The translations under genes were made by a program, and so were the position numbers. Positions 1 to 64,000 of a stretch of 64,000 nucleotides of DNA are shown piece after piece. Each line of letters begins with the position of its first letter. Position 1 is the first letter of the stretch. The DNA lies in the NCBI RefSeq assembly GCF_009208775.1, contig NZ_WFLM01000002.1:372001-436000 (forward strand), in the 5' to 3' direction. The notes beneath the pieces are model-generated. The model did not search any database. It had not been told where the DNA came from and worked only from the letters and a program-made list of their open reading frames with translations. This DNA comes from Silvanigrella paludirubra. GTDB taxonomy: Bacteria > Bdellovibrionota_B > Oligoflexia > Silvanigrellales > Silvanigrellaceae.

Positions 1-1
1 G

Positions 2-664
2 TCTTTTCCAACAAGTAATGGTAAACCCCCAAAAATATTTTGTATAACCAATAACATGCTTTCTTCTTATAAAGTAAATTATCCTTCAGGAGAAAGAAAG
101 GAAGGAGTAGTTGAATCTACAAATGATCAGTTCCGAAGAGGTGATATTTACTATGAAGATGACAATAGCATGAAATTAGAAGTTGGTAAAAAATATAATA
201 TTCCAACATTTACTGAAGAAGTTGAAAATAATTTTCATGTCTTTGAAATTCATCTTATTGAAGCTCCTCTTTCAAATGTTTATATTTCTTCAAATTATAT
301 TTCATTTAATATTAATAGCACAATAAAGTACCCTTATTTAGAATTAATAACAAAAAATAGTGATAAATGTTTTATAATTGAAAAAAAGATATCTAGTGAT
401 AAGACAATGGATATTTATTTTGTAAATTTTAATAAACCAATATTTAGTTACAGTTACAAAATATCAGTGCCTAATTGTTATAAATATAAGAAAAACACGA
501 GAAGAATTATTTCAGAAAATTCATCATCATCATCTTCCTCGTCTTCTGTTTATGCAAATCAGGTCAATCAATATGGTTTTGTGTCTGGATTTGGAGGTTC
601 ATCTCAATATGAAAATGGTAAAACATATAAGTTTGATACGGAAGAAATTTCATTATGTAAATAA
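2..664 (+). CDS. Unknown protein, 5' end outside the window
   Basis: I do not recognise this protein. The reading frame is open from base 2, so the ATG at 56 is probably internal: no Shine-Dalgarno sequence precedes it and 18 sense codons lie upstream to the window edge. The visible part is about 220 residues, polar, rich in Asn, Ser, Tyr and Lys, with no membrane segment. A run of nine serines sits near the C-terminus, encoded by a TCA/TCT/TCC-rich stretch around 520-546 and followed by a Gly/Ser-rich tail, which looks like a flexible linker. The composition resembles the lipoproteins at the other end of the window, so an extracytoplasmic protein is possible, but the N-terminus that would show a signal is missing. 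Confidence 0.6.
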   Translation, partial: SFPTSNGKPPKIFCITNNMLSSYKVNYPSGERKEGVVESTNDQFRRGDIYYEDDNSMKLEVGKKYNIPTFTEEVENNFHVFEIHLIEAPLSNVYISSNYISFNINSTIKYPYLELITKNSDKCFIIEKKISSDKTMDIYFVNFNKPIFSYSYKISVPNCYKYKKNTRRIISENSSSSSSSSSVYANQVNQYGFVSGFGGSSQYENGKTYKFDTEEISLCK

Positions 665-675
665 AGTTGAGTTTG

Positions 676-730
676 TGTGTATTTCGCTCAATCCGAACGG
701 CGATTTCGGGTAATCCGACCGCTTAAAAAT
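676..730. mobile_element. Possible end of an IS21-like insertion sequence (remnant)
   Basis: The motif AATCCGAxCG occurs at 690-699 and again at 712-721, a period of 22 bases, separated by GC-rich sequence unlike the AT-rich surroundings. IS21-family ends are known to carry short repeated transposase-binding motifs of this AATCCGA type. No istA or istB gene is present, so at most this is a solo end left after deletion. The assignment rests on motif resemblance only. Confidence 0.3.
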
Positions 731-799
731 AATATAGCTTTTCATCCTTTGTAAAAGTTAATTAAAGCTTCTAGCTGGCCGCCTGAGGCTTTCTTTTTT

Positions 800-1060
800 T
801 TATGTAATCAATTTTAAATTTTTTTCTTCTTTTTTAATAATCTTAATTTGCTTCTGCAAATCTTTCTTAACTAAACTAATATATTTAATATTTGTATTGT
901 AGCATATCTCTTGCCATCCTCCATTATTTTGTACAACTTTCCATCCAAGTTCTCCTACAAATTCTTTTGCTTCTTCATTTTTATAAGCTCCAAATAATTG
1001 CATGCCTCTAACAATTCGTTCAGCAATTTGCAAACTTGGTTCTGCTTTGAATGCTGCTAG
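800..1060 (-). pseudogene. Short unknown reading frame, probably a gene remnant
   Basis: The frame is open from 1060 down to a stop at 800. The only start is a TTG at 1033, with no convincing ribosome binding site. The upstream part (LAAFKAEPSLQIAERIVRGM) reads like the inside of a globular protein and the last 25 residues become Lys-rich and low in complexity. The well-formed N-terminal half, the poor start and the neighbouring decayed sequences suggest the 3' part of a truncated gene. I could not assign a family. Confidence 0.35.
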
Positions 1061-1165
1061 TTATAGTAAAATAATCTAAAATAGATCTTATAATAGGTTC
1101 AAAGCTTCAAGGTAGTAATTTAAAAATTACTGAAGTAACTGATTTTAAAATTATAAATGATTGAC

Positions 1166-1404
1166 TTAACTCTTCTTTGTAAATGTAAGTTCAAGATCAC
1201 ATTTAATATATTCGACTATTTCTGCCATTATCATAAGTGATATATATTCAGTTTTATCCATAAATTTATTAAAATCAATTTTGGGAAAATCAAGATTTTT
1301 AAAGAATTCTTTTGAAATAATATAATTTTTTTTATGGATTCCCATTTATGAACCATATCTTCATCTAGTTCACAATTTACATAAGATATATCAATTATTT
1401 CATA
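1166..1404 (-). pseudogene. Frameshifted fragment of an unknown gene
   Basis: Two overlapping minus-strand frames form one protein-like sequence. The first runs from 1404 through an ATG at 1356 (MVHKWESIK). The second begins at an ATG at 1345 and ends at a TAA at 1166 (59 residues, ending LELTFTKKS). The change of frame falls at or near a run of eight A on the coding strand (1326-1333), the usual place for an indel. Part of it (EYIKCDLE) recurs at the start of the fragment at 2339-2506, so both may come from the same gene family. Family unknown. Confidence 0.4.
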
Positions 1405-1463
1405 TTATACGATTCATATTTAATCTTGAATCAGTTTATAAAATTCATAAATTTTTTTTCAAA

Positions 1464-2243
1464 TTATTCATTTTTCTCTTTAGGTTCATCTTTAGTGGAA
1501 AGATTTTGATTTTCTGATTCATCAAAAACTATTGGCTGCGCAAACGCATTAAGCATCCATTCAAATATTTCCATTAGTTTATCTTTTAGTTTTTCAGGAT
1601 TCGTTTCGTTAATATATATCTGAGCTTCAGCAGGATTTTCAGTGAAACTTACTTTAGTATAATAGCATTCATGAACAGCTAAACGTAATTCATTTACCGA
1701 ATAAACAAGTCTATAATTCCAACGAGAACTCAATTTATCATAAAATTTCTTTTTTTCTTCCATAGATAATTCACATAATAACTCTAAAAACATTTTCTTA
1801 TCATAAGTAACCTGTCTTTTATTATCTATATCATATAAAAGACATCCTTCAATTTCTCCTTTATCTAAAGTGTTAATTGGAATATCCTTTAAATAAAAGA
1901 ATAAATTATGGCTATTTTTCAAAGAATATATCTTGGCATTCTCCAGTAAAGTTAATTTATGCACGCGATCCTTATTCTTTTGAATTTCATATGGAGTTAT
2001 TCCAAAAGGAGAAAATGATTCTTTATGCCATTCTTTTAAACATTTTGTTGAAGGAAGTGAGCCATCTTCAAAACAAACCACACTATCGATACCACAATGT
2101 GGACAGAGAGCTGTTTTTTCTTCATCTACATATTCATTTATTTCTGAAGTCTTAAATGTTTTAAAGCAAAAATAGCAAGAACAATTTTCATATTTAATTA
2201 GAATATGTTTGTTTTTGAAAGATAAACACCCTTGTTTTGACAT
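1464..2243 (-). CDS. Zinc-ribbon-containing cytoplasmic protein of unknown function
   Basis: This 259-residue soluble protein has no signal peptide. Near the N-terminus two CxxC knuckles (Cys23/Cys26 and Cys47/Cys50, the second in ALCPHCGIDSVV) form a likely zinc ribbon. The CPHCGIDSV motif is typical of a small, widespread bacterial family of unknown function. The rest is mixed helical and acidic, ending in a charged low-complexity tail (DEPKEKNE). It is the only apparently intact gene between the decayed fragments at 1166-1404 and 2339-2506. Binding of zinc is inferred from the four cysteines; a role is not known. Confidence 0.75.
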   Translation of the reverse strand: MSKQGCLSFKNKHILIKYENCSCYFCFKTFKTSEINEYVDEEKTALCPHCGIDSVVCFEDGSLPSTKCLKEWHKESFSPFGITPYEIQKNKDRVHKLTLLENAKIYSLKNSHNLFFYLKDIPINTLDKGEIEGCLLYDIDNKRQVTYDKKMFLELLCELSMEEKKKFYDKLSSRWNYRLVYSVNELRLAVHECYYTKVSFTENPAEAQIYINETNPEKLKDKLMEIFEWMLNAFAQPIVFDESENQNLSTKDEPKEKNE

Positions 2244-2338
2244 ATTAAAAATCCCTTATTTCTATTTCTCTCTATTGATTCCATCTCTCAAAGGAAATGT
2301 AAAAACTTTAAGAGATACACTGCTGCAAATCGAGAAGG

Positions 2339-2506
2339 CTATTTGCAATTATCCACATACAAGGGAGCCATAGAATAAGCTTCAGTTTTCAAAACAGTAA
2401 CTTTACTGCCTCTTGTAGCGGCTAGCTTTAATCCGAGGCTAAGGATCACAATCAAAGACAAATTGGGCTCAAATATACTGCGAATATAAAATCCTTCGAG
2501 ATCACA
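2339..2506 (-). pseudogene. Gene fragment without a start codon
   Basis: An open frame of 55 codons ends at a TAG at 2339-2341 and has a TAA immediately upstream at 2507-2509. It has no usable start, yet reads as protein: it begins CDLEGFYIRSIFEPN and ends with YSMAPLYVDNCK. Its first residues match the CDLE segment of the fragment at 1166-1404, and the DNA is similar there too (ATGTGATCTCGA against ATGTGATCTTGA). This suggests a broken gene whose pieces lie on both sides of the zinc-ribbon gene, or two decayed copies. Confidence 0.35.
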
Positions 2507-2716
2507 TTAAATACGAATGAATTTATCTTTTAAAATAAATATCTTTAACTATAATCAAAAATACTTGTTTTAAATCAGAAAAATCCTAAACAAGAAATCA
2601 ATTTTATTAATTATTTTTCATTAGCAATTAAATTGAGTCCTTACATGTAAGCATTTTGGGAAAAAATGAAGTTAATATTGAAAAAGAACCGCCTCTGATC
2701 CTATTTTTCTGAGCCT
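2507..2716. other. Non-coding AT-rich stretch
   Basis: I see no gene here on either strand. It separates the decayed accessory region from the monooxygenase gene and its terminator, and may contain further eroded sequence. Confidence 0.5.
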
Positions 2717-2760
2717 AAAAACAAATAAAACCCTAATTTAATCATAAAACTAAATTAGGG
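2717..2760 (-). terminator. Rho-independent terminator
   Basis: A perfect 10-bp stem, CCCTAATTTA at 2731-2740 and TAAATTAGGG at 2751-2760, encloses a 10-base loop. On the minus strand it is followed by a T-rich tract (2717-2730). It lies about 120 bases past the stop of the minus-strand monooxygenase gene that ends at 2882. Confidence 0.7.
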
Positions 2761-2881
2761 TCTAGCATATCAAAGCTTTTATTCACTGCAAGTCTGAGCA
2801 CAACATTAAATCCAAGCGAGGATAAAATTAAAATTCTCATTGGAGTTTTTTACATCCAATTCGGAAAAAAGTATCTAAAAC

Positions 2882-3229
2882 TTAAATGATATTTTTATAA
2901 GTTTTAATTTCTGGAAAACCTGTTTGCATAATGTCTTTCACAGCATGAAAAAATTGGTTCATATGTGCTGAGCTTAAGTGAGCCTGTAAATGTTCTTCAG
3001 ACTCCCATTGTTCATATAATGTAAACTCACTTTTATCATCTAAAGACTCGTGAAGAATATAACAATAAGCTCCTTCTTCATTAAGAGTTAATGGAACAAT
3101 TTTGGCCATTTCTTCCTTAAAAAATTGCTCATTACCTGGAATTACTTTAACTTTTGCAAAAACAGCTAAAATTTCTTTTCCAGGTTTTGCAACATTATAA
3201 ATATCACTTAAAACTGTATTGTTTGTCAT
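2882..3229 (-). CDS. Antibiotic biosynthesis monooxygenase (ABM) domain protein, YgiN-like
   Basis: A 115-residue protein with one ABM-type ferredoxin-like barrel over roughly residues 18-110. The family signature is clear: a beta strand AVFAKVKVIPGN, then YILHESLDDKSEFTLYEQWESEEHLQAHLSSAH and a helix leading to the end. Small members of this family act on quinols or related aromatics without cofactor, or sit beside such enzymes; the substrate here is not indicated. An AAAGGAT ribosome binding site supports the start. It appears to be a single-gene unit, with its own terminator downstream. Confidence 0.8.
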   Translation of the reverse strand: MTNNTVLSDIYNVAKPGKEILAVFAKVKVIPGNEQFFKEEMAKIVPLTLNEEGAYCYILHESLDDKSEFTLYEQWESEEHLQAHLSSAHMNQFFHAVKDIMQTGFPEIKTYKNII

Positions 3230-3400
3230 TGGATAAATCCTTTAATTAAAAAAATCAAAAATCTGAAAAATCATAAAAACAGGACTTTTCATTAATGTGA
3301 ACTTACCATTTTAATTTTTGATCACAATACGCAATAAATGAATTGATTGTTAACTTTTTTTATACAATTGAATCTCAATTCTATTATCAAAGATAAAAGC

Positions 3401-4099
3401 CTACCTACGAATGACACCTAATGAGGTATGATTTGGCAATAAGACTGTTTCAGGTAACATAATAGATCCTGGATTTGTTACAGAGTTGCATCCCGTTTGT
3501 GCCCTATTTCCTAAGATTGCTCCGAATTTTTTAAGTCCTGTGTCTACTTTTTTATTATCTAATGCAATAATAATATTTTTATGATTCATTTTTAAATTTG
3601 CAAGTTTTGTACCTGCTCCTAAATTGCAATCATAACCTAGTATGGAATCTCCTACATAATTAAAATGTGCTGCTTTAGCAAATGGCAAAAGAATGGAACC
3701 TTTGCATTCCGTAGTATGACCGACTACAGCGCCTTCAGAAATATACACTGAGCCCCTAACATAAGCTCCATGACGCACAATGGCATTAGGGCCAATAAAG
3801 GTTGGTCCCGAGATATATGCTCCAGGTTCTACTACGGCCCCTTCACATATAACGATTTGTTCTTTATTTTCTAAATATGCCTGATCACTTACTTTACCTT
3901 TTATTCTATCATTTTTATCAATTTTATTTATACAATTTTCAACAAATTGAGTTAAAGGTTTTCCTAATGCTCTCCAAGGAAATTCGCTTTGTAGTAAAAA
4001 TTCTTGCAAATCCTTTGCAATTTTTAACTCTTCTGCACGCTTTAATTCAAAAAGAATTTCATTTGTAATAAATTTAGATTCGATTGAAATTCGATTCAT
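3401..4099 (-). CDS. Left-handed beta-helix (hexapeptide) nucleotidyl/acyl-transferase-like protein
   Basis: The protein is 232 residues from the ATG at 4099, which has a strong AGGAGG seven bases upstream; a longer frame to 4168 lacks such a site. After a helical N-terminus come hexapeptide repeats (GAVVEPGAYISGPTFIGPNA, then GAYVRGSVYISEGAVVGH) of a left-handed beta-helix. The later GDSILGYDCNLGAGTKLANLK and GNRAQTGCNSVTNPGS segments are like the C-terminal half of GlmU and related sugar-phosphate nucleotidyltransferases. No nucleotidyltransferase GxGxRxx motif is present, so only the LbH part is kept. A role in sugar or cell-wall precursor metabolism is likely but the reaction is not defined. 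Confidence 0.75.
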   Translation of the reverse strand: MNRISIESKFITNEILFELKRAEELKIAKDLQEFLLQSEFPWRALGKPLTQFVENCINKIDKNDRIKGKVSDQAYLENKEQIVICEGAVVEPGAYISGPTFIGPNAIVRHGAYVRGSVYISEGAVVGHTTECKGSILLPFAKAAHFNYVGDSILGYDCNLGAGTKLANLKMNHKNIIIALDNKKVDTGLKKFGAILGNRAQTGCNSVTNPGSIMLPETVLLPNHTSLGVIRR

Positions 4100-4289
4100 A
4101 GTAATTCCTCCTTTAAAGAAAACGAACACAGACAATCTTACTTTATTATAAGAAGATAAGCCCTCCAAGAAATTAAATGATCCTTTGATAAAATAGCTTA
4201 AGGTAAGACATTATATACCGAAATGAATATTGATGCCTGAATTTTAAGCAGACATCAATTATATATTCAGCTAAAAGGCGTGAATTGAA

Positions 4290-4544
4290 ATGTTTGATAA
4301 AAATGATTTTAAAGAAAAATTTAGATGCTGGTCTGAAATGAATGTAGACGCAACTCTTGATGAAGCAAAATCCTTTTGTGATATTTTAATCCCATTTGAA
4401 TATAAAGAATCTTACTCCTGGCTTGAAGAACAGTCTTTAGCTTGGTTTATTTGGAAAAAAGATATGAAAGAAAAACAGCTTGTTAATTTAGCAAATAGCG
4501 AACATGAAATCGAAAGTTTTGAAACAGATAGAAATATTATGTAA
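4290..4544 (+). CDS. Small acidic protein of unknown function
   Basis: An 84-residue soluble, acidic protein with three tryptophans clustered in the middle (SYSWLEEQSLAWFIWKKDMK). It has no membrane segment and no motif I recognise. The upstream AAGGCGTG is a weak ribosome binding site. It converges with the minus-strand gene ending at 4550, only five bases away. Confidence 0.55.
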   Translation: MFDKNDFKEKFRCWSEMNVDATLDEAKSFCDILIPFEYKESYSWLEEQSLAWFIWKKDMKEKQLVNLANSEHEIESFETDRNIM

Positions 4545-4549
4545 TTTTT

Positions 4550-4831
4550 TTAAACAATACAGTTTATATTAACATTTTTAAAAGTATAAAGAAGTTTCAT
4601 TTTGTAAAAATCTTTTTCTGAATAAAAATAAAAATCGCTATTTCTTTTTGCCATTCTTAAATTGTCATCTGAAAAAGCCTGAGTTAAAAATAAATGTCGT
4701 TGAAGACAAGAAGCTTTTCTTCTAATTTCTTTTTTTACACTTATTTCTTTTAATTTACACTCTGAATTATGAGTTAAATTCAATATAATTAACAAAAAAA
4801 TAAGAGTAATATTTAAATTAGATTTAATCAT
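4550..4831 (-). CDS. Small exported protein of unknown function
   Basis: A 93-residue protein starting with a Sec-type signal (MIKSNLNITLIFLLIILNLTHNSEC). The mature part is basic and contains few cysteines; no lipobox is evident. An AGGTGA Shine-Dalgarno lies just upstream of the ATG. Function unknown. Confidence 0.55.
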   Translation of the reverse strand: MIKSNLNITLIFLLIILNLTHNSECKLKEISVKKEIRRKASCLQRHLFLTQAFSDDNLRMAKRNSDFYFYSEKDFYKMKLLYTFKNVNINCIV

Positions 4832-4928
4832 TTTTCACCTATATCCAAATACCATCGACTTAAGAACAATATGAATAGCCTTAATTTCAAAAAATGTCAA
4901 ACAATATTAATATATTAAAAATTTTTTA

Positions 4929-5573
4929 TTATGCTCGTAGTATATTTTTTCTTAAATTTGATAGATAATTTTTTGCTCTGTTGTTTACTTTAGAAAAATC
5001 ATAATAAGTAGAATCCCAATCATAGGAAAAAGCCTCTTTTAAATGTCTAAATGCTAAACATTCAGCCTCTCTATATAAAGAATGTGTATGAGGTAAAAAT
5101 CGATTTCCTTGAAAAACCTCATCACAAATTTGATGTAAATTCTTCCAATTTTTATTTATTTTTTGATGACTACTTTCAGAGTTCCAATGCATTAGACATA
5201 AAAACCTATCAATTTCTCCCAATGTCTCAATTTCAAGAGTAGACACATTTGAGTTTAAAGTAACTATATCCGTAATTAACTTAAAGTGACTAATTTCTTC
5301 TGAAACAACAGCTAAAGAATTTAATGAAACAATATCATTATTTTCAAAATCAAAAACAATTTTTTTGCCAAACTGTATTCCAATAAAAAATTCATTATTT
5401 TCTGAATTTTCTTCAAACAATGTTTGTCCACAATTTTCAGGAATATTATTTGAAGGAGGTAATACATAATTATCTATTGGATCAGTGTTAACAAAAGAGT
5501 AGTATTTCGACATAATTTTAATTAAATCATCACAGCCTAAAAAAAATTTTTTATGATTCATTTTAAACATCAT
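4929..5573 (-). CDS. Conserved-looking cytoplasmic protein of unknown function
   Basis: A 214-residue soluble protein. The central part alternates beta strands and helices (NSLAVVSEEISHFKLITDIV), and the C-terminal third is helical and basic (REAECLAFRHLKEAF, RAKNYLSNLRKNILRA). The start ATG lies six bases after the stop of the upstream gene and has no clear ribosome binding site, so translation is probably coupled. The two genes very likely work together. I do not recognise a family. Confidence 0.65.
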   Translation of the reverse strand: MMFKMNHKKFFLGCDDLIKIMSKYYSFVNTDPIDNYVLPPSNNIPENCGQTLFEENSENNEFFIGIQFGKKIVFDFENNDIVSLNSLAVVSEEISHFKLITDIVTLNSNVSTLEIETLGEIDRFLCLMHWNSESSHQKINKNWKNLHQICDEVFQGNRFLPHTHSLYREAECLAFRHLKEAFSYDWDSTYYDFSKVNNRAKNYLSNLRKNILRA

Positions 5574-5579
5574 AATTTT

Positions 5580-6194
5580 TTAGACCTTGCGCGTAGATAC
5601 CTTAATGGGATTTACTCCTCTGTGAAATAATTCTTTTTCTAATTTAGGACTAGCTGTATTTAACCAAGCATCATATAAACTTAATATAGTTCTTTCATTA
5701 TTTTGATTTGTAGTTTGCTCAGAAATATCTAATAAAATATCAACAGCTACAGTAAAATTTTTACTCATTTCATAATATATAGTTGACATTGTTTCTTGAT
5801 AAGTATTTTTTCCTTTTAATAAATTAGATAATTCATTATAAGCAGACTCACCCATTGTTACGTAATATCTTATATCAAAACTTTTTCTATTAAAATATTC
5901 TTGAAAAAATCCAGAAAAATAAAGAGCTGTATCAGCTAATTTTTTATAGAGAGCAATTTTTTCGGAGTGAGAACTTTCTAATGCTTTTTTTAATATTAGT
6001 GCTAGACAGTCTTCATTGCTATCTGAGTCAGAAGCCCTTAAATAACCACATAAAAGATTAACAATATAAAATTCAACATTTTCTGTTAATTTTAATCTTT
6101 GGCGTTCTTGAGCTTCAACAACCATTTCATGAAAAAACTGTGTAGGATTTACTTCTGTCATCCAAAGCGTACTTAAATCCGACTTGGAGCCCAT
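5580..6194 (-). CDS. Helical cytoplasmic protein of unknown function
   Basis: A 204-residue all-helical protein starting at the ATG at 6194. A GGAGG is correctly spaced upstream; an in-frame TTG at 6206 overlaps that site and is rejected. The segment FFHEMVVEAQERQRLKLTEN followed by EFYIVNLLCGYLRAS looks like a conserved core found in uncharacterised proteins of deltaproteobacteria-like lineages (from memory, unverified). It leads a two-gene operon with the 214-residue protein downstream and is divergent from the mevalonate operon. Confidence 0.65.
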   Translation of the reverse strand: MGSKSDLSTLWMTEVNPTQFFHEMVVEAQERQRLKLTENVEFYIVNLLCGYLRASDSDSNEDCLALILKKALESSHSEKIALYKKLADTALYFSGFFQEYFNRKSFDIRYYVTMGESAYNELSNLLKGKNTYQETMSTIYYEMSKNFTVAVDILLDISEQTTNQNNERTILSLYDAWLNTASPKLEKELFHRGVNPIKVSTRKV

Positions 6195-6409
6195 TTTTGC
6201 CTCCAACTAACATAATGAAATGACTATAAAGATCTTAAAATAAGACAATTCAATAGTCAATTACGGTCCTATTCCCTTTTCGTCAGAATAAATTAACAGT
6301 TAAAGTTTTTTTTAGATTTGTTTCTCTTGATTGTGTTTTCTCATATTGATAAGCCTTTGAAAGGTGAATCGATTACTCATACTTTTAATTGAGTTTGGAG
6401 CATTTAACA

Positions 6410-7513
6410 TTGTCAAATTTAAAAAATCTAGATAAATCTGATATCCTTTCTTATACAGAAGATACTCCTGTTTTAATGGAAAGTAGAAAAAACGATCATA
6501 TTCAAATTTGTAAAGACAAAGATGTAGAATCTAAATGTGATATTTTTTCGAAAATTCGGTTTTATCCTGAAGCATTACCTGAATTTAACTTAACTGACGT
6601 TGAAATGAAACAATCCTTTTTTGGCAAAACGTTTGACCTTCCTCTATTAATTACAGGAATGACGGGTGGAGTTGAAAAAGGCCAAGAAATTAATGAAGCT
6701 CTTGCTGCTGCCGCAGAAAAATATAATATTCCTATGGGTTTAGGCTCTCAAAAAATAATGATAAAAGATCCTAAATATAAAAAACTTTTTAATGTAAGAA
6801 AAGTGGCACCAAATTTATTTATTATTGGTAATTTGGGGGCCGTTAGTCTGAATTATGGCATAAAACTTGATGACATTAAAAGACTGGTAGATGATTTAGA
6901 GCTCAACGCTTTTGCACTTCATTTAAACGCCCTTCAGGAAAGTATCCAACCCGAAGGTGAGAGAAATTTCGCAAATTTACTCTCTAAAATTGAATTGATT
7001 GCAAAAAGCTTGCAAGTTCCTTTACTTATTAAAGAAGTTGGCTCAGGAATGTCACCTTCTACATTTCAAAAACTTGTATCTGTTGGAGTTTCTGGTGTAG
7101 ATATTGGCGGCAAAGGGGGCACTAGTTGGGGCTATATTGAGGGGTTACGCTCAAACAAAGAAGGGCAACGGTTAGGAGAACTTTTTAAAAATTGGGGTAT
7201 CCCAACTGACGAGTCTCTTATCCTTTGTTCTAGACGTAACAAAGAACTTGGATACAATATACCTTTAGTTGCAACAGGGGGCATCAGAAATGGTCTTCAT
7301 GTAGCAAAAGCTGTCGCTGCAGGAGCAACAATGGCAGGAGTTGGTTTGCCTTTATTTAGAGCTGCCATTTCTCCTGAAAAAGGGGAAACTGCATTGGAAT
7401 CCGTTGAAAAAGAGATTTCCTTTTTTAAAAAATCTCTTTCTATCGCAATGTTTTGCTCTGGTGCACAAAAGCTATCAGAATTAAGTTCTCGCGTTGTGCG
7501 AGAAGCACTATAA
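6410..7513 (+). CDS. fni: Type 2 isopentenyl-diphosphate delta-isomerase
   Basis: This FMN-dependent enzyme interconverts isopentenyl and dimethylallyl diphosphate, the last step before prenyl chain building. Family motifs are intact: RKNDHI near the N-terminus, LLITGMTGG, GLGSQ, the GGKGGTSWG loop about residue 235, and ATGGIRNGLHVAKAVAAGA for flavin-phosphate binding. The start is uncertain: I chose the TTG at 6410 because GGAG lies nine bases upstream. A TTG at 6389 and an ATG at 6476 are also in frame, and the latter gives the usual short N-terminus before RKxDHI. It is the first gene of the mevalonate operon, 16 bases ahead of mvaA. Confidence 0.93.
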   Translation: MSNLKNLDKSDILSYTEDTPVLMESRKNDHIQICKDKDVESKCDIFSKIRFYPEALPEFNLTDVEMKQSFFGKTFDLPLLITGMTGGVEKGQEINEALAAAAEKYNIPMGLGSQKIMIKDPKYKKLFNVRKVAPNLFIIGNLGAVSLNYGIKLDDIKRLVDDLELNAFALHLNALQESIQPEGERNFANLLSKIELIAKSLQVPLLIKEVGSGMSPSTFQKLVSVGVSGVDIGGKGGTSWGYIEGLRSNKEGQRLGELFKNWGIPTDESLILCSRRNKELGYNIPLVATGGIRNGLHVAKAVAAGATMAGVGLPLFRAAISPEKGETALESVEKEISFFKKSLSIAMFCSGAQKLSELSSRVVREAL

Positions 7514-7529
7514 GCTAAAGGTAACAAAG

Positions 7530-8849
7530 ATGGTAAAAGACAATCAACAAGTCCTATCTCGCTCTTCTACAATACAACCAGATATTGTACAAAAGACAAT
7601 TCCATTTCAGCATAATCAGCAATCTTTAGCATCTAGTCGCATACCTAATTTTGCTCAAATGAATTCAAAACAACGCTGCCAAGCCCTTGTATCAAGAAAT
7701 ATTATTTCACATAATGATTCTCAAGCTCTAAACAACTCAGGCGCATTAAGTATTGAGCAAGCAGAAAAATTTATTGAAAATTGTATTGGTGGCTTTACTC
7801 TTCCCTTAGGAATTGCCACTAATTTTTTGATAGATGGTCAAGAAATTTTTATTCCAATGGCTGTTGAAGAATCTAGTGTGGTTGCAGCAGCAAGCTTTGG
7901 TGCAAAATTAGCAAGAACTTGTGGTGGCTTTTTTTCAGAACCAACTGAAACCATAGCAACTTGCCAAATACAATTTATTATTGATCCAAAAATAAATATT
8001 TACTCTATTTTTCATGAATTCTTAAGAGAAAAATTATTTGAATTAGCTCAAAATTGTCACCCACGCCTTGTTCAAAGAGGTGGTGGAGTAAAAAGCATTG
8101 AGCTTCGTGCTCTCTCCAAACCTGGGTATTATGTTTTTCATGTAAATGTGGATACTTGTGAAGCTATGGGTGCAAACATTGTAAACTCAATTGCAGAAGA
8201 AATGGGTAGAAAACTTCCCGAATTATTGCCATGCACAGTAGGTTCAAAAATTTTAACAAATTTAACAACCCATCGCATCACAAAAGTAAAATGTGAAATT
8301 GAGTTTTCTGCATTAGAACGCGAAAATTATTCTGGCGAAGAAGCAGCAAGACGCATTTGTTCTGTTTGGGAATTTGCTGATCTCGATCCCTTTCGTGCGA
8401 CAACACATAACAAAGGCATCATGAATGGCATTGACCCTGTGGTGATTGCTACAGGAAATGATTGGCGTGCTGTGGAAGCAGGTTGTCATGCTTATGCTTC
8501 TTTATCCGGAACTTATAAACCACTTACAAAGTGGTTTATAAATAAAAATAAACGACTTCAAGGTGAAATTGCTTTGCCAATCGCAGTAGGAACTGTTGGT
8601 GGTGTTACAAAACTTCATCCGACAGCAACTTCATGTTTAAATTTATTAGGGACACCATCTGCTTCTCGATTATCTGCCATAATTGCTAGTGTAGGACTTG
8701 CCCAAAATTTATCTGCCATTCGTGCTTTAGGATGTGAAGGAATTCAAAAAGGCCACATGGCATTACATGAAAAAAATCTAGAAATGATGCGTCAATATGA
8801 TCACCTTCCAAGTATTTCGGTTGTCGAAAACCAAAATACTGGAAATTAA
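7530..8849 (+). CDS. mvaA: Hydroxymethylglutaryl-CoA reductase (class II type)
   Basis: It reduces HMG-CoA to mevalonate, the committing step of the mevalonate pathway. The 439-residue soluble form without membrane anchor is typical of bacterial class II enzymes. Visible motifs are ENCIGGFTLPLG (about 83-94, catalytic Glu), EAMGANIVN (about 211), GTVGGVTKLHPTA (about 354) and GHMALHEKN (about 407) with the catalytic His. The first 45 residues are a polar, Gln/Ser-rich extension. The start is the ATG at 7530, with AAAGGT upstream; an ATG at 7494 would overlap fni and lacks a site. A perfect 13-bp inverted repeat lies inside the gene at 8513-8541. Confidence 0.95.
   Translation: MVKDNQQVLSRSSTIQPDIVQKTIPFQHNQQSLASSRIPNFAQMNSKQRCQALVSRNIISHNDSQALNNSGALSIEQAEKFIENCIGGFTLPLGIATNFLIDGQEIFIPMAVEESSVVAAASFGAKLARTCGGFFSEPTETIATCQIQFIIDPKINIYSIFHEFLREKLFELAQNCHPRLVQRGGGVKSIELRALSKPGYYVFHVNVDTCEAMGANIVNSIAEEMGRKLPELLPCTVGSKILTNLTTHRITKVKCEIEFSALERENYSGEEAARRICSVWEFADLDPFRATTHNKGIMNGIDPVVIATGNDWRAVEAGCHAYASLSGTYKPLTKWFINKNKRLQGEIALPIAVGTVGGVTKLHPTATSCLNLLGTPSASRLSAIIASVGLAQNLSAIRALGCEGIQKGHMALHEKNLEMMRQYDHLPSISVVENQNTGN
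8513..8541. repeat. Perfect 13-bp inverted repeat inside mvaA
   Basis: TTATAAACCACTT (8513-8525) and AAGTGGTTTATAA (8529-8541) are exact reverse complements around a 3-base ACA loop. The RNA would form a stable hairpin within the coding sequence for TYKPLTKWFINK. No T-run follows, so a classic terminator is unlikely. Confidence 0.6.
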
Positions 8850-8861
8850 AGAAGCAAATTA

Positions 8862-9872
8862 ATGAATCAAGTTTATTTATGTATTCCTGCAAAAGCCATA
8901 CTTTTTGGGGAATATGGTGTTTTATATGGTGGCAAGGCTGTAGCTGTTACTTTTTTTGATCATTGTTTTAATATATCCTTAAAAATAAAAAGACTTGAAG
9001 AGAATTCTAGTATCAAAATTAAAAGTGATTTTTTTTCTAATCAAAACATTCAATTTTCAATTCATGATAACAATGAAAACAAAAGTAATGATCCAAATAT
9101 TTTTTTCTTTTCAAATTTAATTAAACCATGGAATTCTTATTTAGAAAATTGTGAACTTAATATTGAAATTCAAAAATCATTTTCTCCGTCCCTAGGTTTT
9201 GGTTCTTCTTCTGCACTTATTGCGGGTATTTCTGCAGGATTATGGCAGCTTATTTATCAAAACAAAGAATATTTAAATCAAATTGAATTTTGGAATAATG
9301 TAAAACAGTCCATTCAAAACATCCAAGGAGGAGGCAGCGGCTACGATGTAGCTGTTCAATTAGCTGCAATTGAAAATGATGAAACAAATAAAAAAACAAA
9401 ATTTTGGATTTTTCAAAACAATTTGAACTCTATTATTCCAAATATTTATCCTTATATACCAAAAATAAATTTAAATAGATTAGGCTGTTTTATTTCTACA
9501 AATATATACTCTAATACAACAAAAGCTCTTCATAAATTTCAAAATGATAAAGAAAAATTACTATTTGCAAATAGCCACTCCAAAATATGTGAAACTTTTT
9601 TAGAATTAAAAACCATAAATGACCTTCAATTAATAATGAAAAATTCACTAGAAATAGCCTGTTCGCAGAAAATTCTCCCTTTACATAACAAAAAATTTAA
9701 TGACTTAATTTCTATATTTAATTCAAAACAAATTGCATATAAATCGATGGGTGCAGGTCACGGTGACTGTTTATGGGTTCTTTTAAATAAATATAAATTA
9801 AAAACAGAATGCCAAATATCTGAATCTGATATTCCTTTTGCTTTTGAAACTATTGGGACAGAAAATGAATAA
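8862..9872 (+). CDS. mvaK2: Phosphomevalonate kinase (GHMP family)
   Basis: It phosphorylates 5-phosphomevalonate to the diphosphate. The 336-residue protein has the three GHMP kinase motifs: AKAILFGEYGVLYGGKAVA (10-28), PSLGFGSSSAL (about 110-120, ATP-binding loop) and a C-terminal KSMGAGHGDCLW (about 295-306). GGGSGYDVAVQ in the middle is also typical of phosphomevalonate kinases. The other two GHMP enzymes of the pathway are recognised in the next two genes, which leaves this step for this protein. It ends inside the start region of mvaD (8-base overlap), so translation is coupled. Confidence 0.87.
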   Translation: MNQVYLCIPAKAILFGEYGVLYGGKAVAVTFFDHCFNISLKIKRLEENSSIKIKSDFFSNQNIQFSIHDNNENKSNDPNIFFFSNLIKPWNSYLENCELNIEIQKSFSPSLGFGSSSALIAGISAGLWQLIYQNKEYLNQIEFWNNVKQSIQNIQGGGSGYDVAVQLAAIENDETNKKTKFWIFQNNLNSIIPNIYPYIPKINLNRLGCFISTNIYSNTTKALHKFQNDKEKLLFANSHSKICETFLELKTINDLQLIMKNSLEIACSQKILPLHNKKFNDLISIFNSKQIAYKSMGAGHGDCLWVLLNKYKLKTECQISESDIPFAFETIGTENE

Positions 9873-11070
9873 TACATTAATTAAAGATATTCCTGCTGAA
9901 CTTGAAAGACTGCAAAATAAATTATTAGAGTTAAGAAAACAAGGAAAACTATTTATTCAAAATGGTGATGTGGGCTATTCTAGTGCTCCGAGCAATATTG
10001 CTCTTCTTAAATATTGGGGTAAAGAAACAAATAGAGAGCAAATACCATTAAATTCAAGTTTAAGTTATACAATTGGAGGTTTTCGCTCTTTCACTAAAGT
10101 AACTGCATTAGGACGCTTTTTACCTAATGAAGAAAAGACAGTTAGTTATTTTAAAAATAAATTATTTTTAGACGAAAATTCAAAAGAAAATAAACTCCCC
10201 CCAAAAATGGATCGTTTAATTCGTTCCATTTTATTTCCTTTTGCTGATGAAATATCAATTGAAATTAATAGTCATAATAACTTTCCCACAGCTTGCGGTA
10301 TTGCATCTAGTGCCTCGGGATATGCTGCTTTAGTTGGAGCCATAGCTGATTTATTGCAATTGGAAAAACATTTTTCAAAGTTAGAGCTTTTATTTTGGCT
10401 TTCAGAATGGGCCAGGTTGGGAAGTGGTTCTGCAACAAGAAGTGTATTTACAAGCGAAGAAGAATCTTTTGTAAAATGGGAAGCCCCCATTTTAAATAAA
10501 AATAAATTTACAAACACAAGCAGTGTTAAATTCCATCCCAAATGGCGTCAACTTCAGCACTCTGTTTTTATTCTTAACAGCAGTGAAAAACAGACATCAA
10601 GTTCTGATGGACATAAATATGCCCAAACTTCACCTTTAAATATAATAAGAACATCTGGTATTTCTCATAAATTAAAATTACTACAAAAAGCTTTATTAGA
10701 ATTTGACTTCGAATGCGTCCAATCTCTAACTGAAGAAGATGCTTATTCTATGCACGCTGTAATGCAAACGGGTGAACCTAAAGCTTGCTATTTAACAAAT
10801 GAAGTTTCAAATCTTATTGGTTTATTTATACAACTTCGAAATGAGTACGATGTTAAAGCCTTTTGGACATTAGATGCAGGTCCTAATATTCATATTTTAT
10901 ATATGCCTGAAGCAAAAATAATGTTGCAAAAATTTCATGAAATATCTCAAACAATGATTGAACGAGAAATTAAAATACTTACAAATTCTTTCAATGAAGG
11001 TTTATTAATTGGAAAAAATTCTTTTAATAGAGTAAAAAATATAAATACTCTGGAAAGTTATTTAAAATGA
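9865..11070 (+). CDS. mvaD: Diphosphomevalonate decarboxylase
   Basis: It performs the ATP-dependent decarboxylation of diphosphomevalonate to isopentenyl diphosphate. The protein of 401 residues contains YSSAPSNIALLKYWGK (about 38-53), the hallmark of this family. It also has NFPTACGIASSASGYAAL (about 139-156, phosphate-binding loop), GSGSATRS (about 185-192) and WTLDAGPNIHI (about 333) with the catalytic Asp. The ATG at 9865 overlaps the mvaK2 stop; an upstream in-frame start at 9838 is deep inside mvaK2 and is rejected. It overlaps mvaK1 by four bases (ATGA). Confidence 0.95.
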   Translation: MNNTLIKDIPAELERLQNKLLELRKQGKLFIQNGDVGYSSAPSNIALLKYWGKETNREQIPLNSSLSYTIGGFRSFTKVTALGRFLPNEEKTVSYFKNKLFLDENSKENKLPPKMDRLIRSILFPFADEISIEINSHNNFPTACGIASSASGYAALVGAIADLLQLEKHFSKLELLFWLSEWARLGSGSATRSVFTSEEESFVKWEAPILNKNKFTNTSSVKFHPKWRQLQHSVFILNSSEKQTSSSDGHKYAQTSPLNIIRTSGISHKLKLLQKALLEFDFECVQSLTEEDAYSMHAVMQTGEPKACYLTNEVSNLIGLFIQLRNEYDVKAFWTLDAGPNIHILYMPEAKIMLQKFHEISQTMIEREIKILTNSFNEGLLIGKNSFNRVKNINTLESYLK

Positions 11071-12074
11071 ATTTAAATAATAATATTCTTTCTAAAGTAA
11101 CAATAAGTGCGAATGCAGGTGGAAAAGCTATATTAATTGGCGAACATTCTGTTGTTTATGGACATAAAGCAATAGCTATGGCGCTTCCAGATGTCCGACT
11201 TCAAATGAAATTATGCGCACCTGATATTCCTCTAGAATCTTGGGATCATGCTTGGAGTACTATTGTTAAAGGAAAAAAATACGAGCCCGAAATTCATATT
11301 AAAAAACTCCTCATAAAAGCTTTTGAAAAAGCACTTTCTTTATGTAAAGTTACAGATAATATTTATGAATATACTCCACAAATTATTTTAGTTCAGTCTG
11401 AAATACCTTTAGGAGGAGGAATGGGAGGAAGTGCAGCCATAAGCACTTGTTTCCTTAAAATAGCGGCTCAAATTGCCTTACAAAAGAATATCATGAATGA
11501 AGAAATCACAATTGAAAAACAAATTGAATTTGCAAATGAAATAGATTGTTTATTTCATTTTGGAAAAGCAAGCGGCTTAGATGTAACCGCTGTTGCAAGT
11601 GATGGAATGATTGAATTTACAAAAGGCGAAAAACATAAATACATTCAAAATGAAAAAGAATTTTGGCTTGCTCTCATCGACTCCCAAGAACGAAGTGAAA
11701 CCTCTCTTATGGTTAAAAAAGTTGCCTTAAAACTTGAAGAAAATAACATAATGGCGAAAGACGCTTTAGATCAACTTGGAAAACTAGCGAATGATTGTGT
11801 TCAAAATTTAACTTCAGGAAATTTAAATGCTTTAGCAAAAAATTTAAATTGTGCTCAAGATTATTTAAACATTTTAGGAGTATCAACTCATAAAATAAAT
11901 AACATAGTAGACGTATTAAAAAATGAAGGAGCCTTAGCCGCCAAACTCACAGGTGCTGGTGGCGGAGGATTGGTCATGGGCATTTTTGAATCACACCCAA
12001 AACAGTTATACTCTATATTTAATGAAGAATGTTTATTTATAACGAGAGTTCCTAAATATGGAAAACGAATCTGA
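11067..12074 (+). CDS. mvaK1: Mevalonate kinase (GHMP family)
   Basis: It phosphorylates mevalonate. The 335-residue protein matches mevalonate kinases: GGKAILIGEHSVVYGHKAIA (17-36), the ATP loop PLGGGMGGSAA (about 113-123), SGLDVTAVASDG (about 168) with the catalytic Asp, and AKLTGAGGGGLVMG near the C-terminus. It starts within the stop of mvaD (ATGA) and its last 17 bases overlap the recombinase gene that follows, so all genes from mvaK2 on are likely translated from one message. Confidence 0.94.
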   Translation: MNLNNNILSKVTISANAGGKAILIGEHSVVYGHKAIAMALPDVRLQMKLCAPDIPLESWDHAWSTIVKGKKYEPEIHIKKLLIKAFEKALSLCKVTDNIYEYTPQIILVQSEIPLGGGMGGSAAISTCFLKIAAQIALQKNIMNEEITIEKQIEFANEIDCLFHFGKASGLDVTAVASDGMIEFTKGEKHKYIQNEKEFWLALIDSQERSETSLMVKKVALKLEENNIMAKDALDQLGKLANDCVQNLTSGNLNALAKNLNCAQDYLNILGVSTHKINNIVDVLKNEGALAAKLTGAGGGGLVMGIFESHPKQLYSIFNEECLFITRVPKYGKRI

Positions 12075-13137
12075 AAATAAAATTATCAATATTTCTGTTC
12101 CCAGTACTTTGGGAAATTCATTAATCCAAAATTTAAATTCTATAGAATATCTTGCAGAATGGGCAAAAAGAGAACCCACCAATCACATTTCAGATATCAT
12201 TCTTCATTTTTTATTAAGTTTTTCAAGCTTAAATACAAAAAAAAGTTACCTTTTTGATTTAAAAGAATTTCTAAATTTCACATTTACAGAAAATATGAAT
12301 ATTGAGTACATTAATCAAATTGATGAAAAAACCTTAATTATGTGGCATGACCACTTAACAAATAAAGGTAACTTAACTCAAAAATCAATAAGAAGAAAAT
12401 TAAATTCATTATCATCACTTTTAGAATTTTGTAAGAAAAGAAAATTGATTACTATAAATCCAATGATATTTATTCAAAAACCCAAACATAAAGGAGAGAG
12501 TAAAACAAATGCTTTCACTCTAGAAGAAGTAAAATCAATTTTATATCATTGCGAAAAAGAATATGAATTATTAACTCAAGAAAATTCAAATACAAAAAAA
12601 TGTAAAAGTGCTCTTCTTAATTATTCTATTCTAGTTACTTTATTATCTGTCGGTATGAGAGTAAATGAACTTTGTGAACTTAAAATAAAAGACATCGAAT
12701 TTGCATCCGATTTCACAAGATTACATATGACAGCTAAAGGAAATAAAGAGCATTCTCCCATTATTCACCATAAAACATCGCAAATAATCAAAAAATATAT
12801 TCATGAACTGAGACCAAACGCAAAAGAAGATGATTATTTGTTTATTCGAGTTCAAAATGTAAAAAACAATACAAAATTAACTCAACCAGCTATATATAAA
12901 ATGGTTATAGAATCTGCTAAAAAAGCCGGAATTGAAAAAAAAGTCAGCACTCATAGTTGCAGAGCAACTTTAGCAACCCTGCTTCATAATCAAGGTACTC
13001 CTATTGGCCAAATACAAACCTTATTAAACCATAAAGATATTACAACAACATCCATTTATATAAAAAAAGCAAATGAAATTGAAGAATCTGCAGCAATGAA
13101 ACTTAATTTGTCTCACTTTCCAGACCCAAATAAATAA
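12058..13137 (+). CDS. Tyrosine recombinase, XerC/XerD-like
   Basis: A 359-residue site-specific recombinase. An N-terminal SAM-like core-binding domain (about 45-140, with TKKSYLFDLKEFLNF) precedes the catalytic domain. The catalytic residues are all visible: Arg in VGMRVNEL (about 201), Lys in TAKGNKEHS (about 227), HSCR in THSCRATL (about 299-302), His in LLNHKDI (about 325) and the nucleophile Tyr in TTSIYIKK (about 334). It is longer than XerC/D (about 300), with an extra 40 residues at the N-terminus. The ATG lies inside mvaK1, an unusual position. It could be the chromosome-dimer resolvase of the organism or a recombinase with another target; no nearby dif-like site was recognised. Confidence 0.88.
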   Translation: MENESENKIINISVPSTLGNSLIQNLNSIEYLAEWAKREPTNHISDIILHFLLSFSSLNTKKSYLFDLKEFLNFTFTENMNIEYINQIDEKTLIMWHDHLTNKGNLTQKSIRRKLNSLSSLLEFCKKRKLITINPMIFIQKPKHKGESKTNAFTLEEVKSILYHCEKEYELLTQENSNTKKCKSALLNYSILVTLLSVGMRVNELCELKIKDIEFASDFTRLHMTAKGNKEHSPIIHHKTSQIIKKYIHELRPNAKEDDYLFIRVQNVKNNTKLTQPAIYKMVIESAKKAGIEKKVSTHSCRATLATLLHNQGTPIGQIQTLLNHKDITTTSIYIKKANEIEESAAMKLNLSHFPDPNK

Positions 13138-13149
13138 ACATATTTTTTA

Positions 13150-13560
13150 TTAAACGGTCTCAATGTCATCTATAAAGTCTAAAATATGTAAGGAACACTC
13201 TTCTTCAATATTTTTTCCATTTTCTGGCAGACTTCTCAAAAAAATACTTTGATGTAAATGAAATTTTGAATGAGTTACTTTATACGATTTAAAATAATGA
13301 TTTTCATCTAACAATTTTTTTGCAAAAGCGTCTACTTTTTCAATTAAGTTAGAATAATCTACAGCAGTATAATTTTCATAATTATTAATAAAATCTTTTG
13401 CTGCTTCTAATATAGAATTTTTAAGTGGATCTTCAATTGGTTTTAATGGATCTAATTTAGGTGCCTCTAATTCTTTTTTAGCTTCTTTTTTTCTAGGGAC
13501 AAATGGCACAACATTATCTATTTTTTCTAGCAAAATTTCTTTTTTTTCTTCATTTTCCAT
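13150..13560 (-). CDS. Small acidic protein of unknown function
   Basis: A 136-residue soluble protein. The first 45 residues are charged and Pro-rich (VPFVPRKKEAKKELEAPKLD), probably disordered. The rest is helical, with paired aromatic residues (FINNYENYTAVDYSNLIEKV) and an acidic end. AAAGGT precedes the start. It converges with the recombinase gene, 12 bases away. No family recognised. Confidence 0.6.
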   Translation of the reverse strand: MENEEKKEILLEKIDNVVPFVPRKKEAKKELEAPKLDPLKPIEDPLKNSILEAAKDFINNYENYTAVDYSNLIEKVDAFAKKLLDENHYFKSYKVTHSKFHLHQSIFLRSLPENGKNIEEECSLHILDFIDDIETV

Positions 13561-13727
13561 AAATACCTTTGAATGAAAATTTAATAGAATTCTAGTTTGA
13601 AATCCTAGCTATTTATAAAAAAATAGCGCATTTTCATTACCAAAAAGGGTTATCGGAAGAATTTTTATATAATTAAAATAATAGGGTTATTTATCAATTT
13701 ATTCAATTGGTTAGGATAAAAACAATT

Positions 13728-14846
13728 CTAATTCACTCGAAAAGGCTTTACATTAGAATCATTTTGAATTGAATTTACGAGAGTGGAATATTGACTTTGC
13801 ACCTTTGATTTACTTGGATCAAAAATTGAATTTAATAGCATGTATAAACGAATACCCGATTTTTTAATTTGTGTTTCCACAATTTGTTTTCTATTCGCTT
13901 GATACATTTTCCAACTGTCACTAAATAAAGATGTCATTCCGTTATTTTTATCATCTGGGCCTTTTAAAATTAAACCAGAATAAACATTTTTTACAGCCAC
14001 TTTATAGGAATCTACTACCCATCCTTCTACAGATTGCTCTAAAGGATCTTTTGTTATTTTTGCAACCAAATTTAAAAAGTCTTTGCTGTTAACAATTTCA
14101 GTTGCATCATATTTTGTTGCTTTTTTTTCTTCGGGAGTAAAAATACCTTTTTTGGAATCTTCTGGATTATATGGAAATTGAAGATAAACGCCCAATGATC
14201 CGTCCCAAATTTTATGCATATTATTTTGTGAAGAAGAAGATCCATCTATATTCGAAAAAGAAACAACTCTCTCTAACTTAACTTTATTCCCACCTGCATC
14301 TTCAAAAGCACCATCTGTTAACGCAGCACTATGAAGAGGTTGTCCAATGTCACCAACAATATGTAATACCATTCTTAACGATATTGCTTTATTTAAATCA
14401 CTTTCATTTGCTGTTACCAAAGTTTTTACAGCACTTTTTAGACAATTTACAGAATTAAATGTTTCATTTTTAACCACTTCATTTAATTTATTCATAGCAA
14501 GATCTTCATCAATTTCTTTACCAATCATATCTTTTGTTAAAGGAATATCTGTATAATGACACATAGCAAAATTGTCATTTGAATTGGTATTTTTATAGGC
14601 TTTTATACTATCTGCCCAAGAAGCTGCTGTATCAATTGTATTTGTATTTTTAGATAATTCTTCACTCCCTGGACTGGCAATGGCTATATTTAAAAGTCTA
14701 TCAATTTCTTTTGCTGATTTATTTGAAATTTTACGCCCTGCAATTTCACTTATAAGTTGATGAGATTGATCCCAAAATGCATAGGAAGTGGAGCTAATAG
14801 CAAATGAACTAACAATTAAAGCTGAAATACGAACTCTATTTTTCAT
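13728..14846 (-). CDS. Secreted S1/P1-type nuclease
   Basis: This zinc-dependent single-strand nuclease acts outside the cytoplasm, probably for nutrient nucleic acid breakdown. A signal peptide ends near SYA (about 23), which brings the zinc-binding Trp25 and His29 (FWDQSH) to the mature N-terminus as in P1 nuclease. Further ligands are seen in CHYTDIPL, in HIVGDIGQPLH (about 160-170), in the GGNKVKLE loop and in NNMHKIWD (about 208-215). At 372 residues it is longer than P1 nuclease because of a helical extension. AGAGGTAA lies upstream of the ATG. It stands alone, divergent from the cyclophilin gene. Confidence 0.92.
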   Translation of the reverse strand: MKNRVRISALIVSSFAISSTSYAFWDQSHQLISEIAGRKISNKSAKEIDRLLNIAIASPGSEELSKNTNTIDTAASWADSIKAYKNTNSNDNFAMCHYTDIPLTKDMIGKEIDEDLAMNKLNEVVKNETFNSVNCLKSAVKTLVTANESDLNKAISLRMVLHIVGDIGQPLHSAALTDGAFEDAGGNKVKLERVVSFSNIDGSSSSQNNMHKIWDGSLGVYLQFPYNPEDSKKGIFTPEEKKATKYDATEIVNSKDFLNLVAKITKDPLEQSVEGWVVDSYKVAVKNVYSGLILKGPDDKNNGMTSLFSDSWKMYQANRKQIVETQIKKSGIRLYMLLNSIFDPSKSKVQSQYSTLVNSIQNDSNVKPFRVN

Positions 14847-14970
14847 TATTACCTCTAAATTATATTTAAACTCAAAATAAAAAAATGATTCACAATTCTT
14901 CGTTTTTTAAACTATTTCATTTAAGATAACTCTGTCTTTTCATAAAAGACCGTTTAAGGAGATCTTACTA

Positions 14971-15681
14971 ATGTTTCAAAAGTTTAAAATATCACTCGTT
15001 CTTTTTAATCTTTTATTTGTTATTCCAACTTTTGATATACATGCTGCTGTAGAAAAAAAAGCCGAAGTAAAAAAAGAAAAAACAGTCCGCAAAAAAAAGT
15101 TGACCAAACAGCAAAAAAACCAAAATCAGCAAAAAAACCTTGCCTTATCTGAACCCAGTGTCCCTAAAGGGGATATAGAGGTAGTCATTCTGACAAGTAA
15201 GGGGAAAATAAGACTCGACCTATTTAAAGAGAAAGACCCCCTAACGGTAAACAATTTCATACAATATGTCAAAGCAGGTTATTATAATAACACTATTTTT
15301 CATAGAATTGTAGATGGATTTATTATACAGGGAGGAGCATATGACGTTGGATTTAATGAAAAGCCACCTTTATTTGAGCCCATTAAAAATACATCTTTTA
15401 AAGGTTTAAAAAATACTTTTGGTACAATAGCTATGGCACGAAAACAAAGTTCACCAGACTCCGCTACTTCCCAATTTTTCATTAATTTATCTAATAATTC
15501 ATACTTAGATTATACAAAAGAAGAAAATGGGTATGCTGTTTTTGGGAAAGTTTTGTCAGGAATGGAAATTATTCAAAAAATTGCAAAACAAAAAATCGGT
15601 CAAAGAGAAGGAATGTATAATGTACCTTTTTATACAGATGAGGCATTAATTAGTTCGGTTTATGTAGTAGAACCTCAATAA
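14971..15681 (+). CDS. Exported cyclophilin-type peptidyl-prolyl cis-trans isomerase
   Basis: It catalyses prolyl isomerisation during folding of exported proteins. A Sec signal (about 1-26) is followed by a very Lys/Gln-rich linker (about 27-60), then the cyclophilin domain. Motifs include TIFHRIVDGFIIQGGAYD, NTFGTIAMAR and SATSQFFINL, with the catalytic Arg in FHRI. The first residues do not contain a clear lipobox, so it is periplasmic or tethered by its N-terminal segment. The start has AAGGAG. Its last 32 bases overlap the 3' end of the convergent yigZ gene. Confidence 0.9.
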   Translation: MFQKFKISLVLFNLLFVIPTFDIHAAVEKKAEVKKEKTVRKKKLTKQQKNQNQQKNLALSEPSVPKGDIEVVILTSKGKIRLDLFKEKDPLTVNNFIQYVKAGYYNNTIFHRIVDGFIIQGGAYDVGFNEKPPLFEPIKNTSFKGLKNTFGTIAMARKQSSPDSATSQFFINLSNNSYLDYTKEENGYAVFGKVLSGMEIIQKIAKQKIGQREGMYNVPFYTDEALISSVYVVEPQ

Positions 15682-16285
15682 ACTCTGATTCTCCTAGCTC
15701 AAATTCTAGATTTCCATTACACATGTTTGTTACTTCTTCAATTATTTCAACTTCATTTAAAACAAATATTTTTATAGAAACAATTTCAGAAAAATCAGGT
15801 TTAAGAAAAGGAATATTTTTATTTTTTATAAATTTTTCAATTCTATCCCAAAAAGAGTAATTCAACTTTAATATAAGTGATTTATGAAGAATACGTTCGA
15901 TAACGCCTGAGTGTTTTATACCATTTTGAGTTGCAGAAGAATAAGCCCGAATTAAACCACCTGAACCTAGTTTTATACCACCAAAGTAACGGCTAACTAC
16001 AACTGCGACATCATATAATTCATTTTTTTTTAAACACTCTAACATTGGTTTTCCAGCAGTACCTGATGGTTCACCATCATCGTTAGATCGCATACTACCA
16101 GAATAGGTTATATAGGCAGTACAATTGTGGGCTGCATCCCAGTATTGTTTCTTTATTTGAGAAAAAAAGGATTGTACTTCTTCTTCATTTTTTACTTTAA
16201 CCATATTTGTAATAAATTTAGATTTTTCAATTACTATTTCACTAATTGAATTTATAAAGATAGTTTTATACAAATTTGGATTCAT
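15650..16285 (-). CDS. yigZ: YigZ/IMPACT family protein
   Basis: A 211-residue cytoplasmic protein. The N-terminal domain carries the family pattern IEKSKFITNM, YWDAAHNCTAY, SNDDGEPSGTAGKPML and VVVSRYFGGIKLGSGGLIRAYSSA. The C-terminal part is the usual EF-G domain V-like fold. Members in eukaryotes (IMPACT) modulate translation control; the bacterial role is not settled. It starts three bases after the stop of the methyltransferase gene upstream, so the two are one operon, both connected with the ribosome. Confidence 0.88.
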   Translation of the reverse strand: MNPNLYKTIFINSISEIVIEKSKFITNMVKVKNEEEVQSFFSQIKKQYWDAAHNCTAYITYSGSMRSNDDGEPSGTAGKPMLECLKKNELYDVAVVVSRYFGGIKLGSGGLIRAYSSATQNGIKHSGVIERILHKSLILKLNYSFWDRIEKFIKNKNIPFLKPDFSEIVSIKIFVLNEVEIIEEVTNMCNGNLEFELGESEFIEVLLHKPN

Positions 16286-16288
16286 AAA

Positions 16289-17359
16289 TTAAATCTTTTT
16301 TAAAAACAGAGTGACTTCTTGTTTATTATTATATAAATGCTTAGTAAACAATAATTCACAACCTTTTTGTTTAAATATACTTTTCACTTTTTGAAAGTCA
16401 TCTTCAAAATCAGTTACAGAATGTACTTTTAATGTATGAATTATAATTCCTTCTTTTTTTAATAAAGAAGTTTTATCTGAACATATTTCAGCAGAAATAT
16501 CAGCAGGACCATTTAAATCACAAAAAATAGAATCAAAATTTAATTTTTGATTAAAATCTCTGGCATCAATTTGAAAAAAATGCACCAAAGGATTTTTTAA
16601 TAAATTTTTATCCAACTCTGCTTTATCTATTGCCCAAACTTCACAATTTCTTGATGCAATTTCATGTGTAATTCCGCCAGGAGCAGCTCCTAACTCTAAC
16701 CATTTTTTAGAATTATTTACATTTATTCCATTTAATAATAATGCTTCCGTTCCTTCTACAAACTTTGAAGCCGCACGGCTCGCTATATTATCATTTGATA
16801 TTCCAACATATCTACGTCCTCCGGCAAAAAAACAGCCAGAATCAATTGGAGAGCTCATCCCAGCCCAAACGCACTTTTCAGAAATAGCTACTATTAAAGT
16901 TTGAGTATTTGGGGGTTGCATGACGGGATGCTTTGTCCATTCAACTAGGAGTTTTTGTGAAGTAGCCAAAGACATTTTTTCTTTTACGACCTGTAAAATT
17001 CGTCCCCTTAAATTAGACGCTAATTTTTGATCTTTACGATCTAGAGGAAAAACAACGACATTTGAAAATTTTTTATTTTCAAACTTACTTGCAATACCTT
17101 GAGCACATTTTTCAATAAATCCTTTTTGATTTAGCTTTGTGGGCCACATATATTGGATAGGAAAGCAATATCTTGAAAATAAAGATTCTTTTATTTTCTC
17201 TCTAGTTAAGGTTTCCATTATTGAAAAAGTATGAAAATTATTCCCTAAAGATTTAAAGTCTTTTCCACCGAAAGATTCCATTCTACTTTTCCATAAAGTG
17301 AAAAAATCTTTATTTACATGGATAAGCCAATTCATAGATTCATTTTTAAGATCGTTCAT
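16289..17359 (-). CDS. RlmM-like FtsJ-family rRNA ribose 2'-O-methyltransferase
   Basis: A SAM-dependent methyltransferase with an N-terminal THUMP-like RNA-binding part. The Rossmann core starts at LELGAAPGGITHEIA (SAM-binding loop) and continues with VWAIDKAELDKNL and FDSIFCDLNGP. Length (356-361 residues) and order match RlmM, which modifies C2498 of 23S rRNA in E. coli. Here AAP replaces the usual ACP, and the family assignment rather than the target base is what the sequence supports. Either the ATG at 17359 or the ATG at 17374 could be the start; GGTGAT before the former favours it. Confidence 0.8.
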   Translation of the reverse strand: MNDLKNESMNWLIHVNKDFFTLWKSRMESFGGKDFKSLGNNFHTFSIMETLTREKIKESLFSRYCFPIQYMWPTKLNQKGFIEKCAQGIASKFENKKFSNVVVFPLDRKDQKLASNLRGRILQVVKEKMSLATSQKLLVEWTKHPVMQPPNTQTLIVAISEKCVWAGMSSPIDSGCFFAGGRRYVGISNDNIASRAASKFVEGTEALLLNGINVNNSKKWLELGAAPGGITHEIASRNCEVWAIDKAELDKNLLKNPLVHFFQIDARDFNQKLNFDSIFCDLNGPADISAEICSDKTSLLKKEGIIIHTLKVHSVTDFEDDFQKVKSIFKQKGCELLFTKHLYNNKQEVTLFLKKI

Positions 17360-17481
17360 TACAAATATCACCATAATTTTAATTAGTTATAGATTTACCA
17401 TTAAAGGCCTTTTGATACTTTTTTGGCCATAAGGGGAATCTTTAGGCACGGGTCACTTTACACTTTCCTAGGGAGCAATCA

Positions 17482-17529
17482 ATGAAGAAAACACAAGATT
17501 GTCACCTAAACACGCTATTTCTAATTTAA
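17482..17529 (+). other. Possible 15-codon leader peptide
   Basis: An ATG at 17482 with GGGAG seven bases upstream opens a 15-residue frame (MKKTQDCHLNTLFLI) ending in TAA at 17527. It lies 86 bases before the start of the 627-residue membrane protein. Its strong ribosome binding site in an otherwise empty region is the only support. Confidence 0.2.
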
Positions 17530-17615
17530 ATATGATATCCTAATATCGTGCTTAAGCTCATGCAAAAAACAAAAGTAATGTAAAATTGCCTTATGCTTCC
17601 TTTGGAGAGATGAAA

Positions 17616-19499
17616 ATGTTTCGATCAAGAAGTCCAATGGTAAGAAAAACTGATAAAATGACTTCTTTTGTTACCGTATTATCCAGATATATTATATTTT
17701 CAAGTATTTTTTGGGTTTTATTTTCTATCATTTGTTTTATGATATTATATACTCCATTTTATGGTGATAAATCTAAACTTTATTTTTTTTCATCCTTACA
17801 TTTATCTATTTTATTTTTAAGTGTATTTATTGGAATATTAATTTTTTCTGCATTATTAGGCACCATTATTTCTTTGCCCTCCATTTTGATAAAGATTCTT
17901 ATGAAAATAAGGGTCGAAAAAAAAAGTCGCAAAGGTCAGAAACCAGTTATTTTAATATATTTATCAACTTATTTTCCAATTCTTATTTGTATTTCATCAA
18001 ACTTAATTGTATTATTAATAAGCACAAGCACCGCTCCTCAACAAATGAGAAAATGGTTTAATAATGATTTTAACTTATATAAAGTTCAATTAAAGATTTT
18101 TAATGATTTATTTGAAGTAAAAACTTCTGATATATATTCAAAATGGAAAAGTGTAGGTACAAATTTAAAAAAAGAATCTAAATTTATTTTTCTTTTACCA
18201 AGAAATCTTTTAATGTATAAAAATTCATTTATAGAAACTAGAAAAATTTTAACAAAAGAAAATAATTGGCTATTATATTCTCCCACCAAAGAAGCTTTAA
18301 CAGCATCTATTTTAGGTGAAGCCTATTTTGCAGATGAAAAGCTTTTTTTACCTGCACCTATCCAAACATCAAATGATGCAAATATTGAAAACAATAAAAA
18401 AACAAAAAATTTTATTGGAATTAATGGAAAAAATTTATTGAATTTTAATAATATTTTTCATAAAGATTCCTTAAATATTCAAATCAATAATAATTGGTTT
18501 AATATTTTCTTAAATAGAATTGCTATTTCACAACCACAAATACTCTTATTCTTTAGAATAAGAATTATATCTCCAATTTTTTATGCGTGGAATTGGGACA
18601 CCTTAACAAATTCTAATAGCTATTTATTATATTCATATGTCAATCAACTCTCCAAAACCGATAAAAAGAAAGAAAATTTTGTATTCTTTTTAACCGAAAT
18701 GGAAGGTTCAAAAGACAATAGCTTTTTCAAGTCCATAGAATGGCCTGAAAACATCACAAAAGAAGAGTTTGAAAAAAATCTTAAAAAAATAGATTTATAT
18801 TTATCAAAAGCAATTAAAGCACTAAAAGACTCTGGACAAGAAAATATCCTTGTTATGCCTTATAAACAAAACGATAATAATATTGAAAATGGAATTGGTT
18901 TTTCAAACCTTGATTTTAAAGAACAATTGTTAAATTCAGAAATAATAAATCAAGATTTTATAAACAATACCCCAATTCAAAGCTGCAATCCAATTGCTAT
19001 TAATTTTAATTTAAAAAACAACAAAATAAGTAATCATCAAGTAAATTATTTTCTTTTAGATACATTAAATTCAAAATATGATAATTTTCCAATAATTAAA
19101 AAAGATTATTTACTCGCAATAAAAAATGAAATTAGATATGGTGTAATTTGTCAATCACCTAAAAAATACACTTATTTAACCTTTAAAAAAGATGATTTTT
19201 TTAACAAAGAAAAAATTTATTATAAACCTAATAATAAAAATATTTATCAACAACTTTTCATTCAATATGATAAAAAAACAAAGAAAATTGAAAATGACAA
19301 TAATTTAACAACTAAAATTACAAAAAACGAGATAAATTTAAATGAATTTTTTAAACAATTTGATATTTATAAAATAAATAACGATCAGAGTATAACTTAC
19401 TCAGATTTAACCGATTTTGAAAAAGAACAGTTTATTAAAGTTTATGGAGTAGAAGTAAAAGATAAATTTCAATCATATATTAATTTTTTAATTAAATAG
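17616..19499 (+). CDS. Membrane protein with a degenerate sulfatase-like domain
   Basis: A 627-residue inner-membrane protein. Three strong hydrophobic segments lie in the first 140 residues, followed by a large extracytoplasmic part. There, FVFFLTEMEGSKDN (about 354) and IDLYLSKAIKALKDSGQENILVMPYK (about 391-416) line up with the late part of sulfatase/alkaline phosphatase folds (FLxxHxxDPH and the lldaLkxxG..dNTxvixTSDHG helix-strand). The Asp-His metal ligands are missing. An LTA-synthase-like layout is therefore suggested without catalysis. The ATG at 17616 follows GGAGAG at a good distance; a TTG at 17586 is rejected. The similar protein downstream begins 10 bases later. Confidence 0.6.
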   Translation: MFRSRSPMVRKTDKMTSFVTVLSRYIIFSSIFWVLFSIICFMILYTPFYGDKSKLYFFSSLHLSILFLSVFIGILIFSALLGTIISLPSILIKILMKIRVEKKSRKGQKPVILIYLSTYFPILICISSNLIVLLISTSTAPQQMRKWFNNDFNLYKVQLKIFNDLFEVKTSDIYSKWKSVGTNLKKESKFIFLLPRNLLMYKNSFIETRKILTKENNWLLYSPTKEALTASILGEAYFADEKLFLPAPIQTSNDANIENNKKTKNFIGINGKNLLNFNNIFHKDSLNIQINNNWFNIFLNRIAISQPQILLFFRIRIISPIFYAWNWDTLTNSNSYLLYSYVNQLSKTDKKKENFVFFLTEMEGSKDNSFFKSIEWPENITKEEFEKNLKKIDLYLSKAIKALKDSGQENILVMPYKQNDNNIENGIGFSNLDFKEQLLNSEIINQDFINNTPIQSCNPIAINFNLKNNKISNHQVNYFLLDTLNSKYDNFPIIKKDYLLAIKNEIRYGVICQSPKKYTYLTFKKDDFFNKEKIYYKPNNKNIYQQLFIQYDKKTKKIENDNNLTTKITKNEINLNEFFKQFDIYKINNDQSITYSDLTDFEKEQFIKVYGVEVKDKFQSYINFLIK

Positions 19500-19509
19500 G
19501 TTTTATAAT

Positions 19510-22245
19510 ATGCCACTTCGTTCTTCTAAATTATCTAAATGGTCTATTTATATCATAATTTCATCATTAATTTTACTTTTCTTAATAACTATTTTTTTAG
19601 TCATAGTTTATTTTTATCCCATACCAACAATAACAAATAATTTTAATACTGCTCATTTTTCAAGGCTTCTTTCTCCTTGGCCTATGTCTGCACTTGATCA
19701 AGAATTATTGGAACGTCGTCGTTTAAAAAGATACGCTAAAGGTGAACAATTAAGGCGTATGGAAAAGCAGTTACAAAGAATGGAGAATTTAAATATCCCA
19801 ATTTATGACTTATTTTTAGATGCTAATGCTGAAATTTCAAATTCAAAATACATTACAGCACCCGATGATGTTTCATTTTTATGGCCTATCTTACCTGCAA
19901 AAAAAATATTTACAAATTTAACTAACCCTACAAATTCAAGAAAATCTTCTTCTGTTATTTTTCCATTAAATCATAGAAGTCAAATTACAGAAGGTGTCCT
20001 TCTAGTTGGTGGAGAAGAAATTAAAGCCACAATACCAATGGTAAAAGGAAGAAGATCTTTTAGTTTTAATTTATTTCTTTTAACACCAGGAAGTATTCGA
20101 ATTAGTTTAGGACAATATGTATGGGCAAAATCTTTTACAGATGATGATGTTCAAAGGCGCATTAAATTATCTATACCTATTAATGATTCAACTGCAACAT
20201 CAATTAAAATAATAAGTATATCTTCAAGTTTTTATTTATTAAATGCAAATGTAAATCATTTAGAACATTCAGGAAGATCTCCTATTCGAGTTTCTAATAC
20301 AAGTAATTTTTGGTTACCTAATAATAATTATTTAGTATCAAACCAAAAAAATGATAATCAGAGCACAGAAGATGATACAAGCGCCGATACGGAAGACACA
20401 GAAGAAGAAAAAATTCTTGAGGATGTAAAACCAGAAGAAGCTAAATTAGATGAATTTAACGCAAATCAAAATTCTACAAGTAATAAACAACAACCCAAAA
20501 AGGGGGTTGAACAAGCTCAAGATCCATTAAATCAAATTGCAAATCCTCAAATATTAACGAATGATAATTATACTACAGCATTTGGATATAATATTGTTTT
20601 TTTACAGATTCCTAAAATTCCAGATTTTATCATGAAAAATAAAAAAATATTTAATAAAACAGCTCCTGCAATTTCTAATTTAATGGAACAATCTGTTGTC
20701 TTTAATAAGTCTATTTCGATATCAGATAATGCTAGTGAAAACTTTCGAAGATTTATTTTTTCTGATTCCAATTTTTTAAATTCAGATAATATTTCTATAG
20801 CAAAAGAAGAAATAAATGAAAATAAAAACAAAAATACTTATTATCAACTCCGGAAATATGGATATAATATTGTAGGAATTTCTTACCCAGAAGCTTATTA
20901 TTTTAATAAAAATATATCTGATTCATCAGAATTCTCTTCAATTTATGGAAAATGGCTAGAAAGAAATGATTGGACCTTTGCAAATAAAAATTTAAAAATT
21001 GATGATAGAAATATCCCTGTAACTGGATTAGATGCTATTTTTAAAACAAATACGAAAGGAATTGCGGCGCCTTTATCTCAAAAAGATTTTCCAATAATTT
21101 CAAACTTTTTAGCAAGTGCATCTCAAAATATTGACCGTATTCCTGATTGGGGTTTAAACGAGTATATATTAATTAATAATAAAGAATCCTATATCCCTCG
21201 ACTAATTGATGCATTTCAAAATTGGACTCACGAAAATCAACAATCAAGATTTTTAGCTCATTTATTAGTAGATACGGATCCGCATTTAATTCGGCCAACT
21301 ATAAAAGATTTAGGAAAATCCATTGCTACTTTAGGTTTGTCTTCTTTTTTAAACCCACTTGAATTAGATGATTTAGCAAATTTAGCATACATAGATAAAG
21401 CAGTTTTACAAATTCTTGATACTTTAAAAGCTAGGAAGTTAGAAAATAGAACAATAATATTTGCATTAATCCCAATTGATAAAGGCGATAATAAAAAATC
21501 CTACTATGCGACTGGATTATACAAAATTCCTGGATTAATTCCTCAAAAAAATATTAACTTTGAAAATATAAAAATAAATAATATTGTTTCAACTATTTTA
21601 ACTAATGTCGGTATTCCTTTAGATAATTCTTCACAATCAGGAAACCAATTTTCCAAAGATATTATGCTAGAAAAAATATCATTGAAAAATTATAATGAAG
21701 AAAAAGAAAATAGAATAAAAATAAAAAACAATTTTATAAAATACTCTATGATAATTAAACCTGATGAAAATAATTGTGCTCCATTTTTATGGAATTCAAA
21801 AAATGAACCTATTTTTAGTTTTCAATCAAATTTACCTATATATCAAATAATATCTGATAATCAAATTGAATTTTTTCCTTGTTCCATTAAAAATAAAAAT
21901 ATTCAATTAAGCTGGTATCAAAGGGGTGAAATTAAAGACTTACCTACAAGTAATATAGACGATTTTTTAGGAGGAAGTTTTTCTTATAAAAAAGATTCTA
22001 CATCATTACCAACATTTTATTTTGGTAAGAGTTTAATTCCTTCTGACAATATTTCTTTTTACTTTGACTCAATGAATAAACCACAATTTGAACAAATATT
22101 TTCTGTAGAATATCAAAATTCTAGTAAATGTTTAAAATCGATCAGAGATAGTTTTATTGCTATAGATAATTTTGAGAGCAAAAATAGTGAAGATCCTGTG
22201 TTATCCAAAAAAACGAAAATTGGTTTTTTTATAACTCCATTGTAA
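19510..22245 (+). CDS. Large periplasmic protein with a degenerate sulfatase-like domain
   Basis: 911 residues with one N-terminal membrane anchor (about 12-38), so nearly all of it faces the periplasm. A Glu/Asp-rich linker (about 280-330) divides it. The second half reads as a sulfatase/alkaline-phosphatase fold: NIVFLQIPKIPDF (about 358) in place of the metal-binding NVVxIxxDxxRxD strand, PAISNLMEQSVVFNKSIS (about 386), and FLAHLLVDTDPHLIRP (about 580). YIDKAVLQILDTLKARKLENRTIIFALIPIDKG follows. The metal-binding acidic residues and the final DHG are lost. It may be a scaffold partner of the membrane protein upstream. The family assignment is inference from residue patterns. Confidence 0.6.
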   Translation: MPLRSSKLSKWSIYIIISSLILLFLITIFLVIVYFYPIPTITNNFNTAHFSRLLSPWPMSALDQELLERRRLKRYAKGEQLRRMEKQLQRMENLNIPIYDLFLDANAEISNSKYITAPDDVSFLWPILPAKKIFTNLTNPTNSRKSSSVIFPLNHRSQITEGVLLVGGEEIKATIPMVKGRRSFSFNLFLLTPGSIRISLGQYVWAKSFTDDDVQRRIKLSIPINDSTATSIKIISISSSFYLLNANVNHLEHSGRSPIRVSNTSNFWLPNNNYLVSNQKNDNQSTEDDTSADTEDTEEEKILEDVKPEEAKLDEFNANQNSTSNKQQPKKGVEQAQDPLNQIANPQILTNDNYTTAFGYNIVFLQIPKIPDFIMKNKKIFNKTAPAISNLMEQSVVFNKSISISDNASENFRRFIFSDSNFLNSDNISIAKEEINENKNKNTYYQLRKYGYNIVGISYPEAYYFNKNISDSSEFSSIYGKWLERNDWTFANKNLKIDDRNIPVTGLDAIFKTNTKGIAAPLSQKDFPIISNFLASASQNIDRIPDWGLNEYILINNKESYIPRLIDAFQNWTHENQQSRFLAHLLVDTDPHLIRPTIKDLGKSIATLGLSSFLNPLELDDLANLAYIDKAVLQILDTLKARKLENRTIIFALIPIDKGDNKKSYYATGLYKIPGLIPQKNINFENIKINNIVSTILTNVGIPLDNSSQSGNQFSKDIMLEKISLKNYNEEKENRIKIKNNFIKYSMIIKPDENNCAPFLWNSKNEPIFSFQSNLPIYQIISDNQIEFFPCSIKNKNIQLSWYQRGEIKDLPTSNIDDFLGGSFSYKKDSTSLPTFYFGKSLIPSDNISFYFDSMNKPQFEQIFSVEYQNSSKCLKSIRDSFIAIDNFESKNSEDPVLSKKTKIGFFITPL

Positions 22246-22337
22246 TTCTGTCCTAGGAAATTTTTTCATTTCTAGATTTTAAACTAATTCCGATAGCTGT
22301 TTTTAGAGTCACCTAAAACGGAATTGGAATTAGATTA

Positions 22338-23591
22338 ATGGAAAAATATTTTAAAAATTGTATTTTTATATATATTGCCATTCCAATCATTTTATATACT
22401 AATTATTCTTTTTCTGAATCAATTCCTACAGATTGGAGTGGAGTACGTTCAAATGGAATGGGTGGCGCTTTTACTGCTACCGCAAACGATGAAACATCTA
22501 TCTATTCAAATCCGGCTGGATTAAGTGAAACAAGAAATCCCGCTGCAAAAAGATTTGTCCACGAGCTGAAGCCATTGGATCTTGAAATTGGTGGCAATGC
22601 GCAAATGTTATCCAATATGAGTTCTGACCCAACCAACTGGGGATCAGATATGATAAGATCTGCAAAAAATAATCCAGGAAATCAATCTTATTTGTTACTT
22701 CAAAGTTTTAATGAAATTATTATGGGAGCAAAAAGATCTTTAACTATTTTAGTTGGTACTCCTATAAGAAGTGAAAATAAAATGGCTTTTATGAATACAA
22801 GTAGTCCTAATCAGGCCTACTTTGTTTCTACAACAACAGTATCAGGTGCTTTAGGAATTTCAGGTTCAACGGAAAGAGGCTTTTTTCGTTATGGTATTTC
22901 ATTAAGACCGAATTATAGAGTTGATTATCAAAATCAAAATGTAGATACAACTAAGTATACAACTACAAATGATTTAGTTAACTTAGCAAATAACTCTGGT
23001 GACAAAACAACTTCTTTTGCTGTTGATGCGGGTTTTACTGCTACCGCAGCAGATTATTGGTTTCCTACTTTTGGATTTGCAATTCGCAATATCCCTACTG
23101 GTTGCGTTGATAACTACACAAATCCAATCAATCAAACTAAAGAAACAATGTGCGGTGCAACTCGAGATGGGGGTTCAACAAGTTCAGCAAATTCATCTAA
23201 AATAGATCCAACCGAATTAAGGGCTGGTGTTTCCTTAACTCCAAGAGGCAAAATTGGAAAATCAAAAGTGAATTTAAGACTATCTATTGATGCTTACCCT
23301 ATTCCAATACAAATTGATGGCAGTAATTATGGAATTGATGGAATTGATACAAATAAAATAATTCACGCTGGAGCTGAATTGTTTTTTGGAAATGTTCTAA
23401 TTCAGCAAGGTTTTGGTATTAGAGGTGGTTATATGGAAGGTGGACCAACCTGGGGAACTTCTTTTAATTTGGCATTTTTATCTATTGAATACTCTTCTTA
23501 TTTAGTAAGTGATACCCTTCCATTGCCTAATGGAACCGTAAATAAGTTTGTTGAAAGAAGACACTTGCTAGGAATCTCCTATCACTGGTAA
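22338..23591 (+). CDS. Outer-membrane beta-barrel, FadL/OmpP1-like
   Basis: 417 residues with a Sec signal ending near NYSFSES. The mature N-terminus RSNGMGGAFTATANDETSIYSNPAGL is the typical FadL/OmpP1/PorV-type opening, and the rest alternates short hydrophobic strands with Asn/Ser/Thr-rich loops. The chain ends in an aromatic residue (ISYHW), as expected for barrel assembly. FadL-type proteins carry hydrophobic compounds across the outer membrane; the substrate here is open. An imperfect inverted repeat around CTAATTCC lies just before the start, which has only a weak ribosome binding site. Confidence 0.78.
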   Translation: MEKYFKNCIFIYIAIPIILYTNYSFSESIPTDWSGVRSNGMGGAFTATANDETSIYSNPAGLSETRNPAAKRFVHELKPLDLEIGGNAQMLSNMSSDPTNWGSDMIRSAKNNPGNQSYLLLQSFNEIIMGAKRSLTILVGTPIRSENKMAFMNTSSPNQAYFVSTTTVSGALGISGSTERGFFRYGISLRPNYRVDYQNQNVDTTKYTTTNDLVNLANNSGDKTTSFAVDAGFTATAADYWFPTFGFAIRNIPTGCVDNYTNPINQTKETMCGATRDGGSTSSANSSKIDPTELRAGVSLTPRGKIGKSKVNLRLSIDAYPIPIQIDGSNYGIDGIDTNKIIHAGAELFFGNVLIQQGFGIRGGYMEGGPTWGTSFNLAFLSIEYSSYLVSDTLPLPNGTVNKFVERRHLLGISYHW

Positions 23592-23661
23592 CATCCCACT
23601 CAATGTACTGCATTTAAAAAAAATGCAAATCCATTTTACAAAATTATCGTATTAAAAGGAA

Positions 23662-24660
23662 ATGAACTTGAAAAAGAAAATACCAATTCGACTCTGTTTG
23701 AGTATGAGTTTTGTTTTATTATTTGCTAGCTGTACTACTTCAAAAAGTAGCAAAGAAAATGTAAGTATTGTAAATCCTCCTATCGTTTCTCCAACACCAT
23801 CTGTTGTTCCTCCAAATAGTCACAAAAATCCTGTAAATAAAGATAAAGATTTAAGAGATATTCTAAATAAAATTAATGAAATTGAGCAACAGTTTTTATC
23901 TCAAAATTGCACAGAAGTATTAGATAAAGCAAAATCATTAGAAACTTATTCTAAGAAAATTAATTTTAGTTCTTTTCCCCCTCTAACTGAAGCAGCAATT
24001 TATATTTGTGATGCAAGAGCGGGAATGGACAATCCAACAAGAGTCCAAAAAGCCATTTCTGTTATAAATAGTTTGCCATTACGTTATCCTGTTATTCATG
24101 AAGCTTGGCTTCACAATACTCTGGCAGACTTTTATTTTGCTTTAGGCGATAAACAAAATGCATTAATTGAGAAAAAAGCAGCTCGTGATCTGATTTTAGC
24201 TCAACAACAAGATATTTCCTCATTGAATAATCAAATTTTACAACTCAACCCTTCTGAACAAGGAATTCAACCTAATAATTCAGGATCGTCTGTAACGAAT
24301 GAATCCAATCCAAATAATATGAATCAAGATCAAATCGCTATTTCAGCAACTCAAATGTTAAATAATGATTCTCCAGAACAGGCAATTGCTCTTATAGACA
24401 CAATACCAATGAACCAAAGAAGCGATAATTTAAAACGCATTCGTTCCGACTCCGTAAATGCTCTTGTCATGAACCTAAGATATAAAGTAAGAGCACTATT
24501 TGTTAGATCTTCACAGCAAACAGGTACCGCACGAAAGGATACCTTGAAACAAAGTGAACAAATTTTACAAGGAATACTCAAAAATTATCCTGAATATTCA
24601 GACATGGCAGCAGTTCAAAATAATTTGAAACAAGTTCAACGTGAATTAGCAAAACCCTAA
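23662..24660 (+). CDS. Lipoprotein, probably TPR-like
   Basis: A 332-residue lipoprotein with a signal ending in the lipobox LFASC (Cys about 23). A Pro/Ser-rich linker follows, then two helical parts separated by an Asn/Gln-rich stretch. The last 90 residues (AIALIDTIPMNQRSDN onward, and QSEQILQGILKNYPEYSDM) look like TPR helices similar in style to BamD/YfiO. AAAAGGA precedes the start. It lies between the FadL-like barrel and the phosphohexomutase gene (11-base gap) and is probably transcribed with both. Confidence 0.72.
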   Translation: MNLKKKIPIRLCLSMSFVLLFASCTTSKSSKENVSIVNPPIVSPTPSVVPPNSHKNPVNKDKDLRDILNKINEIEQQFLSQNCTEVLDKAKSLETYSKKINFSSFPPLTEAAIYICDARAGMDNPTRVQKAISVINSLPLRYPVIHEAWLHNTLADFYFALGDKQNALIEKKAARDLILAQQQDISSLNNQILQLNPSEQGIQPNNSGSSVTNESNPNNMNQDQIAISATQMLNNDSPEQAIALIDTIPMNQRSDNLKRIRSDSVNALVMNLRYKVRALFVRSSQQTGTARKDTLKQSEQILQGILKNYPEYSDMAAVQNNLKQVQRELAKP

Positions 24661-24671
24661 AGGATTGAACA

Positions 24672-26486
24672 ATGATAGAAGAAACTCTTAAAGACTTGAG
24701 TTCTAAAACTTTTTATCCACTAAATGATTGTTTTGATAAAATTTCAAGCTGGTTAAAAGACGAAAGTATTTCAAAAGAAGATAAAGAAGAAATTCTCATT
24801 CTCATAAAAAACAAAGAAATATCCGAATTAAGAGACCGTTTTTACCGTGACCTTGAATTTGGAACAGGCGGAATTCGTGGTGTTATGGGAATGGGGGCAA
24901 ACCGCTTAAATAAATATGTTCTTAGACGTGCTGTTCAAGGAGTTGCGAATTACATTATAAGATGCGGTGAAAATGCTAAAAAACGCGGTGTAGCTATAGC
25001 TTATGACTCCAGAAACAACTCAAGTGTCTTTGGGCAAGAAGTAGCTTGTGTTCTTGCTGCAAATGGTATTCGTTCCTATATTTTTCCAACCCTACAAACA
25101 ACCCCTTCTCTTTCTTACGCCATACGAAAATTAGGTTGTATTAGTGGCTTTTGTATAACAGCTAGTCATAATCCGCCTCAATATAATGGGATTAAAGTAT
25201 ATTGGGAAGATGGCGCACAAATTATATCACCACAAGATACAGAAATATTAAAAGAAGTTTTTTCAATTAAGTCTTTTTCTGAAACAAAACATATGGATTA
25301 TTCTAAAGCACAAAGTCTTGGATTGAGTCAGTTTATCCATGATGATGTTTTGAATTGTTACTTTAAAGAAATTGAAAATCTTTGCATGGCTCCTAACTCT
25401 TCAAAAAATATAAACATTGTTTATACTCCTCTTCATGGTACAGGAAAAATTCCAACATTAAGAGCTCTTAAAACTTTTGGATATGAAAATGTCTATGTTG
25501 TTCCTGAACAAGGAGAACCTAATGGAAATTTTCCGACAGTAAAAAAACCAAACCCAGAAGAACCAGAAGCTTTGTCTCTTGCAATTAAATACGCTTCAGA
25601 AAGAAAAGCGGATTGCGTTTTTGCAACCGACCCAGACTCAGACCGTCTTGCAATTGTTACTTATGATCCTAAAATGGCTCATGGCATCATGAAACACCAA
25701 GCTGTTGGCGATTATATTTTATTAAATGGAAACCAAACAGCTGCTTTATTAATTGATTCTATTTTAAAATTTAAAAAATCCAATGGTACCTTAGAAAAAT
25801 CACATAAAATTGTAAAAACCATTGTTACTTCTGACTTATTAGAAAAAATTTGTGCTGAATACGACATTGAAATTTTTAATACTTTAACTGGTTTTAAATG
25901 GATTGCTGGTTTAGTGCGTAGCTGGGAAGAAAAAAACAATAATTTTAAATATTTATTTGGAACAGAAGAAAGTTTTGGCTATATGCCTAGCAATAATGTA
26001 CGTGATAAAGATGCTATTTCTGCAATGTGTCAAGCTGCAGAAATGATTTCTTTAGCAAAAGATAGTAACAAAACTTTATGTGAAAGTTTATTTGATATCT
26101 TTAAAAAGCACGGTGCATGGCAAGAAGATCTTATAAATATCGATCTTTATGGAGAAGAAGGAGCATTAAGAATTTCTAGAATAATGCATAAAATGCGTGA
26201 AAATCCTGTCATGAACTGGGGTGGCCATCAGGTTACTTCTATACTAGATTATACAGATAAAAATGTTCAAGAACGTTACCATATCCCACACTCCAATGTT
26301 CTTCAGTTTTTACTAGACGATGGCAGTAAAATATCAATGAGACCTAGCGGAACAGAACCTAAATTAAAATTCTATGTTTCCGTATGTACTAATAGCTCAA
26401 ATGTTTTTGAAGGTTACAAAGAAACCCTTGAAAAAATAGCTCTGTTACGTAAAGAGATTTTACACTTTGTAGATAAAGTAAATTAA
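24672..26486 (+). CDS. Phosphoglucomutase/phosphomannomutase
   Basis: This alpha-D-phosphohexomutase interconverts hexose 1- and 6-phosphates for envelope sugar synthesis and sugar breakdown. All four functional loops are present: the phosphoserine loop TASHNPPQYNG (Ser about 165), the metal loop DPDSDRLAI (about 319), the sugar loop GTEESFGYM (about 431) and the phosphate loop RPSGTEPKLKFY (about 557). The early GTGGIRGVMG motif marks the long (about 600 residues) PgcA-type subfamily. It ends the envelope operon and is followed by a terminator hairpin. Confidence 0.93.
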   Translation: MIEETLKDLSSKTFYPLNDCFDKISSWLKDESISKEDKEEILILIKNKEISELRDRFYRDLEFGTGGIRGVMGMGANRLNKYVLRRAVQGVANYIIRCGENAKKRGVAIAYDSRNNSSVFGQEVACVLAANGIRSYIFPTLQTTPSLSYAIRKLGCISGFCITASHNPPQYNGIKVYWEDGAQIISPQDTEILKEVFSIKSFSETKHMDYSKAQSLGLSQFIHDDVLNCYFKEIENLCMAPNSSKNINIVYTPLHGTGKIPTLRALKTFGYENVYVVPEQGEPNGNFPTVKKPNPEEPEALSLAIKYASERKADCVFATDPDSDRLAIVTYDPKMAHGIMKHQAVGDYILLNGNQTAALLIDSILKFKKSNGTLEKSHKIVKTIVTSDLLEKICAEYDIEIFNTLTGFKWIAGLVRSWEEKNNNFKYLFGTEESFGYMPSNNVRDKDAISAMCQAAEMISLAKDSNKTLCESLFDIFKKHGAWQEDLINIDLYGEEGALRISRIMHKMRENPVMNWGGHQVTSILDYTDKNVQERYHIPHSNVLQFLLDDGSKISMRPSGTEPKLKFYVSVCTNSSNVFEGYKETLEKIALLRKEILHFVDKVN

Positions 26487-26505
26487 AAATAAATAACAAA
26501 TTTCA

Positions 26506-26556
26506 TTAAAAAGCCCTTATAAATTACCGAAACGTACATTTGTGAGGGCTTTTTAA
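26506..26556 (+). terminator. Terminator hairpin that also covers the next gene's ribosome binding site
   Basis: TTAAAAAGCCCT (26506-26517) and AGGGCTTTTTAA (26545-26556) are perfect 12-base complements around a 27-base loop, ending in a T-run, 20 bases after the phosphohexomutase stop. The right arm contains GAGGG, the only possible ribosome binding site for the ATG at 26556-26558, and that ATG begins on the last base of the stem. Confidence 0.75.
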
Positions 26557-27332
26557 TGCAATCGTCAGACCAAGACGTCCTGATAAGGGATGTTTTATTA
26601 TTTATTGCAGCTTTAATAGGGTTGCTATACATACTTATTATCAACATAAAAGAATCTAGAATTCGTTTTAGAAGCTTTCATAAATCAAATTCCGAAAAAT
26701 CAAAATATGATTTATCTAAATTAGAGTGGTATGGTGAATTTTCTAAGTTTTATTCACTAACATTTGAAGAACCTCATTTTATATGGGAAATAAACATGTT
26801 TTCCATACGAATGATTAAAAAAGATAAAAAATTTTCTTCTTATTCTGGCTTTTCTTGGTTTGAATTTTCAAAATCACAGGCTAATACCGAAAAAATAATG
26901 GCCCCAATTTTAAGAAAAGTATTTTTAAAATATAGAACTAAATTTGAAAAAGTTCACCCCATTCATGTTTTAAGAGTTCCAAAAGAAACAGTACATTTTT
27001 ATACTTGGTTGCAAAACGAAAATCATACGAATTCTGCTATTTTTAACTTTTTAGATGAAGCTTTATATATTGCTTCAGAAGCAAAAGTATACCCAAGTCT
27101 TTCTATTATTTGGGATGATGTTATTTATGTAGAAGTTGTATTACCTAATAATGTTTTAATAAAAAACTTAGAAAAAGAATTTGATTCTACTTTTGGGGCT
27201 GAATGCACTAATTTAGGTACAAATGTACATTTAAGACTGTGGATTGCATTTTCTATTGAAAAAATACCAAATTCTCTTAAAGAAAAAGAGAAAAAAATAG
27301 GAAAATTAAGTGATATAAATAAAGCTTCTTAA
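26556..27332 (+). CDS. Membrane-anchored protein of unknown function
   Basis: 258 residues with one N-terminal membrane segment (about 9-28, VLLFIAALIGLLYILIINI) and a soluble domain inside the cell or periplasm. The soluble part is rich in aromatic residues (WFEFSKS, HFYTWLQNE, LRLWIAF) with alternating strands and helices. It ends in a Lys-rich tail. I do not recognise a family. Its start codon sits at the foot of the upstream terminator hairpin, so expression may depend on transcription passing, or on RNA melting. Confidence 0.6.
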   Translation: MQSSDQDVLIRDVLLFIAALIGLLYILIINIKESRIRFRSFHKSNSEKSKYDLSKLEWYGEFSKFYSLTFEEPHFIWEINMFSIRMIKKDKKFSSYSGFSWFEFSKSQANTEKIMAPILRKVFLKYRTKFEKVHPIHVLRVPKETVHFYTWLQNENHTNSAIFNFLDEALYIASEAKVYPSLSIIWDDVIYVEVVLPNNVLIKNLEKEFDSTFGAECTNLGTNVHLRLWIAFSIEKIPNSLKEKEKKIGKLSDINKAS

Positions 27333-27374
27333 TTTTCAAATTATAAAGTAAATGAATTATTCTTTATATAAAAA

Positions 27375-27654
27375 TCAAGCATATTTGGATATTTTAAATT
27401 TCTTTGGCCGAAGTATAAAAAATTCTCTTGTATAAAGTGTATATCCAGAAATAAGTGCTACCTGTAAGTTCATAATTCCTTTTCCATTAACATAAACAAA
27501 TATTTGTTTTTCTATTAATTCATTAACTTCTTCAAGAAGCAGAGCCAAATTCTTTAAATTCATTATCTACTACTATTATTGAAAAAGTTGCATAAGCATT
27601 TGTTGAAAAAGCGAGAGAGAATAAATATAAATAAAATTTAAAAAAATTTTTCAA
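27375..27654 (-). pseudogene. Disrupted DUF1028-family secreted protein gene
   Basis: A TTG at 27654 with AGAGGTAA upstream starts a signal peptide (SLAFSTNAYA) followed by TFSIIVVDNEFKEFGSAS and a stop near 27533. A second frame (ending at 27375) then continues with IFVYVNGKGIMNLQVALIS. Both parts match the intact DUF1028 gene at 41073-41837 in the same order (GTFSMVALDLKTNEAAS, then FVVVHSNGNGIMNRQ). So this is one gene broken by a frameshift and shortened at its 3' end. In this Ntn-hydrolase-like family the Thr after the signal is the expected nucleophile; it is still visible in the ruin. Confidence 0.7.
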
Positions 27655-28116
27655 AATTGTTACCTCTAATATATTTAAAAAATATTTTAATAAATAAAAT
27701 AAATTTAATCTTTTAAAATTAAAAAATCTTTTGATGAAAAGATTTGATCGAATAATTAATATCTCAACTTAAGAATGTCAACAAATCTATACTTTATATA
27801 ATTCCAAAAAGAAGCAATTATAATAATTAAGATTAAGTAATTTCTAATAAAATAAATTTTTTTAAATAATTCATATAATTTTTATGACTATTCATATAGC
27901 TATTTTAAAGAAACATAAACATAATCTTTATCAGGCAAATCTAATTTTGTGCAATTTTTAAAATCTAGTTTACAAATTTATCATTTTCATAATAATTTAA
28001 ATTTCACAAATATCTCAAAATTAATATATAGTAGATAAAGATTAAATTTAATAGATTTTTAATTCTTTATCTATAAGCCATTTATTTGTTTAATTTAACT
28101 TAATTTGGTTGAAAAA
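27655..28116. other. AT-rich region without a visible gene
   Basis: About 460 bases of very AT-rich sequence with many stops in all frames. It lies between the DUF1028 pseudogene and the secreted unknown protein and probably contains decayed sequence. No tRNA, repeat array or riboswitch was seen. Confidence 0.5.
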
Positions 28117-28581
28117 TTAGTGAAAACGTATTTCACCTTGTTCTAAATTAAAACCATTACTAACTGCTGGATAAGATAAAAATACAAATCCAGAATTATT
28201 TCTCAATTTAAAAGTAAACTGATCTAAAACTGGACTATTATAAATTGTAAATACACCTGCTTTTCCATTTCCATCATTTACTTGGAAATCCATTGCATCA
28301 TCAACATCCCATCCGTTATCTTGAAATAAAGCCCAAAAATCTATTGCAGCACAAGTGTGAGGTTGAATGGTTTGATTTGCAGAGTGATCATTATTTACAT
28401 CCATTTGATAGGAGTGCGTTTTAAAAACTGTTAATGGCCAATTAAAATCATTACACACATTAAAACGAGCGTCTCTATGGACCCAGGCATGAGCTTGTCC
28501 TGTAAATGCAAATTGCGCTCCAAGTAAAGTAACGGTACTTAGAATAGAACTTGCTAAAACATTTTTTTTAACAGACTTCAT
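28117..28581 (-). CDS. Small secreted protein of unknown function
   Basis: 154 residues with a signal peptide ending AHA (about 32). The mature 122 residues look like a compact beta-sandwich: RFNVCNDFNWPLTVFKTHSY, NQTIQPHTCAAIDFWALF, NDGNGKAGVFTIYNSP, FTFKLRNNSGFVFL. There are two cysteines (a possible disulfide) and many aromatic and Asp residues. The pattern of short strands and a G-x-F-TIY motif is somewhat like small lytic or lectin-like proteins, but I cannot name a family. AAGGAG supports the start. A perfect palindrome lies in its leader. Confidence 0.65.
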   Translation of the reverse strand: MKSVKKNVLASSILSTVTLLGAQFAFTGQAHAWVHRDARFNVCNDFNWPLTVFKTHSYQMDVNNDHSANQTIQPHTCAAIDFWALFQDNGWDVDDAMDFQVNDGNGKAGVFTIYNSPVLDQFTFKLRNNSGFVFLSYPAVSNGFNLEQGEIRFH

Positions 28582-28610
28582 AAAAAAACTCCTTAAAAAG
28601 AATCGATCAA

Positions 28611-28633
28611 CTGGCCAAAACTATTTTGGCCAG
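28611..28633. promoter_or_regulatory. Perfect palindrome in the leader of the secreted protein gene
   Basis: CTGGCCAAAA (28611-28620) and TTTTGGCCAG (28624-28633) are exact complements around a CTA centre. It lies 30 bases before the ATG at 28581 and is GC-rich against its AT-rich surroundings. No T-run follows on either strand, so an operator or leader hairpin is more likely than a terminator. Confidence 0.55.
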
Positions 28634-29154
28634 TAAGAATAAAAACAAACACAACACCAGTATCAATAAGACAAATTTATAATTCACTTTTTATAAGTAA
28701 AAACTGTTCTTGTCTTCTTTCATAATACTTAAATCAAAAAAAAATTGGATCAAGATAATTTCAAGATAATTTTTATCGATAATTTTAAGCAAAGAATTAA
28801 TTCATAAATATGTTGATTATCTTTATTTTTGTAAAAAAAATATACAATAAAAAAAAGCAACCTCTAAAATTGAAAATATTGATGTCTTTTAAAAAAACAA
28901 AATGAAGTTATGGTGATTTATTTTTATTTATTTATATGCATATTTATGTAAAATTATTTTTATTTTTTATTTTAGACATATTTAATAAAAATGAATAAAA
29001 ATCAAAGAGGAGATTTTGAGATCTTATTTTGCAATATAAGTTTTGCTTATTATTTTATATTAAAATATGAATTAAATGTTATAATCACAATAGCCAATAA
29101 AATGATAAAATTCATAGCATAAAATACAATTTTAGAATCAATTAGAAAAATAAT
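28634..29154. other. AT-rich intergenic region
   Basis: About 520 bases with no gene that I can support. It holds the promoter region of the secreted protein gene and the 3' flank of the methyltransferase gene, both on the minus strand. Confidence 0.5.
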
Positions 29155-29859
29155 TTATTTTATAAAAGTAAAAAACGATATAAAATTAGAACTAAATAAT
29201 ATATTAAAATTACACCAATTTAACTTTAAACATAAATCTTGATAAAATGAAATTGATTCATGGTAATCAAATTTTTTACAATGTGTTATCATTTCATTAA
29301 TTTCAGTGGGATTCAGATTATTTTCAATCATTCTTTTTTCAAATTCATTTATAAAATCATTCTGACAGTTACTATCATTTAACAATGGATCTGCAATAAA
29401 TAAAATTCCTTCTTTTTTTAGTTTTTTATTACACTCTTCTATAAAAATTTTTTTTCTATCATGTCTAATATGATGAAGTGCAAAACTACTAAAAATAATA
29501 TCAATACTATTATCACTCATTTTATAAATAAAATCATCCATTTCATTAAGATGTAATTCTTTTTCACATTCTAATTCTTGTAAGTTTTTTGAACTCAAAT
29601 TTATTGATAATTTCGTATTATCAACTCCGATATATTTTTTAATTTTAAAGTTTTTTAAAACTGAAATTATATTACTTGAATCACCGCATCCAAGATCAAC
29701 AAGAGTAATATTATTATTTATTTTTTTGCAATATTCTTCTAATGTTTTTAAAAGATAAAAATGTAATTCATTATGGAAAAGAATATTTGAAGTTACAATA
29801 TTTTTATATTCTGTCCATTGTTTTTCAAAATAGTTGTCATAATTTAGATTGGATTCCAT
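29155..29859 (-). CDS. Class I SAM-dependent methyltransferase
   Basis: A 234-residue soluble methyltransferase. Motif I is LVDLGCGDSSN (about 55-65), followed by YIGVDNTKLS (motif II) and DIIFSSFALHHIRHDRKK (motif IV), then the LKKEGILFIADPLL strand. This is the UbiE/Methyltransf_11 type; the substrate is not indicated. AAGGA precedes the ATG. It lies alone in a gene-poor region with unusually high AT and Lys/Asn content, which could mean recent acquisition or relaxed selection. Confidence 0.8.
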   Translation of the reverse strand: MESNLNYDNYFEKQWTEYKNIVTSNILFHNELHFYLLKTLEEYCKKINNNITLVDLGCGDSSNIISVLKNFKIKKYIGVDNTKLSINLSSKNLQELECEKELHLNEMDDFIYKMSDNSIDIIFSSFALHHIRHDRKKIFIEECNKKLKKEGILFIADPLLNDSNCQNDFINEFEKRMIENNLNPTEINEMITHCKKFDYHESISFYQDLCLKLNWCNFNILFSSNFISFFTFIK

Positions 29860-30060
29860 TTTTTTTCCTTATTTTTTACAAAAGCAAATAAATTTTTTGG
29901 TAAATAAAATATACTTAAGATTTTAAATATTTTTTGAATTTTATCAATAATGATATGCTAAAAATTTCAATCGCTATAAATGCCTCAATAAGAAACAATT
30001 ATAAAAAATATTATCTATAGAATGATAATCGGTTTTTACAAAAGATAAAAAAATTTTAAA

Positions 30061-31632
30061 TTAAGCTCTTTCCAATTTTTTTTCCAAAGGCAATTCATCC
30101 GAATTTTGCTGATTGTATTTTGTGGCAGTATAGGTAGACCATCTTAAAGTAACTAAACTTAGAGTAAATAAACAAACATAATCATATGGTGAAGGTAAAT
30201 GATTATTTCCACCAAAATTTCCAAAATAAGAAATAATTAAAATAGCAACTAGATAAAAAAGAAACCAACCCAATTCATTAAATGCTTTCATGGTTCTAGT
30301 TGATTTATAAAAAATAAAACTAAATGAAAGACCAATAAATACGGCAATACATAACTTCCAAATATTATCCCAACCACACCAATAAAGCATTAAAGAGCAT
30401 ACAAAAAAGGATATATTTGAAATTATATAAGGAAACGGCATTTTAAAAGGACGTGCCATATCAGGTTTTTGTTTTCGAAAAGCAAGTAAACAAATCCCCC
30501 CAATACCGTAAGTTAAAATACTTGTTGAAGACAAAAAGGCAACCATTTTTTGCCAACCCGGAAAAGGCAAAAAAGTCAGCATTCCAAAACAGAAATTTAC
30601 AATAATAGTTATATAAGGGATATGATGACGATTAAGCTTAAGTAACGTTTTTGGTAAAAATCCATTTTCAGCCATTCCATATAAAATACGTGACGTTGCA
30701 GTTGTATAAATAACTGCTGTGCCTAAAGGAGACACGACTGCATCTAAAAGTAAAAGTTTAGCGATGATGCCAAGCCCTAATACTAAAGCTAAACCAACTA
30801 AAGGGCCTGCATCACCTTGAAATGATAGATTCGAAAATCCTCCTTGGGCATCTAACATTGATTTTGGAACACCAACAAGAAAGGAATATTGCAAAAGAGT
30901 GTATAAAACAAAACCTACCAAAATGGCACCTAAAATAGAAATAGGAATGTTACGTTGTGGATTTTTAACTTCTCCAGCAAGTACTAAGCCATTTTGAAAC
31001 CCTGTAAAAGCAAAAGCAATACCACCAATAGCTAATGCTGAAAAAATATCATTCCAAGAATCCACAGAAGCAAAGTGAAAAGAAGGGAGAGTTGGATTTT
31101 TTGTCACAAATATAAATGCAAGAGCTGCTAAAACAGGAATTATAAATTTCCAAATAGAAATATATTTGTTCACTTCTACAATAATTTTAATTCCAAAATT
31201 ATTTAAAATAACCAAAAATACCATAATAAACAGAGCACAAAAATAACCTGATAATGTAAGGCTTTGATCAGCGTTTAGTAAATTGGGCCAATATATACTT
31301 GAATATTGTAAAACAGCTTGAACTTCAATGGGAATCATCACTAAATAGGATAGCCACATAAGCCAAGAAAAAATAAAGCCTACAATTTTTCCATGAGTAA
31401 ATTTAGGATAATTAGATAGCCCTCCTGAAACAGGATACATTGCTCCTAATTCGCAAAGTGGTAATGCAATAAATATCATAAATATAGTTGCAATTAACCA
31501 AGAAATTAAGGCTCCACTTCCTGCGATTTTAGCTGAATAATAAGATGTAAATAACCAACCGCTACCAACCATACCACCTGCTGAAGCAACTAAAATAGCT
31601 GTTGTGCTGATATCTCTTTTAAGTCCTTTCAT
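30061..31632 (-). CDS. APC-superfamily amino-acid permease
   Basis: 523 residues with about twelve to fourteen membrane segments. The first one, ILVASAGGMVGSGWLF, contains the small-residue GxG turn used for amino-acid binding in this superfamily, and PVSGGLSNYPKF follows in the second. IAFAFTGFQNGLVLAGEVKNPQRNIP matches the typical FxGxE-x-NP segment. The length resembles aspartate/proton-type permeases, but the substrate cannot be read from sequence. AAGGAT lies about ten bases from the ATG. Single-gene unit. Confidence 0.87.
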   Translation of the reverse strand: MKGLKRDISTTAILVASAGGMVGSGWLFTSYYSAKIAGSGALISWLIATIFMIFIALPLCELGAMYPVSGGLSNYPKFTHGKIVGFIFSWLMWLSYLVMIPIEVQAVLQYSSIYWPNLLNADQSLTLSGYFCALFIMVFLVILNNFGIKIIVEVNKYISIWKFIIPVLAALAFIFVTKNPTLPSFHFASVDSWNDIFSALAIGGIAFAFTGFQNGLVLAGEVKNPQRNIPISILGAILVGFVLYTLLQYSFLVGVPKSMLDAQGGFSNLSFQGDAGPLVGLALVLGLGIIAKLLLLDAVVSPLGTAVIYTTATSRILYGMAENGFLPKTLLKLNRHHIPYITIIVNFCFGMLTFLPFPGWQKMVAFLSSTSILTYGIGGICLLAFRKQKPDMARPFKMPFPYIISNISFFVCSLMLYWCGWDNIWKLCIAVFIGLSFSFIFYKSTRTMKAFNELGWFLFYLVAILIISYFGNFGGNNHLPSPYDYVCLFTLSLVTLRWSTYTATKYNQQNSDELPLEKKLERA

Positions 31633-31809
31633 TTTTAACTAAATCCTTACTTGTTAAATTTTACAAAGTAATTATCAAATTGAGGGGTTGACAGTATATT
31701 GATTTTTATTTTTTGACAATGTTTGATAAAATATTATTTACTAATTTATGAAGATGAAGAAAAAACACTTTTACAATTTAAATATTTAATTAACAAATAA
31801 TGTTAATAT

Positions 31810-32301
31810 TTATCCTATCAGTTTCGTAATTTCCTCACGAATAACTTCTTTGGCGTATTGAGGAGCTTGATCTCTTAACCATTGCTCCAGTGTTTCTTTA
31901 ACAAAACTTTGGATTAATTTTTCAGATGAATTTTGCTGTTCTAATACACTTAATGAGTCATCATCTACACCTAATATAAAATCTACTTTCTTTTTAAAAT
32001 CAATACTTGAAAATGGTTTTTCTATAAAATTAAAATGATCTTCTTTTTCAAAATCCATTATAGAGTCTGATTTTTCAAACATAATTAATATATTTTGATA
32101 TTCCATATTTTTTTTAAATAAATTTATATTTACAAGATTGACATTTGTAATTATTAAATCAAATATTTGTGATTTTTTTTCTTTTTCAAATTTTATAATA
32201 TTATCAACAATAGTAATTTCATATAAATTTACATTGGATAAAATAAGCTTAATTGCTTTATGCAAAGAGAGACTGCTTTCAAAAAATAATATTTTTTTCA
32301 T
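31810..32301 (-). CDS. Degenerate response-regulator receiver protein with a PopZ-like C-terminal helix
   Basis: 163 residues. The first 110 follow a receiver fold (KKILFFESS at strand 1, DLIITNVNL at strand 3, EKPFS at strand 5 with the conserved Lys), but the phosphorylated Asp is replaced: ITN stands where ITD is normal, and the acidic pair is reduced to one Glu. It probably cannot be phosphorylated. After a polar linker comes LEQWLRDQAPQYAKEVIREEITKLIG, split here as LEQWLRDQAP and EVIREEITKL, which resembles the C-terminal helix of PopZ-type polar organisers and of some receiver proteins in deltaproteobacteria. GGATGGGTG precedes the ATG. Confidence 0.7.
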   Translation of the reverse strand: MKKILFFESSLSLHKAIKLILSNVNLYEITIVDNIIKFEKEKKSQIFDLIITNVNLVNINLFKKNMEYQNILIMFEKSDSIMDFEKEDHFNFIEKPFSSIDFKKKVDFILGVDDDSLSVLEQQNSSEKLIQSFVKETLEQWLRDQAPQYAKEVIREEITKLIG

Positions 32302-32471
32302 ACACCCATCCCATTATGAAATTTATTAATTCTAGTCCTATATTATTTTAATTTGACTCCTTGCTCAAATTATATTCTGTAGGGTAAATTTCAAATACGG
32401 TTTTACTCGCCACATCTTTGGCATACCAAGATATAAAAATATTTTGATTGGTAAAAAGTTAAGGAATAAAT

Positions 32472-33413
32472 ATGCAATCATCTGTATATGCTGGCTCATT
32501 TGATCCATGGACATATGGACATCAATTTGTACTCGACTCTGCACTAGAGGTATTTGAAAGCGTACATGTTGTCTCCGCGATCAACCCAGCAAAACAAAGT
32601 TTACTCAAACCCGAAGTCCGCGCCCGCGTGATTGCACATGCAATCGATCCTTTTATTGACTGGTGGGCTTTAGATCCCCCCTTTCGAGTGGGAGAAAAAG
32701 TGATTGTAACTTCACAAGAAGGTCTCGTTGCAGATTATGCAAAAGAAAATAATATTAGTCACCTTATTCGTGGACTTCGCTCAACATCTGACTTTGAAGC
32801 TGAGTTTAATTTATACTTTTCAAACCAAGCCATTAATCCAAAGTTACAAACCTGGGCCGTATTATGTCCCCATCACTTACTTCACTGCTCTTCCACATAT
32901 GTAAAGACAGTTGTCGGCAAAGCTCATGTGAAATCGGTTGGTGCTAAATTTGTAGCACAAGCTCTCATGTTAAATTGGGTTCGTGTGATTGGACAAATTT
33001 TTGATCTCATCGAAGTTTGTTCCTCTCATCGCTTTGATATTGATTCTTCCAATTTAAACGAAACAGATTTATCTGAATGTTTGCAGCTTTTATTTTCTGC
33101 ATTAGCATTTCGCATCTTAAGAATTTCTCGTTCCGTTATGGTTAAAACATCAAAATATATTGATACATTTTTAAAACAAAATGGTTCTCGGCTACGAGAT
33201 GAAATTAAAGAAAATAAATATTACCCTCAAACAGAAATCAATAATCTTTGGGCAATTTTAGCAAACTGTATTGAGCAAGATGCTATTTTTCCAGATGGAA
33301 TTGATTCCGGAGTCTCTTATTTACTTTCCTTATCAAAAAATTTAGGCAAGACATCTATTAAATTATTTAATGAAGATGAAGTTTATCACGCGTACGAAAA
33401 TTTAAAAAAATAA
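32472..33413 (+). CDS. coaD: Pantetheine-phosphate adenylyltransferase with a C-terminal extension
   Basis: It makes dephospho-CoA from phosphopantetheine and ATP, the penultimate step of CoA synthesis. The N-terminal 160-175 residues carry the family motifs AGSFDPWTYGH (6-16), LIRGLRSTSDFEAEFN (about 97-112) and CSSTYVK near 140. CoaD is normally about 160 residues; this protein has 313. The extra 140 residues are mostly helical (LLFSALAFRILRISRSVMV, ISYLLS-type segments), have no signal, and match no family I know. AAGGA precedes the ATG. It opens an operon with gcdH, tatD and hrpB. Confidence 0.88.
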   Translation: MQSSVYAGSFDPWTYGHQFVLDSALEVFESVHVVSAINPAKQSLLKPEVRARVIAHAIDPFIDWWALDPPFRVGEKVIVTSQEGLVADYAKENNISHLIRGLRSTSDFEAEFNLYFSNQAINPKLQTWAVLCPHHLLHCSSTYVKTVVGKAHVKSVGAKFVAQALMLNWVRVIGQIFDLIEVCSSHRFDIDSSNLNETDLSECLQLLFSALAFRILRISRSVMVKTSKYIDTFLKQNGSRLRDEIKENKYYPQTEINNLWAILANCIEQDAIFPDGIDSGVSYLLSLSKNLGKTSIKLFNEDEVYHAYENLKK

Positions 33414-33430
33414 GATAAAGGGTTCGAAAA

Positions 33431-34594
33431 ATGGATGTACAAGCAACTGATTTTTTAGGTGCCTTTGATAATATAGATGAATCACAAAAATTAATTAAAG
33501 AAACAGTTCGAAAATTTGTTACTGAAAAATTTCAACCTAATATCACAGAAAACTTTGAAAAAGGTCATTTTCCAAAAGAATATATAAAAGAAATGGGAAA
33601 TTTAGGGTTATTAGGCTGTAACTTAACAGGATATGGGTGCGCTGGATTAGATGAAGTATCCTATGGCCTCATCATGAAAGAACTTGAACGAGGCGATAGT
33701 GGATTAAGAAGTTTTGCAAGCGTACAAAGTAGTTTAGCCATGTATGCCATTCATGCATTTGGATCAGAAAATCAAAAAAATGAGTTTCTTCCACGCATGG
33801 CGAAAGGCGAAATTGTAGGTTGTTTTGGATTAACGGAACCTGATTTCGGATCTAACCCAGCAGGAATGAAAACATTTGCCAAAAAAGACGGAGACGATTG
33901 GATTTTAAATGGTTCAAAAACATGGATCACAAATGCTCCCATCGCAAATGTGGCTATTGTTTGGGCTCAAACAGAATCTGGAATTCGAGGTTTTCTTATT
34001 GAAAAAGGAACAAAAGGATTTTCTGCACCTGAAATCCATCATAAATTAAGTTTACGAGCCTCAATAACGGGTTCTTTATATTTTGATAATTGCAGAATTC
34101 CAAAATCAAATATGCTTGAAAAGACGATTGGCTTAAAAAATGCTTTAATGTGTTTAAATCAGGCAAGATTTGGAATTATTTTTGGCGTGTTAGGCGCTGC
34201 TGAAGATTGTTTAAACGAAGCTCTTTCCTATACAAAAGAAAGAATCATGTTTCAAAAACCCCTTGCCTCATTTCAATTAATCCAACGTAAATTAGCTATT
34301 ATGGCCACAGAAATTGCTAAAGGGAATTTATTAGCCATGCAATTAGCAAAATTAAAGCACGAAAAATCCATTCAACCAGCACAAATTAGTATGGGTAAAC
34401 AAAATAATGTTCAAATAGCTCTTGATTGTGCTAGAACAACTCGAGATATATTAGGAGCAAACGGGATAAGTGGTGAATACCGCTGTATGCGCCATATGTG
34501 TAATTTAGAATCTGTTTATACGTATGAAGGAACAAATGATATTCATATACTTGTAGTTGGTCAGCAGTTAACAGGAATTCCTGCTTTCGAATAA
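33431..34594 (+). CDS. gcdH: Glutaryl-CoA dehydrogenase (acyl-CoA dehydrogenase family)
   Basis: This FAD enzyme oxidises and decarboxylates glutaryl-CoA to crotonyl-CoA in lysine/tryptophan breakdown. 387 residues with the acyl-CoA dehydrogenase motifs CFGLTEPDFGSNPAGM (flavin and substrate) and SKTWITNAP. The catalytic Glu is in VYTYEGTNDIHILVVGQQLTG, which is the glutaryl-CoA form of the active site. The sequence GYGCAGLDEVSYGLIMKELERGDSG is also typical of this subfamily. It starts 17 bases after coaD, with AAAGGG. Confidence 0.9.
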   Translation: MDVQATDFLGAFDNIDESQKLIKETVRKFVTEKFQPNITENFEKGHFPKEYIKEMGNLGLLGCNLTGYGCAGLDEVSYGLIMKELERGDSGLRSFASVQSSLAMYAIHAFGSENQKNEFLPRMAKGEIVGCFGLTEPDFGSNPAGMKTFAKKDGDDWILNGSKTWITNAPIANVAIVWAQTESGIRGFLIEKGTKGFSAPEIHHKLSLRASITGSLYFDNCRIPKSNMLEKTIGLKNALMCLNQARFGIIFGVLGAAEDCLNEALSYTKERIMFQKPLASFQLIQRKLAIMATEIAKGNLLAMQLAKLKHEKSIQPAQISMGKQNNVQIALDCARTTRDILGANGISGEYRCMRHMCNLESVYTYEGTNDIHILVVGQQLTGIPAFE

Positions 34595-34613
34595 TTAAAG
34601 GAAATATATTTAA

Positions 34614-35396
34614 ATGTTAATAGATACTCATTGCCATCTTGTTTCAGATAAATTAAAAGACAATCTTCCTACACTTCTAGAAAATGCGAAAAAAGCTGGC
34701 GTACAAAAAATAATTAATATTGCTTATGATCCAGAAACTATTATTTTAGCGCAAGAGCAATTAAAAGTATCTAACATGTTATATGTTACTTTAGGTATTC
34801 AACCCCATGATGCTTCAAAATTCACAATAGAAGAAGCAGAAAAAATAAGACCCATTGCTCAAAATAATATGAGAGTCGTTGGAATTGGTGAAATTGGATT
34901 GGATGCCCATTACACTTTATCCCCTATGAATAAACAAATTGAGTGCTTTGAATATTTTTTACAAATGGCTTTGGAGTTAAAACTCCCTATTGTTGTCCAT
35001 GTCCGTGAAACTCATAAAGATGTTTTAACAAGAATTATTCCCTACTCAAAACGAGGATTAATGGGAGTGATTCATTGTTTTACAGGTACCTTAGAAGAAT
35101 CTAAAGAATTTCTTGATTGCGGTTTTTTTATTTCTTTTTCAGGAATTGTTACTTTTAAAAATTCAATAAGTTTACAAGAAGTAGCTAAATATGTTCCTGA
35201 AAATAAAATATTAATTGAAACAGACAGTCCTTATCTTGCGCCAACTCCACTAAGAGGTAAGATAAATGAGCCAGCGTATGTTCATCACACTTGTGATTTT
35301 ATTTCAAGACTTCGCAATGTAGAATACGATTATTTTGCAAATTTAACTACCAAAAATGCGGAGTCACTCTTTTTTAGAATGCATACTCCTTCCTAG
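34614..35396 (+). CDS. tatD: TatD-family metal-dependent hydrolase/DNase
   Basis: A 260-residue TIM-barrel hydrolase. All metal ligands are visible: LIDTHCHL (His6, His8), GEIGLDAHY (Glu about 95), VVHVRET (His about 129), HCFTG (His about 155) and IETDSPYLAP (Asp about 206). Family members degrade DNA ends in a 3'-5' direction and also act on other substrates. It is 19 bases after gcdH and 12 bases before hrpB. Confidence 0.92.
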   Translation: MLIDTHCHLVSDKLKDNLPTLLENAKKAGVQKIINIAYDPETIILAQEQLKVSNMLYVTLGIQPHDASKFTIEEAEKIRPIAQNNMRVVGIGEIGLDAHYTLSPMNKQIECFEYFLQMALELKLPIVVHVRETHKDVLTRIIPYSKRGLMGVIHCFTGTLEESKEFLDCGFFISFSGIVTFKNSISLQEVAKYVPENKILIETDSPYLAPTPLRGKINEPAYVHHTCDFISRLRNVEYDYFANLTTKNAESLFFRMHTPS

Positions 35397-35408
35397 GATT
35401 TTTATTTA

Positions 35409-38009
35409 ATGTCAAATCAACCTATTAAGCTTCCTATTGATGATCTCATTCCCGATATTATCAATCATATTAAAACAGAAAAATCTTTAATACTTCAAGC
35501 AACTCCAGGCGCAGGAAAAACAACAAGAGTCCCTCCTGCTTTATTAAACTTATTTGATGGAAAAATTTTGGTTTTAGAACCAAGAAGATTAGCTACAAAA
35601 CTATCTGCAGAAAGAGTTTCGCAAGAATTAAATGAAAAGTGTGGAGAAACCGTTGGATATCAAGTACGCTTTGATAAAGTGGAAAGCTCTAAAACAAAAA
35701 TCAAATATATTACAGAAGGCATTTTTTCAAGACTCATTCTTTCTGATCCTAGTTTAAAAAATATTTCATGTGTAATTATAGATGAATTTCATGAGAGACA
35801 TATTCATACTGATATTGCTTTAATGCTAGTTAAATTATTGCAAAATACAATTCGCCCCGATCTCAAACTTATAGTCATGTCTGCAACATTAGAAACACAA
35901 AACTTACAGGAATATTTACCAAGCGCAAAAGTACTCGTATCTGAAGGAAAAAATTATCCTGTTACTTATGAATATTTAAATTTACCTGATTCAAATAAGT
36001 CTCTTTTTACTTTAGTTCCCATAGCAGTTGAAGAGGTTTTAAAAAACAATTCCTGTCCAGGGCATATTTTAGTATTTCTCCCTGGTAACTTTGAAATAAA
36101 ACGATGTGCTGAAAATTTAAAAGAATTAAGCGCAAAATATACTTTTGAAATATTTCAATTAAAAGCAGATATTTCTATTCAAGAACAGCAAAAAATATTT
36201 TTAAAATCAAATATACGTAAAGTAATTTTAAGTACCAACGTTGCAGAAACATCGGTTACAATTGATGGCGTAACAGGAGTCATTGATTCTGGTGTCGCTA
36301 AAATTGCGGGACATGGCAGTTGGAGTGGTCTTCCTACTTTGGATATTATGCCAATTAGTCAAGCTTCATGCATTCAAAGAGCAGGACGTGCAGGAAGAAC
36401 AAGCCCAGGAATTGCAAAAAGATTATTTACACAACTTGATTATAATATGAGATCTCCTTTTCAAAAGCCAGAAATTCAAAGAGTCGATTTAACACAAACT
36501 ATTTTAGAATTAAAAATCATGGAGAGAAAATTAAAAGAATCCTTTAAATTTGATTCTTCTTTTGAAAATTTATTCCCTTGGTTTGATATCCCTTCTAAAA
36601 ATAATGTAGAATCTTCATTTGGTTTATTAAAAAATTTAAATGCATTTGATAAAAATAATAATGTAACTGAAATTGGAATAAAAATCTCTGAATACCCCTT
36701 ACACCCTAGACTAGGGCGCATTCTGGTTGAATCAGAATCAAAGAATATTCTAGCTCAAGGAATTTTGGTTGTTTCTTTAATTAATGAAGGTACCTTTTTA
36801 AAAAGAGGGAATCAATCTATAGACATTGCTCACTCTGATATTCAATATCAAATAGATTTATTTAAAAAAATATATTTGAAAGAAAGTATATCTTCTTATA
36901 AAAAAGATCTTATTGATTTTAATGCAACAAAACGAATTGAAAACTTGGCAAAACAACTTTGCCACAGCTCTGCAATCCATTTTTCAAATTGTTTTAAACT
37001 AATTTCTGATGAAGATTTAAGTCTTATTCTTTTATCTGGATATCCTGATAGAGTTTGTCAAATTCGCTCTCAAAGTAAAAAAAATATTTCGGGTCGAAAA
37101 GAAATTAATTTATGTTTAGGTGGTGGTGCTTTTATTTCTCCATCAAGCGTCGTGCAAGACTCTGAATTATTATTAGCAATAGATGCTGAAGAATCGGCAA
37201 ACGCCCTTTCACAATCGAACTCTACCCAAATTCGAATTTGTCATGGAATAGAAGCAGAATATCTTTTAGCCGCTCCAGAAGGATTTATACAAGAATATGA
37301 TGAATATATCTGGGATAATGAAAACGAGAGGGTCAGGGGATATCAAAAATTAGTTTATGGCAAACTTGTTTTAGAAGAAAAACAAATAAAGGAACAAAAT
37401 AACAAACATGAAGAAACACTTATAAAACAATTATCTACTATGTGGCCTAAACCTTTTGAAGATGATAAAGCACTTCAATTTTTAATAAATAGAGTTAAGC
37501 TAGCAAAACAAAAAGGGGAAAAAATAAATATCCCTAATTTTTTAGAAGAAGATTTTGAATTATTAATATGTCATATATGTGAAAATAAAAAAAGCTTTAA
37601 AGAAATTTTAGAAAAAGACCTTGATGAATACCTAGATGAACTTATTTCTTATGAAGATCAAAAAATATTATCAAATTTGTTTCCAAGCCATATTAAGATT
37701 GGTAAAGGAAGAAAAGTTAAAGTTCACTATGAAGAAGATAAACCACCTTGGGTTGCCTCTCGTTTGCAAGATTTTTTTGGAACTTTAGATACTCCTCGTA
37801 TTTGTAACGGAACAATTCCACTTGTTACTCATTTATTAGCCCCAAATATGCAATCTGTTCAAGTAACAACAGATCTTGCTGGATTTTGGGAGCGGGGTTA
37901 TTTAGAAGTAAAAAAAGAACTTTCACGCAAATACCCTCGCCATTCTTGGCCTGATAATCCCAAAACAGCAGAACCACCAGAAATAATTCTTAGAAAGAGA
38001 AATAAATAA
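35409..38009 (+). CDS. hrpB: ATP-dependent RNA helicase-like protein HrpB
   Basis: A DEAH-type helicase of 866 residues. Order: Walker A GAGKTT (about 34), EPRRLATKLSAERV (Ia), IIDEFHERH (motif II, in the DEFH form of HrpB), VMSATLE (III), STNVAETSVTIDGVTGVIDSG (V) and QRAGRAGRT (VI). The ratchet and OB-type domains and the HrpB C-terminal domain follow, ending with LAGFWERGYLEVKKELSRKYPRHSWPDNP (here split as LAGFWERGY, KYPRHSWP). Its cellular role is not well defined in any organism. It ends the coaD operon and converges with the hydrolase gene. Confidence 0.94.
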   Translation: MSNQPIKLPIDDLIPDIINHIKTEKSLILQATPGAGKTTRVPPALLNLFDGKILVLEPRRLATKLSAERVSQELNEKCGETVGYQVRFDKVESSKTKIKYITEGIFSRLILSDPSLKNISCVIIDEFHERHIHTDIALMLVKLLQNTIRPDLKLIVMSATLETQNLQEYLPSAKVLVSEGKNYPVTYEYLNLPDSNKSLFTLVPIAVEEVLKNNSCPGHILVFLPGNFEIKRCAENLKELSAKYTFEIFQLKADISIQEQQKIFLKSNIRKVILSTNVAETSVTIDGVTGVIDSGVAKIAGHGSWSGLPTLDIMPISQASCIQRAGRAGRTSPGIAKRLFTQLDYNMRSPFQKPEIQRVDLTQTILELKIMERKLKESFKFDSSFENLFPWFDIPSKNNVESSFGLLKNLNAFDKNNNVTEIGIKISEYPLHPRLGRILVESESKNILAQGILVVSLINEGTFLKRGNQSIDIAHSDIQYQIDLFKKIYLKESISSYKKDLIDFNATKRIENLAKQLCHSSAIHFSNCFKLISDEDLSLILLSGYPDRVCQIRSQSKKNISGRKEINLCLGGGAFISPSSVVQDSELLLAIDAEESANALSQSNSTQIRICHGIEAEYLLAAPEGFIQEYDEYIWDNENERVRGYQKLVYGKLVLEEKQIKEQNNKHEETLIKQLSTMWPKPFEDDKALQFLINRVKLAKQKGEKINIPNFLEEDFELLICHICENKKSFKEILEKDLDEYLDELISYEDQKILSNLFPSHIKIGKGRKVKVHYEEDKPPWVASRLQDFFGTLDTPRICNGTIPLVTHLLAPNMQSVQVTTDLAGFWERGYLEVKKELSRKYPRHSWPDNPKTAEPPEIILRKRNK

Positions 38010-38023
38010 TTAAAATTGTAATA

Positions 38024-39673
38024 TCATATATTGTTGAATATCTTTTCATATAATTTTAAAGCATTATCAGATGAATAAATAGGCGGATAAATATTTTCAG
38101 TACATGTTAAATCAGGCCAATCCTTCGTATCTTTAAAAAACTCAGATAAAATATGGAATCTACATTTTTCTGCTTCATGATATTTATCTTCAAAAAATTC
38201 ATCATAATTAATTCTAAATGCAAGAGGTATATGAGCTAATTTTTTAATTGATATGAACTTTGTATTTTCTTCAATAAATTTAGTTTTTAATGCTAAAGCA
38301 TATTCTCGCGTTGTTGAGGTATCTGCTTCTCCATGAACTATCAATGTTTTATATGAAGAGTCTTTTAAAAAAGAAAAATTATTTTTTTCAACTTCGTATT
38401 CAGGTACGGCTGAACATTTTTCTACTGAATTATCCACAAATCCAAAATGATTTGATGAATTTTTGCTATACAAATATTTATCATTTTTTGTTAATTTTCT
38501 ATTTGTAATTTCGTTACAAAAAATATTGTAATGTAAATAAGAAGAATATTTATAATTTCCAATTTCTGTAATATTAATTTCATTTTTATATTTAAAAATA
38601 TTTTTAATTTGATGCTCATCACAACTTTTTATTGATGAGATTAAAAATGCAAAAAGTGGTGCTGTATAATTATATTGTAAGAGCCAAATAGATTTTTTTG
38701 ATATTATTTCTCGTACCTCATTAGAAAGATTATGTCTGCAATGTTCATGATTATGAACATTTTTAAAAAGATTTTTAAGGTCATCAAACGAGTTTAAATT
38801 CATTTTTTCACTACAATAAGGTGATTCTTTACAGCTTTCATAAAAAACCTTTATTGGATCTTCAACATTTCGATCATAAAAATTTCCATGTCTTAATAAT
38901 ATGGGTGATTCCAAATATACTTTTTGAATATTTGTATTTTTTTTACTTAAAACTCTTTGTGCCCATATTGTTCCGTAGCTGGAGGCATAAATAGATACAG
39001 GTAAATTCGGATACATTTCTAAAATGGCATGAATGTCCATACCTGCCTGCCAAGAATTAAAAAATTGAAGATCATTTTTCCATTTATCTTTTAAATCTTT
39101 AAAACAGGATTCAAATTTTTTATTATCAATATCTTGTATACTTAATACTCTTTTATCTCTTTCGCACCATAAATTTTCGGAAAAGCCGCTTCCACGATGA
39201 TCTGGAATTAAAAAGAGCTGATCTTTATCTTTATGATATAAATCTTTTGCTAAATCAGTATATGACGATCCAACGCCTCCTGGACCGCCACTCAATAACA
39301 CTACAATTCTTTTTGGTTTTGGATTTCCATATCTTTTAACATAAATTCCAATTTTTTTAGAATTTTTATCCTTCCAATTCAGTGGAACTTTAATTTTCAT
39401 ACATTTTTCAATATTGCTAAATGAAGAATAATCACATCTATGCCACTTATTATAAATATATTGATTTAAATATGTTGTATTTGTTATATTATTTAATACT
39501 TTATTCTCTAATATTTCTAATTTTTTTCGATTTATTTTATTTATTCCCCAAAATGTCATTATAGAAATAAAAATAATTAAACCAAAAATATTAGTAGAAT
39601 ATTTAAAAAATTTATTTGATTTTAACTTATTAGGAATAAAATTATGAAGAAAATTAAAAATTTTTGTGATCAT
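38024..39673 (-). CDS. Membrane-anchored alpha/beta hydrolase, peptidase S33 type
   Basis: 549 residues, with an N-terminal anchor (YSTNIFGLIIFISIMTFWGI) that puts the enzyme in the periplasm. The fold matches tripeptidyl-aminopeptidase-like S33 enzymes: VVLLSGGPGGVGSSY (oxyanion region), DHRGSGFS, a nucleophile elbow YASSYGTIWAQRV (Ser in A-S-S-Y-G instead of the common G-x-S-Y-G), Asp in VHGEADTSTTREYA and His in KLAHIPLAF. Several Cys pairs suit an exported protein. I chose the ATG at 39673; the in-frame TTG at 39682 overlaps its weak ribosome binding site. Confidence 0.8.
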   Translation of the reverse strand: MITKIFNFLHNFIPNKLKSNKFFKYSTNIFGLIIFISIMTFWGINKINRKKLEILENKVLNNITNTTYLNQYIYNKWHRCDYSSFSNIEKCMKIKVPLNWKDKNSKKIGIYVKRYGNPKPKRIVVLLSGGPGGVGSSYTDLAKDLYHKDKDQLFLIPDHRGSGFSENLWCERDKRVLSIQDIDNKKFESCFKDLKDKWKNDLQFFNSWQAGMDIHAILEMYPNLPVSIYASSYGTIWAQRVLSKKNTNIQKVYLESPILLRHGNFYDRNVEDPIKVFYESCKESPYCSEKMNLNSFDDLKNLFKNVHNHEHCRHNLSNEVREIISKKSIWLLQYNYTAPLFAFLISSIKSCDEHQIKNIFKYKNEINITEIGNYKYSSYLHYNIFCNEITNRKLTKNDKYLYSKNSSNHFGFVDNSVEKCSAVPEYEVEKNNFSFLKDSSYKTLIVHGEADTSTTREYALALKTKFIEENTKFISIKKLAHIPLAFRINYDEFFEDKYHEAEKCRFHILSEFFKDTKDWPDLTCTENIYPPIYSSDNALKLYEKIFNNI

Positions 39674-39990
39674 ATTTTCCAATCTCTAAGAATAAATAAA
39701 TAATAAACAATTTCAATTGATAAGAGTTTAGAAATTTTTGTCAATATAGAAACCACTAAATATATTTAATTTATATATATTTTTTATTCTTTTATCAATT
39801 TTCCGATTTAGGGAATCTAAATATTTATAAAAAAATTTGATTTCTGCAATTATAATATCTTTGAATGAAGACCATAGATATTATATAAATTTTAATTCAA
39901 TAATTTAAAATCAAAAGAACACCAAAAAAAATTTTAATGTCGAAAAATAAATTATAAACCCTAATTTTTTGATAAAAAAAAGAAATGTAT
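39674..39990. other. Non-coding AT-rich stretch
   Basis: About 310 bases with no gene in any frame. It contains the upstream region of the S33-type hydrolase gene and the 3' flank of the carbonic anhydrase gene. Confidence 0.5.
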
Positions 39991-40752
39991 TTAATTTGTT
40001 TCAACGACTCTATCATTTAAAGGATGTGTATCTCTGGCATTATTGGGAAAAATAGTTTTAAATTTTTGAATTTGTTCTTCAGAAACTTCAACAACATTTT
40101 TTAATATAATCCAATTTACTTTTTCATCACAAGGAAAGGTAGTTAAAGAGCCAAAATAACTATAATAAGATAAGTTGCTTGGTAATATATCATTTAAATT
40201 TATTTTTAAATTGGTATTCACAATTGCATGATCTTCGTTTGGCAAATTTTCAAAAAATTGTTTTAAAGCAAGATTTTCCTTTCCAGAGCGCATTAAAATT
40301 GCCAACACAGCATATTCTCCAGAATCATTCTGATGAACAAGGTGAAGTTCTAAGTCAGAATTTTTACCATCTAACTTATGTTCACTTGGTGTATGTAAGT
40401 GAAATTGAAGCAATGAGTATTTCACTTTTCCAAGTGTAATGCTATTTATATTGTCAAATTTTGCTTTAATTGTATGTTGATTATTTTTTATAATTAAAGG
40501 GGAAAGTTGATAATTTGTTTCAATTTTAGGCAACATTGAATTTGTTTTTAATTCACTTGTTACTATATTAACTGGTGATTGTTTTTTTCCATTAGAACAT
40601 GAATTGAAATTTTCGATAAGTTTATTTTCACTTACATTCTCAGTTTTTTCATCATAAATTTCTAAATGTTGAGTATTTTTATAATGTTTTGTCTGAACAC
40701 ATCCAACCAAATATAAACAACTCATTAGCGGTAGTAAAAGCCTAGAAGTCAT
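39991..40752 (-). CDS. Alpha-type carbonic anhydrase lipoprotein
   Basis: It hydrates CO2 at the cell envelope. 253 residues with a lipoprotein signal (lipobox YLVGC, Cys about 18). The zinc histidines are visible in LLQFHLHTPSEH (about 113-122) and LELHLVHQN (about 134-139), and KKQSPVNI and VNWIIL are the family's other landmarks. The motif GSLTTFPCDEKVNW has Phe where nearly all alpha-carbonic anhydrases have Pro (TTPPC). Since that loop lines the active site, altered activity is possible. Single-gene unit. Confidence 0.88.
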   Translation of the reverse strand: MTSRLLLPLMSCLYLVGCVQTKHYKNTQHLEIYDEKTENVSENKLIENFNSCSNGKKQSPVNIVTSELKTNSMLPKIETNYQLSPLIIKNNQHTIKAKFDNINSITLGKVKYSLLQFHLHTPSEHKLDGKNSDLELHLVHQNDSGEYAVLAILMRSGKENLALKQFFENLPNEDHAIVNTNLKINLNDILPSNLSYYSYFGSLTTFPCDEKVNWIILKNVVEVSEEQIQKFKTIFPNNARDTHPLNDRVVETN

Positions 40753-41072
40753 AAACTAAACCCTTTAAATTATAAGAATAAATATTTTATAAAATGAAAC
40801 TTAAGCCAAACTTTACAAAAGTGAAGTAAGTTACCATTTAATTTTTAGTTATACAATAATAAATAATTAATTGATGTTTTTTATAAAGATTAAAATAATA
40901 AATTAATTATAAATTTTTTATTATTCTAATGTGGAATTTATATTAAAAATAATATATATTATAGTTTCAATTTATTGCTTTTTTATGAAATACAAAAAAC
41001 CGGAATACAAAAAATATTTTTGTATTTTAAAATTTAATTTTTAACTCTGTTTATTTAAAAAGGTTTAACATC
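40753..41072. promoter_or_regulatory. AT-rich intergenic region with a hairpin upstream of the DUF1028 gene
   Basis: No gene is visible in these 320 bases between two divergent genes. AATACAAAAA (41004-41013) and TTTTTGTATT (41017-41026) are exact complements around a 3-base loop, 47 bases before the ATG at 41073. The arm sequence ATACAAAAAA also occurs directly at 40990-40999. The hairpin is weak in energy because it is AT-only. Confidence 0.35.
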
Positions 41073-41837
41073 ATGAAAATAAAAAATATATTTTTCATAT
41101 TAATTCCATTTCTTATGATTTCAAATAAAGGACATGGCACCTTTTCTATGGTTGCTCTCGATCTAAAAACAAATGAAGCTGCTTCCATATTAGCAACATG
41201 TTTTATTTCTAAAGAAGATGTTAAAATTGCTGATTTTGTGGTTGTTCATAGCAATGGAAATGGAATCATGAATAGACAATCTGATATCAATCTATTTTCA
41301 AAAATATGGCTTGCAACTTCTTTTGCTCTTATGTCGCAGGAAGACGAAATCTATTCAGCGAAAGTCATAAACACTTTTTTAGCTAAGCCTTTTAATGATC
41401 CAAACTTTCCAGTTAGACAATTTGCTACTGTAAAAAAATACAAGCCTTCAGGTTCTTCTGCTCATGTTTATACTGGTATTCATGTTTATCCAGAAAGCAA
41501 CTCCATAACGGGAGTCGCTTTTGAAAACCGATTTACATATGCAATTGCAGGAAATTTGTTAAAGAATAAAGATACATTAAAAAAAATTGAATCCAAATTT
41601 AAGGAAGCAAATGGCTCTTTATCGGATAAAATGATTTCTGCTTTTGAAAGTGTTCCAGATGACATATCCTATGGAGATAAAAGATGTATTGAAAATTATA
41701 ATTTGTCTTCTAATAAAGCTTTTTTAAGGACGTTTCATAATGAAAATTTGATAATAAATATTGAAGTTTTTTCAGATAATAACAAAACAGATGCTACATA
41801 TTTATTATCTGAAAAATATCATGAAAGCAAAGATTAA
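41073..41837 (+). CDS. Secreted DUF1028-family protein (Ntn-hydrolase-like)
   Basis: 254 residues with a signal ending at GHG (about 23). The mature protein would start with TFSMVALDLKTNEAAS, the conserved N-terminus of DUF1028, where the Thr is the predicted nucleophile. FVVVHSNGNGIMNRQSD and GVAFENRFTYAIAGNLL are further family segments. The reaction is not known; members are often linked with peptide or amino-acid use. The gene has AAAAAGG before its ATG. A broken relative lies at 27375-27654. It ends three bases before the stop of the convergent fadJ. Confidence 0.82.
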   Translation: MKIKNIFFILIPFLMISNKGHGTFSMVALDLKTNEAASILATCFISKEDVKIADFVVVHSNGNGIMNRQSDINLFSKIWLATSFALMSQEDEIYSAKVINTFLAKPFNDPNFPVRQFATVKKYKPSGSSAHVYTGIHVYPESNSITGVAFENRFTYAIAGNLLKNKDTLKKIESKFKEANGSLSDKMISAFESVPDDISYGDKRCIENYNLSSNKAFLRTFHNENLIINIEVFSDNNKTDATYLLSEKYHESKD

Positions 41838-41840
41838 AAA

Positions 41841-44006
41841 TTATCGTTCCCAATAACGCGCGGGTTCAAATCTTTTTCCATATTTTGCGCTAAGTTCTTT
41901 TAACTTTTCATTCACCTTATTTTTACCTAAAACTTTTGCATAGTGAAATGGCCCACCTAAAAATGGGGGGAACCCAAGACCAAATATGGCGCCTAAATCT
42001 CCATCATCTTCAGACTTAATAATTTTTTCATCAAAACAATGAGCTGCTTCATTTAAAAAGACATACATACAGCGATCTGCTATTTCTTTATGATCAAAGT
42101 TTTTACGCTCTTGAGTAAAATTTTTATAAATAGACTCATCTGGTTTCTCTTTTTTACCATCTAAATAAACATAAAATCCTTTATTATTTTTTCTTCCTTT
42201 TCGACCTTCTTTTGAAATATTTTCAATTTCTTTTGGTACTTTAAGTCTATCTGAAAAAGGCTCAAACAATACTTTTATAATATGTTCCCCAACATCTATC
42301 CCTACTTCGTCTAAAAGAGTAATAGGACCTACTGGCATTCCAAATTTTTCCATAGCCTCATCTACATCTTCAATTTTGCCACCTTCAGCTAAAATATTTA
42401 AAGCTTCTGCTATTTGAAATGCTAAAATTCGAGTTGTGTAAAAACCAGGACCATCATTTACAACGATAATTTGTTTTCCCATTGTTGTTGCTAAATCAAA
42501 AATGGCTGATACAGCTTTAGGATCGGTTTTCTCAGTAGTTATAATTTCTACTAAAGGCATTTTGGGGACAGGAGAGAAAAAATGCATTCCAACAACATTT
42601 TCAGGATTTTTAGCTGTTGCCGCAATTTTTGATATAGGCAAACTACTTGTGTTTGTAGCAAAAATAAAATTTGAATTTGGAATGGAATCTTCACATTTTT
42701 TTAAAACATCATGCTTAATTTTAATATCTTCAAATACGGCTTCAATAATAATTGGCGAAGATTTTAAAACAGAAAAATCTAGGGATGGGCTCACTCGATA
42801 TATTTTAGAATCTCTTTCGAACCATTTTATTCTTTTCTTTTTAAAACGTTCTTCAAAGTAACTAGAAACAGATTTTAAACCTCTTTGTAAACCCGAAGAC
42901 TCTTTATCAATAATCACGCTTCTAATATCTTTTTCAGCTAATACCGTTGCAATGCCGCTACCCATTAATCCTGCACCTAAAATACCTACCGCTGAATTTC
43001 CTTGTTCTAGATCGTTTGTATATTGCTCTTTAGATGATTCTTGTATATTTTTTGGATAAGGATTTTTTTTCGCTGCTGTCATTATATTAAATATATGAAC
43101 TAACGATCTACTTTCTTCACTTATGACCAATTCTCCAAAGAGTTTTGCTTCAATTTCCAAGCCTTTTTCTAATGAAACTTCAACTCCACGCATGACGCTT
43201 TCAAGTGCTTTTAAAGGCGCTGGGTAACGCCCTTTTGTACTTTTCATTACCATGCCACGACTTTGTTTCGTTATTAAAAAACGGCCTAATGGATTTCCTT
43301 CTAATGCAATTTTTTGAAAATCAAAATTTCCTTGCATAGAAGAAACAATTCCTAATGAAGAAGGTAACACTCTTTTTCTAAATTTATTTTGTTTACATAA
43401 TGCAATTGCCTTTTCAAGCAACTGGTTTTCGGGAACAAGATCATCAACAAGACCCAGTTTCAAAGCTTTTTTTCCATCAACTTTTTTTCCCGTAAGAATG
43501 AGATCGAGTGCTTGTGCAATACCTATAAGTCTTGGCAATCTTTGAGTACCACCACCTCCTGGTAAAATTCCTAATTGAACTTCAGGTAGGCCTAGTTGTG
43601 TTGACTTATGAGTTGTGCATATTCGAAAATGACAGGCTAGTGATAGCTCAAGGCCACCTCCTAAACACGTACCATGTATTGCAGCAACGGTAGGAACCTT
43701 TGCATTTGCAAAATAATTCACAATTCGATGCAATTCCTTACTTCCTCTTTCACCTGCATCTTTACTCGTAAATGTTTCAAAAATAGAAATATCAGCACCA
43801 GCAGCAAAACAATTCTTTTTGGATGAGGTAATAACAATTCCTTCTACCTTATCATTTGCTAAAATTTTTGGTAAATTTTCATCAATATCTTCAAGCATTG
43901 AAATGGTAAAACTATTTACTGCTTTTGCTTCATCATTCATGTCAATTATGCAAATTCCATCTTTCATTGAAAAATGAAATACTTTTGATTTTGAAGTTAA
44001 ATTCAT
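41841..44006 (-). CDS. fadJ: Fatty-acid oxidation complex alpha subunit (enoyl-CoA hydratase/3-hydroxyacyl-CoA dehydrogenase)
   Basis: A bifunctional beta-oxidation enzyme of 721 residues. The N-terminal hydratase has CFAAGADI (oxyanion hole), HGTCLGGGLELSLACH and PEVQLGILPGGGGTQRLPRL. The dehydrogenase begins at GILGAGLMGSGIA (about 342, NAD-binding) and continues with ATNTSSLPIS, HFFSPVPKMPLVEII (catalytic His) and NDGPGFYTTRI. The C-terminal domain is complete. The start has AGGAG seven bases upstream. It lies 21 bases after fadI, so both subunits come from one message. Confidence 0.95.
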   Translation of the reverse strand: MNLTSKSKVFHFSMKDGICIIDMNDEAKAVNSFTISMLEDIDENLPKILANDKVEGIVITSSKKNCFAAGADISIFETFTSKDAGERGSKELHRIVNYFANAKVPTVAAIHGTCLGGGLELSLACHFRICTTHKSTQLGLPEVQLGILPGGGGTQRLPRLIGIAQALDLILTGKKVDGKKALKLGLVDDLVPENQLLEKAIALCKQNKFRKRVLPSSLGIVSSMQGNFDFQKIALEGNPLGRFLITKQSRGMVMKSTKGRYPAPLKALESVMRGVEVSLEKGLEIEAKLFGELVISEESRSLVHIFNIMTAAKKNPYPKNIQESSKEQYTNDLEQGNSAVGILGAGLMGSGIATVLAEKDIRSVIIDKESSGLQRGLKSVSSYFEERFKKKRIKWFERDSKIYRVSPSLDFSVLKSSPIIIEAVFEDIKIKHDVLKKCEDSIPNSNFIFATNTSSLPISKIAATAKNPENVVGMHFFSPVPKMPLVEIITTEKTDPKAVSAIFDLATTMGKQIIVVNDGPGFYTTRILAFQIAEALNILAEGGKIEDVDEAMEKFGMPVGPITLLDEVGIDVGEHIIKVLFEPFSDRLKVPKEIENISKEGRKGRKNNKGFYVYLDGKKEKPDESIYKNFTQERKNFDHKEIADRCMYVFLNEAAHCFDEKIIKSEDDGDLGAIFGLGFPPFLGGPFHYAKVLGKNKVNEKLKELSAKYGKRFEPARYWER

Positions 44007-44027
44007 TTTAAATTCTCCTATCTTTTG

Positions 44028-45359
44028 TTACTTTGATTCAAGTAACATAGCCATACCCATTCCCCCAGCAGCACAAACAGCAACTACAGCATATTTGCCA
44101 CCTTTTCTTTTTAATATGCGTAAAGCATTTCCAATTAATCTTGCGCCTGTTGCGCCAAATGGATGCCCTATTGCAATTGCACCACCCTGAATATTAATTT
44201 TTGATGGCGGTATTGTTCCAAATAAAGAGGAATCTAGCTTTTCGCGGCAGAATGTTTCGTTATTCATAGAGTCTAAACAACTTAAAACTTGTCCTGCAAA
44301 AGCTTCATGAATTTCAAAAATGTCTATATCATCTTTTGTTAAATTATTTCTCTTTAAAATTTTAGGAATAGCATAAGCTGGGCCTATTAATAATTGATCA
44401 TTTGGATCAACAGCTACCGTTACAGTATCAACAATATAACCAAGGTAAGGTAATTTTTTTTCTTTAACGTAACTTTCGCTTGCTAATAAAGCGACAGCAG
44501 CTCCATCTGTTAAGGGACTGGAATTTGCAGCAGTTATCGTTCCGTTACGTTTGTCAAAAACAGGCTTTAATTTTGCCATAGATTCAATAGAAGTATCAGC
44601 TCTAACCATATTATCTTTATCAACAAAAATATTTTTATCTTTTCCTGTCCAAACAGGAACAATTTCATCTTTTAAATATCCAGCTTCAATAGCTGATGCT
44701 GCATTAATATGGCTTTTATATGCTAATTCATCTTGTCTTGCACGAGAAACATTATTTTTAACTGTCATTATTTCTGCATGCTCGCCCATTGTTAATCCCG
44801 TAAATGGCTCTGCAAGAGCGGGAGGTTTAGGTAAAAACCATTTTGGATTTACGCTCCCAATAAGGGATAGTCTTTCTTTAAATGATCTTGCCCTAGACAT
44901 TTTAGTTAAAAAGCGGCGTGCTTCATCTGAAAAAGGAATGGGAACATCGGATAAAACTTCAACTCCCCCAGCTAAAACAAGTTTATTTTTTCCAAGCAAA
45001 ATTCTATCAGCAGCAATTTCTGCGGTTTGTAAGGATGAGTTGCAAGCTTTATTTAATGTAAAACCTGCAATTGTAGTTGGTAATCCTGAAAATAAAACAA
45101 TTTCACGAGCTAGATTTGCATTTTTAGTTTGCGGAATAACGACACCCCAAATACATTCATCAATATCAGATGCCTGAACACCTGTTTTTGAGATAACTTC
45201 ACTAGCTACTCTTAAACTTAATGAGAGTGCCGTTTCTTGTTCAAAAACTCCAAATGATTTTACAAATGGAGTTCTCACAGTACTTACAACGACAACTCTT
45301 TCTTTTTTAGAACTTGAACTTTTTTTAGTACTGCTCTCAGTGCTCTCATTATTTTCCAT
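44028..45359 (-). CDS. fadI: Acetyl-CoA acyltransferase (3-ketoacyl-CoA thiolase)
   Basis: It cleaves 3-ketoacyl-CoA to acetyl-CoA. 443 residues with a charged Ser-rich N-terminal extension, then the thiolase fold. Catalytic residues: Cys in LNKACNSSLQTAE (about 106), His in EIHEAFAGQ (about 355), GHPFGATGAR (about 398) and the second Cys in VAVCAAGGMGMA (about 428). CNSSLQ rather than CSSGLQ is typical of the FadI-like long form. GAGGTGA supports the start. The acetyl-CoA it releases is the starting material of the mevalonate pathway. Confidence 0.93.
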   Translation of the reverse strand: MENNESTESSTKKSSSSKKERVVVVSTVRTPFVKSFGVFEQETALSLSLRVASEVISKTGVQASDIDECIWGVVIPQTKNANLAREIVLFSGLPTTIAGFTLNKACNSSLQTAEIAADRILLGKNKLVLAGGVEVLSDVPIPFSDEARRFLTKMSRARSFKERLSLIGSVNPKWFLPKPPALAEPFTGLTMGEHAEIMTVKNNVSRARQDELAYKSHINAASAIEAGYLKDEIVPVWTGKDKNIFVDKDNMVRADTSIESMAKLKPVFDKRNGTITAANSSPLTDGAAVALLASESYVKEKKLPYLGYIVDTVTVAVDPNDQLLIGPAYAIPKILKRNNLTKDDIDIFEIHEAFAGQVLSCLDSMNNETFCREKLDSSLFGTIPPSKINIQGGAIAIGHPFGATGARLIGNALRILKRKGGKYAVVAVCAAGGMGMAMLLESK

Positions 45360-45710
45360 TCATTCACCTCATTCATGATTAAACCCAAGTCCTCTAATAT
45401 TATGGTGATAACAGTATCAGAACTTTTCATAAGCCCCAAACTTTTTAAATTTAGAATTTTTTTCTATTCTTTATTGTTAAGTTAAATTATTTAAATAAAC
45501 AGAATGATTTTAATTTGGTTTATATTTTGTTTTTTTTTAACTTCATTCATTTTTAAGAATTGATTTTATCACTATAAAGCTTTGAATTCGTCTTTAGTTA
45601 GCCCTTTTCAATCTTTAATCAAAGTGGTAAATCACCTATAGCTTTAACGTTTGTCATCGCAAATGCTAATAGCATAAATTAATTTAAACTTTATATTTAA
45701 GGAATCTATT
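45360..45710. promoter_or_regulatory. Divergent intergenic region between fadI and yebC
   Basis: About 350 bases without a gene, holding the promoters of fadI (minus) and the YebC gene (plus). I do not recognise a specific operator; no FadR-like site could be supported by eye. Confidence 0.4.
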
Positions 45711-46424
45711 ATGGGTCGTCATAACACAATTGCGGGGCGAATGGCTTCTAGTGCAGCAGCAAAAGGACGTCTTTTTACAAAATTAGCCAGAGAAATCATG
45801 GTTTCTGCAAGAGCAGGAAGCGACTTGAATTCAAATGCCGCTTTAAGATCAGCGGTAAATAAAGCAAAAGATAATAGTATGCCCAAAGAAAATATCGAAA
45901 GAGCAATTAAAAAAGGCTCTGGCGAAATGACGGGTATGAGTTTTGAGGAAATTACTTACGAAGGCTATGGACCAAACGGCTCAGCGATTATGATAGAAGT
46001 TCTTACAGATAACCGGAATAGAACACACCCTGAATTACGCCGCATTTTTCAAAAAAATGGTGGCAATATGGGAGAAATGGGTGTCGTTGCTTGGATGTTC
46101 AAAAAGCGTGGTGTTTTTGTAATAGATTCCTCAAAAGTATCTGAAGATAAAATTATGGAAGTTGCTCTTGAATCAGGAGCTGAAGATATAATTACCGAAG
46201 ATAATTTTACAACCGTATATACTGAAGTAGTAAACTTTGCTACTATCCGAGAAGCTTTAATAAATGCTGACATCCCCTTTGAAAAAGCGGGTCTTGAGTT
46301 AATTCCAGACAATCTCGTTTCCTTATCTGGAGATAATGCGAAACAAGCTTTAGAACTTGTAGATAAATTAGAAGAACACGATGATGTTCAAAACGTTTAT
46401 CATAATTTTGATATTCAAGAATAA
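45711..46424 (+). CDS. YebC/PmpR-family protein
   Basis: 237 residues, the usual family length. The sequence AAAKGRLFTKLAREIMVSAR, NAALRSAVNKAKDNSMPKEN and ITYEGYGPNGSAIMIEVLTDN (here split) is the YebC signature. GGNMGEMGVVAWMFKKRG and the C-terminal NAKQALELVDKLEEHDDVQNVYHNF complete the three domains. The N-terminus MGRHNTIAGRMAS differs from the common MAGHSKWANIKHRK form. Members are known as DNA-binding regulators and more recently as factors that relieve stalled ribosomes. AAGGA precedes the ATG. Confidence 0.92.
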   Translation: MGRHNTIAGRMASSAAAKGRLFTKLAREIMVSARAGSDLNSNAALRSAVNKAKDNSMPKENIERAIKKGSGEMTGMSFEEITYEGYGPNGSAIMIEVLTDNRNRTHPELRRIFQKNGGNMGEMGVVAWMFKKRGVFVIDSSKVSEDKIMEVALESGAEDIITEDNFTTVYTEVVNFATIREALINADIPFEKAGLELIPDNLVSLSGDNAKQALELVDKLEEHDDVQNVYHNFDIQE

Positions 46425-46451
46425 TATTTTATTTTGTTTAAAGGAAATTTT

Positions 46452-48185
46452 ATGTCTAAGTATTATTTTACAAATAAATATTTAACTTATAATGAAATGA
46501 ATTCTGACATAGATAACCTTTGTAGTCAAATACCAAAAAATGTTGAGTTTGAAAAATTAGAAATTGCAAAAACTCTTGAAAATAGATCCATTATTGCTTT
46601 AAGAGTTTACCCAAGAGGAAAAAAAATAGATCAACCTACTATTTGGATCGATGCAAATATGCACTCCAATGAATTAATAGGTACAAATGCAGTCTTGGCT
46701 CATATAGAAAACTTAATTCATAAACTTATCTTTAATGAATCAAAGTTTTTTTCTGTAAACTATGTTTTTGTTCCTCGAATTTGTCCTGATGGAGCCGAAC
46801 AATATTTTACAGAAGGAAAACGCAGTAGAAGTAATGCTCGTGATTCTAGAACTGAAATTGAAAAAGGATCTTATTGGAATCGCCAATGTTTAGTTGATAA
46901 AGAAATAAAAGATAATGGTTACGATCTTTTCAAAAACAAAAAAAGAATTGGATTAATGAGAAGAAAAACCAATTCTGGAATTTGGGTTTGTGATGAAAAA
47001 TATCCAGAATTAATGAGAAGAAGAGAGCTAGGAGACAAAGAACCTTTTTACGATATTTTTCCAGAAGGAATGATAGAAAATTATGATGGATTAAATATAC
47101 CATTTGCTCTAAATCTTGGTGATAATGAGATTGATTTAAATCGTAACTTCCCAGTTGAATGGGCTCCAAATTATACTGAAAATAAAAGTGGTAAAATTTC
47201 TTTATCCGAAATTGAAAGCAGAGCCATTGCCGATTTTTCTGCTAAAATACCTCAAATATATTTTTGGTTAAATTATCATTCTTTTGGAGGTGTTTTTATA
47301 CGTCCGCTAGAATCTAAAGATGATAGTGAAATGAATATTTTAGATAGAAGTATTTACCAAACTCTTGATAAAAAACTAGAAGAAATTACAGGCTATCCTT
47401 CCGTAAGCGGTCATAAAGAATTTACTTATATTCCAGGAAAACCATTACAGGGTTGCCTCTCTTCCTACGCTTATCACTCTTTAGGAGCCTATTGTTACGT
47501 TTGTGAATTGTGGGATCTTCCACAAAGAATGGGAAGAAATGAAAGACCATTTATAAATAGATATGACTTTTGGTCAAAAAAAGAATGGCGAAGTGTTTAC
47601 GAATATGATCGCGATGAAAATCAAGGAATTATGTTTGGAAATCCATGGAAAAAATACAACCATAAACAACTTGGAGAAGTTGAAATTTCTGAAATTCCTA
47701 CTTTTTTTGGAATCAATAACCCACCACAAAAACTAATTCATGAAGTGATTCAAAACCAAGTTCCACTTTTATCTTTATTTGTTGATATTGCACCCTTGCC
47801 GAATGTTTCTGTTAACTTATCAAAGGAAAGTACAAGTAATTTAAAATACGCAGAATTAACTATTTCAAATGATGGATTTTTGCCTACTTTTGTCTCTGAA
47901 GCGAGAAGCCGATCACAAGGATCCAAAAAAATTATAATTGAAATACTTGATATTAAAAACGCCACTCTTATAGGAAATTCTATATACCAATTAGATCCTC
48001 TTGCTGGATATTCTCCTGTTATTAATGGATGGATAAATTCTGTAGATATCGGAACAAATTCATATTCTACAAAAACAATTAAAATTCCTTTTCTAACTCA
48101 AAATGAAAAAAGTAAATTCAGTGCTGTATTTAAAGTTAGTTTTTCTCATTTAGGTGAATATTATGCAAAATTTATTAATGAATAA
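46452..48185 (+). CDS. M14-family zinc carboxypeptidase
   Basis: 577 residues starting at the ATG at 46452, with AAAGGA upstream; a start at 46434 lacks a site. Zinc ligands are in DANMHSNELIG (HxxE) and WLNYHSFGG (His). Substrate-binding NRNF is in IDLNRNFPVEW, and the catalytic Glu is in YVCELWDLP. After the catalytic domain (to about 400) a beta-rich tail follows. No signal peptide is visible, so it may act inside the cell, on peptides or cell-wall fragments. Its last 11 bases overlap the 3' end of the histidine kinase gene on the other strand. Confidence 0.88.
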   Translation: MSKYYFTNKYLTYNEMNSDIDNLCSQIPKNVEFEKLEIAKTLENRSIIALRVYPRGKKIDQPTIWIDANMHSNELIGTNAVLAHIENLIHKLIFNESKFFSVNYVFVPRICPDGAEQYFTEGKRSRSNARDSRTEIEKGSYWNRQCLVDKEIKDNGYDLFKNKKRIGLMRRKTNSGIWVCDEKYPELMRRRELGDKEPFYDIFPEGMIENYDGLNIPFALNLGDNEIDLNRNFPVEWAPNYTENKSGKISLSEIESRAIADFSAKIPQIYFWLNYHSFGGVFIRPLESKDDSEMNILDRSIYQTLDKKLEEITGYPSVSGHKEFTYIPGKPLQGCLSSYAYHSLGAYCYVCELWDLPQRMGRNERPFINRYDFWSKKEWRSVYEYDRDENQGIMFGNPWKKYNHKQLGEVEISEIPTFFGINNPPQKLIHEVIQNQVPLLSLFVDIAPLPNVSVNLSKESTSNLKYAELTISNDGFLPTFVSEARSRSQGSKKIIIEILDIKNATLIGNSIYQLDPLAGYSPVINGWINSVDIGTNSYSTKTIKIPFLTQNEKSKFSAVFKVSFSHLGEYYAKFINE

Positions 48186-49803
48186 CTTCTTTTATTTTTA
48201 TTAATAACTGCTTTAATAAAAAAGGCTTTTCAATTAACATTGAGCCATCTCTAGAAAATTCGTTTCTTATAAGAAGATCATCGGCGTGTCCTGTCAAAAA
48301 TATTATTTTTATTTCAGGAAATAATTGAACGATAGAATCTGCTAATTTTTTTCCACTAAACAATGGCATTATTATATCAGTAATGACTAATTTAATTTCA
48401 TTCCCTTTGCTTTTTATTATTTCAATTGCATCATATCCATTTTTAGCTAAATAAACATCATAACCATATATTTTTAAACTATTTGAAATAGATTCACTTA
48501 ACTCTTCTTTATCTTCAACAACAAGTATTTTTTCTTTACCTTCTAAATTTATATTATTTTGTTCCTCTAATTTTAAAGAATTGAGTTTTAAATCTGTTGC
48601 AGGAAAATAAATTTGAAATGTCGTTCCTTTCCCTAATTCACTATTAACCACAATAGTACCTTTAGATTGCTCAACTATAGAATATATTGTTGCAAGACCA
48701 AGACCTGTTCCTTTACCTTCTTCTTTAGTAGAGAAAAAAGGTTCAAAAATTCTGGCCTGAGTATTTGGATCCATTCCAACTCCATTATCACCTACCGATA
48801 AAACAACATAATGACCAGCCTTCAGAAAATGACTACCTAAAGAGATATCTTCATGAATTTCTTTATTTGATGTTTCAATCTTAATGATACCAGTCTCACC
48901 AATAGCGTCTCTTGCATTGATAATTAAATTTAAAATAACTTGTTCAATATGAGTAGGGTCAGCTAAAACATTCTCAATTTCGTTTGATAGTTCTTTTTTT
49001 AGTTCTATATTCTCTGGTAATAATCTTATTAACATTTTTTCAATATCTTCTATAATTAAATTAATATTAAGAGATATTAAATTCAATCTTTGTTTTTTAC
49101 CAAAACTTAAAATTTGATGTAATAATTTTGCAGCATGTTTTGATGTTTTTTTAATTTGCTCTGTCTGTTTTTTTACTACGGGAGATATATTTTGAGATGA
49201 GTTTAAAATAATATCACAGTTTAAATTTACTATTGTAAGCATATTATTGATATCGTGAGAAATTCCACCAGCAAGTTGCCCAATTAATTCCATTTTTTGA
49301 GAACGTTGAATTTTTTCTTTTAAATCAGTTTGATATCTTGTTCTTAAAAAATACTTATTTTGATCTAAACTCATTAATTTAAGTTTTACACTATCTGTAA
49401 CATCATCAATTTTTAAAATAATATGATTTAACTTTTTGTTTCTATCAAATATTGGTATATTTGAAACTTTCCAATATTTTAAAACTTGGGTTTGTATTCC
49501 ATTTTGATTCACCTTAATATTAAATTTTTGAATATCCATAAATTCTTCTGTATGTTCATGAAGAACTTTATCCAAAGATAATTTCAAATTTTCTATTCCT
49601 GAATCTTCTTCCATATGCATATTTACTTTAAAAAAATAAAATAAATTAAATCCCTCAATCAAATGACGCTTAATATTCAATAAGTTAACAAATTGGTTGC
49701 TTGCTGATTTAATTATAAGATTTTCATCTAAAATAAGATAAGATATTGGCAATAATTCGCTTAAAGATTTATAATCTAGCTCATCTTTTGATTCTTTAGC
49801 CAA
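48175..49803 (-). CDS. Hybrid sensor histidine kinase/response regulator
   Basis: 542 residues without membrane segments, so it senses from the cytoplasm. Order: PAS domain (about 10-130), HisKA with the phosphorylated His in LAGGISHDINNMLT (about 183), HATPase_c (N-box LNLIINARDAIGETG, G1 DNGVGMD, F-box FEPFFSTK, G2 GKGTGLGLATIY) and a receiver domain with the Asp in LVITDIIMP (about 471) and Lys in LIEKPF. No output domain follows. The start is a TTG with GAGG eight bases upstream. It is the last gene of the operon that begins with the Ig-like protein and LdcA-Mpl, 82 bases after the GspE-N protein. Confidence 0.9.
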   Translation of the reverse strand: MAKESKDELDYKSLSELLPISYLILDENLIIKSASNQFVNLLNIKRHLIEGFNLFYFFKVNMHMEEDSGIENLKLSLDKVLHEHTEEFMDIQKFNIKVNQNGIQTQVLKYWKVSNIPIFDRNKKLNHIILKIDDVTDSVKLKLMSLDQNKYFLRTRYQTDLKEKIQRSQKMELIGQLAGGISHDINNMLTIVNLNCDIILNSSQNISPVVKKQTEQIKKTSKHAAKLLHQILSFGKKQRLNLISLNINLIIEDIEKMLIRLLPENIELKKELSNEIENVLADPTHIEQVILNLIINARDAIGETGIIKIETSNKEIHEDISLGSHFLKAGHYVVLSVGDNGVGMDPNTQARIFEPFFSTKEEGKGTGLGLATIYSIVEQSKGTIVVNSELGKGTTFQIYFPATDLKLNSLKLEEQNNINLEGKEKILVVEDKEELSESISNSLKIYGYDVYLAKNGYDAIEIIKSKGNEIKLVITDIIMPLFSGKKLADSIVQLFPEIKIIFLTGHADDLLIRNEFSRDGSMLIEKPFLLKQLLIKIKEVIH

Positions 49804-49885
49804 AGAAAACCTCTTTATTTAAAAATAAAAGTTAATAAAACTGAAATTAAATCTTAAAACTAAAGAAACTTAAATAAAACCAAAA

Positions 49886-50353
49886 CTATTCATTTTCGCT
49901 CACATTTTGATTATCATCATCAATCCATTCATTAAATCCATGTTTTCTTAATGCTTCAATTATGGATGATCTTTCTGTAACAATCATCTCTCTCTCACAA
50001 AATTTATTATCTAAATAACCTCGGTGATCATCGTAAGGATTACATATAGCAAGTCTATATTCTTCTAAAGGAGCAGCACCGACACTCATTAGGTCATCAA
50101 AATTTTCAAGACTAACTTCAGAAAAGTCATATTTTAATTGATTTGAAGGAATGTAAGGCAAATTATGAGAACGCGCAAGACATCTTGCTAAAGTAGATTC
50201 ATCTATATAATTTAAATCAAGAAGAGCATCAGCCACAGAAAGTTTCCAATTTTCAGCAAATTTGGTAACAATAGACCAATCTATCTTATCAATTTTAATT
50301 TCATAATTAAGTACTTCATATAAATTTGGGAGAATTAAAGATGAGTTATTCAT
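49886..50353 (-). CDS. Stand-alone GspE N-terminal (MshEN) domain protein
   Basis: 155 residues. ALLDLNYIDESTLARCLARSHNLPYI followed by SNQLKYDFSEVSLENFDDLMSVGAAPLEEYRLAICNPYDD, split here as LNYIDESTLARCLA and GAAPLEEYRLAICNPYDD, has the pattern of the GspE/PilB N-terminal domain. In type II secretion and type IV pilus ATPases this part binds partner proteins, and its MshEN form binds cyclic di-GMP. There is no ATPase domain. It starts 10 bases after the TPR lipoprotein stop, with AGGAT upstream. A regulatory partner of the kinase gene downstream is plausible. Confidence 0.68.
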   Translation of the reverse strand: MNNSSLILPNLYEVLNYEIKIDKIDWSIVTKFAENWKLSVADALLDLNYIDESTLARCLARSHNLPYIPSNQLKYDFSEVSLENFDDLMSVGAAPLEEYRLAICNPYDDHRGYLDNKFCEREMIVTERSSIIEALRKHGFNEWIDDDNQNVSENE

Positions 50354-50363
50354 AAAATCCTAG

Positions 50364-52253
50364 TTATGTTTTCTTTTGAGTTTCAATTAATTTTTTTATT
50401 TCCATTATTTTTGAACCAATACCCTTCGATATTTTTCCAAGTTCTGGGTCAGACTCCAACTGATAAGGAAGCATGTCTGATAAAATTTTGCTAGTCATTT
50501 CTAAATTTTTTAAAGACTTTTCGAATTGCTGTTCTTTAAGTTGCACTAAAGCTAAATGGTAAATAATAACAGGCTCATCAGGCTCAAATTTCAAAGCCTC
50601 TTGAATATATTTTAATGAGTTTTTTAAATCATTTTTTTGAAAATAAAGCCAACCTAATGAATCTAAGTAAAACCCATTTTTCGGATTAATCGTGACAGCC
50701 TTATGCAGAATTTTACGAGCATATTCTATTTTTTTATTCCGCTCTACTAAAGTATAACCAAGAAAATTTAAACCATCGCCGTAATTAGGCCATTTAGTAT
50801 ATATTTGCTCTGCAAATTGAAGAGAAGCCTCTTCCGATTCTGCAAATCTTAAATATTCAGCTTTTTTTAAGTATAATTCCTTTGCATCTGGTATTTTTTT
50901 GAGAGATGAGTTTATAATTTCAACAGCTTCTTTATAATGTAAGTAAAAAGCTAAAATATTAGCTTTAAAAATAGTATCTTCTGCAATATTACTTTCTGAG
51001 ATTTCAAAATTTTTAATATTTTTTTCAGCTTCTTCTTTATTATTTGAATTAATATATATTAATATTTTTGCCTTTTTAGAATCATGGTATAATTCGCTTT
51101 CTTGAGTTATTTTATTTAAATAATCAATTGCCTCATTAAATTTACGCTGACCTTCACTACAAATAGCAAGATAATACATGATGACTGAATTATTATACTT
51201 CTCTTTAGAAAGTTCTAATAATCTTTTAGAAGCACCATTAAAATCTTTATTTACAATTAATATTTTTGAAATTTGAAAAGAAAATTCAGGAGGGAATGGG
51301 ATATGCTCATCAGAACTAGCTTCTAATTTTAATAATATGGATAAAGCTTCCTGTAATTTCTTTTGATATAAAAGAATATTTACATAATTTTGAGCATTTA
51401 GATTATTGTCTGATTCTTTTTCAAAAGCTAATTTAAAATATTTTTCAGCTTCAGCATAGTTTTTTAAATTCTGTTCAATTTTTGCGATAATAGTAATTAT
51501 TTCTATATTATCAGAATCTAATAAATAAGCATTTTTTGCATATTTTAAAGCGCTCATATTATTTTTTTCTGTATAATATTTTTGCGCTAAGGCTAACATT
51601 ACATTTGTTGACTTAGGATTTTTTGATAAAAAATTCTCTAAAATTCTTTTTTTATTATTTTTTATATTTGAAGCATAAAAAATAACTATTGCCTCATTAT
51701 TGGGATATTTTTTATATGCTTTTTCTAATGTTTTAATTAAAGAATTATAATCACCGTTTAATTGATAAACTGAAGCAATTAGAATTTCGATATCAGGTTT
51801 TTGTGGAAAAAGAACTTCTAATTTTAAGGCAATTTCTAAGGCTTTCTCATTTTTTTTAAGATTTATAAGAGTATTCGTTAGATTAATTCCGCATATTAGA
51901 GTTTTATTTGTATAAAAAGATGCCGTATATAATTTTTCAGCTATAAAATAATTTCTTTTTTCTTCAAATATCTTACCAAGTAAAAAAGCCTCATCTGCAT
52001 CAGATGAAGATAATTTATTGGCTTCAAAATTTTGAATTATTTTATTTATCCGATTTTGGACATAAGGTGAAATGGAACCGGGAGGTTCTTTATTGATATT
52101 TATTTCTTTGTCTGTTTCATTTTTTTCAATCACTAAATTTCTTGTATTTGAGTCTGTAACTGTATTTAAATTTGTTTTACTCGCACAAGAATTATTTAAA
52201 ATGAACAAAACAAAGATGAAAATGAATTTAGTATTATTACCAAAACAAGACAT
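50364..52253 (-). CDS. TPR-repeat lipoprotein
   Basis: 629 residues with a lipoprotein signal (LFILNNSC, Cys about 23), so it is anchored in the envelope. Nearly all of the rest is TPR helix pairs; clear repeats include NAQNYVNILLYQKKLQEALS, ALKYAKNAYLLDSDNIEI, and YLDSLGWLYFQKNDLKNSLKYI. Such proteins scaffold envelope complexes. AAGGATAT precedes the ATG. It lies 25 bases after the LdcA-Mpl gene and directly before the GspE-N protein. Confidence 0.85.
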   Translation of the reverse strand: MSCFGNNTKFIFIFVLFILNNSCASKTNLNTVTDSNTRNLVIEKNETDKEININKEPPGSISPYVQNRINKIIQNFEANKLSSSDADEAFLLGKIFEEKRNYFIAEKLYTASFYTNKTLICGINLTNTLINLKKNEKALEIALKLEVLFPQKPDIEILIASVYQLNGDYNSLIKTLEKAYKKYPNNEAIVIFYASNIKNNKKRILENFLSKNPKSTNVMLALAQKYYTEKNNMSALKYAKNAYLLDSDNIEIITIIAKIEQNLKNYAEAEKYFKLAFEKESDNNLNAQNYVNILLYQKKLQEALSILLKLEASSDEHIPFPPEFSFQISKILIVNKDFNGASKRLLELSKEKYNNSVIMYYLAICSEGQRKFNEAIDYLNKITQESELYHDSKKAKILIYINSNNKEEAEKNIKNFEISESNIAEDTIFKANILAFYLHYKEAVEIINSSLKKIPDAKELYLKKAEYLRFAESEEASLQFAEQIYTKWPNYGDGLNFLGYTLVERNKKIEYARKILHKAVTINPKNGFYLDSLGWLYFQKNDLKNSLKYIQEALKFEPDEPVIIYHLALVQLKEQQFEKSLKNLEMTSKILSDMLPYQLESDPELGKISKGIGSKIMEIKKLIETQKKT

Positions 52254-52278
52254 TTTAATATCCTTGTTAAGTTATTCC

Positions 52279-54762
52279 CTAAAGCCCATTCGCAAAGCGA
52301 TAAGGTATTCCATCAAATGATCCACTCGACATGAATACAATTGTATCACCTGGGCTGACTTGTTGTTTTAGGGTTTCAAGCAATTTTTCATTGTCGTCAA
52401 AATAACTAGCATTTTCTCCGCAGGCTTTAGCAACTGAGGGACCATCTAAAATCTCATTTTTCTCCATTCTCATATCCTGAGGAACTTTTCCTAACAAAAC
52501 TTTATCCGCATGAAAAAAGCTTTTACTCAATTGATCCTGTAAAACCCTTCTCCTCATTGTTGCATTTCTAGGATCAAAACATGCTATTAATTTACCTTTC
52601 TTTCCAACACTTTTCATATAACTTCGAAATGCTTCTAATGTTGTTACTATTGCTGTTGGATGGTGTGCAAAATCGTCAAAAACAGAGATATTATTTTTTT
52701 CTTTTAGTAGCTCAAATCTTCTTTTAACGCCTTTAAAGCTTTCCATAGATTTACTTAGTTTACTTAAAAAAACTTTATTTTCTTTATAAATTGGTAAATC
52801 TATGAATTCTGTATCTTTTATTTCATCTAAAATATTTGACGCATGCAGTATTGCAATTGATGCCACAGCATTTAAGGCATTGTGATTTCCAAACATTCCT
52901 GTTTTAAATTTTAATAACTTCCCATTAGGTTGCTTGCATTGAATTTCAATCCCATTTTTTAAAGTTTTATAGGAAACTAATTGCCAACAAAATGAGCTTT
53001 TAGATTGCTTAAATGCACTAAAACCTATGACATGGGCGCCAGAGTTTTTAGCCACTTGATAAGCTCTTTTATCATCAAAATTTGCAATAACGATTCCATT
53101 TCTTTCTTTTGTTAATTTAGCCAGTTTTAAAAATTCATTTTCAATTGCTTCTACATTAGGGTAAATATCAGCATGATCAAATTCAATATTATTAATTAAA
53201 CATATTTTAGGTTCATAATGTAAAAATTTAGGCCCTTTATCAAAAAAGGCGGAATCATATTCATCTCCTTCTAAAACAAAAAGATTTTTTGATTTTAAAG
53301 CAAAGCCAGCTTCAAAATTTGCAGGCCTTCCTCCTATCAAAAATGAAGGTTTTTTTCCTAATTTAGTTAAAAGATGAGTAACTAAGCTGCTTGTAGTGGT
53401 TTTCCCATGTGTTCCACTAATAATAATATTTCTACTTTTAGATAAAAAATATTTCCTAAGAGCAGAAGGAAAACTAAACATAGGTATTGTTCGAGAAAGA
53501 ATTTCTTCTAATTCATCATTTTTCTTTAAACTTGCACTTAATCGACTTACAACATTCGCTAAAATAATGGCATCGGGATTATTATTTTCTATATTTTCGG
53601 CTTTGAAACCAACATCAGGTTTAATACCAAGATCGGCAATCACTTTATCCATGGGAGGATAAATTGGTGTATCACTTCCTGTTACAGTATAACCAGCTTC
53701 TTGAAATAGACCAGAAACTTGTGCCATACCCGTTCCACCTATTCCTGTCATGTGAATTTTTAACTGAGTATGATTTTCATCTAATTTTTTACAAAAAAGA
53801 TCTGGTGAAAATTTAGTTGCAACTAAATTTGTTTTATCTATTTTATTATAAATTGTTATTTTAGGATTATCATTAAAATTAATTTTAATTTTTCCTTTCA
53901 TAACAAGAGGGAATCTAAATTCATCATGTCCAAATAATGGAAAATCAATAACAGGTAAATTTAATTTTTTAGAAATAATTTGAATTAAAAATTCTCTATT
54001 CAATGGCTTTTCATTAGAGTCCAAACAATCTGAAAAATTTCCCAACACAATTGCTTTAGTATTTTTTATTAATTCAGAATTTATAAGTGCATCTAATTTT
54101 CTTATAATTCTATATAAATGTTCATTGCATTCTTCAATAAATAAAATATTATTTTTAGGAAATTCAATATATTTAAGTGAAGCTAGACTTTCAGCTAAAC
54201 TTAAATTTAAAGGAACACATACACCAGCCATATTTGCTTTGGAAAACTTATTTATATTATTATAAATTTTAACAGGAAATGTATATTCATTTTCAATATC
54301 ATTTAGCAATTCAATTAAACATTTTTGATCTATCATAGGTCCATTAAAAAAATTTGGTGAAAATGCATTTTGTCCATGAATATAACGAAAATTTGGATAC
54401 CTCAATGATAAATAAACACCAATAAAAGAAATATCTGAAAAACCAATCAATGTTTTTTCTGGTATAACAGGAGGAAGTATATTTTCTAAAAATGGAATAA
54501 TTTCAGTACAACCCATCCCACCTCGAGCAGCAATTAATATATTAAACCTTCTCATAGTTAGAGCATAGCCAAGTTGTGCCGCTCTTTCCATAATAGGAGC
54601 CGCTGTTACACCATCATATGAAACTTGATTTGGTAAAATTTCAGTAACATCAAAACCTAAATTTTTTATATTTTGAATTCGTTCTAATTTTCTTTTATCG
54701 TCTATTCTATTTTTACCTGAAGGATGTATAATTGCAATATGCTTTTTATCTTTATAATTCAT
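52279..54762 (-). CDS. mpl: LD-carboxypeptidase/UDP-MurNAc-tripeptide ligase fusion (LdcA-Mpl)
   Basis: 827 residues joining two steps of peptidoglycan recycling. Residues 1-310 are a peptidase S66 LD-carboxypeptidase: AARGGMGCTEIIPFL, LIGFSDISFIGVYLS (region of the Ser nucleophile), ILFIEECNEHLYRI (Glu) and FPLFGHDEFRFP (His). This domain removes the terminal D-Ala of the tetrapeptide. From about 335, IHMTGIGGTGMAQVSGLF opens a Mur ligase: SGTHGKTTTSSLVTHLL (ATP loop, about 450), LEGDEYDSAFFDKGPKF, NNIEFDHADIYPN and FDDFAHHPTAI. These are the marks of Mpl, which attaches the tripeptide to UDP-MurNAc. Both enzymes are separate proteins in E. coli. AGGAGA supports the start. Confidence 0.9.
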   Translation of the reverse strand: MNYKDKKHIAIIHPSGKNRIDDKRKLERIQNIKNLGFDVTEILPNQVSYDGVTAAPIMERAAQLGYALTMRRFNILIAARGGMGCTEIIPFLENILPPVIPEKTLIGFSDISFIGVYLSLRYPNFRYIHGQNAFSPNFFNGPMIDQKCLIELLNDIENEYTFPVKIYNNINKFSKANMAGVCVPLNLSLAESLASLKYIEFPKNNILFIEECNEHLYRIIRKLDALINSELIKNTKAIVLGNFSDCLDSNEKPLNREFLIQIISKKLNLPVIDFPLFGHDEFRFPLVMKGKIKINFNDNPKITIYNKIDKTNLVATKFSPDLFCKKLDENHTQLKIHMTGIGGTGMAQVSGLFQEAGYTVTGSDTPIYPPMDKVIADLGIKPDVGFKAENIENNNPDAIILANVVSRLSASLKKNDELEEILSRTIPMFSFPSALRKYFLSKSRNIIISGTHGKTTTSSLVTHLLTKLGKKPSFLIGGRPANFEAGFALKSKNLFVLEGDEYDSAFFDKGPKFLHYEPKICLINNIEFDHADIYPNVEAIENEFLKLAKLTKERNGIVIANFDDKRAYQVAKNSGAHVIGFSAFKQSKSSFCWQLVSYKTLKNGIEIQCKQPNGKLLKFKTGMFGNHNALNAVASIAILHASNILDEIKDTEFIDLPIYKENKVFLSKLSKSMESFKGVKRRFELLKEKNNISVFDDFAHHPTAIVTTLEAFRSYMKSVGKKGKLIACFDPRNATMRRRVLQDQLSKSFFHADKVLLGKVPQDMRMEKNEILDGPSVAKACGENASYFDDNEKLLETLKQQVSPGDTIVFMSSGSFDGIPYRFANGL

Positions 54763-54777
54763 TGAGTATCTCCTAAT

Positions 54778-57714
54778 TTAGTCATTTATTTTTTTAATTA
54801 AACTTATTTTATTTTTTTGCGATTCAGTCCAAATAGAAATATAAGCGAATTTAATATTATTTAAATTTTTGAAATTATTTATTAATTTTTCTTCCACTAA
54901 TTCATTTATTTCTTTATCTTTATACTTTAAATTTATGATATCTGGACATTCAAAAGATAAAATAGATTTATTACTATCCATTGCATAGCAATAAGATAAA
55001 ACTTTTGTATCATCTTTTTCAGTTAGAGATGATGACTGAATTTTATTTTCAATTTCAATTTGACACGTTATAGTATCCAAATTTTTTACGTTATTTATCT
55101 CGAAAGAGATATTATTTTTATATGAATTTTTTGAAAAAACACGCTGATTATTTAAAAAGATATGATATTTCAATAATTGAGGTTTACCAAGATCAATTAA
55201 TGAAGATTCACATATGTATTCATTATTTTCTTTCTTTAAAATTCTAGCCCCTAAAAAATAGCCGTAAAATAAATCTAATTTTTCTTCATTTAATTTTTTT
55301 TCGGCTTCTTTATTATTTATTTTTTCTAAAACAGGATATTTTGATAGATTCTCTATATACCCTGACTCATTATAAAATAAATCTAAATTTGTTTCCTCAT
55401 TTAAAAAATGAAATTTTAGAAGAAATGGAGAAAATGGATTAATATTGTTATTCTTATGGAGAAAAATATTTACTTTATCTATATTATCTAAATAGTTTTT
55501 CTTTATATTCAAATTATAATTATTTAAATAAATCTTATTTGTTTCAACTTTTTTATATTTATTATTTATAGATTTTAATATACTCTCCAAGTTTTTTTCA
55601 TTTATTTTGAGTGTTTTTGTATTTGATAGAGTAGTACCATTTGCAACAACCACATTACAATAATCTTCTTTTTGATTAAAATTAAAATTATATTCATAAT
55701 AATAAATATGTTTTTTCTCTAATAAATTTATTATGTCCAAATTTCTATTTGAGATTTTTCTATCAAAATTTATAATATTTTTACTTAATTTATTTTTTTC
55801 AAGAATAAACTGAGCTGATAAAAACAAATTTTGTGGATCCTGAGCTACTACAAAACATTTCTGCCCTTGCTCTAAATTTAATATACCCGAAAATAGAATA
55901 TTTGGTTTATAATTTGAAATAAAAAACTTAACATTCGAATATAAATTTGTGTATTTATTATTTTCAAAAACTCTGATTACTAAAGGAAATTTTGGAATAT
56001 TAAACAAATCAATTAATTGAGAATCCTTGATATAGTTTTTTATATTTAATATATCATTATCGTTAAATTTTAAATAGACATTATTTTTTTTATCCTTATA
56101 ACAAATATTTTCAGTTAATTTATAATTATCTTTATTATTTAAATAACATTTTATATTACCCGAATAAAAATCTAGTTTTTCTTTAAATAGATATTTTTTT
56201 GAAATATTATTTAAATTAAAAACATAACTATCTTTTAACCAGGAAGGATTTTTCTTGTTAGGATCCCTAACTATATACGATGTAGCTCCAATTATGCTCT
56301 TATTTAAAATTTTACCTGCCACAATACATGTAATATAATTTTTATTTAAATTATAATTTAAAATAGATTTATCCCTAAAATCAGTTATTTCAATATTATC
56401 AACAAACCAATAAATATTGTAAAATGATGAATTTTGAATTGATTCTGGAATATTACATAAAAATATTTGTTCATTTTTATCTGCAGTAACTGACAATTTA
56501 TCAGATATATTCTCAATATTTTCTTGATTTTCTAATAAATTAAAAACTACAATTTCTTTATCGAAATTTTCATTATTAATATTCAACGAAATTTTAATTT
56601 TTTCGTGTAATAACGACTTTTTAAAATTATCGTTTGGAATTATTTTAATTTGAATTGTATTTGGTTTTTCTGAAGCCAATATTATGCATCGAATATTGTT
56701 ACTTTCTTTACAATTCCATTCATGCTTTAATGACATTATATTTAAATTTGTTGAAAATTGAACTATTTTAGGTTTTATATTTTTTTCAAAACCTATTTGA
56801 TTAGGTCCCAAAATTTCTAAATATTTATTATCTATTTCAAAAACTTTTGAAATCCCATTATTATTTGAACACTGATAATTCTCGCCATATTCTATATATT
56901 TTTCAGGTAATACCTGTAAGTTAAAATCTGGAATAATTTTTTCATTTTTATACCAAATAAAATCTTTGTTATTTGGGTTATACAAAAAAGAATTTGAATG
57001 ACAAAAAAAACTTTTATCAAATATAGAGTTTTTAAATTCAATATAGGGGGGTATTTTTATTTTTTCATTTTCATTATTGATATTATTTAAAACAAATTGT
57101 ATTCCTATTTTTGAAACAACATTACTCTCTTTTTTTAATCCAACCGTTAAATTAAAAATTCGATATTTTTCATTTCCAAGTAAGTTTAGAATTTTTTGAT
57201 AATCGCTATTTTTACTTTCTATACCACCTGTTTCTCTGTCTATTAAGGAACAAAAATTATTTTCTTCAATATTATCTGTTCCGCTTTCACAGAAAAAAAA
57301 CTGATCTTCTTCTTTTGTTTTAAAATAATTAGAAATTGAAAAATCAGAAATTGATGAAATTGTATAAGAATTTACCCCTGGAGAAATATTAGGCCAGTTT
57401 TCAAAAGTAGAAAAGCTTTCTTTAATAAGATCTTTTTTATATAATAAACCATCAAATAAAATTGTTTCACAAGTAATGTTTGGAAATTTTTGAGCTAAAG
57501 AAAAATCAATTGAATCTGAATAGGTTTCTATTTCTCTTTTTTTATCTGCGGTATATAAAATCCATTTTTTTTGATAAATTTTTACTTTTGAATTTGAATT
57601 ATTTAATTTACAATTTAATTTTTTAGAATTATAATCAGCTGAAATATTAGTATAATTAAGTTCTATTTGATTTGTATTATTAAAGTAAACAACATCAGGA
57701 GCAATAATAGGCAT
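54778..57714 (-). CDS. Large protein with immunoglobulin-like Cys-Trp-Cys modules, unknown function
   Basis: About 978 residues, extremely rich in Asn, Lys and Ile. Several segments show the Cys...Trp...Cys spacing of immunoglobulin-like domains: from LNCKLNN through KKWILY to ITCETIL near the start, SFFCHSN...FIWYKN...YQCSNN, and FLCNIPE...IYWFVDN...ITCIVAG in the middle. A similar Cys pair sits near the C-terminus (EYICESS...ITCQIEI). This suggests a tandem beta-sandwich protein with disulfides, expected outside the cytoplasm, yet no signal peptide is seen and a stop codon closes the frame just upstream. The start is the ATG at 57714 or the TTG at 57720. It is first in the LdcA-Mpl operon (15-base gap). 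Confidence 0.6.
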   Translation of the reverse strand: MPIIAPDVVYFNNTNQIELNYTNISADYNSKKLNCKLNNSNSKVKIYQKKWILYTADKKREIETYSDSIDFSLAQKFPNITCETILFDGLLYKKDLIKESFSTFENWPNISPGVNSYTISSISDFSISNYFKTKEEDQFFFCESGTDNIEENNFCSLIDRETGGIESKNSDYQKILNLLGNEKYRIFNLTVGLKKESNVVSKIGIQFVLNNINNENEKIKIPPYIEFKNSIFDKSFFCHSNSFLYNPNNKDFIWYKNEKIIPDFNLQVLPEKYIEYGENYQCSNNNGISKVFEIDNKYLEILGPNQIGFEKNIKPKIVQFSTNLNIMSLKHEWNCKESNNIRCIILASEKPNTIQIKIIPNDNFKKSLLHEKIKISLNINNENFDKEIVVFNLLENQENIENISDKLSVTADKNEQIFLCNIPESIQNSSFYNIYWFVDNIEITDFRDKSILNYNLNKNYITCIVAGKILNKSIIGATSYIVRDPNKKNPSWLKDSYVFNLNNISKKYLFKEKLDFYSGNIKCYLNNKDNYKLTENICYKDKKNNVYLKFNDNDILNIKNYIKDSQLIDLFNIPKFPLVIRVFENNKYTNLYSNVKFFISNYKPNILFSGILNLEQGQKCFVVAQDPQNLFLSAQFILEKNKLSKNIINFDRKISNRNLDIINLLEKKHIYYYEYNFNFNQKEDYCNVVVANGTTLSNTKTLKINEKNLESILKSINNKYKKVETNKIYLNNYNLNIKKNYLDNIDKVNIFLHKNNNINPFSPFLLKFHFLNEETNLDLFYNESGYIENLSKYPVLEKINNKEAEKKLNEEKLDLFYGYFLGARILKKENNEYICESSLIDLGKPQLLKYHIFLNNQRVFSKNSYKNNISFEINNVKNLDTITCQIEIENKIQSSSLTEKDDTKVLSYCYAMDSNKSILSFECPDIINLKYKDKEINELVEEKLINNFKNLNNIKFAYISIWTESQKNKISLIKKIND

Positions 57715-57738
57715 TATCAATGCTCTTTCTTAAAGAAA

Positions 57739-57758
57739 TGAGCTAATTATTTAGCTCA
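57739..57758 (-). terminator. Short terminator after the rhodanese gene
   Basis: TGAGCTAA (57739-57746) and TTAGCTCA (57751-57758) pair perfectly around a TTAT loop. On the minus strand the stem is followed by a T-rich stretch. It lies seven bases past the rhodanese stop and 19 bases before the next minus-strand start, so it separates the two units at least in part. Confidence 0.55.
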
Positions 57759-57765
57759 CAACATT

Positions 57766-58296
57766 CTAATACCTTGGAATTGAATTGTCTAATTTAGAAC
57801 TGTAAGCATCAATACCACCTTGCAAGCTTCTAGCATTTGCGACACCATTTTCTCTTAGATAAAGAGTTGCATTCATAGAACGCAGACCATGGTGGCATAC
57901 CACGATTACACATTCAACCAGCCTTGATTTTTCAACATTTTCGTCAAAGTTTTTTTCCGTCAATAAAACAGAATTTGGAATTTTGGCAATTTCGTATTCC
58001 CAGTCTTCGCGTACATCTAAAATTAAGGTTTTCGCATTTCTTTTTTGCATTTCGGAAAATTCAGATACTGTTATTTCCGATTTTTGCATATCTTCAACAC
58101 CCGCATTTAAAGTGCTAACCATGGCATGCGCATCTTTACTGTGTTTGACAGCCACTTGCTCTATAGTTTCATTAGACTCATAACCACAACTAGCACAACC
58201 TCCTACATGAAATTTGCTATGAAGAAGTGAGCGGGCAAAAGGAAATCGGGTTTCAACTTCCTTCATAGTGGAGGATAAACAAAATACGGTTTCCAT
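57766..58296 (-). CDS. Rhodanese-like sulfurtransferase with an N-terminal cysteine motif
   Basis: 176 residues in two parts. Residues 1-70 contain HVGGCASCGYESNETIEQVA, a CxxC segment like the small domain found in some iron-sulfur related proteins. Residues about 75-176 are a rhodanese domain: ILDVREDWEYEIAKIPNSV, the active-site loop VVCHHGLRSMNA (Cys about 131) and LQGGIDAY. Single-domain rhodaneses move sulfane sulfur to acceptors. AAAGGAG supports the start. Divergent from the lipase-like gene. Confidence 0.86.
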   Translation of the reverse strand: METVFCLSSTMKEVETRFPFARSLLHSKFHVGGCASCGYESNETIEQVAVKHSKDAHAMVSTLNAGVEDMQKSEITVSEFSEMQKRNAKTLILDVREDWEYEIAKIPNSVLLTEKNFDENVEKSRLVECVIVVCHHGLRSMNATLYLRENGVANARSLQGGIDAYSSKLDNSIPRY

Positions 58297-58415
58297 AAAA
58301 TTTCTCCTTTATCTTAAAATAGACAATAAAACATGGCGGTTCTATTTGTCTCATTGTTAACATGGATATAATCTAAACCAAGTTAATAAAACACTGTTTT
58401 TTGGAGGCAAGAAAC

Positions 58416-59405
58416 ATGTATGCAATAGAAAATTGGATCTCCGGTCGCCTTAATAAAATAGATAAAGCAAAATTTGAGGGAAGTGGTCGTAGACATTTTT
58501 CGCTTAATAATCTCCAAGATGTCTCCGTATCCTATTACGAAGTCCCCCTATCTTCAGGACCTGGAACGGCTTTTTTATCTGTACCCAAAAATATGGAAAG
58601 CGCCCAAAATTCTCTAATTATTCTCATGCATGGCTTGGGAGATGATTGTTCTTACCCATTATTACATTGGATTCGATTTTTAAATTTAAGCGGTCTTTCT
58701 GTTTTATCTTTTGATTGGGATGGCCATGGCGTAGATGGTTCATCTGTACTTGATTTTCAACAGGCTACAAGAAGTCTTCCCTTACTCTTACAACGTTTAT
58801 TTGGCAATGAATCTGGCTCTGGTCTTAGCGCTAAAAGAGAAGGTCCTTCTTGTTTTTTAATGGGTCACTCCATGGGGGCATCCTTCGCTTTAATTGCAGC
58901 AACCAGACATGATGTTTCAGAAAATATTGATGGCGTCGTTGTCGTATCACCAGCCTTAATGATAAATACTTATTCAAAAGCGGCCGGTGAACTTTGGAAT
59001 TATTTATATCCAAGTGCATGGTTAAAAGATTTTTTAAACAAATTTTCTTATTATGGATTAGATGGACTCTTTCCTGCAACAGGATCCTTTAAAAGAAAAT
59101 CCTTTCCATTAAGAATGAGAACAGCCGTTGGTTATGCTGATCAAGCTCGAAATTTTGTAAACGAAACTTTTGAAAAGAGAAGAATTTTACGTGACGTAAG
59201 AGTTCCTGTTTTATGGATGCACGGAATGAAAGATCGAATTGCTCCCTATTCAAATGTGGCATCTCTTATGATGGAAATTCCATCTGCTTTTTTTGCTCAT
59301 AATGACGAAAAAAGAGGTCATTTAAGAATGGCATTTTCAGATCAAATTCCAAAGTATTGCTCTTCCTTTATAAAGCAATGCTACGATTTAAAAAATAATA
59401 AATAA
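58416..59405 (+). CDS. Alpha/beta hydrolase, monoacylglycerol-lipase-like
   Basis: 329 residues from the ATG at 58416, with GGAGG ten bases upstream; a TTG at 58401 overlaps that site. The catalytic triad is visible: Ser in FLMGHSMGASFAL (about 150), Asp in VLWMHGMKDRIAPYS and His in EKRGHLRMAF near the end. LIILMHGLGDDCSYPLLHW is the oxyanion-hole strand. No signal peptide, so cytoplasmic. The substrate is probably a small ester or lipid. It lies 14 bases before the asmA-like gene and is likely in one operon with it. Confidence 0.85.
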   Translation: MYAIENWISGRLNKIDKAKFEGSGRRHFSLNNLQDVSVSYYEVPLSSGPGTAFLSVPKNMESAQNSLIILMHGLGDDCSYPLLHWIRFLNLSGLSVLSFDWDGHGVDGSSVLDFQQATRSLPLLLQRLFGNESGSGLSAKREGPSCFLMGHSMGASFALIAATRHDVSENIDGVVVVSPALMINTYSKAAGELWNYLYPSAWLKDFLNKFSYYGLDGLFPATGSFKRKSFPLRMRTAVGYADQARNFVNETFEKRRILRDVRVPVLWMHGMKDRIAPYSNVASLMMEIPSAFFAHNDEKRGHLRMAFSDQIPKYCSSFIKQCYDLKNNK

Positions 59406-59419
59406 TTACTTATTTCGGG

Positions 59420-61777
59420 ATGGTTATTGTGAATACAAAAACAAAGTGGTTAGTTGGTGTATTGGGTTTTATTTTGTTCATTTTCCTTTTTTTATTAATT
59501 CTTCCTTTTATGATAGATTTTAACAAATTCAAACCACAAATCCAAAATATAGTTGCTGAAAAACTGAATGCAAAAGTAAATTTCTCTTCTGCAAGATTAA
59601 CAATTTTTACTGGTATTGGAATTGAGTTAAAAGATATTTCTCTTGAAAATACCGATGAAGTTTTTATGGGAACAGAACTTTTTAAAGTAAAAAATATTAA
59701 ATTTAAAACTGAATTTTGGCCTTTATTAAAAGGAAAATTTATAGGTAATATTGAAATTAACAACCCAGAAATAAATTTAATGAGGTCTGCTGGAAGAAAT
59801 AACATTACCTCACTCATTAAAAAGCAAGCTTTAAAAGGAAATAGTTCAATTAAAAATGATGAGCATAAAACTCAAGAAGAGAATTTAACTGATTCTAAAA
59901 CAGCTCCAAATTCGGGAAATTCTTTTGCAGACAAAATTTTAATTAAATCATTTGAAGTTAAAAATGCAACTTTTTATGTTTATAATGTTTCTGGCCCTAA
60001 AGAACAAGAAATTGCAAAAATTAAAAATATGAATCTGATTATTTCTAATATAGGAGTTGGTAAGGATACTAAAATTGATTTTTCAACTGATTTAGACATT
60101 AAAGACAACGATTATTCTGTCAAAGGTTTAGTTTCTTTAAACTTCATTATAAATACAGAAATTGATGGAACAGAATGGAAAAGTTCAATTTTTAATAGTA
60201 ATTTAAGCTTTGATAAACTAGATATAAATTACAAAAACGCTTTTGTTAAAAAGAAATCTATCCCTTTTCACATGACATTTTCTGGAATGGCATCACCAAA
60301 AAATATAATTGTAGAAAATTTTAAATTAGATTTACAGTCTCTAGACGCTAAAGCCAAAGTTAATATATTTGGATTAGACAAACTAAATTCAGACATTCAA
60401 TTTTCCCTAGCCTCTCAAAATCTTTCTGAATTAAGTGAAATTCTACCTCAACACAAAGATATGCTTATTAATGCAACTCTCGATCTAAAATCAAAAATTG
60501 CGGGATCTTTATTACAGCCTGAAACGTTAGATATTTTTCTTGATCTAAAATCAAAATTATCCGATTCGGATATTAATTTAACTTTTGACGCAAAATCCGT
60601 TAAACCTTTATTAGGATCGTTAAAAGTCCAAAGCCAAAATTTATATTTATCAAAAATTATAAAACCATTTATGTCTAAATCTTCACCTCCTCCTAAAAAT
60701 GAGGATAATAAAAAAACAAGTTCAAATTCTAATAGCGAAGAGCATAACGAAACTGAAAAAAATTCTGGAAACATAAATAATGAGGAATTTACTTTAACGG
60801 ATAAAGAAAAAAAGTTACTGGCAGGTTCTGACTTTTACACAGAAATGAATATTGGAAAATTAGTTTATGATAATATTATTATAAATAATTTTACTTTAAA
60901 TACAAAAATAAAGAATTATAATGCAACGTTAAACAAATTATCTATGAATCTTTTTTCAGGAAGTTTATATACTACTGCAAATGCTGATTTAGGTGTTTAT
61001 CCTGTTCCTTATTACGGAAATTTAAATTTAAATGGGGTTAAAGTTGAAGAAATTTTTAAAACAATAAAACCAGAATCCCAAAAAAGCCCCATTGAAGGCA
61101 AAGCAGATATAAAAATGAACTTTAGTGCGAGGGGACTCACAAGACCATCTCTTTCAAAAACTCTAAACTCTAAAGGAACATTTTTATTTAATGACGGAAC
61201 CTTAAACACGAAAAACTTGGTTTCGTTAGCAGGTGAGCAATTTAATAAATTTGTTAAAAACACCTCAATGGTTGGCTTAAAAATTGATTCTGATTCTTTA
61301 AAAAAACTCAGTCTTTCTGATGACAAAAGTACTAAAAAAAGTTTGAAAAACCAAAGAGGTGATTTTGAAATTAAAGATGGAAAATTTCTATTGAGAAATA
61401 CCATTTCTAGTGAGGAAGGTCTTTTAAAATTACATGCTGATATAGGCATTGATGAGTCTTTATCTGGAACAGCTATTTATATTGCAAGTAATAAAGTCAG
61501 AGATAACTTAACAAACCAAAGTAAATACGCAAAATATTTTCTTAATGAAAAAGGTGAATTTATTTTAGACTTAACTTTAGATGGTACAATTACAAATCCA
61601 GAGGTAGGAATTAACACTTCAGAATTGCAAAAAAAATTAGTTAAAAATGCCTCAAAAGAATTAACAAATAAGCTGAAAGAAGAAATCAAAAAGAACCCAG
61701 AAGCTCAAAAAATCCAAGAAGATGCTAAAAAACTTCTCGAAAAAAATGGAATAGATTTACAAAAGTTAGGTTTTTAA
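59420..61777 (+). CDS. AsmA-family protein
   Basis: 785 residues with one N-terminal membrane segment (about 10-34) and a large periplasmic part. The start (IDFNKFKPQIQNIVAEKLNAKVNFSSARLTIFTGIGIELKDISLEN, seen as FNKFKPQIQNIVAEKLN and IGIELKDISLEN) is the AsmA N-terminal signature, and the later VEEIFKTIKPESQKSPIEGKAD and FSARGLTRPSL belong to the C-terminal AsmA domain. Such proteins form hydrophobic grooves for lipid movement between the membranes. A Glu/Asn/Ser-rich linker splits the protein near residue 430. Its end overlaps the convergent gene by 12 bases. Confidence 0.88.
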   Translation: MVIVNTKTKWLVGVLGFILFIFLFLLILPFMIDFNKFKPQIQNIVAEKLNAKVNFSSARLTIFTGIGIELKDISLENTDEVFMGTELFKVKNIKFKTEFWPLLKGKFIGNIEINNPEINLMRSAGRNNITSLIKKQALKGNSSIKNDEHKTQEENLTDSKTAPNSGNSFADKILIKSFEVKNATFYVYNVSGPKEQEIAKIKNMNLIISNIGVGKDTKIDFSTDLDIKDNDYSVKGLVSLNFIINTEIDGTEWKSSIFNSNLSFDKLDINYKNAFVKKKSIPFHMTFSGMASPKNIIVENFKLDLQSLDAKAKVNIFGLDKLNSDIQFSLASQNLSELSEILPQHKDMLINATLDLKSKIAGSLLQPETLDIFLDLKSKLSDSDINLTFDAKSVKPLLGSLKVQSQNLYLSKIIKPFMSKSSPPPKNEDNKKTSSNSNSEEHNETEKNSGNINNEEFTLTDKEKKLLAGSDFYTEMNIGKLVYDNIIINNFTLNTKIKNYNATLNKLSMNLFSGSLYTTANADLGVYPVPYYGNLNLNGVKVEEIFKTIKPESQKSPIEGKADIKMNFSARGLTRPSLSKTLNSKGTFLFNDGTLNTKNLVSLAGEQFNKFVKNTSMVGLKIDSDSLKKLSLSDDKSTKKSLKNQRGDFEIKDGKFLLRNTISSEEGLLKLHADIGIDESLSGTAIYIASNKVRDNLTNQSKYAKYFLNEKGEFILDLTLDGTITNPEVGINTSELQKKLVKNASKELTNKLKEEIKKNPEAQKIQEDAKKLLEKNGIDLQKLGF

Positions 61778-62251
61778 TTCCCCTTTTCTTACATCTCTTA
61801 TATGAATGATAAATCTCCAGTAAAATAAAATTTCAAAAAGGGGCATAAAGACTACTGTTACCCCATTTGCAACATCTCCCATATATTGATTAGGGATAAT
61901 AAGACTTATTGCCCAAAGAAATAAGGAATAACTTGCAATTGCAACAAGAGTAAAAGCAATAAAGCGTATGCTTAGTACAACATATAAGCTAATTGCCCTT
62001 GTTAAAAAATCTTTACCAGTATTACCTCCATTCACACGGTAGGCAATAACTAAACCAATAATAACGATACAAATACTCACAATGGATTGAACTTTATCTA
62101 TTATGTTTGATTCTGATGGAAGAAAAACACCTATTTCAGAAAATAGAGTGAATAATAGGACAAATATAAAAAAATAAAAAAATTTATAATTTTCTGTTAA
62201 TAGATTAGAGATAAGATCATTTTTTAAGTTTTTGATACTCCATAAATACAT
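61766..62251 (-). CDS. Small integral membrane protein of unknown function
   Basis: 161 residues with four predicted membrane segments (about 25-43, 55-75, 93-118 and 130-150). Loops are short and hold Arg/Lys on one side. No motif known to me. AAAAGGAT precedes the ATG. Confidence 0.68.
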   Translation of the reverse strand: MYLWSIKNLKNDLISNLLTENYKFFYFFIFVLLFTLFSEIGVFLPSESNIIDKVQSIVSICIVIIGLVIAYRVNGGNTGKDFLTRAISLYVVLSIRFIAFTLVAIASYSLFLWAISLIIPNQYMGDVANGVTVVFMPLFEILFYWRFIIHIRDVRKGELKT

Positions 62252-62708
62252 TATTTTTTATCCTTTTAATAAGTATGAAAAGTAAAAACAGTAGTTTATT
62301 ACAAGAAAAATAAAAATAATCAATACTTACAGAATATATTAAAATTTAAATATAAATTCATTTACAATTTATAATTTTTTAGATATTAAATCTGCAATTC
62401 ATACATAATCCTTTAAATTCTTAATATTGATTCTCAATATCATATAACTAATTGTTTTTATTACAAATAGATACTGAATATTTATAAATTTCGTTCATTA
62501 ATTATTTTTTTATATTTTAATAAAATTATCAAATATAAATCAATAATTTTAATTACATGGATTAATATATTATATTTTTTTAATTTATATTGATAATTAA
62601 AATTTGACATAAAATTTTTATAAATCTAATCCAAACAAATATTGCATTATAAATTTCATGCAATTAAATCAATAATACAAGTACATTTCTTTTAAATAAG
62701 AGGATAAT
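62252..62708. other. Very AT-rich region without a visible gene
   Basis: About 450 bases with stops in every frame. It must contain the promoters of the small membrane protein gene (minus) and the lipoprotein gene at 62709 (plus), but I could not define them by eye. Confidence 0.5.
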
Positions 62709-63728
62709 ATGAACAATAATTATAAATTATTTATTCTTTCTAATATTTTTGCTATTTCTTTTTTTGGATGCAAAAATGACAATAAAAAATCAAAAATTAA
62801 TAATGAAGGCAACTCAATTCAATATCTTGATTTAGTAATGAATAAAAGCACAAGTCAAACAAGATCTTCAGAAATTACAGCAATAAGAAATTTTTCAATT
62901 GATGTTTTCATGAGTTGCGGAACCTTACTTAATGGAAATTTAACAGACAAAACTTTAGATAACAATAAGTTTACAATTTCGACATCAGATAATACAGCTA
63001 AATTACCTTATGAGAAAGATAAATCATGTGAATATAAATTTGAAAAATTTACGATAGACAATACTGAATATGTAGTATTTAATAATAACACATTTTTAAT
63101 ATTAAAATTACATAATAATGAAATCGGTCTGACTAAATCTCATTATAAAAAAGATAGTCAAAATATATTGGTATCTGGATCAAAATTATCAGGAAACAAT
63201 CCTGTAAATTTAACAATATCTGATACAGTCATAAATCTTATTAATGGTCAGTATATTGATTCTAATGGAAATATATTATTAAATGATGATGCAAACATAT
63301 CAAATGAATTGAAATTATTTGATAATGCTCTCACTATAAACAAATTAAAATCACCAGATCCAATACAAATAAAAGCAGTAAAAAATTCGTATTCTAAATC
63401 TAAAGATTCAAAAAGTACAATAAATATTGATTCACTTACTACTTATTCGATTATGCGTTCAAATGGTAACTATAATATGCCAACAAATAATTGTTTTATC
63501 TTTTCAATGAATAAAGCATTAGCAGATATGAAATGGGAAAATATTGATAGTTTATATAAATATGGCACTGATTCCCTATCAAAGGTTGCTTGCAGTTTTC
63601 TAAATTTAAATATTAAAAATAATTGGAATGATTATGCCGATAAAATAAATTATATTATTTCAGCAAACACAGCTGATGGTTATGAAAATTCTTACCGTGT
63701 TGTTACAATTGGAAAAATGAAATATTAA
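62709..63728 (+). CDS. Lipoprotein of unknown function
   Basis: 339 residues with a signal ending in the lipobox ISFFGC (Cys about 21), followed by a Lys/Asn linker. The rest is polar and beta-rich, with two pairs of cysteines (FMSCGTLL, KSCEYKF, NNCFIFS, VACSFLN). The segment YLDLVMNKSTSQTRSSEITA followed by FSIDVFMSCGTLLNGNL is repeated in related form in the next gene. AGAGGAT supports the start. Family unknown. Confidence 0.68.
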   Translation: MNNNYKLFILSNIFAISFFGCKNDNKKSKINNEGNSIQYLDLVMNKSTSQTRSSEITAIRNFSIDVFMSCGTLLNGNLTDKTLDNNKFTISTSDNTAKLPYEKDKSCEYKFEKFTIDNTEYVVFNNNTFLILKLHNNEIGLTKSHYKKDSQNILVSGSKLSGNNPVNLTISDTVINLINGQYIDSNGNILLNDDANISNELKLFDNALTINKLKSPDPIQIKAVKNSYSKSKDSKSTINIDSLTTYSIMRSNGNYNMPTNNCFIFSMNKALADMKWENIDSLYKYGTDSLSKVACSFLNLNIKNNWNDYADKINYIISANTADGYENSYRVVTIGKMKY

Positions 63729-63751
63729 TTTTATTATGAAGGAAATTTATA

Positions 63752-64000
63752 TGATAAATATAAATAAAAAAAAATTTTATTCTTAATTTTAAATTTAATA
63801 TTTATCATTGGATGTAAAAATATTAAGAATTCTAGCGTTACAAAAAATGAAAGTAGTTTTGATTATTATACTTTATATTTTTCTTCACAGAACCAATCAA
63901 AAAACAATAATTTAACTTTAATAAATAATTGGGAAATAAAAGGAACTCTTATTTGTCCTTACATTTTTGAATTACCCATAAATTTATCAAAGAATGATAT
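63752..64000 (+). pseudogene. Second lipoprotein gene, frameshifted at a run of nine A and cut by the window end
   Basis: An ATG at 63752 with AAGGA upstream reads MININKKKFYS and stops at 63785. In another frame the sequence continues FLILNLIFIIGCKNIKNSS, a lipoprotein signal with lipobox, and stays open to the window end. One more A in the A9 run (63767-63775) would join start and lipoprotein exactly. The continuation YYTLYFSSQNQSKNNNLT and WEIKGTLICPY follows the order of the gene at 62709, so the two are tandem paralogues. It may be truly broken, or rescued by slippage on the A-run. Confidence 0.6.

Follow-up and report, generated by a model that had tools for sequence, protein, structure and literature searches.

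A canonical mevalonate pathway is known from bacteria such as Staphylococcus and Enterococcus, and the leucine-degradation cluster of Pseudomonas, liuRABCDE, ends in liuE, which encodes HMG-CoA lyase. The myxobacteria that have been studied also possess HMG-CoA synthase. Labelled leucine or dimethylacrylate has been traced into terpenes in myxobacteria (PMC8949605, PMC7321100), and leucine feeds isoprenoids in Trypanosoma brucei (PMC5993337). In Legionella, which has a partial mevalonate pathway, a 2026 review reports most species to be without HMG-CoA synthase and asks where the precursor comes from, leaving its source open for bacteria that carry mevalonate genes but no such synthase (PMC13001223).

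The window analysed here is a stretch of 64,000 nucleotides from Silvanigrella paludirubra (class Oligoflexia; contig NZ_WFLM01000002.1, positions 372,001 to 436,000), in which the original prediction had described, for a genome of Gram-negative type, a lower mevalonate operon of consecutive fni, mvaA, mvaK2, mvaD and mvaK1 genes that lacks HMG-CoA synthase. Gene order and the lack of the synthase in the operon were both confirmed (Table 1), with mvaK2 upheld at the level of a GHMP kinase gene.

Table 1 Features of the mevalonate operon and its surroundings, in window coordinates.
Feature	Coordinates	Strand	Basis and remarks
fni / idi2, type 2 isopentenyl-diphosphate isomerase	6389..7513	+	TIGR02151 361 bits (cut-off 281); start TTG at 6389, or 6410, a later codon in the same frame
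mvaA, class II HMG-CoA reductase (HMGR)	7494..8849	+	TIGR00532 343 bits (cut-off 260); PF00368 334 bits
GHMP kinase, probable phosphomevalonate kinase (PMK, mvaK2)	8862..9872	+	weak family scores, fold, conserved position
mvaD, diphosphomevalonate decarboxylase	9838..11070	+	TIGR01240 184.5 bits (cut-off 171); alternative start ATG at 9865 possible
mvk / mvaK1, mevalonate kinase	11067..12074	+	TIGR00549 186 bits (cut-off 163)
xer-type tyrosine recombinase gene	12058..13137	+	overlaps mvk by 17 bases
FadI-like thiolase	44028..45359		beside a FadJ-like protein

With starts as given, fni and mvaA overlap by 20 bases, mvaA and the GHMP kinase gene are 12 bases apart, the latter overlaps mvaD by 35 bases (8 if mvaD starts at 9865), and mvaD overlaps mvk by 4. 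The products of fni, mvaA, mvaD and mvk all score above curated NCBIfam cut-offs, so that by family scores HMGR, mevalonate kinase and diphosphomevalonate decarboxylase of the canonical pathway are present. The GHMP kinase stays under cut-off in its best NCBIfam score (50 bits to TIGR00549, cut-off 163); its AlphaFold model (pLDDT 89) shows the fold of a GHMP kinase, with matches to mevalonate as well as phosphomevalonate kinases, and from operon position and fold it is probably the PMK. All five frames are open, with pN < pS for each against three members of the genus, and the recombinase gene adjoins mvk in genus genomes G002–G007 as well. The operon is real and intact.

It is also ordinary for its class. 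Profile searches of 56 Oligoflexia genomes found HMGR in 55, including two of over 7 Mb, and 17 of the 27 neighbourhoods read had all five genes arranged in this order, so the operon is no curiosity of one genome. Recent acquisition as a block, for which the original prediction had proposed a tree of each enzyme, is rejected on this shared order and on the one tree built, that of HMGR alone (83 rows), in which the 28 class rows form a single group (support 84/69). Rather than a full MEP pathway beside a broken operon, intact frames were accompanied by no ispG in any of the 56 genomes and by a single marginal, partial dxr match (22.7 bits, covering 64 positions within a frame of 728 aa); a hidden MEP pathway is thus rejected, and because HMGR is nearly universal, mevalonate appears, as judged by dxr and ispG, to be the only isoprenoid route seen in the class.

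HMG-CoA synthase, by contrast with the operon genes, was not found by profile searches either in the operon or elsewhere in the S. paludirubra genome. Across the class, PF08540 and the canonical profile A1 detected it in the same 2 of 56 genomes, as did the mixed profile A3 (404–425 bits), which combines canonical and archaeal types and replaced PF01154 as too narrow, the latter having missed archaeal-type synthases adjoining HMGR in Chloroflexi; the other 54 genomes reached at most 59 bits with A3. Two single-contig genomes of the genus (G003 and G007) yielded no HMG-CoA synthase either, so in these two the absence is not due to gaps in assembly. The thiolase, about 32 kb off as the original prediction stated, offers no clue to the missing step, since a thiolase without HMG-CoA synthase yields no HMG-CoA, and this one neighbours a FadJ-like gene. 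In some relatives HMGR forms part of large proteins, which were considered as the missing synthase and rejected: both of those scanned join HMGR to kinase-like domains (APH/EcKL) that match weakly. Because no HMG-CoA synthase was found, HMG-CoA is probably not made from acetoacetyl-CoA and acetyl-CoA, and we consider it likely, from gene content, that HMG-CoA for isoprenoids comes from leucine instead.

An alternative interpretation is that an unrecognised enzyme, such as a very divergent HMG-CoA synthase or a FabH-like or thiolase-like protein, makes HMG-CoA from acetyl-CoA, and that leucine degradation is only catabolic. Absence by profile search is not proof of absence, a lower pathway kept so widely in the class needs feeding, PF01154 was blind to some synthases, FabH-like proteins weakly match A3 in many genomes, and A3 detected nothing in the control Granulicatella (0/1, 71 bits, possibly a false negative) or in six Myxococcota or Deltaproteobacteria (none above 71.3 bits). 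We nevertheless consider this unlikely because, of the 11 non-myxobacterial controls lying outside the profile, 10 scored over 200 bits with A3 (Chloroflexi 6/6 at 517–547 bits, archaea 2/2, Elusimicrobia 1/1, Ornithinibacillus 1/1 at 228 bits), far above the 54 negative class genomes, and because the sole place matched by A3 in S. paludirubra (41.6 bits) is a FabH over the curated cut-off (TIGR00747, 323 bits). Purely catabolic use of leucine would moreover leave unexplained why no convincing HMG-CoA lyase was detected in 51 of the 56 genomes. We regard as improbable that these bacteria obtain mevalonate, HMG-CoA or ready-made isoprenoids from their prey or a host and use the operon for mevalonate salvage: some members do live in hosts, as Spirobacillus cienkowskii does in Daphnia (PMC12321486), but a mevalonate salvager would not need the HMGR that the class retains even in its genomes of over 7 Mb, and a Silvanigrellaceae strain with MK-8 is described as growing on R2A and blood agars (PMC10645651), although media of this kind are not mevalonate-free.

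The case for leucine starts from a cluster in the S. paludirubra genome, ordered pdxJ-MCCB-AtuA-AUH-MCCA-IVD, which encodes isovaleryl-CoA dehydrogenase (IVD), both subunits of methylcrotonyl-CoA carboxylase (MCC), a methylglutaconyl-CoA-hydratase-like protein (AUH) and AtuA. All five top-ranking solved relatives of the dehydrogenase are isovaleryl-CoA dehydrogenases, and MCCB reaches 745 and 725 bits against beta subunits of solved MCC enzymes. None of IVD, MCCA, MCCB and the hydratase reached the cut-off of an NCBIfam equivalog; comparison with solved relatives of MCCA does not distinguish MCC from other biotin carboxylases, and MCCA and the hydratase are named from cluster position and family. 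In the neighbourhoods read, mva genes were never adjacent to leucine-degradation genes. Genes for the enzymes leading from isovaleryl-CoA to mevalonate are all present in this one genome. In the proposed route, a transaminase and a branched-chain keto-acid dehydrogenase, two presumed steps, would convert leucine to isovaleryl-CoA, IVD would oxidize this to 3-methylcrotonyl-CoA, and biotin-dependent MCC would yield 3-methylglutaconyl-CoA, the presumed substrate from which the AUH-type hydratase would form HMG-CoA. HMGR would then produce mevalonate, which mvk, PMK and mvaD would carry to IPP and fni to DMAPP. HMG-CoA lyase, the enzyme that would drain HMG-CoA to acetoacetate, was not found. Both the flux through this route and the role of leucine as sole source are predictions from sequence. 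The fatty acid iso-C15:0 is primed by isovaleryl-CoA. It is reported as a main fatty acid of five Silvanigrellaceae strains, for three of which MK-8 is also given (not determined in two) (PMC10645651), and we count it as indirect support for the presumed transaminase and keto-acid dehydrogenase steps.

Slightly less probable again than salvage is that the same MCC and hydratase produce HMG-CoA not from leucine but from isovalerate or acyclic terpenes. AtuA lies inside the cluster (PF07287, 472 bits), gamma-carboxygeranoyl-CoA hydratase is the second-best NCBIfam model for the hydratase (184 bits, cut-off 426) and isohexenylglutaconyl-CoA hydratase its third-best solved relative, and a second MCCB-like locus (44–46% identity) occurs in two genomes, G022 and G023; however, MCCB scores only 454 bits to geranyl-CoA carboxylase, IVD is in the same cluster, and leuB, leuC, leuD and a short leuA for leucine synthesis are present in the S. 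paludirubra genome.

Across the class, MCCB was found at no less than 55% identity in 52 of 56 genomes; HMG-CoA lyase matches of at least 230 bits occurred in only five, and none of 57 loci holding MCCB contained a lyase. No HMG-CoA lyase (liuE) was found in the S. paludirubra genome; its lyase-profile match (47.7 bits) is a LeuA-like protein whose gene belongs to a run ordered leuA-leuB-leuD-leuC. A protein of about 316 aa downstream of MCCA in other families was likewise rejected as a lyase, with no Pfam match (one scanned) and no lyase match. That HMGR works catabolically, breaking down mevalonate, is scarcely credible, for although TIGR00532 is named 'degradative' and a lyase lies near HMGR in 10 of 80 HMGR loci among the matches listed, the HMGR gene here shares its operon with mvk, PMK, mvaD and fni, no other IPP route was found as judged by dxr and ispG, and S. 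paludirubra has no detected lyase.

The leucine route appears incomplete outside Silvanigrellales among the homologues read. Of 62 distinct IVD homologues read there, from 39 of 41 genomes, the active-site pattern of IVD is absent in 57; the five bearing it (in G020, G022, G023 and G034) are at 31–38% identity, and no clear IVD was identified among those read. In several long-contig genomes, including all six of family f10, AUH and MCCB are not neighbours. Since the lyase profile, which catches LeuA in S. paludirubra, matches nothing in G002, G003, G004 and G007, these members may need external leucine. A broader reading, plausible but one towards which we do not quite lean, is that the whole class runs a mevalonate pathway free of HMG-CoA synthase, with every isoprenoid (quinone, undecaprenyl, carotenoid) depending on leucine as its obligate precursor and the lyase lost in most members, reserving leucine carbon for isoprenoids, and that the same solution may explain other bacteria without the synthase (Legionella, some Myxococcota). 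The five class genomes with HMG-CoA lyase and the two with HMG-CoA synthase speak against the leucine route.

Oligoflexia provide a clear case, with cultivated members, of a mevalonate pathway lacking a detected HMG-CoA synthase. If the leucine route is true, the synthase would not be indispensable to the mevalonate pathway, and isoprenoid supply would be tied to leucine in these bacteria, some of them living in animals. In S. cienkowskii, glucose has been read as feeding the mevalonate pathway (PMC12321486); that reading would change, because G007, apparently the genome of this species, has no HMG-CoA synthase detectable by profile searches. In our literature search, whose scope excluded most subscription papers and all bioRxiv preprints, no report of a missing HMG-CoA synthase or of a leucine route in the class was found.

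Compared with the canonical bacterial pathway, S. paludirubra similarly has class II HMGR, mvk, a GHMP kinase, mvaD and type 2 isomerase in an operon, but differs, as do 54 of the 56 class genomes searched, in that no HMG-CoA synthase was found. Its leucine genes resemble the Pseudomonas liu cluster in grouping IVD, MCC alpha and beta and an AUH-type hydratase, and differ in that liuE was not found and an AtuA-family protein is added. Legionella, of a different class, is reported to be without PMK too (PMC13001223). Trypanosomatid sterol synthesis follows the same course from leucine through HMG-CoA to HMGR, and deletion of IVD abolishes leucine entry into sterols, but the trypanosomatid is a eukaryote and also derives HMG-CoA from acetate, glucose and threonine (PMC5993337). 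The myxobacterial branch likewise leads from isovaleryl-CoA through 3-methylcrotonyl-CoA and 3-methylglutaconyl-CoA to HMG-CoA and isoprenoids (PMC7321100, PMC8949605); unlike in myxobacteria, leucine would be the only source of HMG-CoA in S. paludirubra. The reactions are all known individually; what would be new is a class that depends on leucine as its single source.

The plus strand of the window (bases 372001-436000 of contig C3; genome 3.93 Mb, 30 contigs, 98.2% complete) encodes fni, mvaA, a GHMP kinase, mvaD and mvk in five open frames, the genes that the original prediction had described, with a single 12-base gap and overlaps of 4 to 35 bases at the other joints. Four of the five genes exceeded NCBIfam curated cut-offs, the exception being the GHMP kinase, which is weak by sequence. 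Its AlphaFold model (pLDDT 89.3, pTM 0.89) has a GHMP-kinase fold, with mevalonate kinases as its nearest solved structures and Streptococcus pneumoniae phosphomevalonate kinase (PMK) at E 2.6e-11; we name it PMK by position. Against three congeners (G002, G003 and G007), the five genes had pN of 0.14-0.36 and pS of 0.55-0.72, values for which direction alone is meaningful, synonymous sites being close to saturation.

The lack of HMG-CoA synthase originally noted for the operon appears to extend to the whole genome, where none was found with PF01154, PF08540 or a mixed profile. In a control, PF01154 missed archaeal-type HMG-CoA synthases adjoining HMG-CoA reductase (HMGR, mvaA) in Chloroflexi; since it is insufficient as a negative test, the mixed profile was built from 11 HMG-CoA synthases of both types (canonical and archaeal) and run on 75 genomes. 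Its non-myxobacterial controls, none of them a row of the profile (other Chloroflexi are), were Chloroflexi (6/6, 517-547 bits), archaea (2/2, 447 and 462.5 bits), Elusimicrobia (1/1, 429 bits), Ornithinibacillus (228 bits) and Granulicatella (only 71 bits, a possible false negative). Among 56 class genomes, comprising Silvanigrella paludirubra and 55 relatives, G020 gave 425 bits and G011 404 bits, and 54 gave 59 bits or less. PF08540 detected synthases in the same two genomes, and a profile built from these copies recovered them alone among the 56; both copies hit HMG-CoA synthase models, with TIGR01835 scores of 280 and 248 bits against a cut-off of 360. They share 43% identity, and HMGR had no match on either contig. 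The G011 copy is possibly contamination, its genome being a draft with 83% completeness and about 1060 contigs. Two public class records, neither independent (G057 is apparently G026, with identical coordinates, and G056 apparently the G023 genome), showed no match of synthase-like strength. The best-scoring place in S. paludirubra (41.6 bits) was rejected as FabH, exceeding the FabH curated cut-offs. Assembly gaps do not explain the absence in G003 or in G007 (2,806,830 bases, same genus as S. paludirubra), because both genomes are single contigs. HMG-CoA synthase appears to be absent from the S. paludirubra genome, with the caution that absence by profile can fail, as it did for PF01154.

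The operon is no oddity of a single genome: HMGR is present in 55/56 class genomes (all except G036), and the order fni-mvaA-PMK-mvaD-mvk in 17 of 27 HMGR neighbourhoods, two of them with an extra internal frame. Five neighbourhoods were truncated by a contig end (G001, G009, G011, G043 and G046) and five deviated: PMK was undetected in G008, fni was lacking in G016, only mvk and mvaA were detected in G019 and only fni and mvaA in G027, and mvaD and mvk were not seen in G044. In an HMGR tree of 83 rows (rows <280 or >520 aa excluded), the 28 class rows formed one group (support 84/69), within which several long branches leave placement unsure. Because of this spread, shared gene order and single tree group, the operon is probably old in the class. 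The proposed check for dxr and ispG found ispG in 0/56 genomes and dxr in one, a match discounted at 22.7 bits over 64 positions within a 728-aa frame. A published study already describes the mevalonate pathway itself in Spirobacillus cienkowskii and Silvanigrella aquatica (PMC12321486).

Leucine would be the simplest source of HMG-CoA on the gene content: leucine would be converted through isovaleryl-CoA, 3-methylcrotonyl-CoA and 3-methylglutaconyl-CoA to HMG-CoA, and thence to mevalonate and IPP. Candidate genes, located via PF01039 and a protein search for methylcrotonyl-CoA carboxylase (subunits MCCA and MCCB), form one cluster. Among solved MCC beta subunits, MCCB reached 745 bits with 8j4z, a mitochondrial one, and 725 bits with 3u9r; three differently named entries (9tps, 9yx0, 4q0g) gave 700-735 bits, geranyl-CoA carboxylase gave 454 bits and most propionyl-CoA carboxylases 271 or less. 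MCCA is a biotin carboxylase with a biotinyl domain; MCC alpha is among its solved relatives, but these do not distinguish it from biotin carboxylases of other kinds. The top five solved relatives of the dehydrogenase are all isovaleryl-CoA dehydrogenases (IVD), and it carries the IVD pattern, in which helix G bears a glutamate and the usual catalytic position does not. A crotonase by family, the hydratase is one whose third solved relative is isohexenylglutaconyl-CoA hydratase (4zu2), with methylglutaconyl-CoA hydratase (1hzd) ranking much lower, and whose second NCBIfam model is gamma-carboxygeranoyl-CoA hydratase, below cut-off; its substrate is thus inferred from the cluster. No NCBIfam equivalog was above cut-off for MCCB, MCCA, hydratase or dehydrogenase.

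Coordinates of features near the operon and of the leucine genes
Feature	Location	Remarks
Two genes divergent from the operon	window, 4929-6206	matched by no NCBIfam or Pfam model; retained close to the operon in other family genomes (G002-G008, G010-G013; G010 as read at L061)
xer-type tyrosine recombinase gene	window, 12058-13137	shares 17 bases with mvk, the final gene of the mevalonate set; adjoins mvk in G002-G007 of the genus
pdxJ, MCCB, AtuA-family protein, AUH-type (methylglutaconyl-CoA-hydratase type) hydratase, MCCA, acyl-CoA dehydrogenase	contig C2, about 671,000-679,400	one cluster
AtuA-family protein with ferredoxin-like domain	L042:7092-9002	inside the leucine cluster; well conserved in the genus
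LeuA-like protein, 388 aa	L125:5500-6666	in a leuA-leuB-leuD-leuC run

MCCB was found at ≥55% identity in 52/56 genomes (partial in G011 and G055) and at lower identity in G036 (53%), G044 (48%) and G014 (46%), and was not found in G001 (72% complete). The 57 MCCB loci, which include two second copies and many contigs that end early, contained MCCA in 47, AtuA in 48, AUH in 42, IVD as best match in 13 and HMG-CoA lyase in none. IVD was present at 76-100% identity in all 14 genomes of Silvanigrellaceae (partial in G011), and G014, of the same order, has a homologue at 52% with the IVD pattern. Outside the order, 57 of 62 distinct homologues from 39/41 genomes were without the pattern; the five with it (two from G023 and a single one from each of G020, G022 and G034) were 31-38% identical, those of G022 and G023 adjoining a second MCCB-like gene. 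No clear enzyme for the step to 3-methylcrotonyl-CoA thus emerged there. The case for a leucine route is strongest for Silvanigrellaceae and weaker for other families.

HMG-CoA lyase (NF004283) was above cut-off in 4/56 genomes and just below it, with an internal stop, in a fifth (G010); none of the five is in the genus, and the next best match was 69 bits. Without the lyase, the leucine route would stop at HMG-CoA, for which HMGR would be the obvious consumer. S. paludirubra has leuB, leuC, leuD and a LeuA-like protein that aligns, below cut-offs, with the first ~360 of ~515 model positions; it may lack the regulatory domain and is possibly free of feedback control, which, speculatively, would suit carbon flow through leucine. 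Four congeners (G002, G003, G004 and G007) may depend on external leucine, because nothing in their genomes matched the lyase profile, which does catch this LeuA. Isovaleryl-CoA primes iso-C15:0 synthesis, and MK-8 is an isoprenoid. Indirect physiological support comes from the reported strain descriptions, in which iso-C15:0 is a main fatty acid in five Silvanigrellaceae strains; MK-8 is given for three of them and was left undetermined in the other two (PMC10645651).

HMGR also occurs within proteins of 794-945 aa at five loci (L045, L048, L053, L055 and L060, from G034, G045, G020, G009 and G030). The two scanned (L045 and L048) had a C-terminal APH/EcKL kinase-like match; by eye, one large protein starts with an apparent PilZ domain, and genes nearby encode, among others, AMP-binding-like proteins of ~500 aa and PEP-synthase-like ones of ~900 aa. 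These loci possibly represent a novel mevalonate- or HMG-CoA-using pathway. Six further HMGR-bearing loci (L141, L143, L151, L167, L175 and L179) belong to Myxococcota and one record titled Deltaproteobacteria, with more mevalonate genes near HMGR in L143 and L167; the mixed profile recovered 0/6 of their genomes, with nothing above 71.3 bits, so that they either form a second synthase-less lineage or have synthases that the profile fails to detect.

A 2026 review describes most Legionella as without HmgS and asks how precursors are obtained (PMC13001223), and our literature search found no report for Oligoflexia of a leucine-fed pathway lacking HMG-CoA synthase. Leucine is reported to enter Trypanosoma brucei sterols via IVD, deletion of which abolishes entry (PMC5993337); in myxobacteria, geosmin was traced with labelled leucine (PMC8949605) and a sesquiterpene took up labelled dimethylacrylate, not acetate (PMC7321100). 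Unlike in those systems, HMG-CoA synthase appears to be absent here, so that leucine would be the sole source of HMG-CoA.

Follow-up and report, generated by a model that had tools for sequence, protein, structure and literature searches.

Other bacteria make LdcA and Mpl, two enzymes with which old cell-wall peptide is trimmed and re-used, as separate proteins. Does the locus described here, in the genome of Silvanigrella paludirubra (3.93 Mb, 98% complete), encode both in one polypeptide, and what would such a joining mean for peptidoglycan recycling? An earlier note on the window, i.e., the whole stretch of 64,000 nucleotides that was analysed, had claimed a fusion of an S66 carboxypeptidase with an Mpl ligase across a short linker. 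We examined the gene, its two halves, its distribution and its pathway context.

Results

The LdcA-Mpl fusion is a single open frame of 827 amino acids on the minus strand of the window (52279-54762), with an ATG start at 54762 preceded by TAGGAG as ribosome-binding site and a stop at 52279; the coordinates of the earlier note were exact. Five Pfam domains, each exceeding its own cut-off, follow one another in the order Peptidase_S66 (residues 9-119), Peptidase_S66C (183-294), Mur_ligase (335-437), Mur_ligase_M (448-638) and Mur_ligase_C (681-814). An AlphaFold2 model with 28 relatives as input (mean pLDDT 87.8, pTM 0.89) places the final S66 strand at 301-305 and the opening ligase strand at 335-339. 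The S66 LD-carboxypeptidase domain thus occupies residues 1-305 (53848-54762, minus strand) and the Mpl ligase domains residues 334-827 (52279-53763, minus strand). Between them lies a linker of ~28 residues, annotated as residues 306-333 (53764-53847, minus strand) and put by the model at about 306-334, which agrees with the proposed position of about 310-335. The model is weakest near linker residues 321-330 (mean pLDDT 55), and the best solved structural neighbours for its ligase half are MurC and Mpl.

A chance open frame, an assembly artefact or a sequencing error that erased a stop codon can be ruled out, as the frame is open with identical, uninterrupted architecture in 13 further genomes and both domains have dN/dS values well below 1. 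We also rejected an internal start yielding free Mpl, as there is no convincing start codon with a ribosome-binding site at the domain boundary; the sole ATG nearby encodes M337, which falls within the ligase's first strand. For near relatives with a usable synonymous distance, dN/dS was ~0.1 for the S66 half and 0.04-0.08 for the Mpl half (0.20 and 0.10 between the window genome and genome G003), and 0.5-0.6 for the linker, the length of which varies by a few residues at most within the main family. Low ratios in both halves, a higher ratio in the linker and its conserved length indicate that both enzymes are maintained by purifying selection and that the linker serves as a spacer.

Membership of the N-terminal half in peptidase family S66 is clear from its profile scores (PF02016/PF17676), with 48.3 bits for Peptidase_S66 and 65.8 bits for Peptidase_S66C against gathering scores of 25 and 23.7 bits. 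Ser109, Glu210 and His279 align with the catalytic triad of Escherichia coli LdcA and are invariant in 14 fusions. The S66 active site is hence intact as claimed; the earlier note had named a loss of these residues as refuting its reading, and none of the three is lost. The nearest solved relatives are the muramoyltetrapeptide carboxypeptidases 6uuk, 5z01 and 1zl0, with Pseudomonas PA5198 among those ranking before MccF, whose structures score weaker. The fused domain shares with LdcA the family, the Ser-Glu-His triad and the predicted reaction, but differs in being attached to a ligase and in its divergence: it misses the NCBIfam equivalog cut-off for LdcA (NF008424) with 61 vs 378 bits, fused S66 domains from different genera or families are 35-40% identical, and in the S66 tree they form one clade (100) that is set off by a long stem. 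Given this long stem, the specificity of the fused S66 domain may have shifted.

Several lines of evidence back the claimed identity of the C-terminal half as Mpl, the UDP-MurNAc:L-Ala-gamma-D-Glu-mDAP ligase. TIGR01081 (Mpl) is its best model, with 307.3 bits vs 283.8 for MurC, and the Mpl structures 3hn7 and 3eag are its top sequence matches in the PDB. The score misses the TIGR01081 equivalog cut-off of 388.7, as does that of one unfused Mpl of the class, tested as comparison (352.7 bits). Besides the three Mur ligase domains and the P-loop GTHGKTT, the ligase half carries a YPPM motif, the segment DEYDSAFFDKGPKFLHY with an insertion missing from MurC, and DPRNATM at the C-terminal end. The Mpl-type motif DEYDxAFFDKxxKFxHY is present in the fusion and absent from both E. 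coli MurC and the MurC of the genome itself. Likewise, DEYDSAFFDKGPKFLHY and DPRNATM match the Mpl-type patterns (S/T)AFFDKxxK after Tyr and C-terminal E/D-P-R-x-x-T, which the two MurC proteins lack. The corresponding residues and segment are named as Mpl-specific in the description of the Psychrobacter Mpl structure (PMC3060825), and these signature segments are conserved across all fusions found. In the ligase tree, the split between Mpl and MurC has SH-aLRT support of 96-98 and the fused ligases, which form one clade (98), fall on the Mpl side as sister to the unfused Mpl of the class (branch 100). Motifs and tree thus rule out that the ligase is a MurC, for which the genome has a separate gene. 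The fused ligase resembles known Mpl in having three Mur domains, the P-loop, the Mpl-specific loop and, at the C-terminal end, the peptide-binding motif; it differs in the S66 domain in front and in scoring below the curated cut-off, the latter like the unfused relative.

All 58 genomes of the class (the same 58 make up the phylum) were searched, i.e., 15 Silvanigrellales and 43 others. The uninterrupted fusion is present in 14 of the 15 Silvanigrellales, while in the fifteenth (G001) the contig starts only within the ligase, and it is absent from all 43 class genomes outside the order; the two-domain architecture is thus real and, in the class, rare. The 13 further fusions are 40-73% identical to the window protein and together with it cover every Silvanigrellales genome with a full locus, in five genera of one family and one genus of a second family. 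Of the relatives in the contig scan, at least 566 in number, the best 80 include Spirobacillus cienkowskii (71%) as the closest named one, from the same genus group. Plasmid records yielded no fusion, with no place covering 80% of the query. Matches spanning both domains in six genomes outside the order (G015, G025, G042, G046, G052, G054) resembled fusions and were rejected; by the genome search all six contain stop codons, and the four read in detail are two genes.

In 36 of the 43 other class genomes, a separate mpl is immediately preceded by ldcA, counted as an S66 gene adjoining mpl on the same strand; three genomes without an Mpl match and four others fall outside this count. In the class loci read, the two genes either overlap at start and stop (-4 nt) or leave a gap of 9-15 nt, except for one of 75 nt; in four loci (L109, L110, L111, L112) they share a reading frame. 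In L109, L111 and L112, one stop codon alone divides them. The same neighbour pair occurs in Acidobacteriota, with an overlap of 1-4 nt in most. As the fusion is found in one clade of the class only and ldcA and mpl are adjacent in 36 of 43 relatives, it arose once, at the base of the Silvanigrellales, most simply by joining of adjacent genes of a tight operon. Tree tests of the origin of the fused S66 domain gave an AU p of 0.50 for a grouping with ldcA of the class and a support of 63 for a grouping with the exported S66 paralogue; gene order favours the neighbouring ldcA as source.

Directly downstream of the fusion, at a distance of 25 nt, lies a gene (50364-52253, minus strand) that is probably co-transcribed with it and encodes a TPR protein with an N terminus resembling that of a lipoprotein. 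This gene adjoins the fusion in all Silvanigrellales loci of which the downstream side was read, including that of G014 from another family. Immediately upstream, the window encodes a 980-aa protein without any Pfam match (54778-57720, minus strand), which has a counterpart in the window genus (L170, L172) and none at the corresponding loci from other genera (L171, L173, L174). An M14 zinc carboxypeptidase of 583 aa (46434-48185, plus strand) is encoded ~4 kb from the fusion, and also near the fusion in G007 (L172).

Recycling genes were sought family by family in the window genome. Its six Mur_ligase_M genes were read from sequence and placement as MurC, MurD, MurE, MurF, FolC and the fusion, with no second Mpl among them. 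One further S66 gene encodes a protein of 369 aa that is probably exported, judging from its N-terminal hydrophobic segment; some relatives have additional S66 paralogues. The check proposed in the earlier note, whether separate ldcA or mpl genes exist in this genome, thus gave no other mpl but one other S66 gene. Profile search gave no match to AmpG (TIGR00901) at E<=0.001 in the window genome and weak partial matches only in two genomes of its genus; AmpG is present in a sister genus (G010, G013) and above cut-off in 12 of 56 class genomes. AnmK was absent from all 15 Silvanigrellales genomes by profile search. In the window genome, both Amidase_2 proteins start with lipoprotein-like signals (L130, L167), and the Amidase_2 model found no cytoplasmic AmpD-type amidase. 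A NagZ-like glycosidase is present; the window genus thus retains LdcA-Mpl and the NagZ-like enzyme despite undetected AmpG and AnmK. The window genome also has 29 matches to the peptide-binding family SBP_bac_5, among them a tandem cluster with several within 10 kb (G000:C6:283310-292579).

Discussion

We consider it likely that the fusion is a bifunctional enzyme that salvages peptidoglycan peptides in the cytoplasm, acting on the substrates predicted from its two families. The S66 domain would trim the tetrapeptide and the Mpl domain would then ligate the tripeptide to UDP-MurNAc. The covalent join would hold the trimming activity next to the ligase in a fixed 1:1 amount, such that the tetrapeptide, from which a dead-end precursor would be made, would not be ligated or would not persist. 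We infer these substrates, the order of steps and the benefit of the fusion, as well as the cytoplasmic location, the last from the absence of an export signal. PaMpl joins the tripeptide at 260/min and the tetrapeptide at 5.9/min, i.e., ~44 times slower (PMC3060825), and in Acinetobacter baumannii that lacks its recycling LD-carboxypeptidase, tetrapeptide precursors whose formation depends on Mpl are toxic (PMC8649774); in the light of both observations, keeping trimming and ligation together makes sense. Three points count against a bifunctional enzyme. Both halves score under curated equivalog cut-offs, although the unfused Mpl of the class does so too; cytoplasmic tetrapeptide would not be supplied in the textbook way, as AmpG and AnmK are undetected in the genus and the Amidase_2 proteins are lipoprotein-like; and the long stem of the fused S66 domain may reflect a shift in specificity.

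Given the undetected AmpG and AnmK and the lipoprotein-like Amidase_2 proteins, peptides probably enter by a route other than the textbook one, perhaps a peptide ABC importer. The peptide would be freed outside the cytoplasm and then taken up through an ABC peptide transporter. Agrobacterium, which lacks AmpG and imports muropeptides by an ABC system, sets a precedent (PMC9790009). A bolder scenario, in which the tethered S66 domain edits UDP-MurNAc-tetrapeptide or hands over the tripeptide directly, within a peptide-only salvage that needs neither AmpG nor AnmK and draws on a peptide ABC importer, strikes us as rather improbable.

Alternative explanations differ in which part of the bifunctional reading they address. 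That the S66 half has an MccF-like immunity function or another S66 activity is very improbable. The breadth of the family, the weaker matches to MccF structures, the score under the LdcA equivalog cut-off and the long tree stem would allow it, but muramoyltetrapeptide carboxypeptidases rank ahead of MccF among solved relatives, the domain is joined to Mpl, the next enzyme of the LdcA pathway, and relatives retain ldcA beside mpl. The order of steps could also be reversed, since E. coli LdcA reportedly accepts both free tetrapeptide and UDP-MurNAc-tetrapeptide. Mpl would then ligate any arriving stem peptide and the tethered S66 domain would take D-Ala off the UDP-MurNAc-tetrapeptide, as editing and not as supply. 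We regard such proofreading as unlikely, although the ligase domain that binds UDP-MurNAc is the N-terminal one, which the S66 domain precedes in the chain and to which it is tethered. Psychrobacter Mpl does accept the tetrapeptide (PMC3060825), but if the low rate of PaMpl on this substrate holds here too, little tetrapeptide product is to be expected.

A fusion without benefit is a more serious contender, to which we give somewhat less than an even chance. A stop codon would have been lost between tightly coupled genes, leaving two independent enzymes coupled by co-expression only. This alternative concerns the benefit alone and is compatible with both activities of the bifunctional enzyme. 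It fits the overlap or 9-15 nt spacing of the separate genes, their common frame in four class loci and the nearly unconstrained linker sequence. It also fits the Bordetella MurE-MurF fusion, a flexible, elongated molecule in the studied form, the active sites of which lie about 35 Angstrom from each other (PMC6420597). In view of this distance, we treat channelling of the peptide within LdcA-Mpl, as proposed in the earlier note, as a mere possibility. However, the fusion was kept in every Silvanigrellales genome with a full locus, across five genera and one of a second family, and the linker has nearly the same length throughout the main family, whereas a neutral join might have split at least once.

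Several fusions between neighbouring mur genes have been described, namely MurE-MurF in Bordetella, MurB-MurC in Verrucomicrobium, MurC-Ddl in Chlamydia, and MurG-MurC (PMC6420597, PMC4929429). Like LdcA-Mpl, they join cell-wall genes that lie side by side, some of them for consecutive steps, but they serve de novo synthesis, whereas LdcA-Mpl unites a hydrolase with a ligase, both of them enzymes of recycling. We found no description of an LdcA-Mpl or S66-Mur ligase fusion in the open-access literature. The chemistry and the two enzymes are known; what we found undescribed is the fusion itself, which is confined to Silvanigrellales among the 58 class genomes.

Together with the ldcA-mpl gene pair from which it most simply came, the fusion provides evidence at the level of genes that the trimming of stem peptides and their re-ligation act together, and it points to peptide salvage in bacteria without detected AmpG. 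It also offers a ready-made construct with which to probe whether coupling of the two activities prevents dead-end tetrapeptide precursors.
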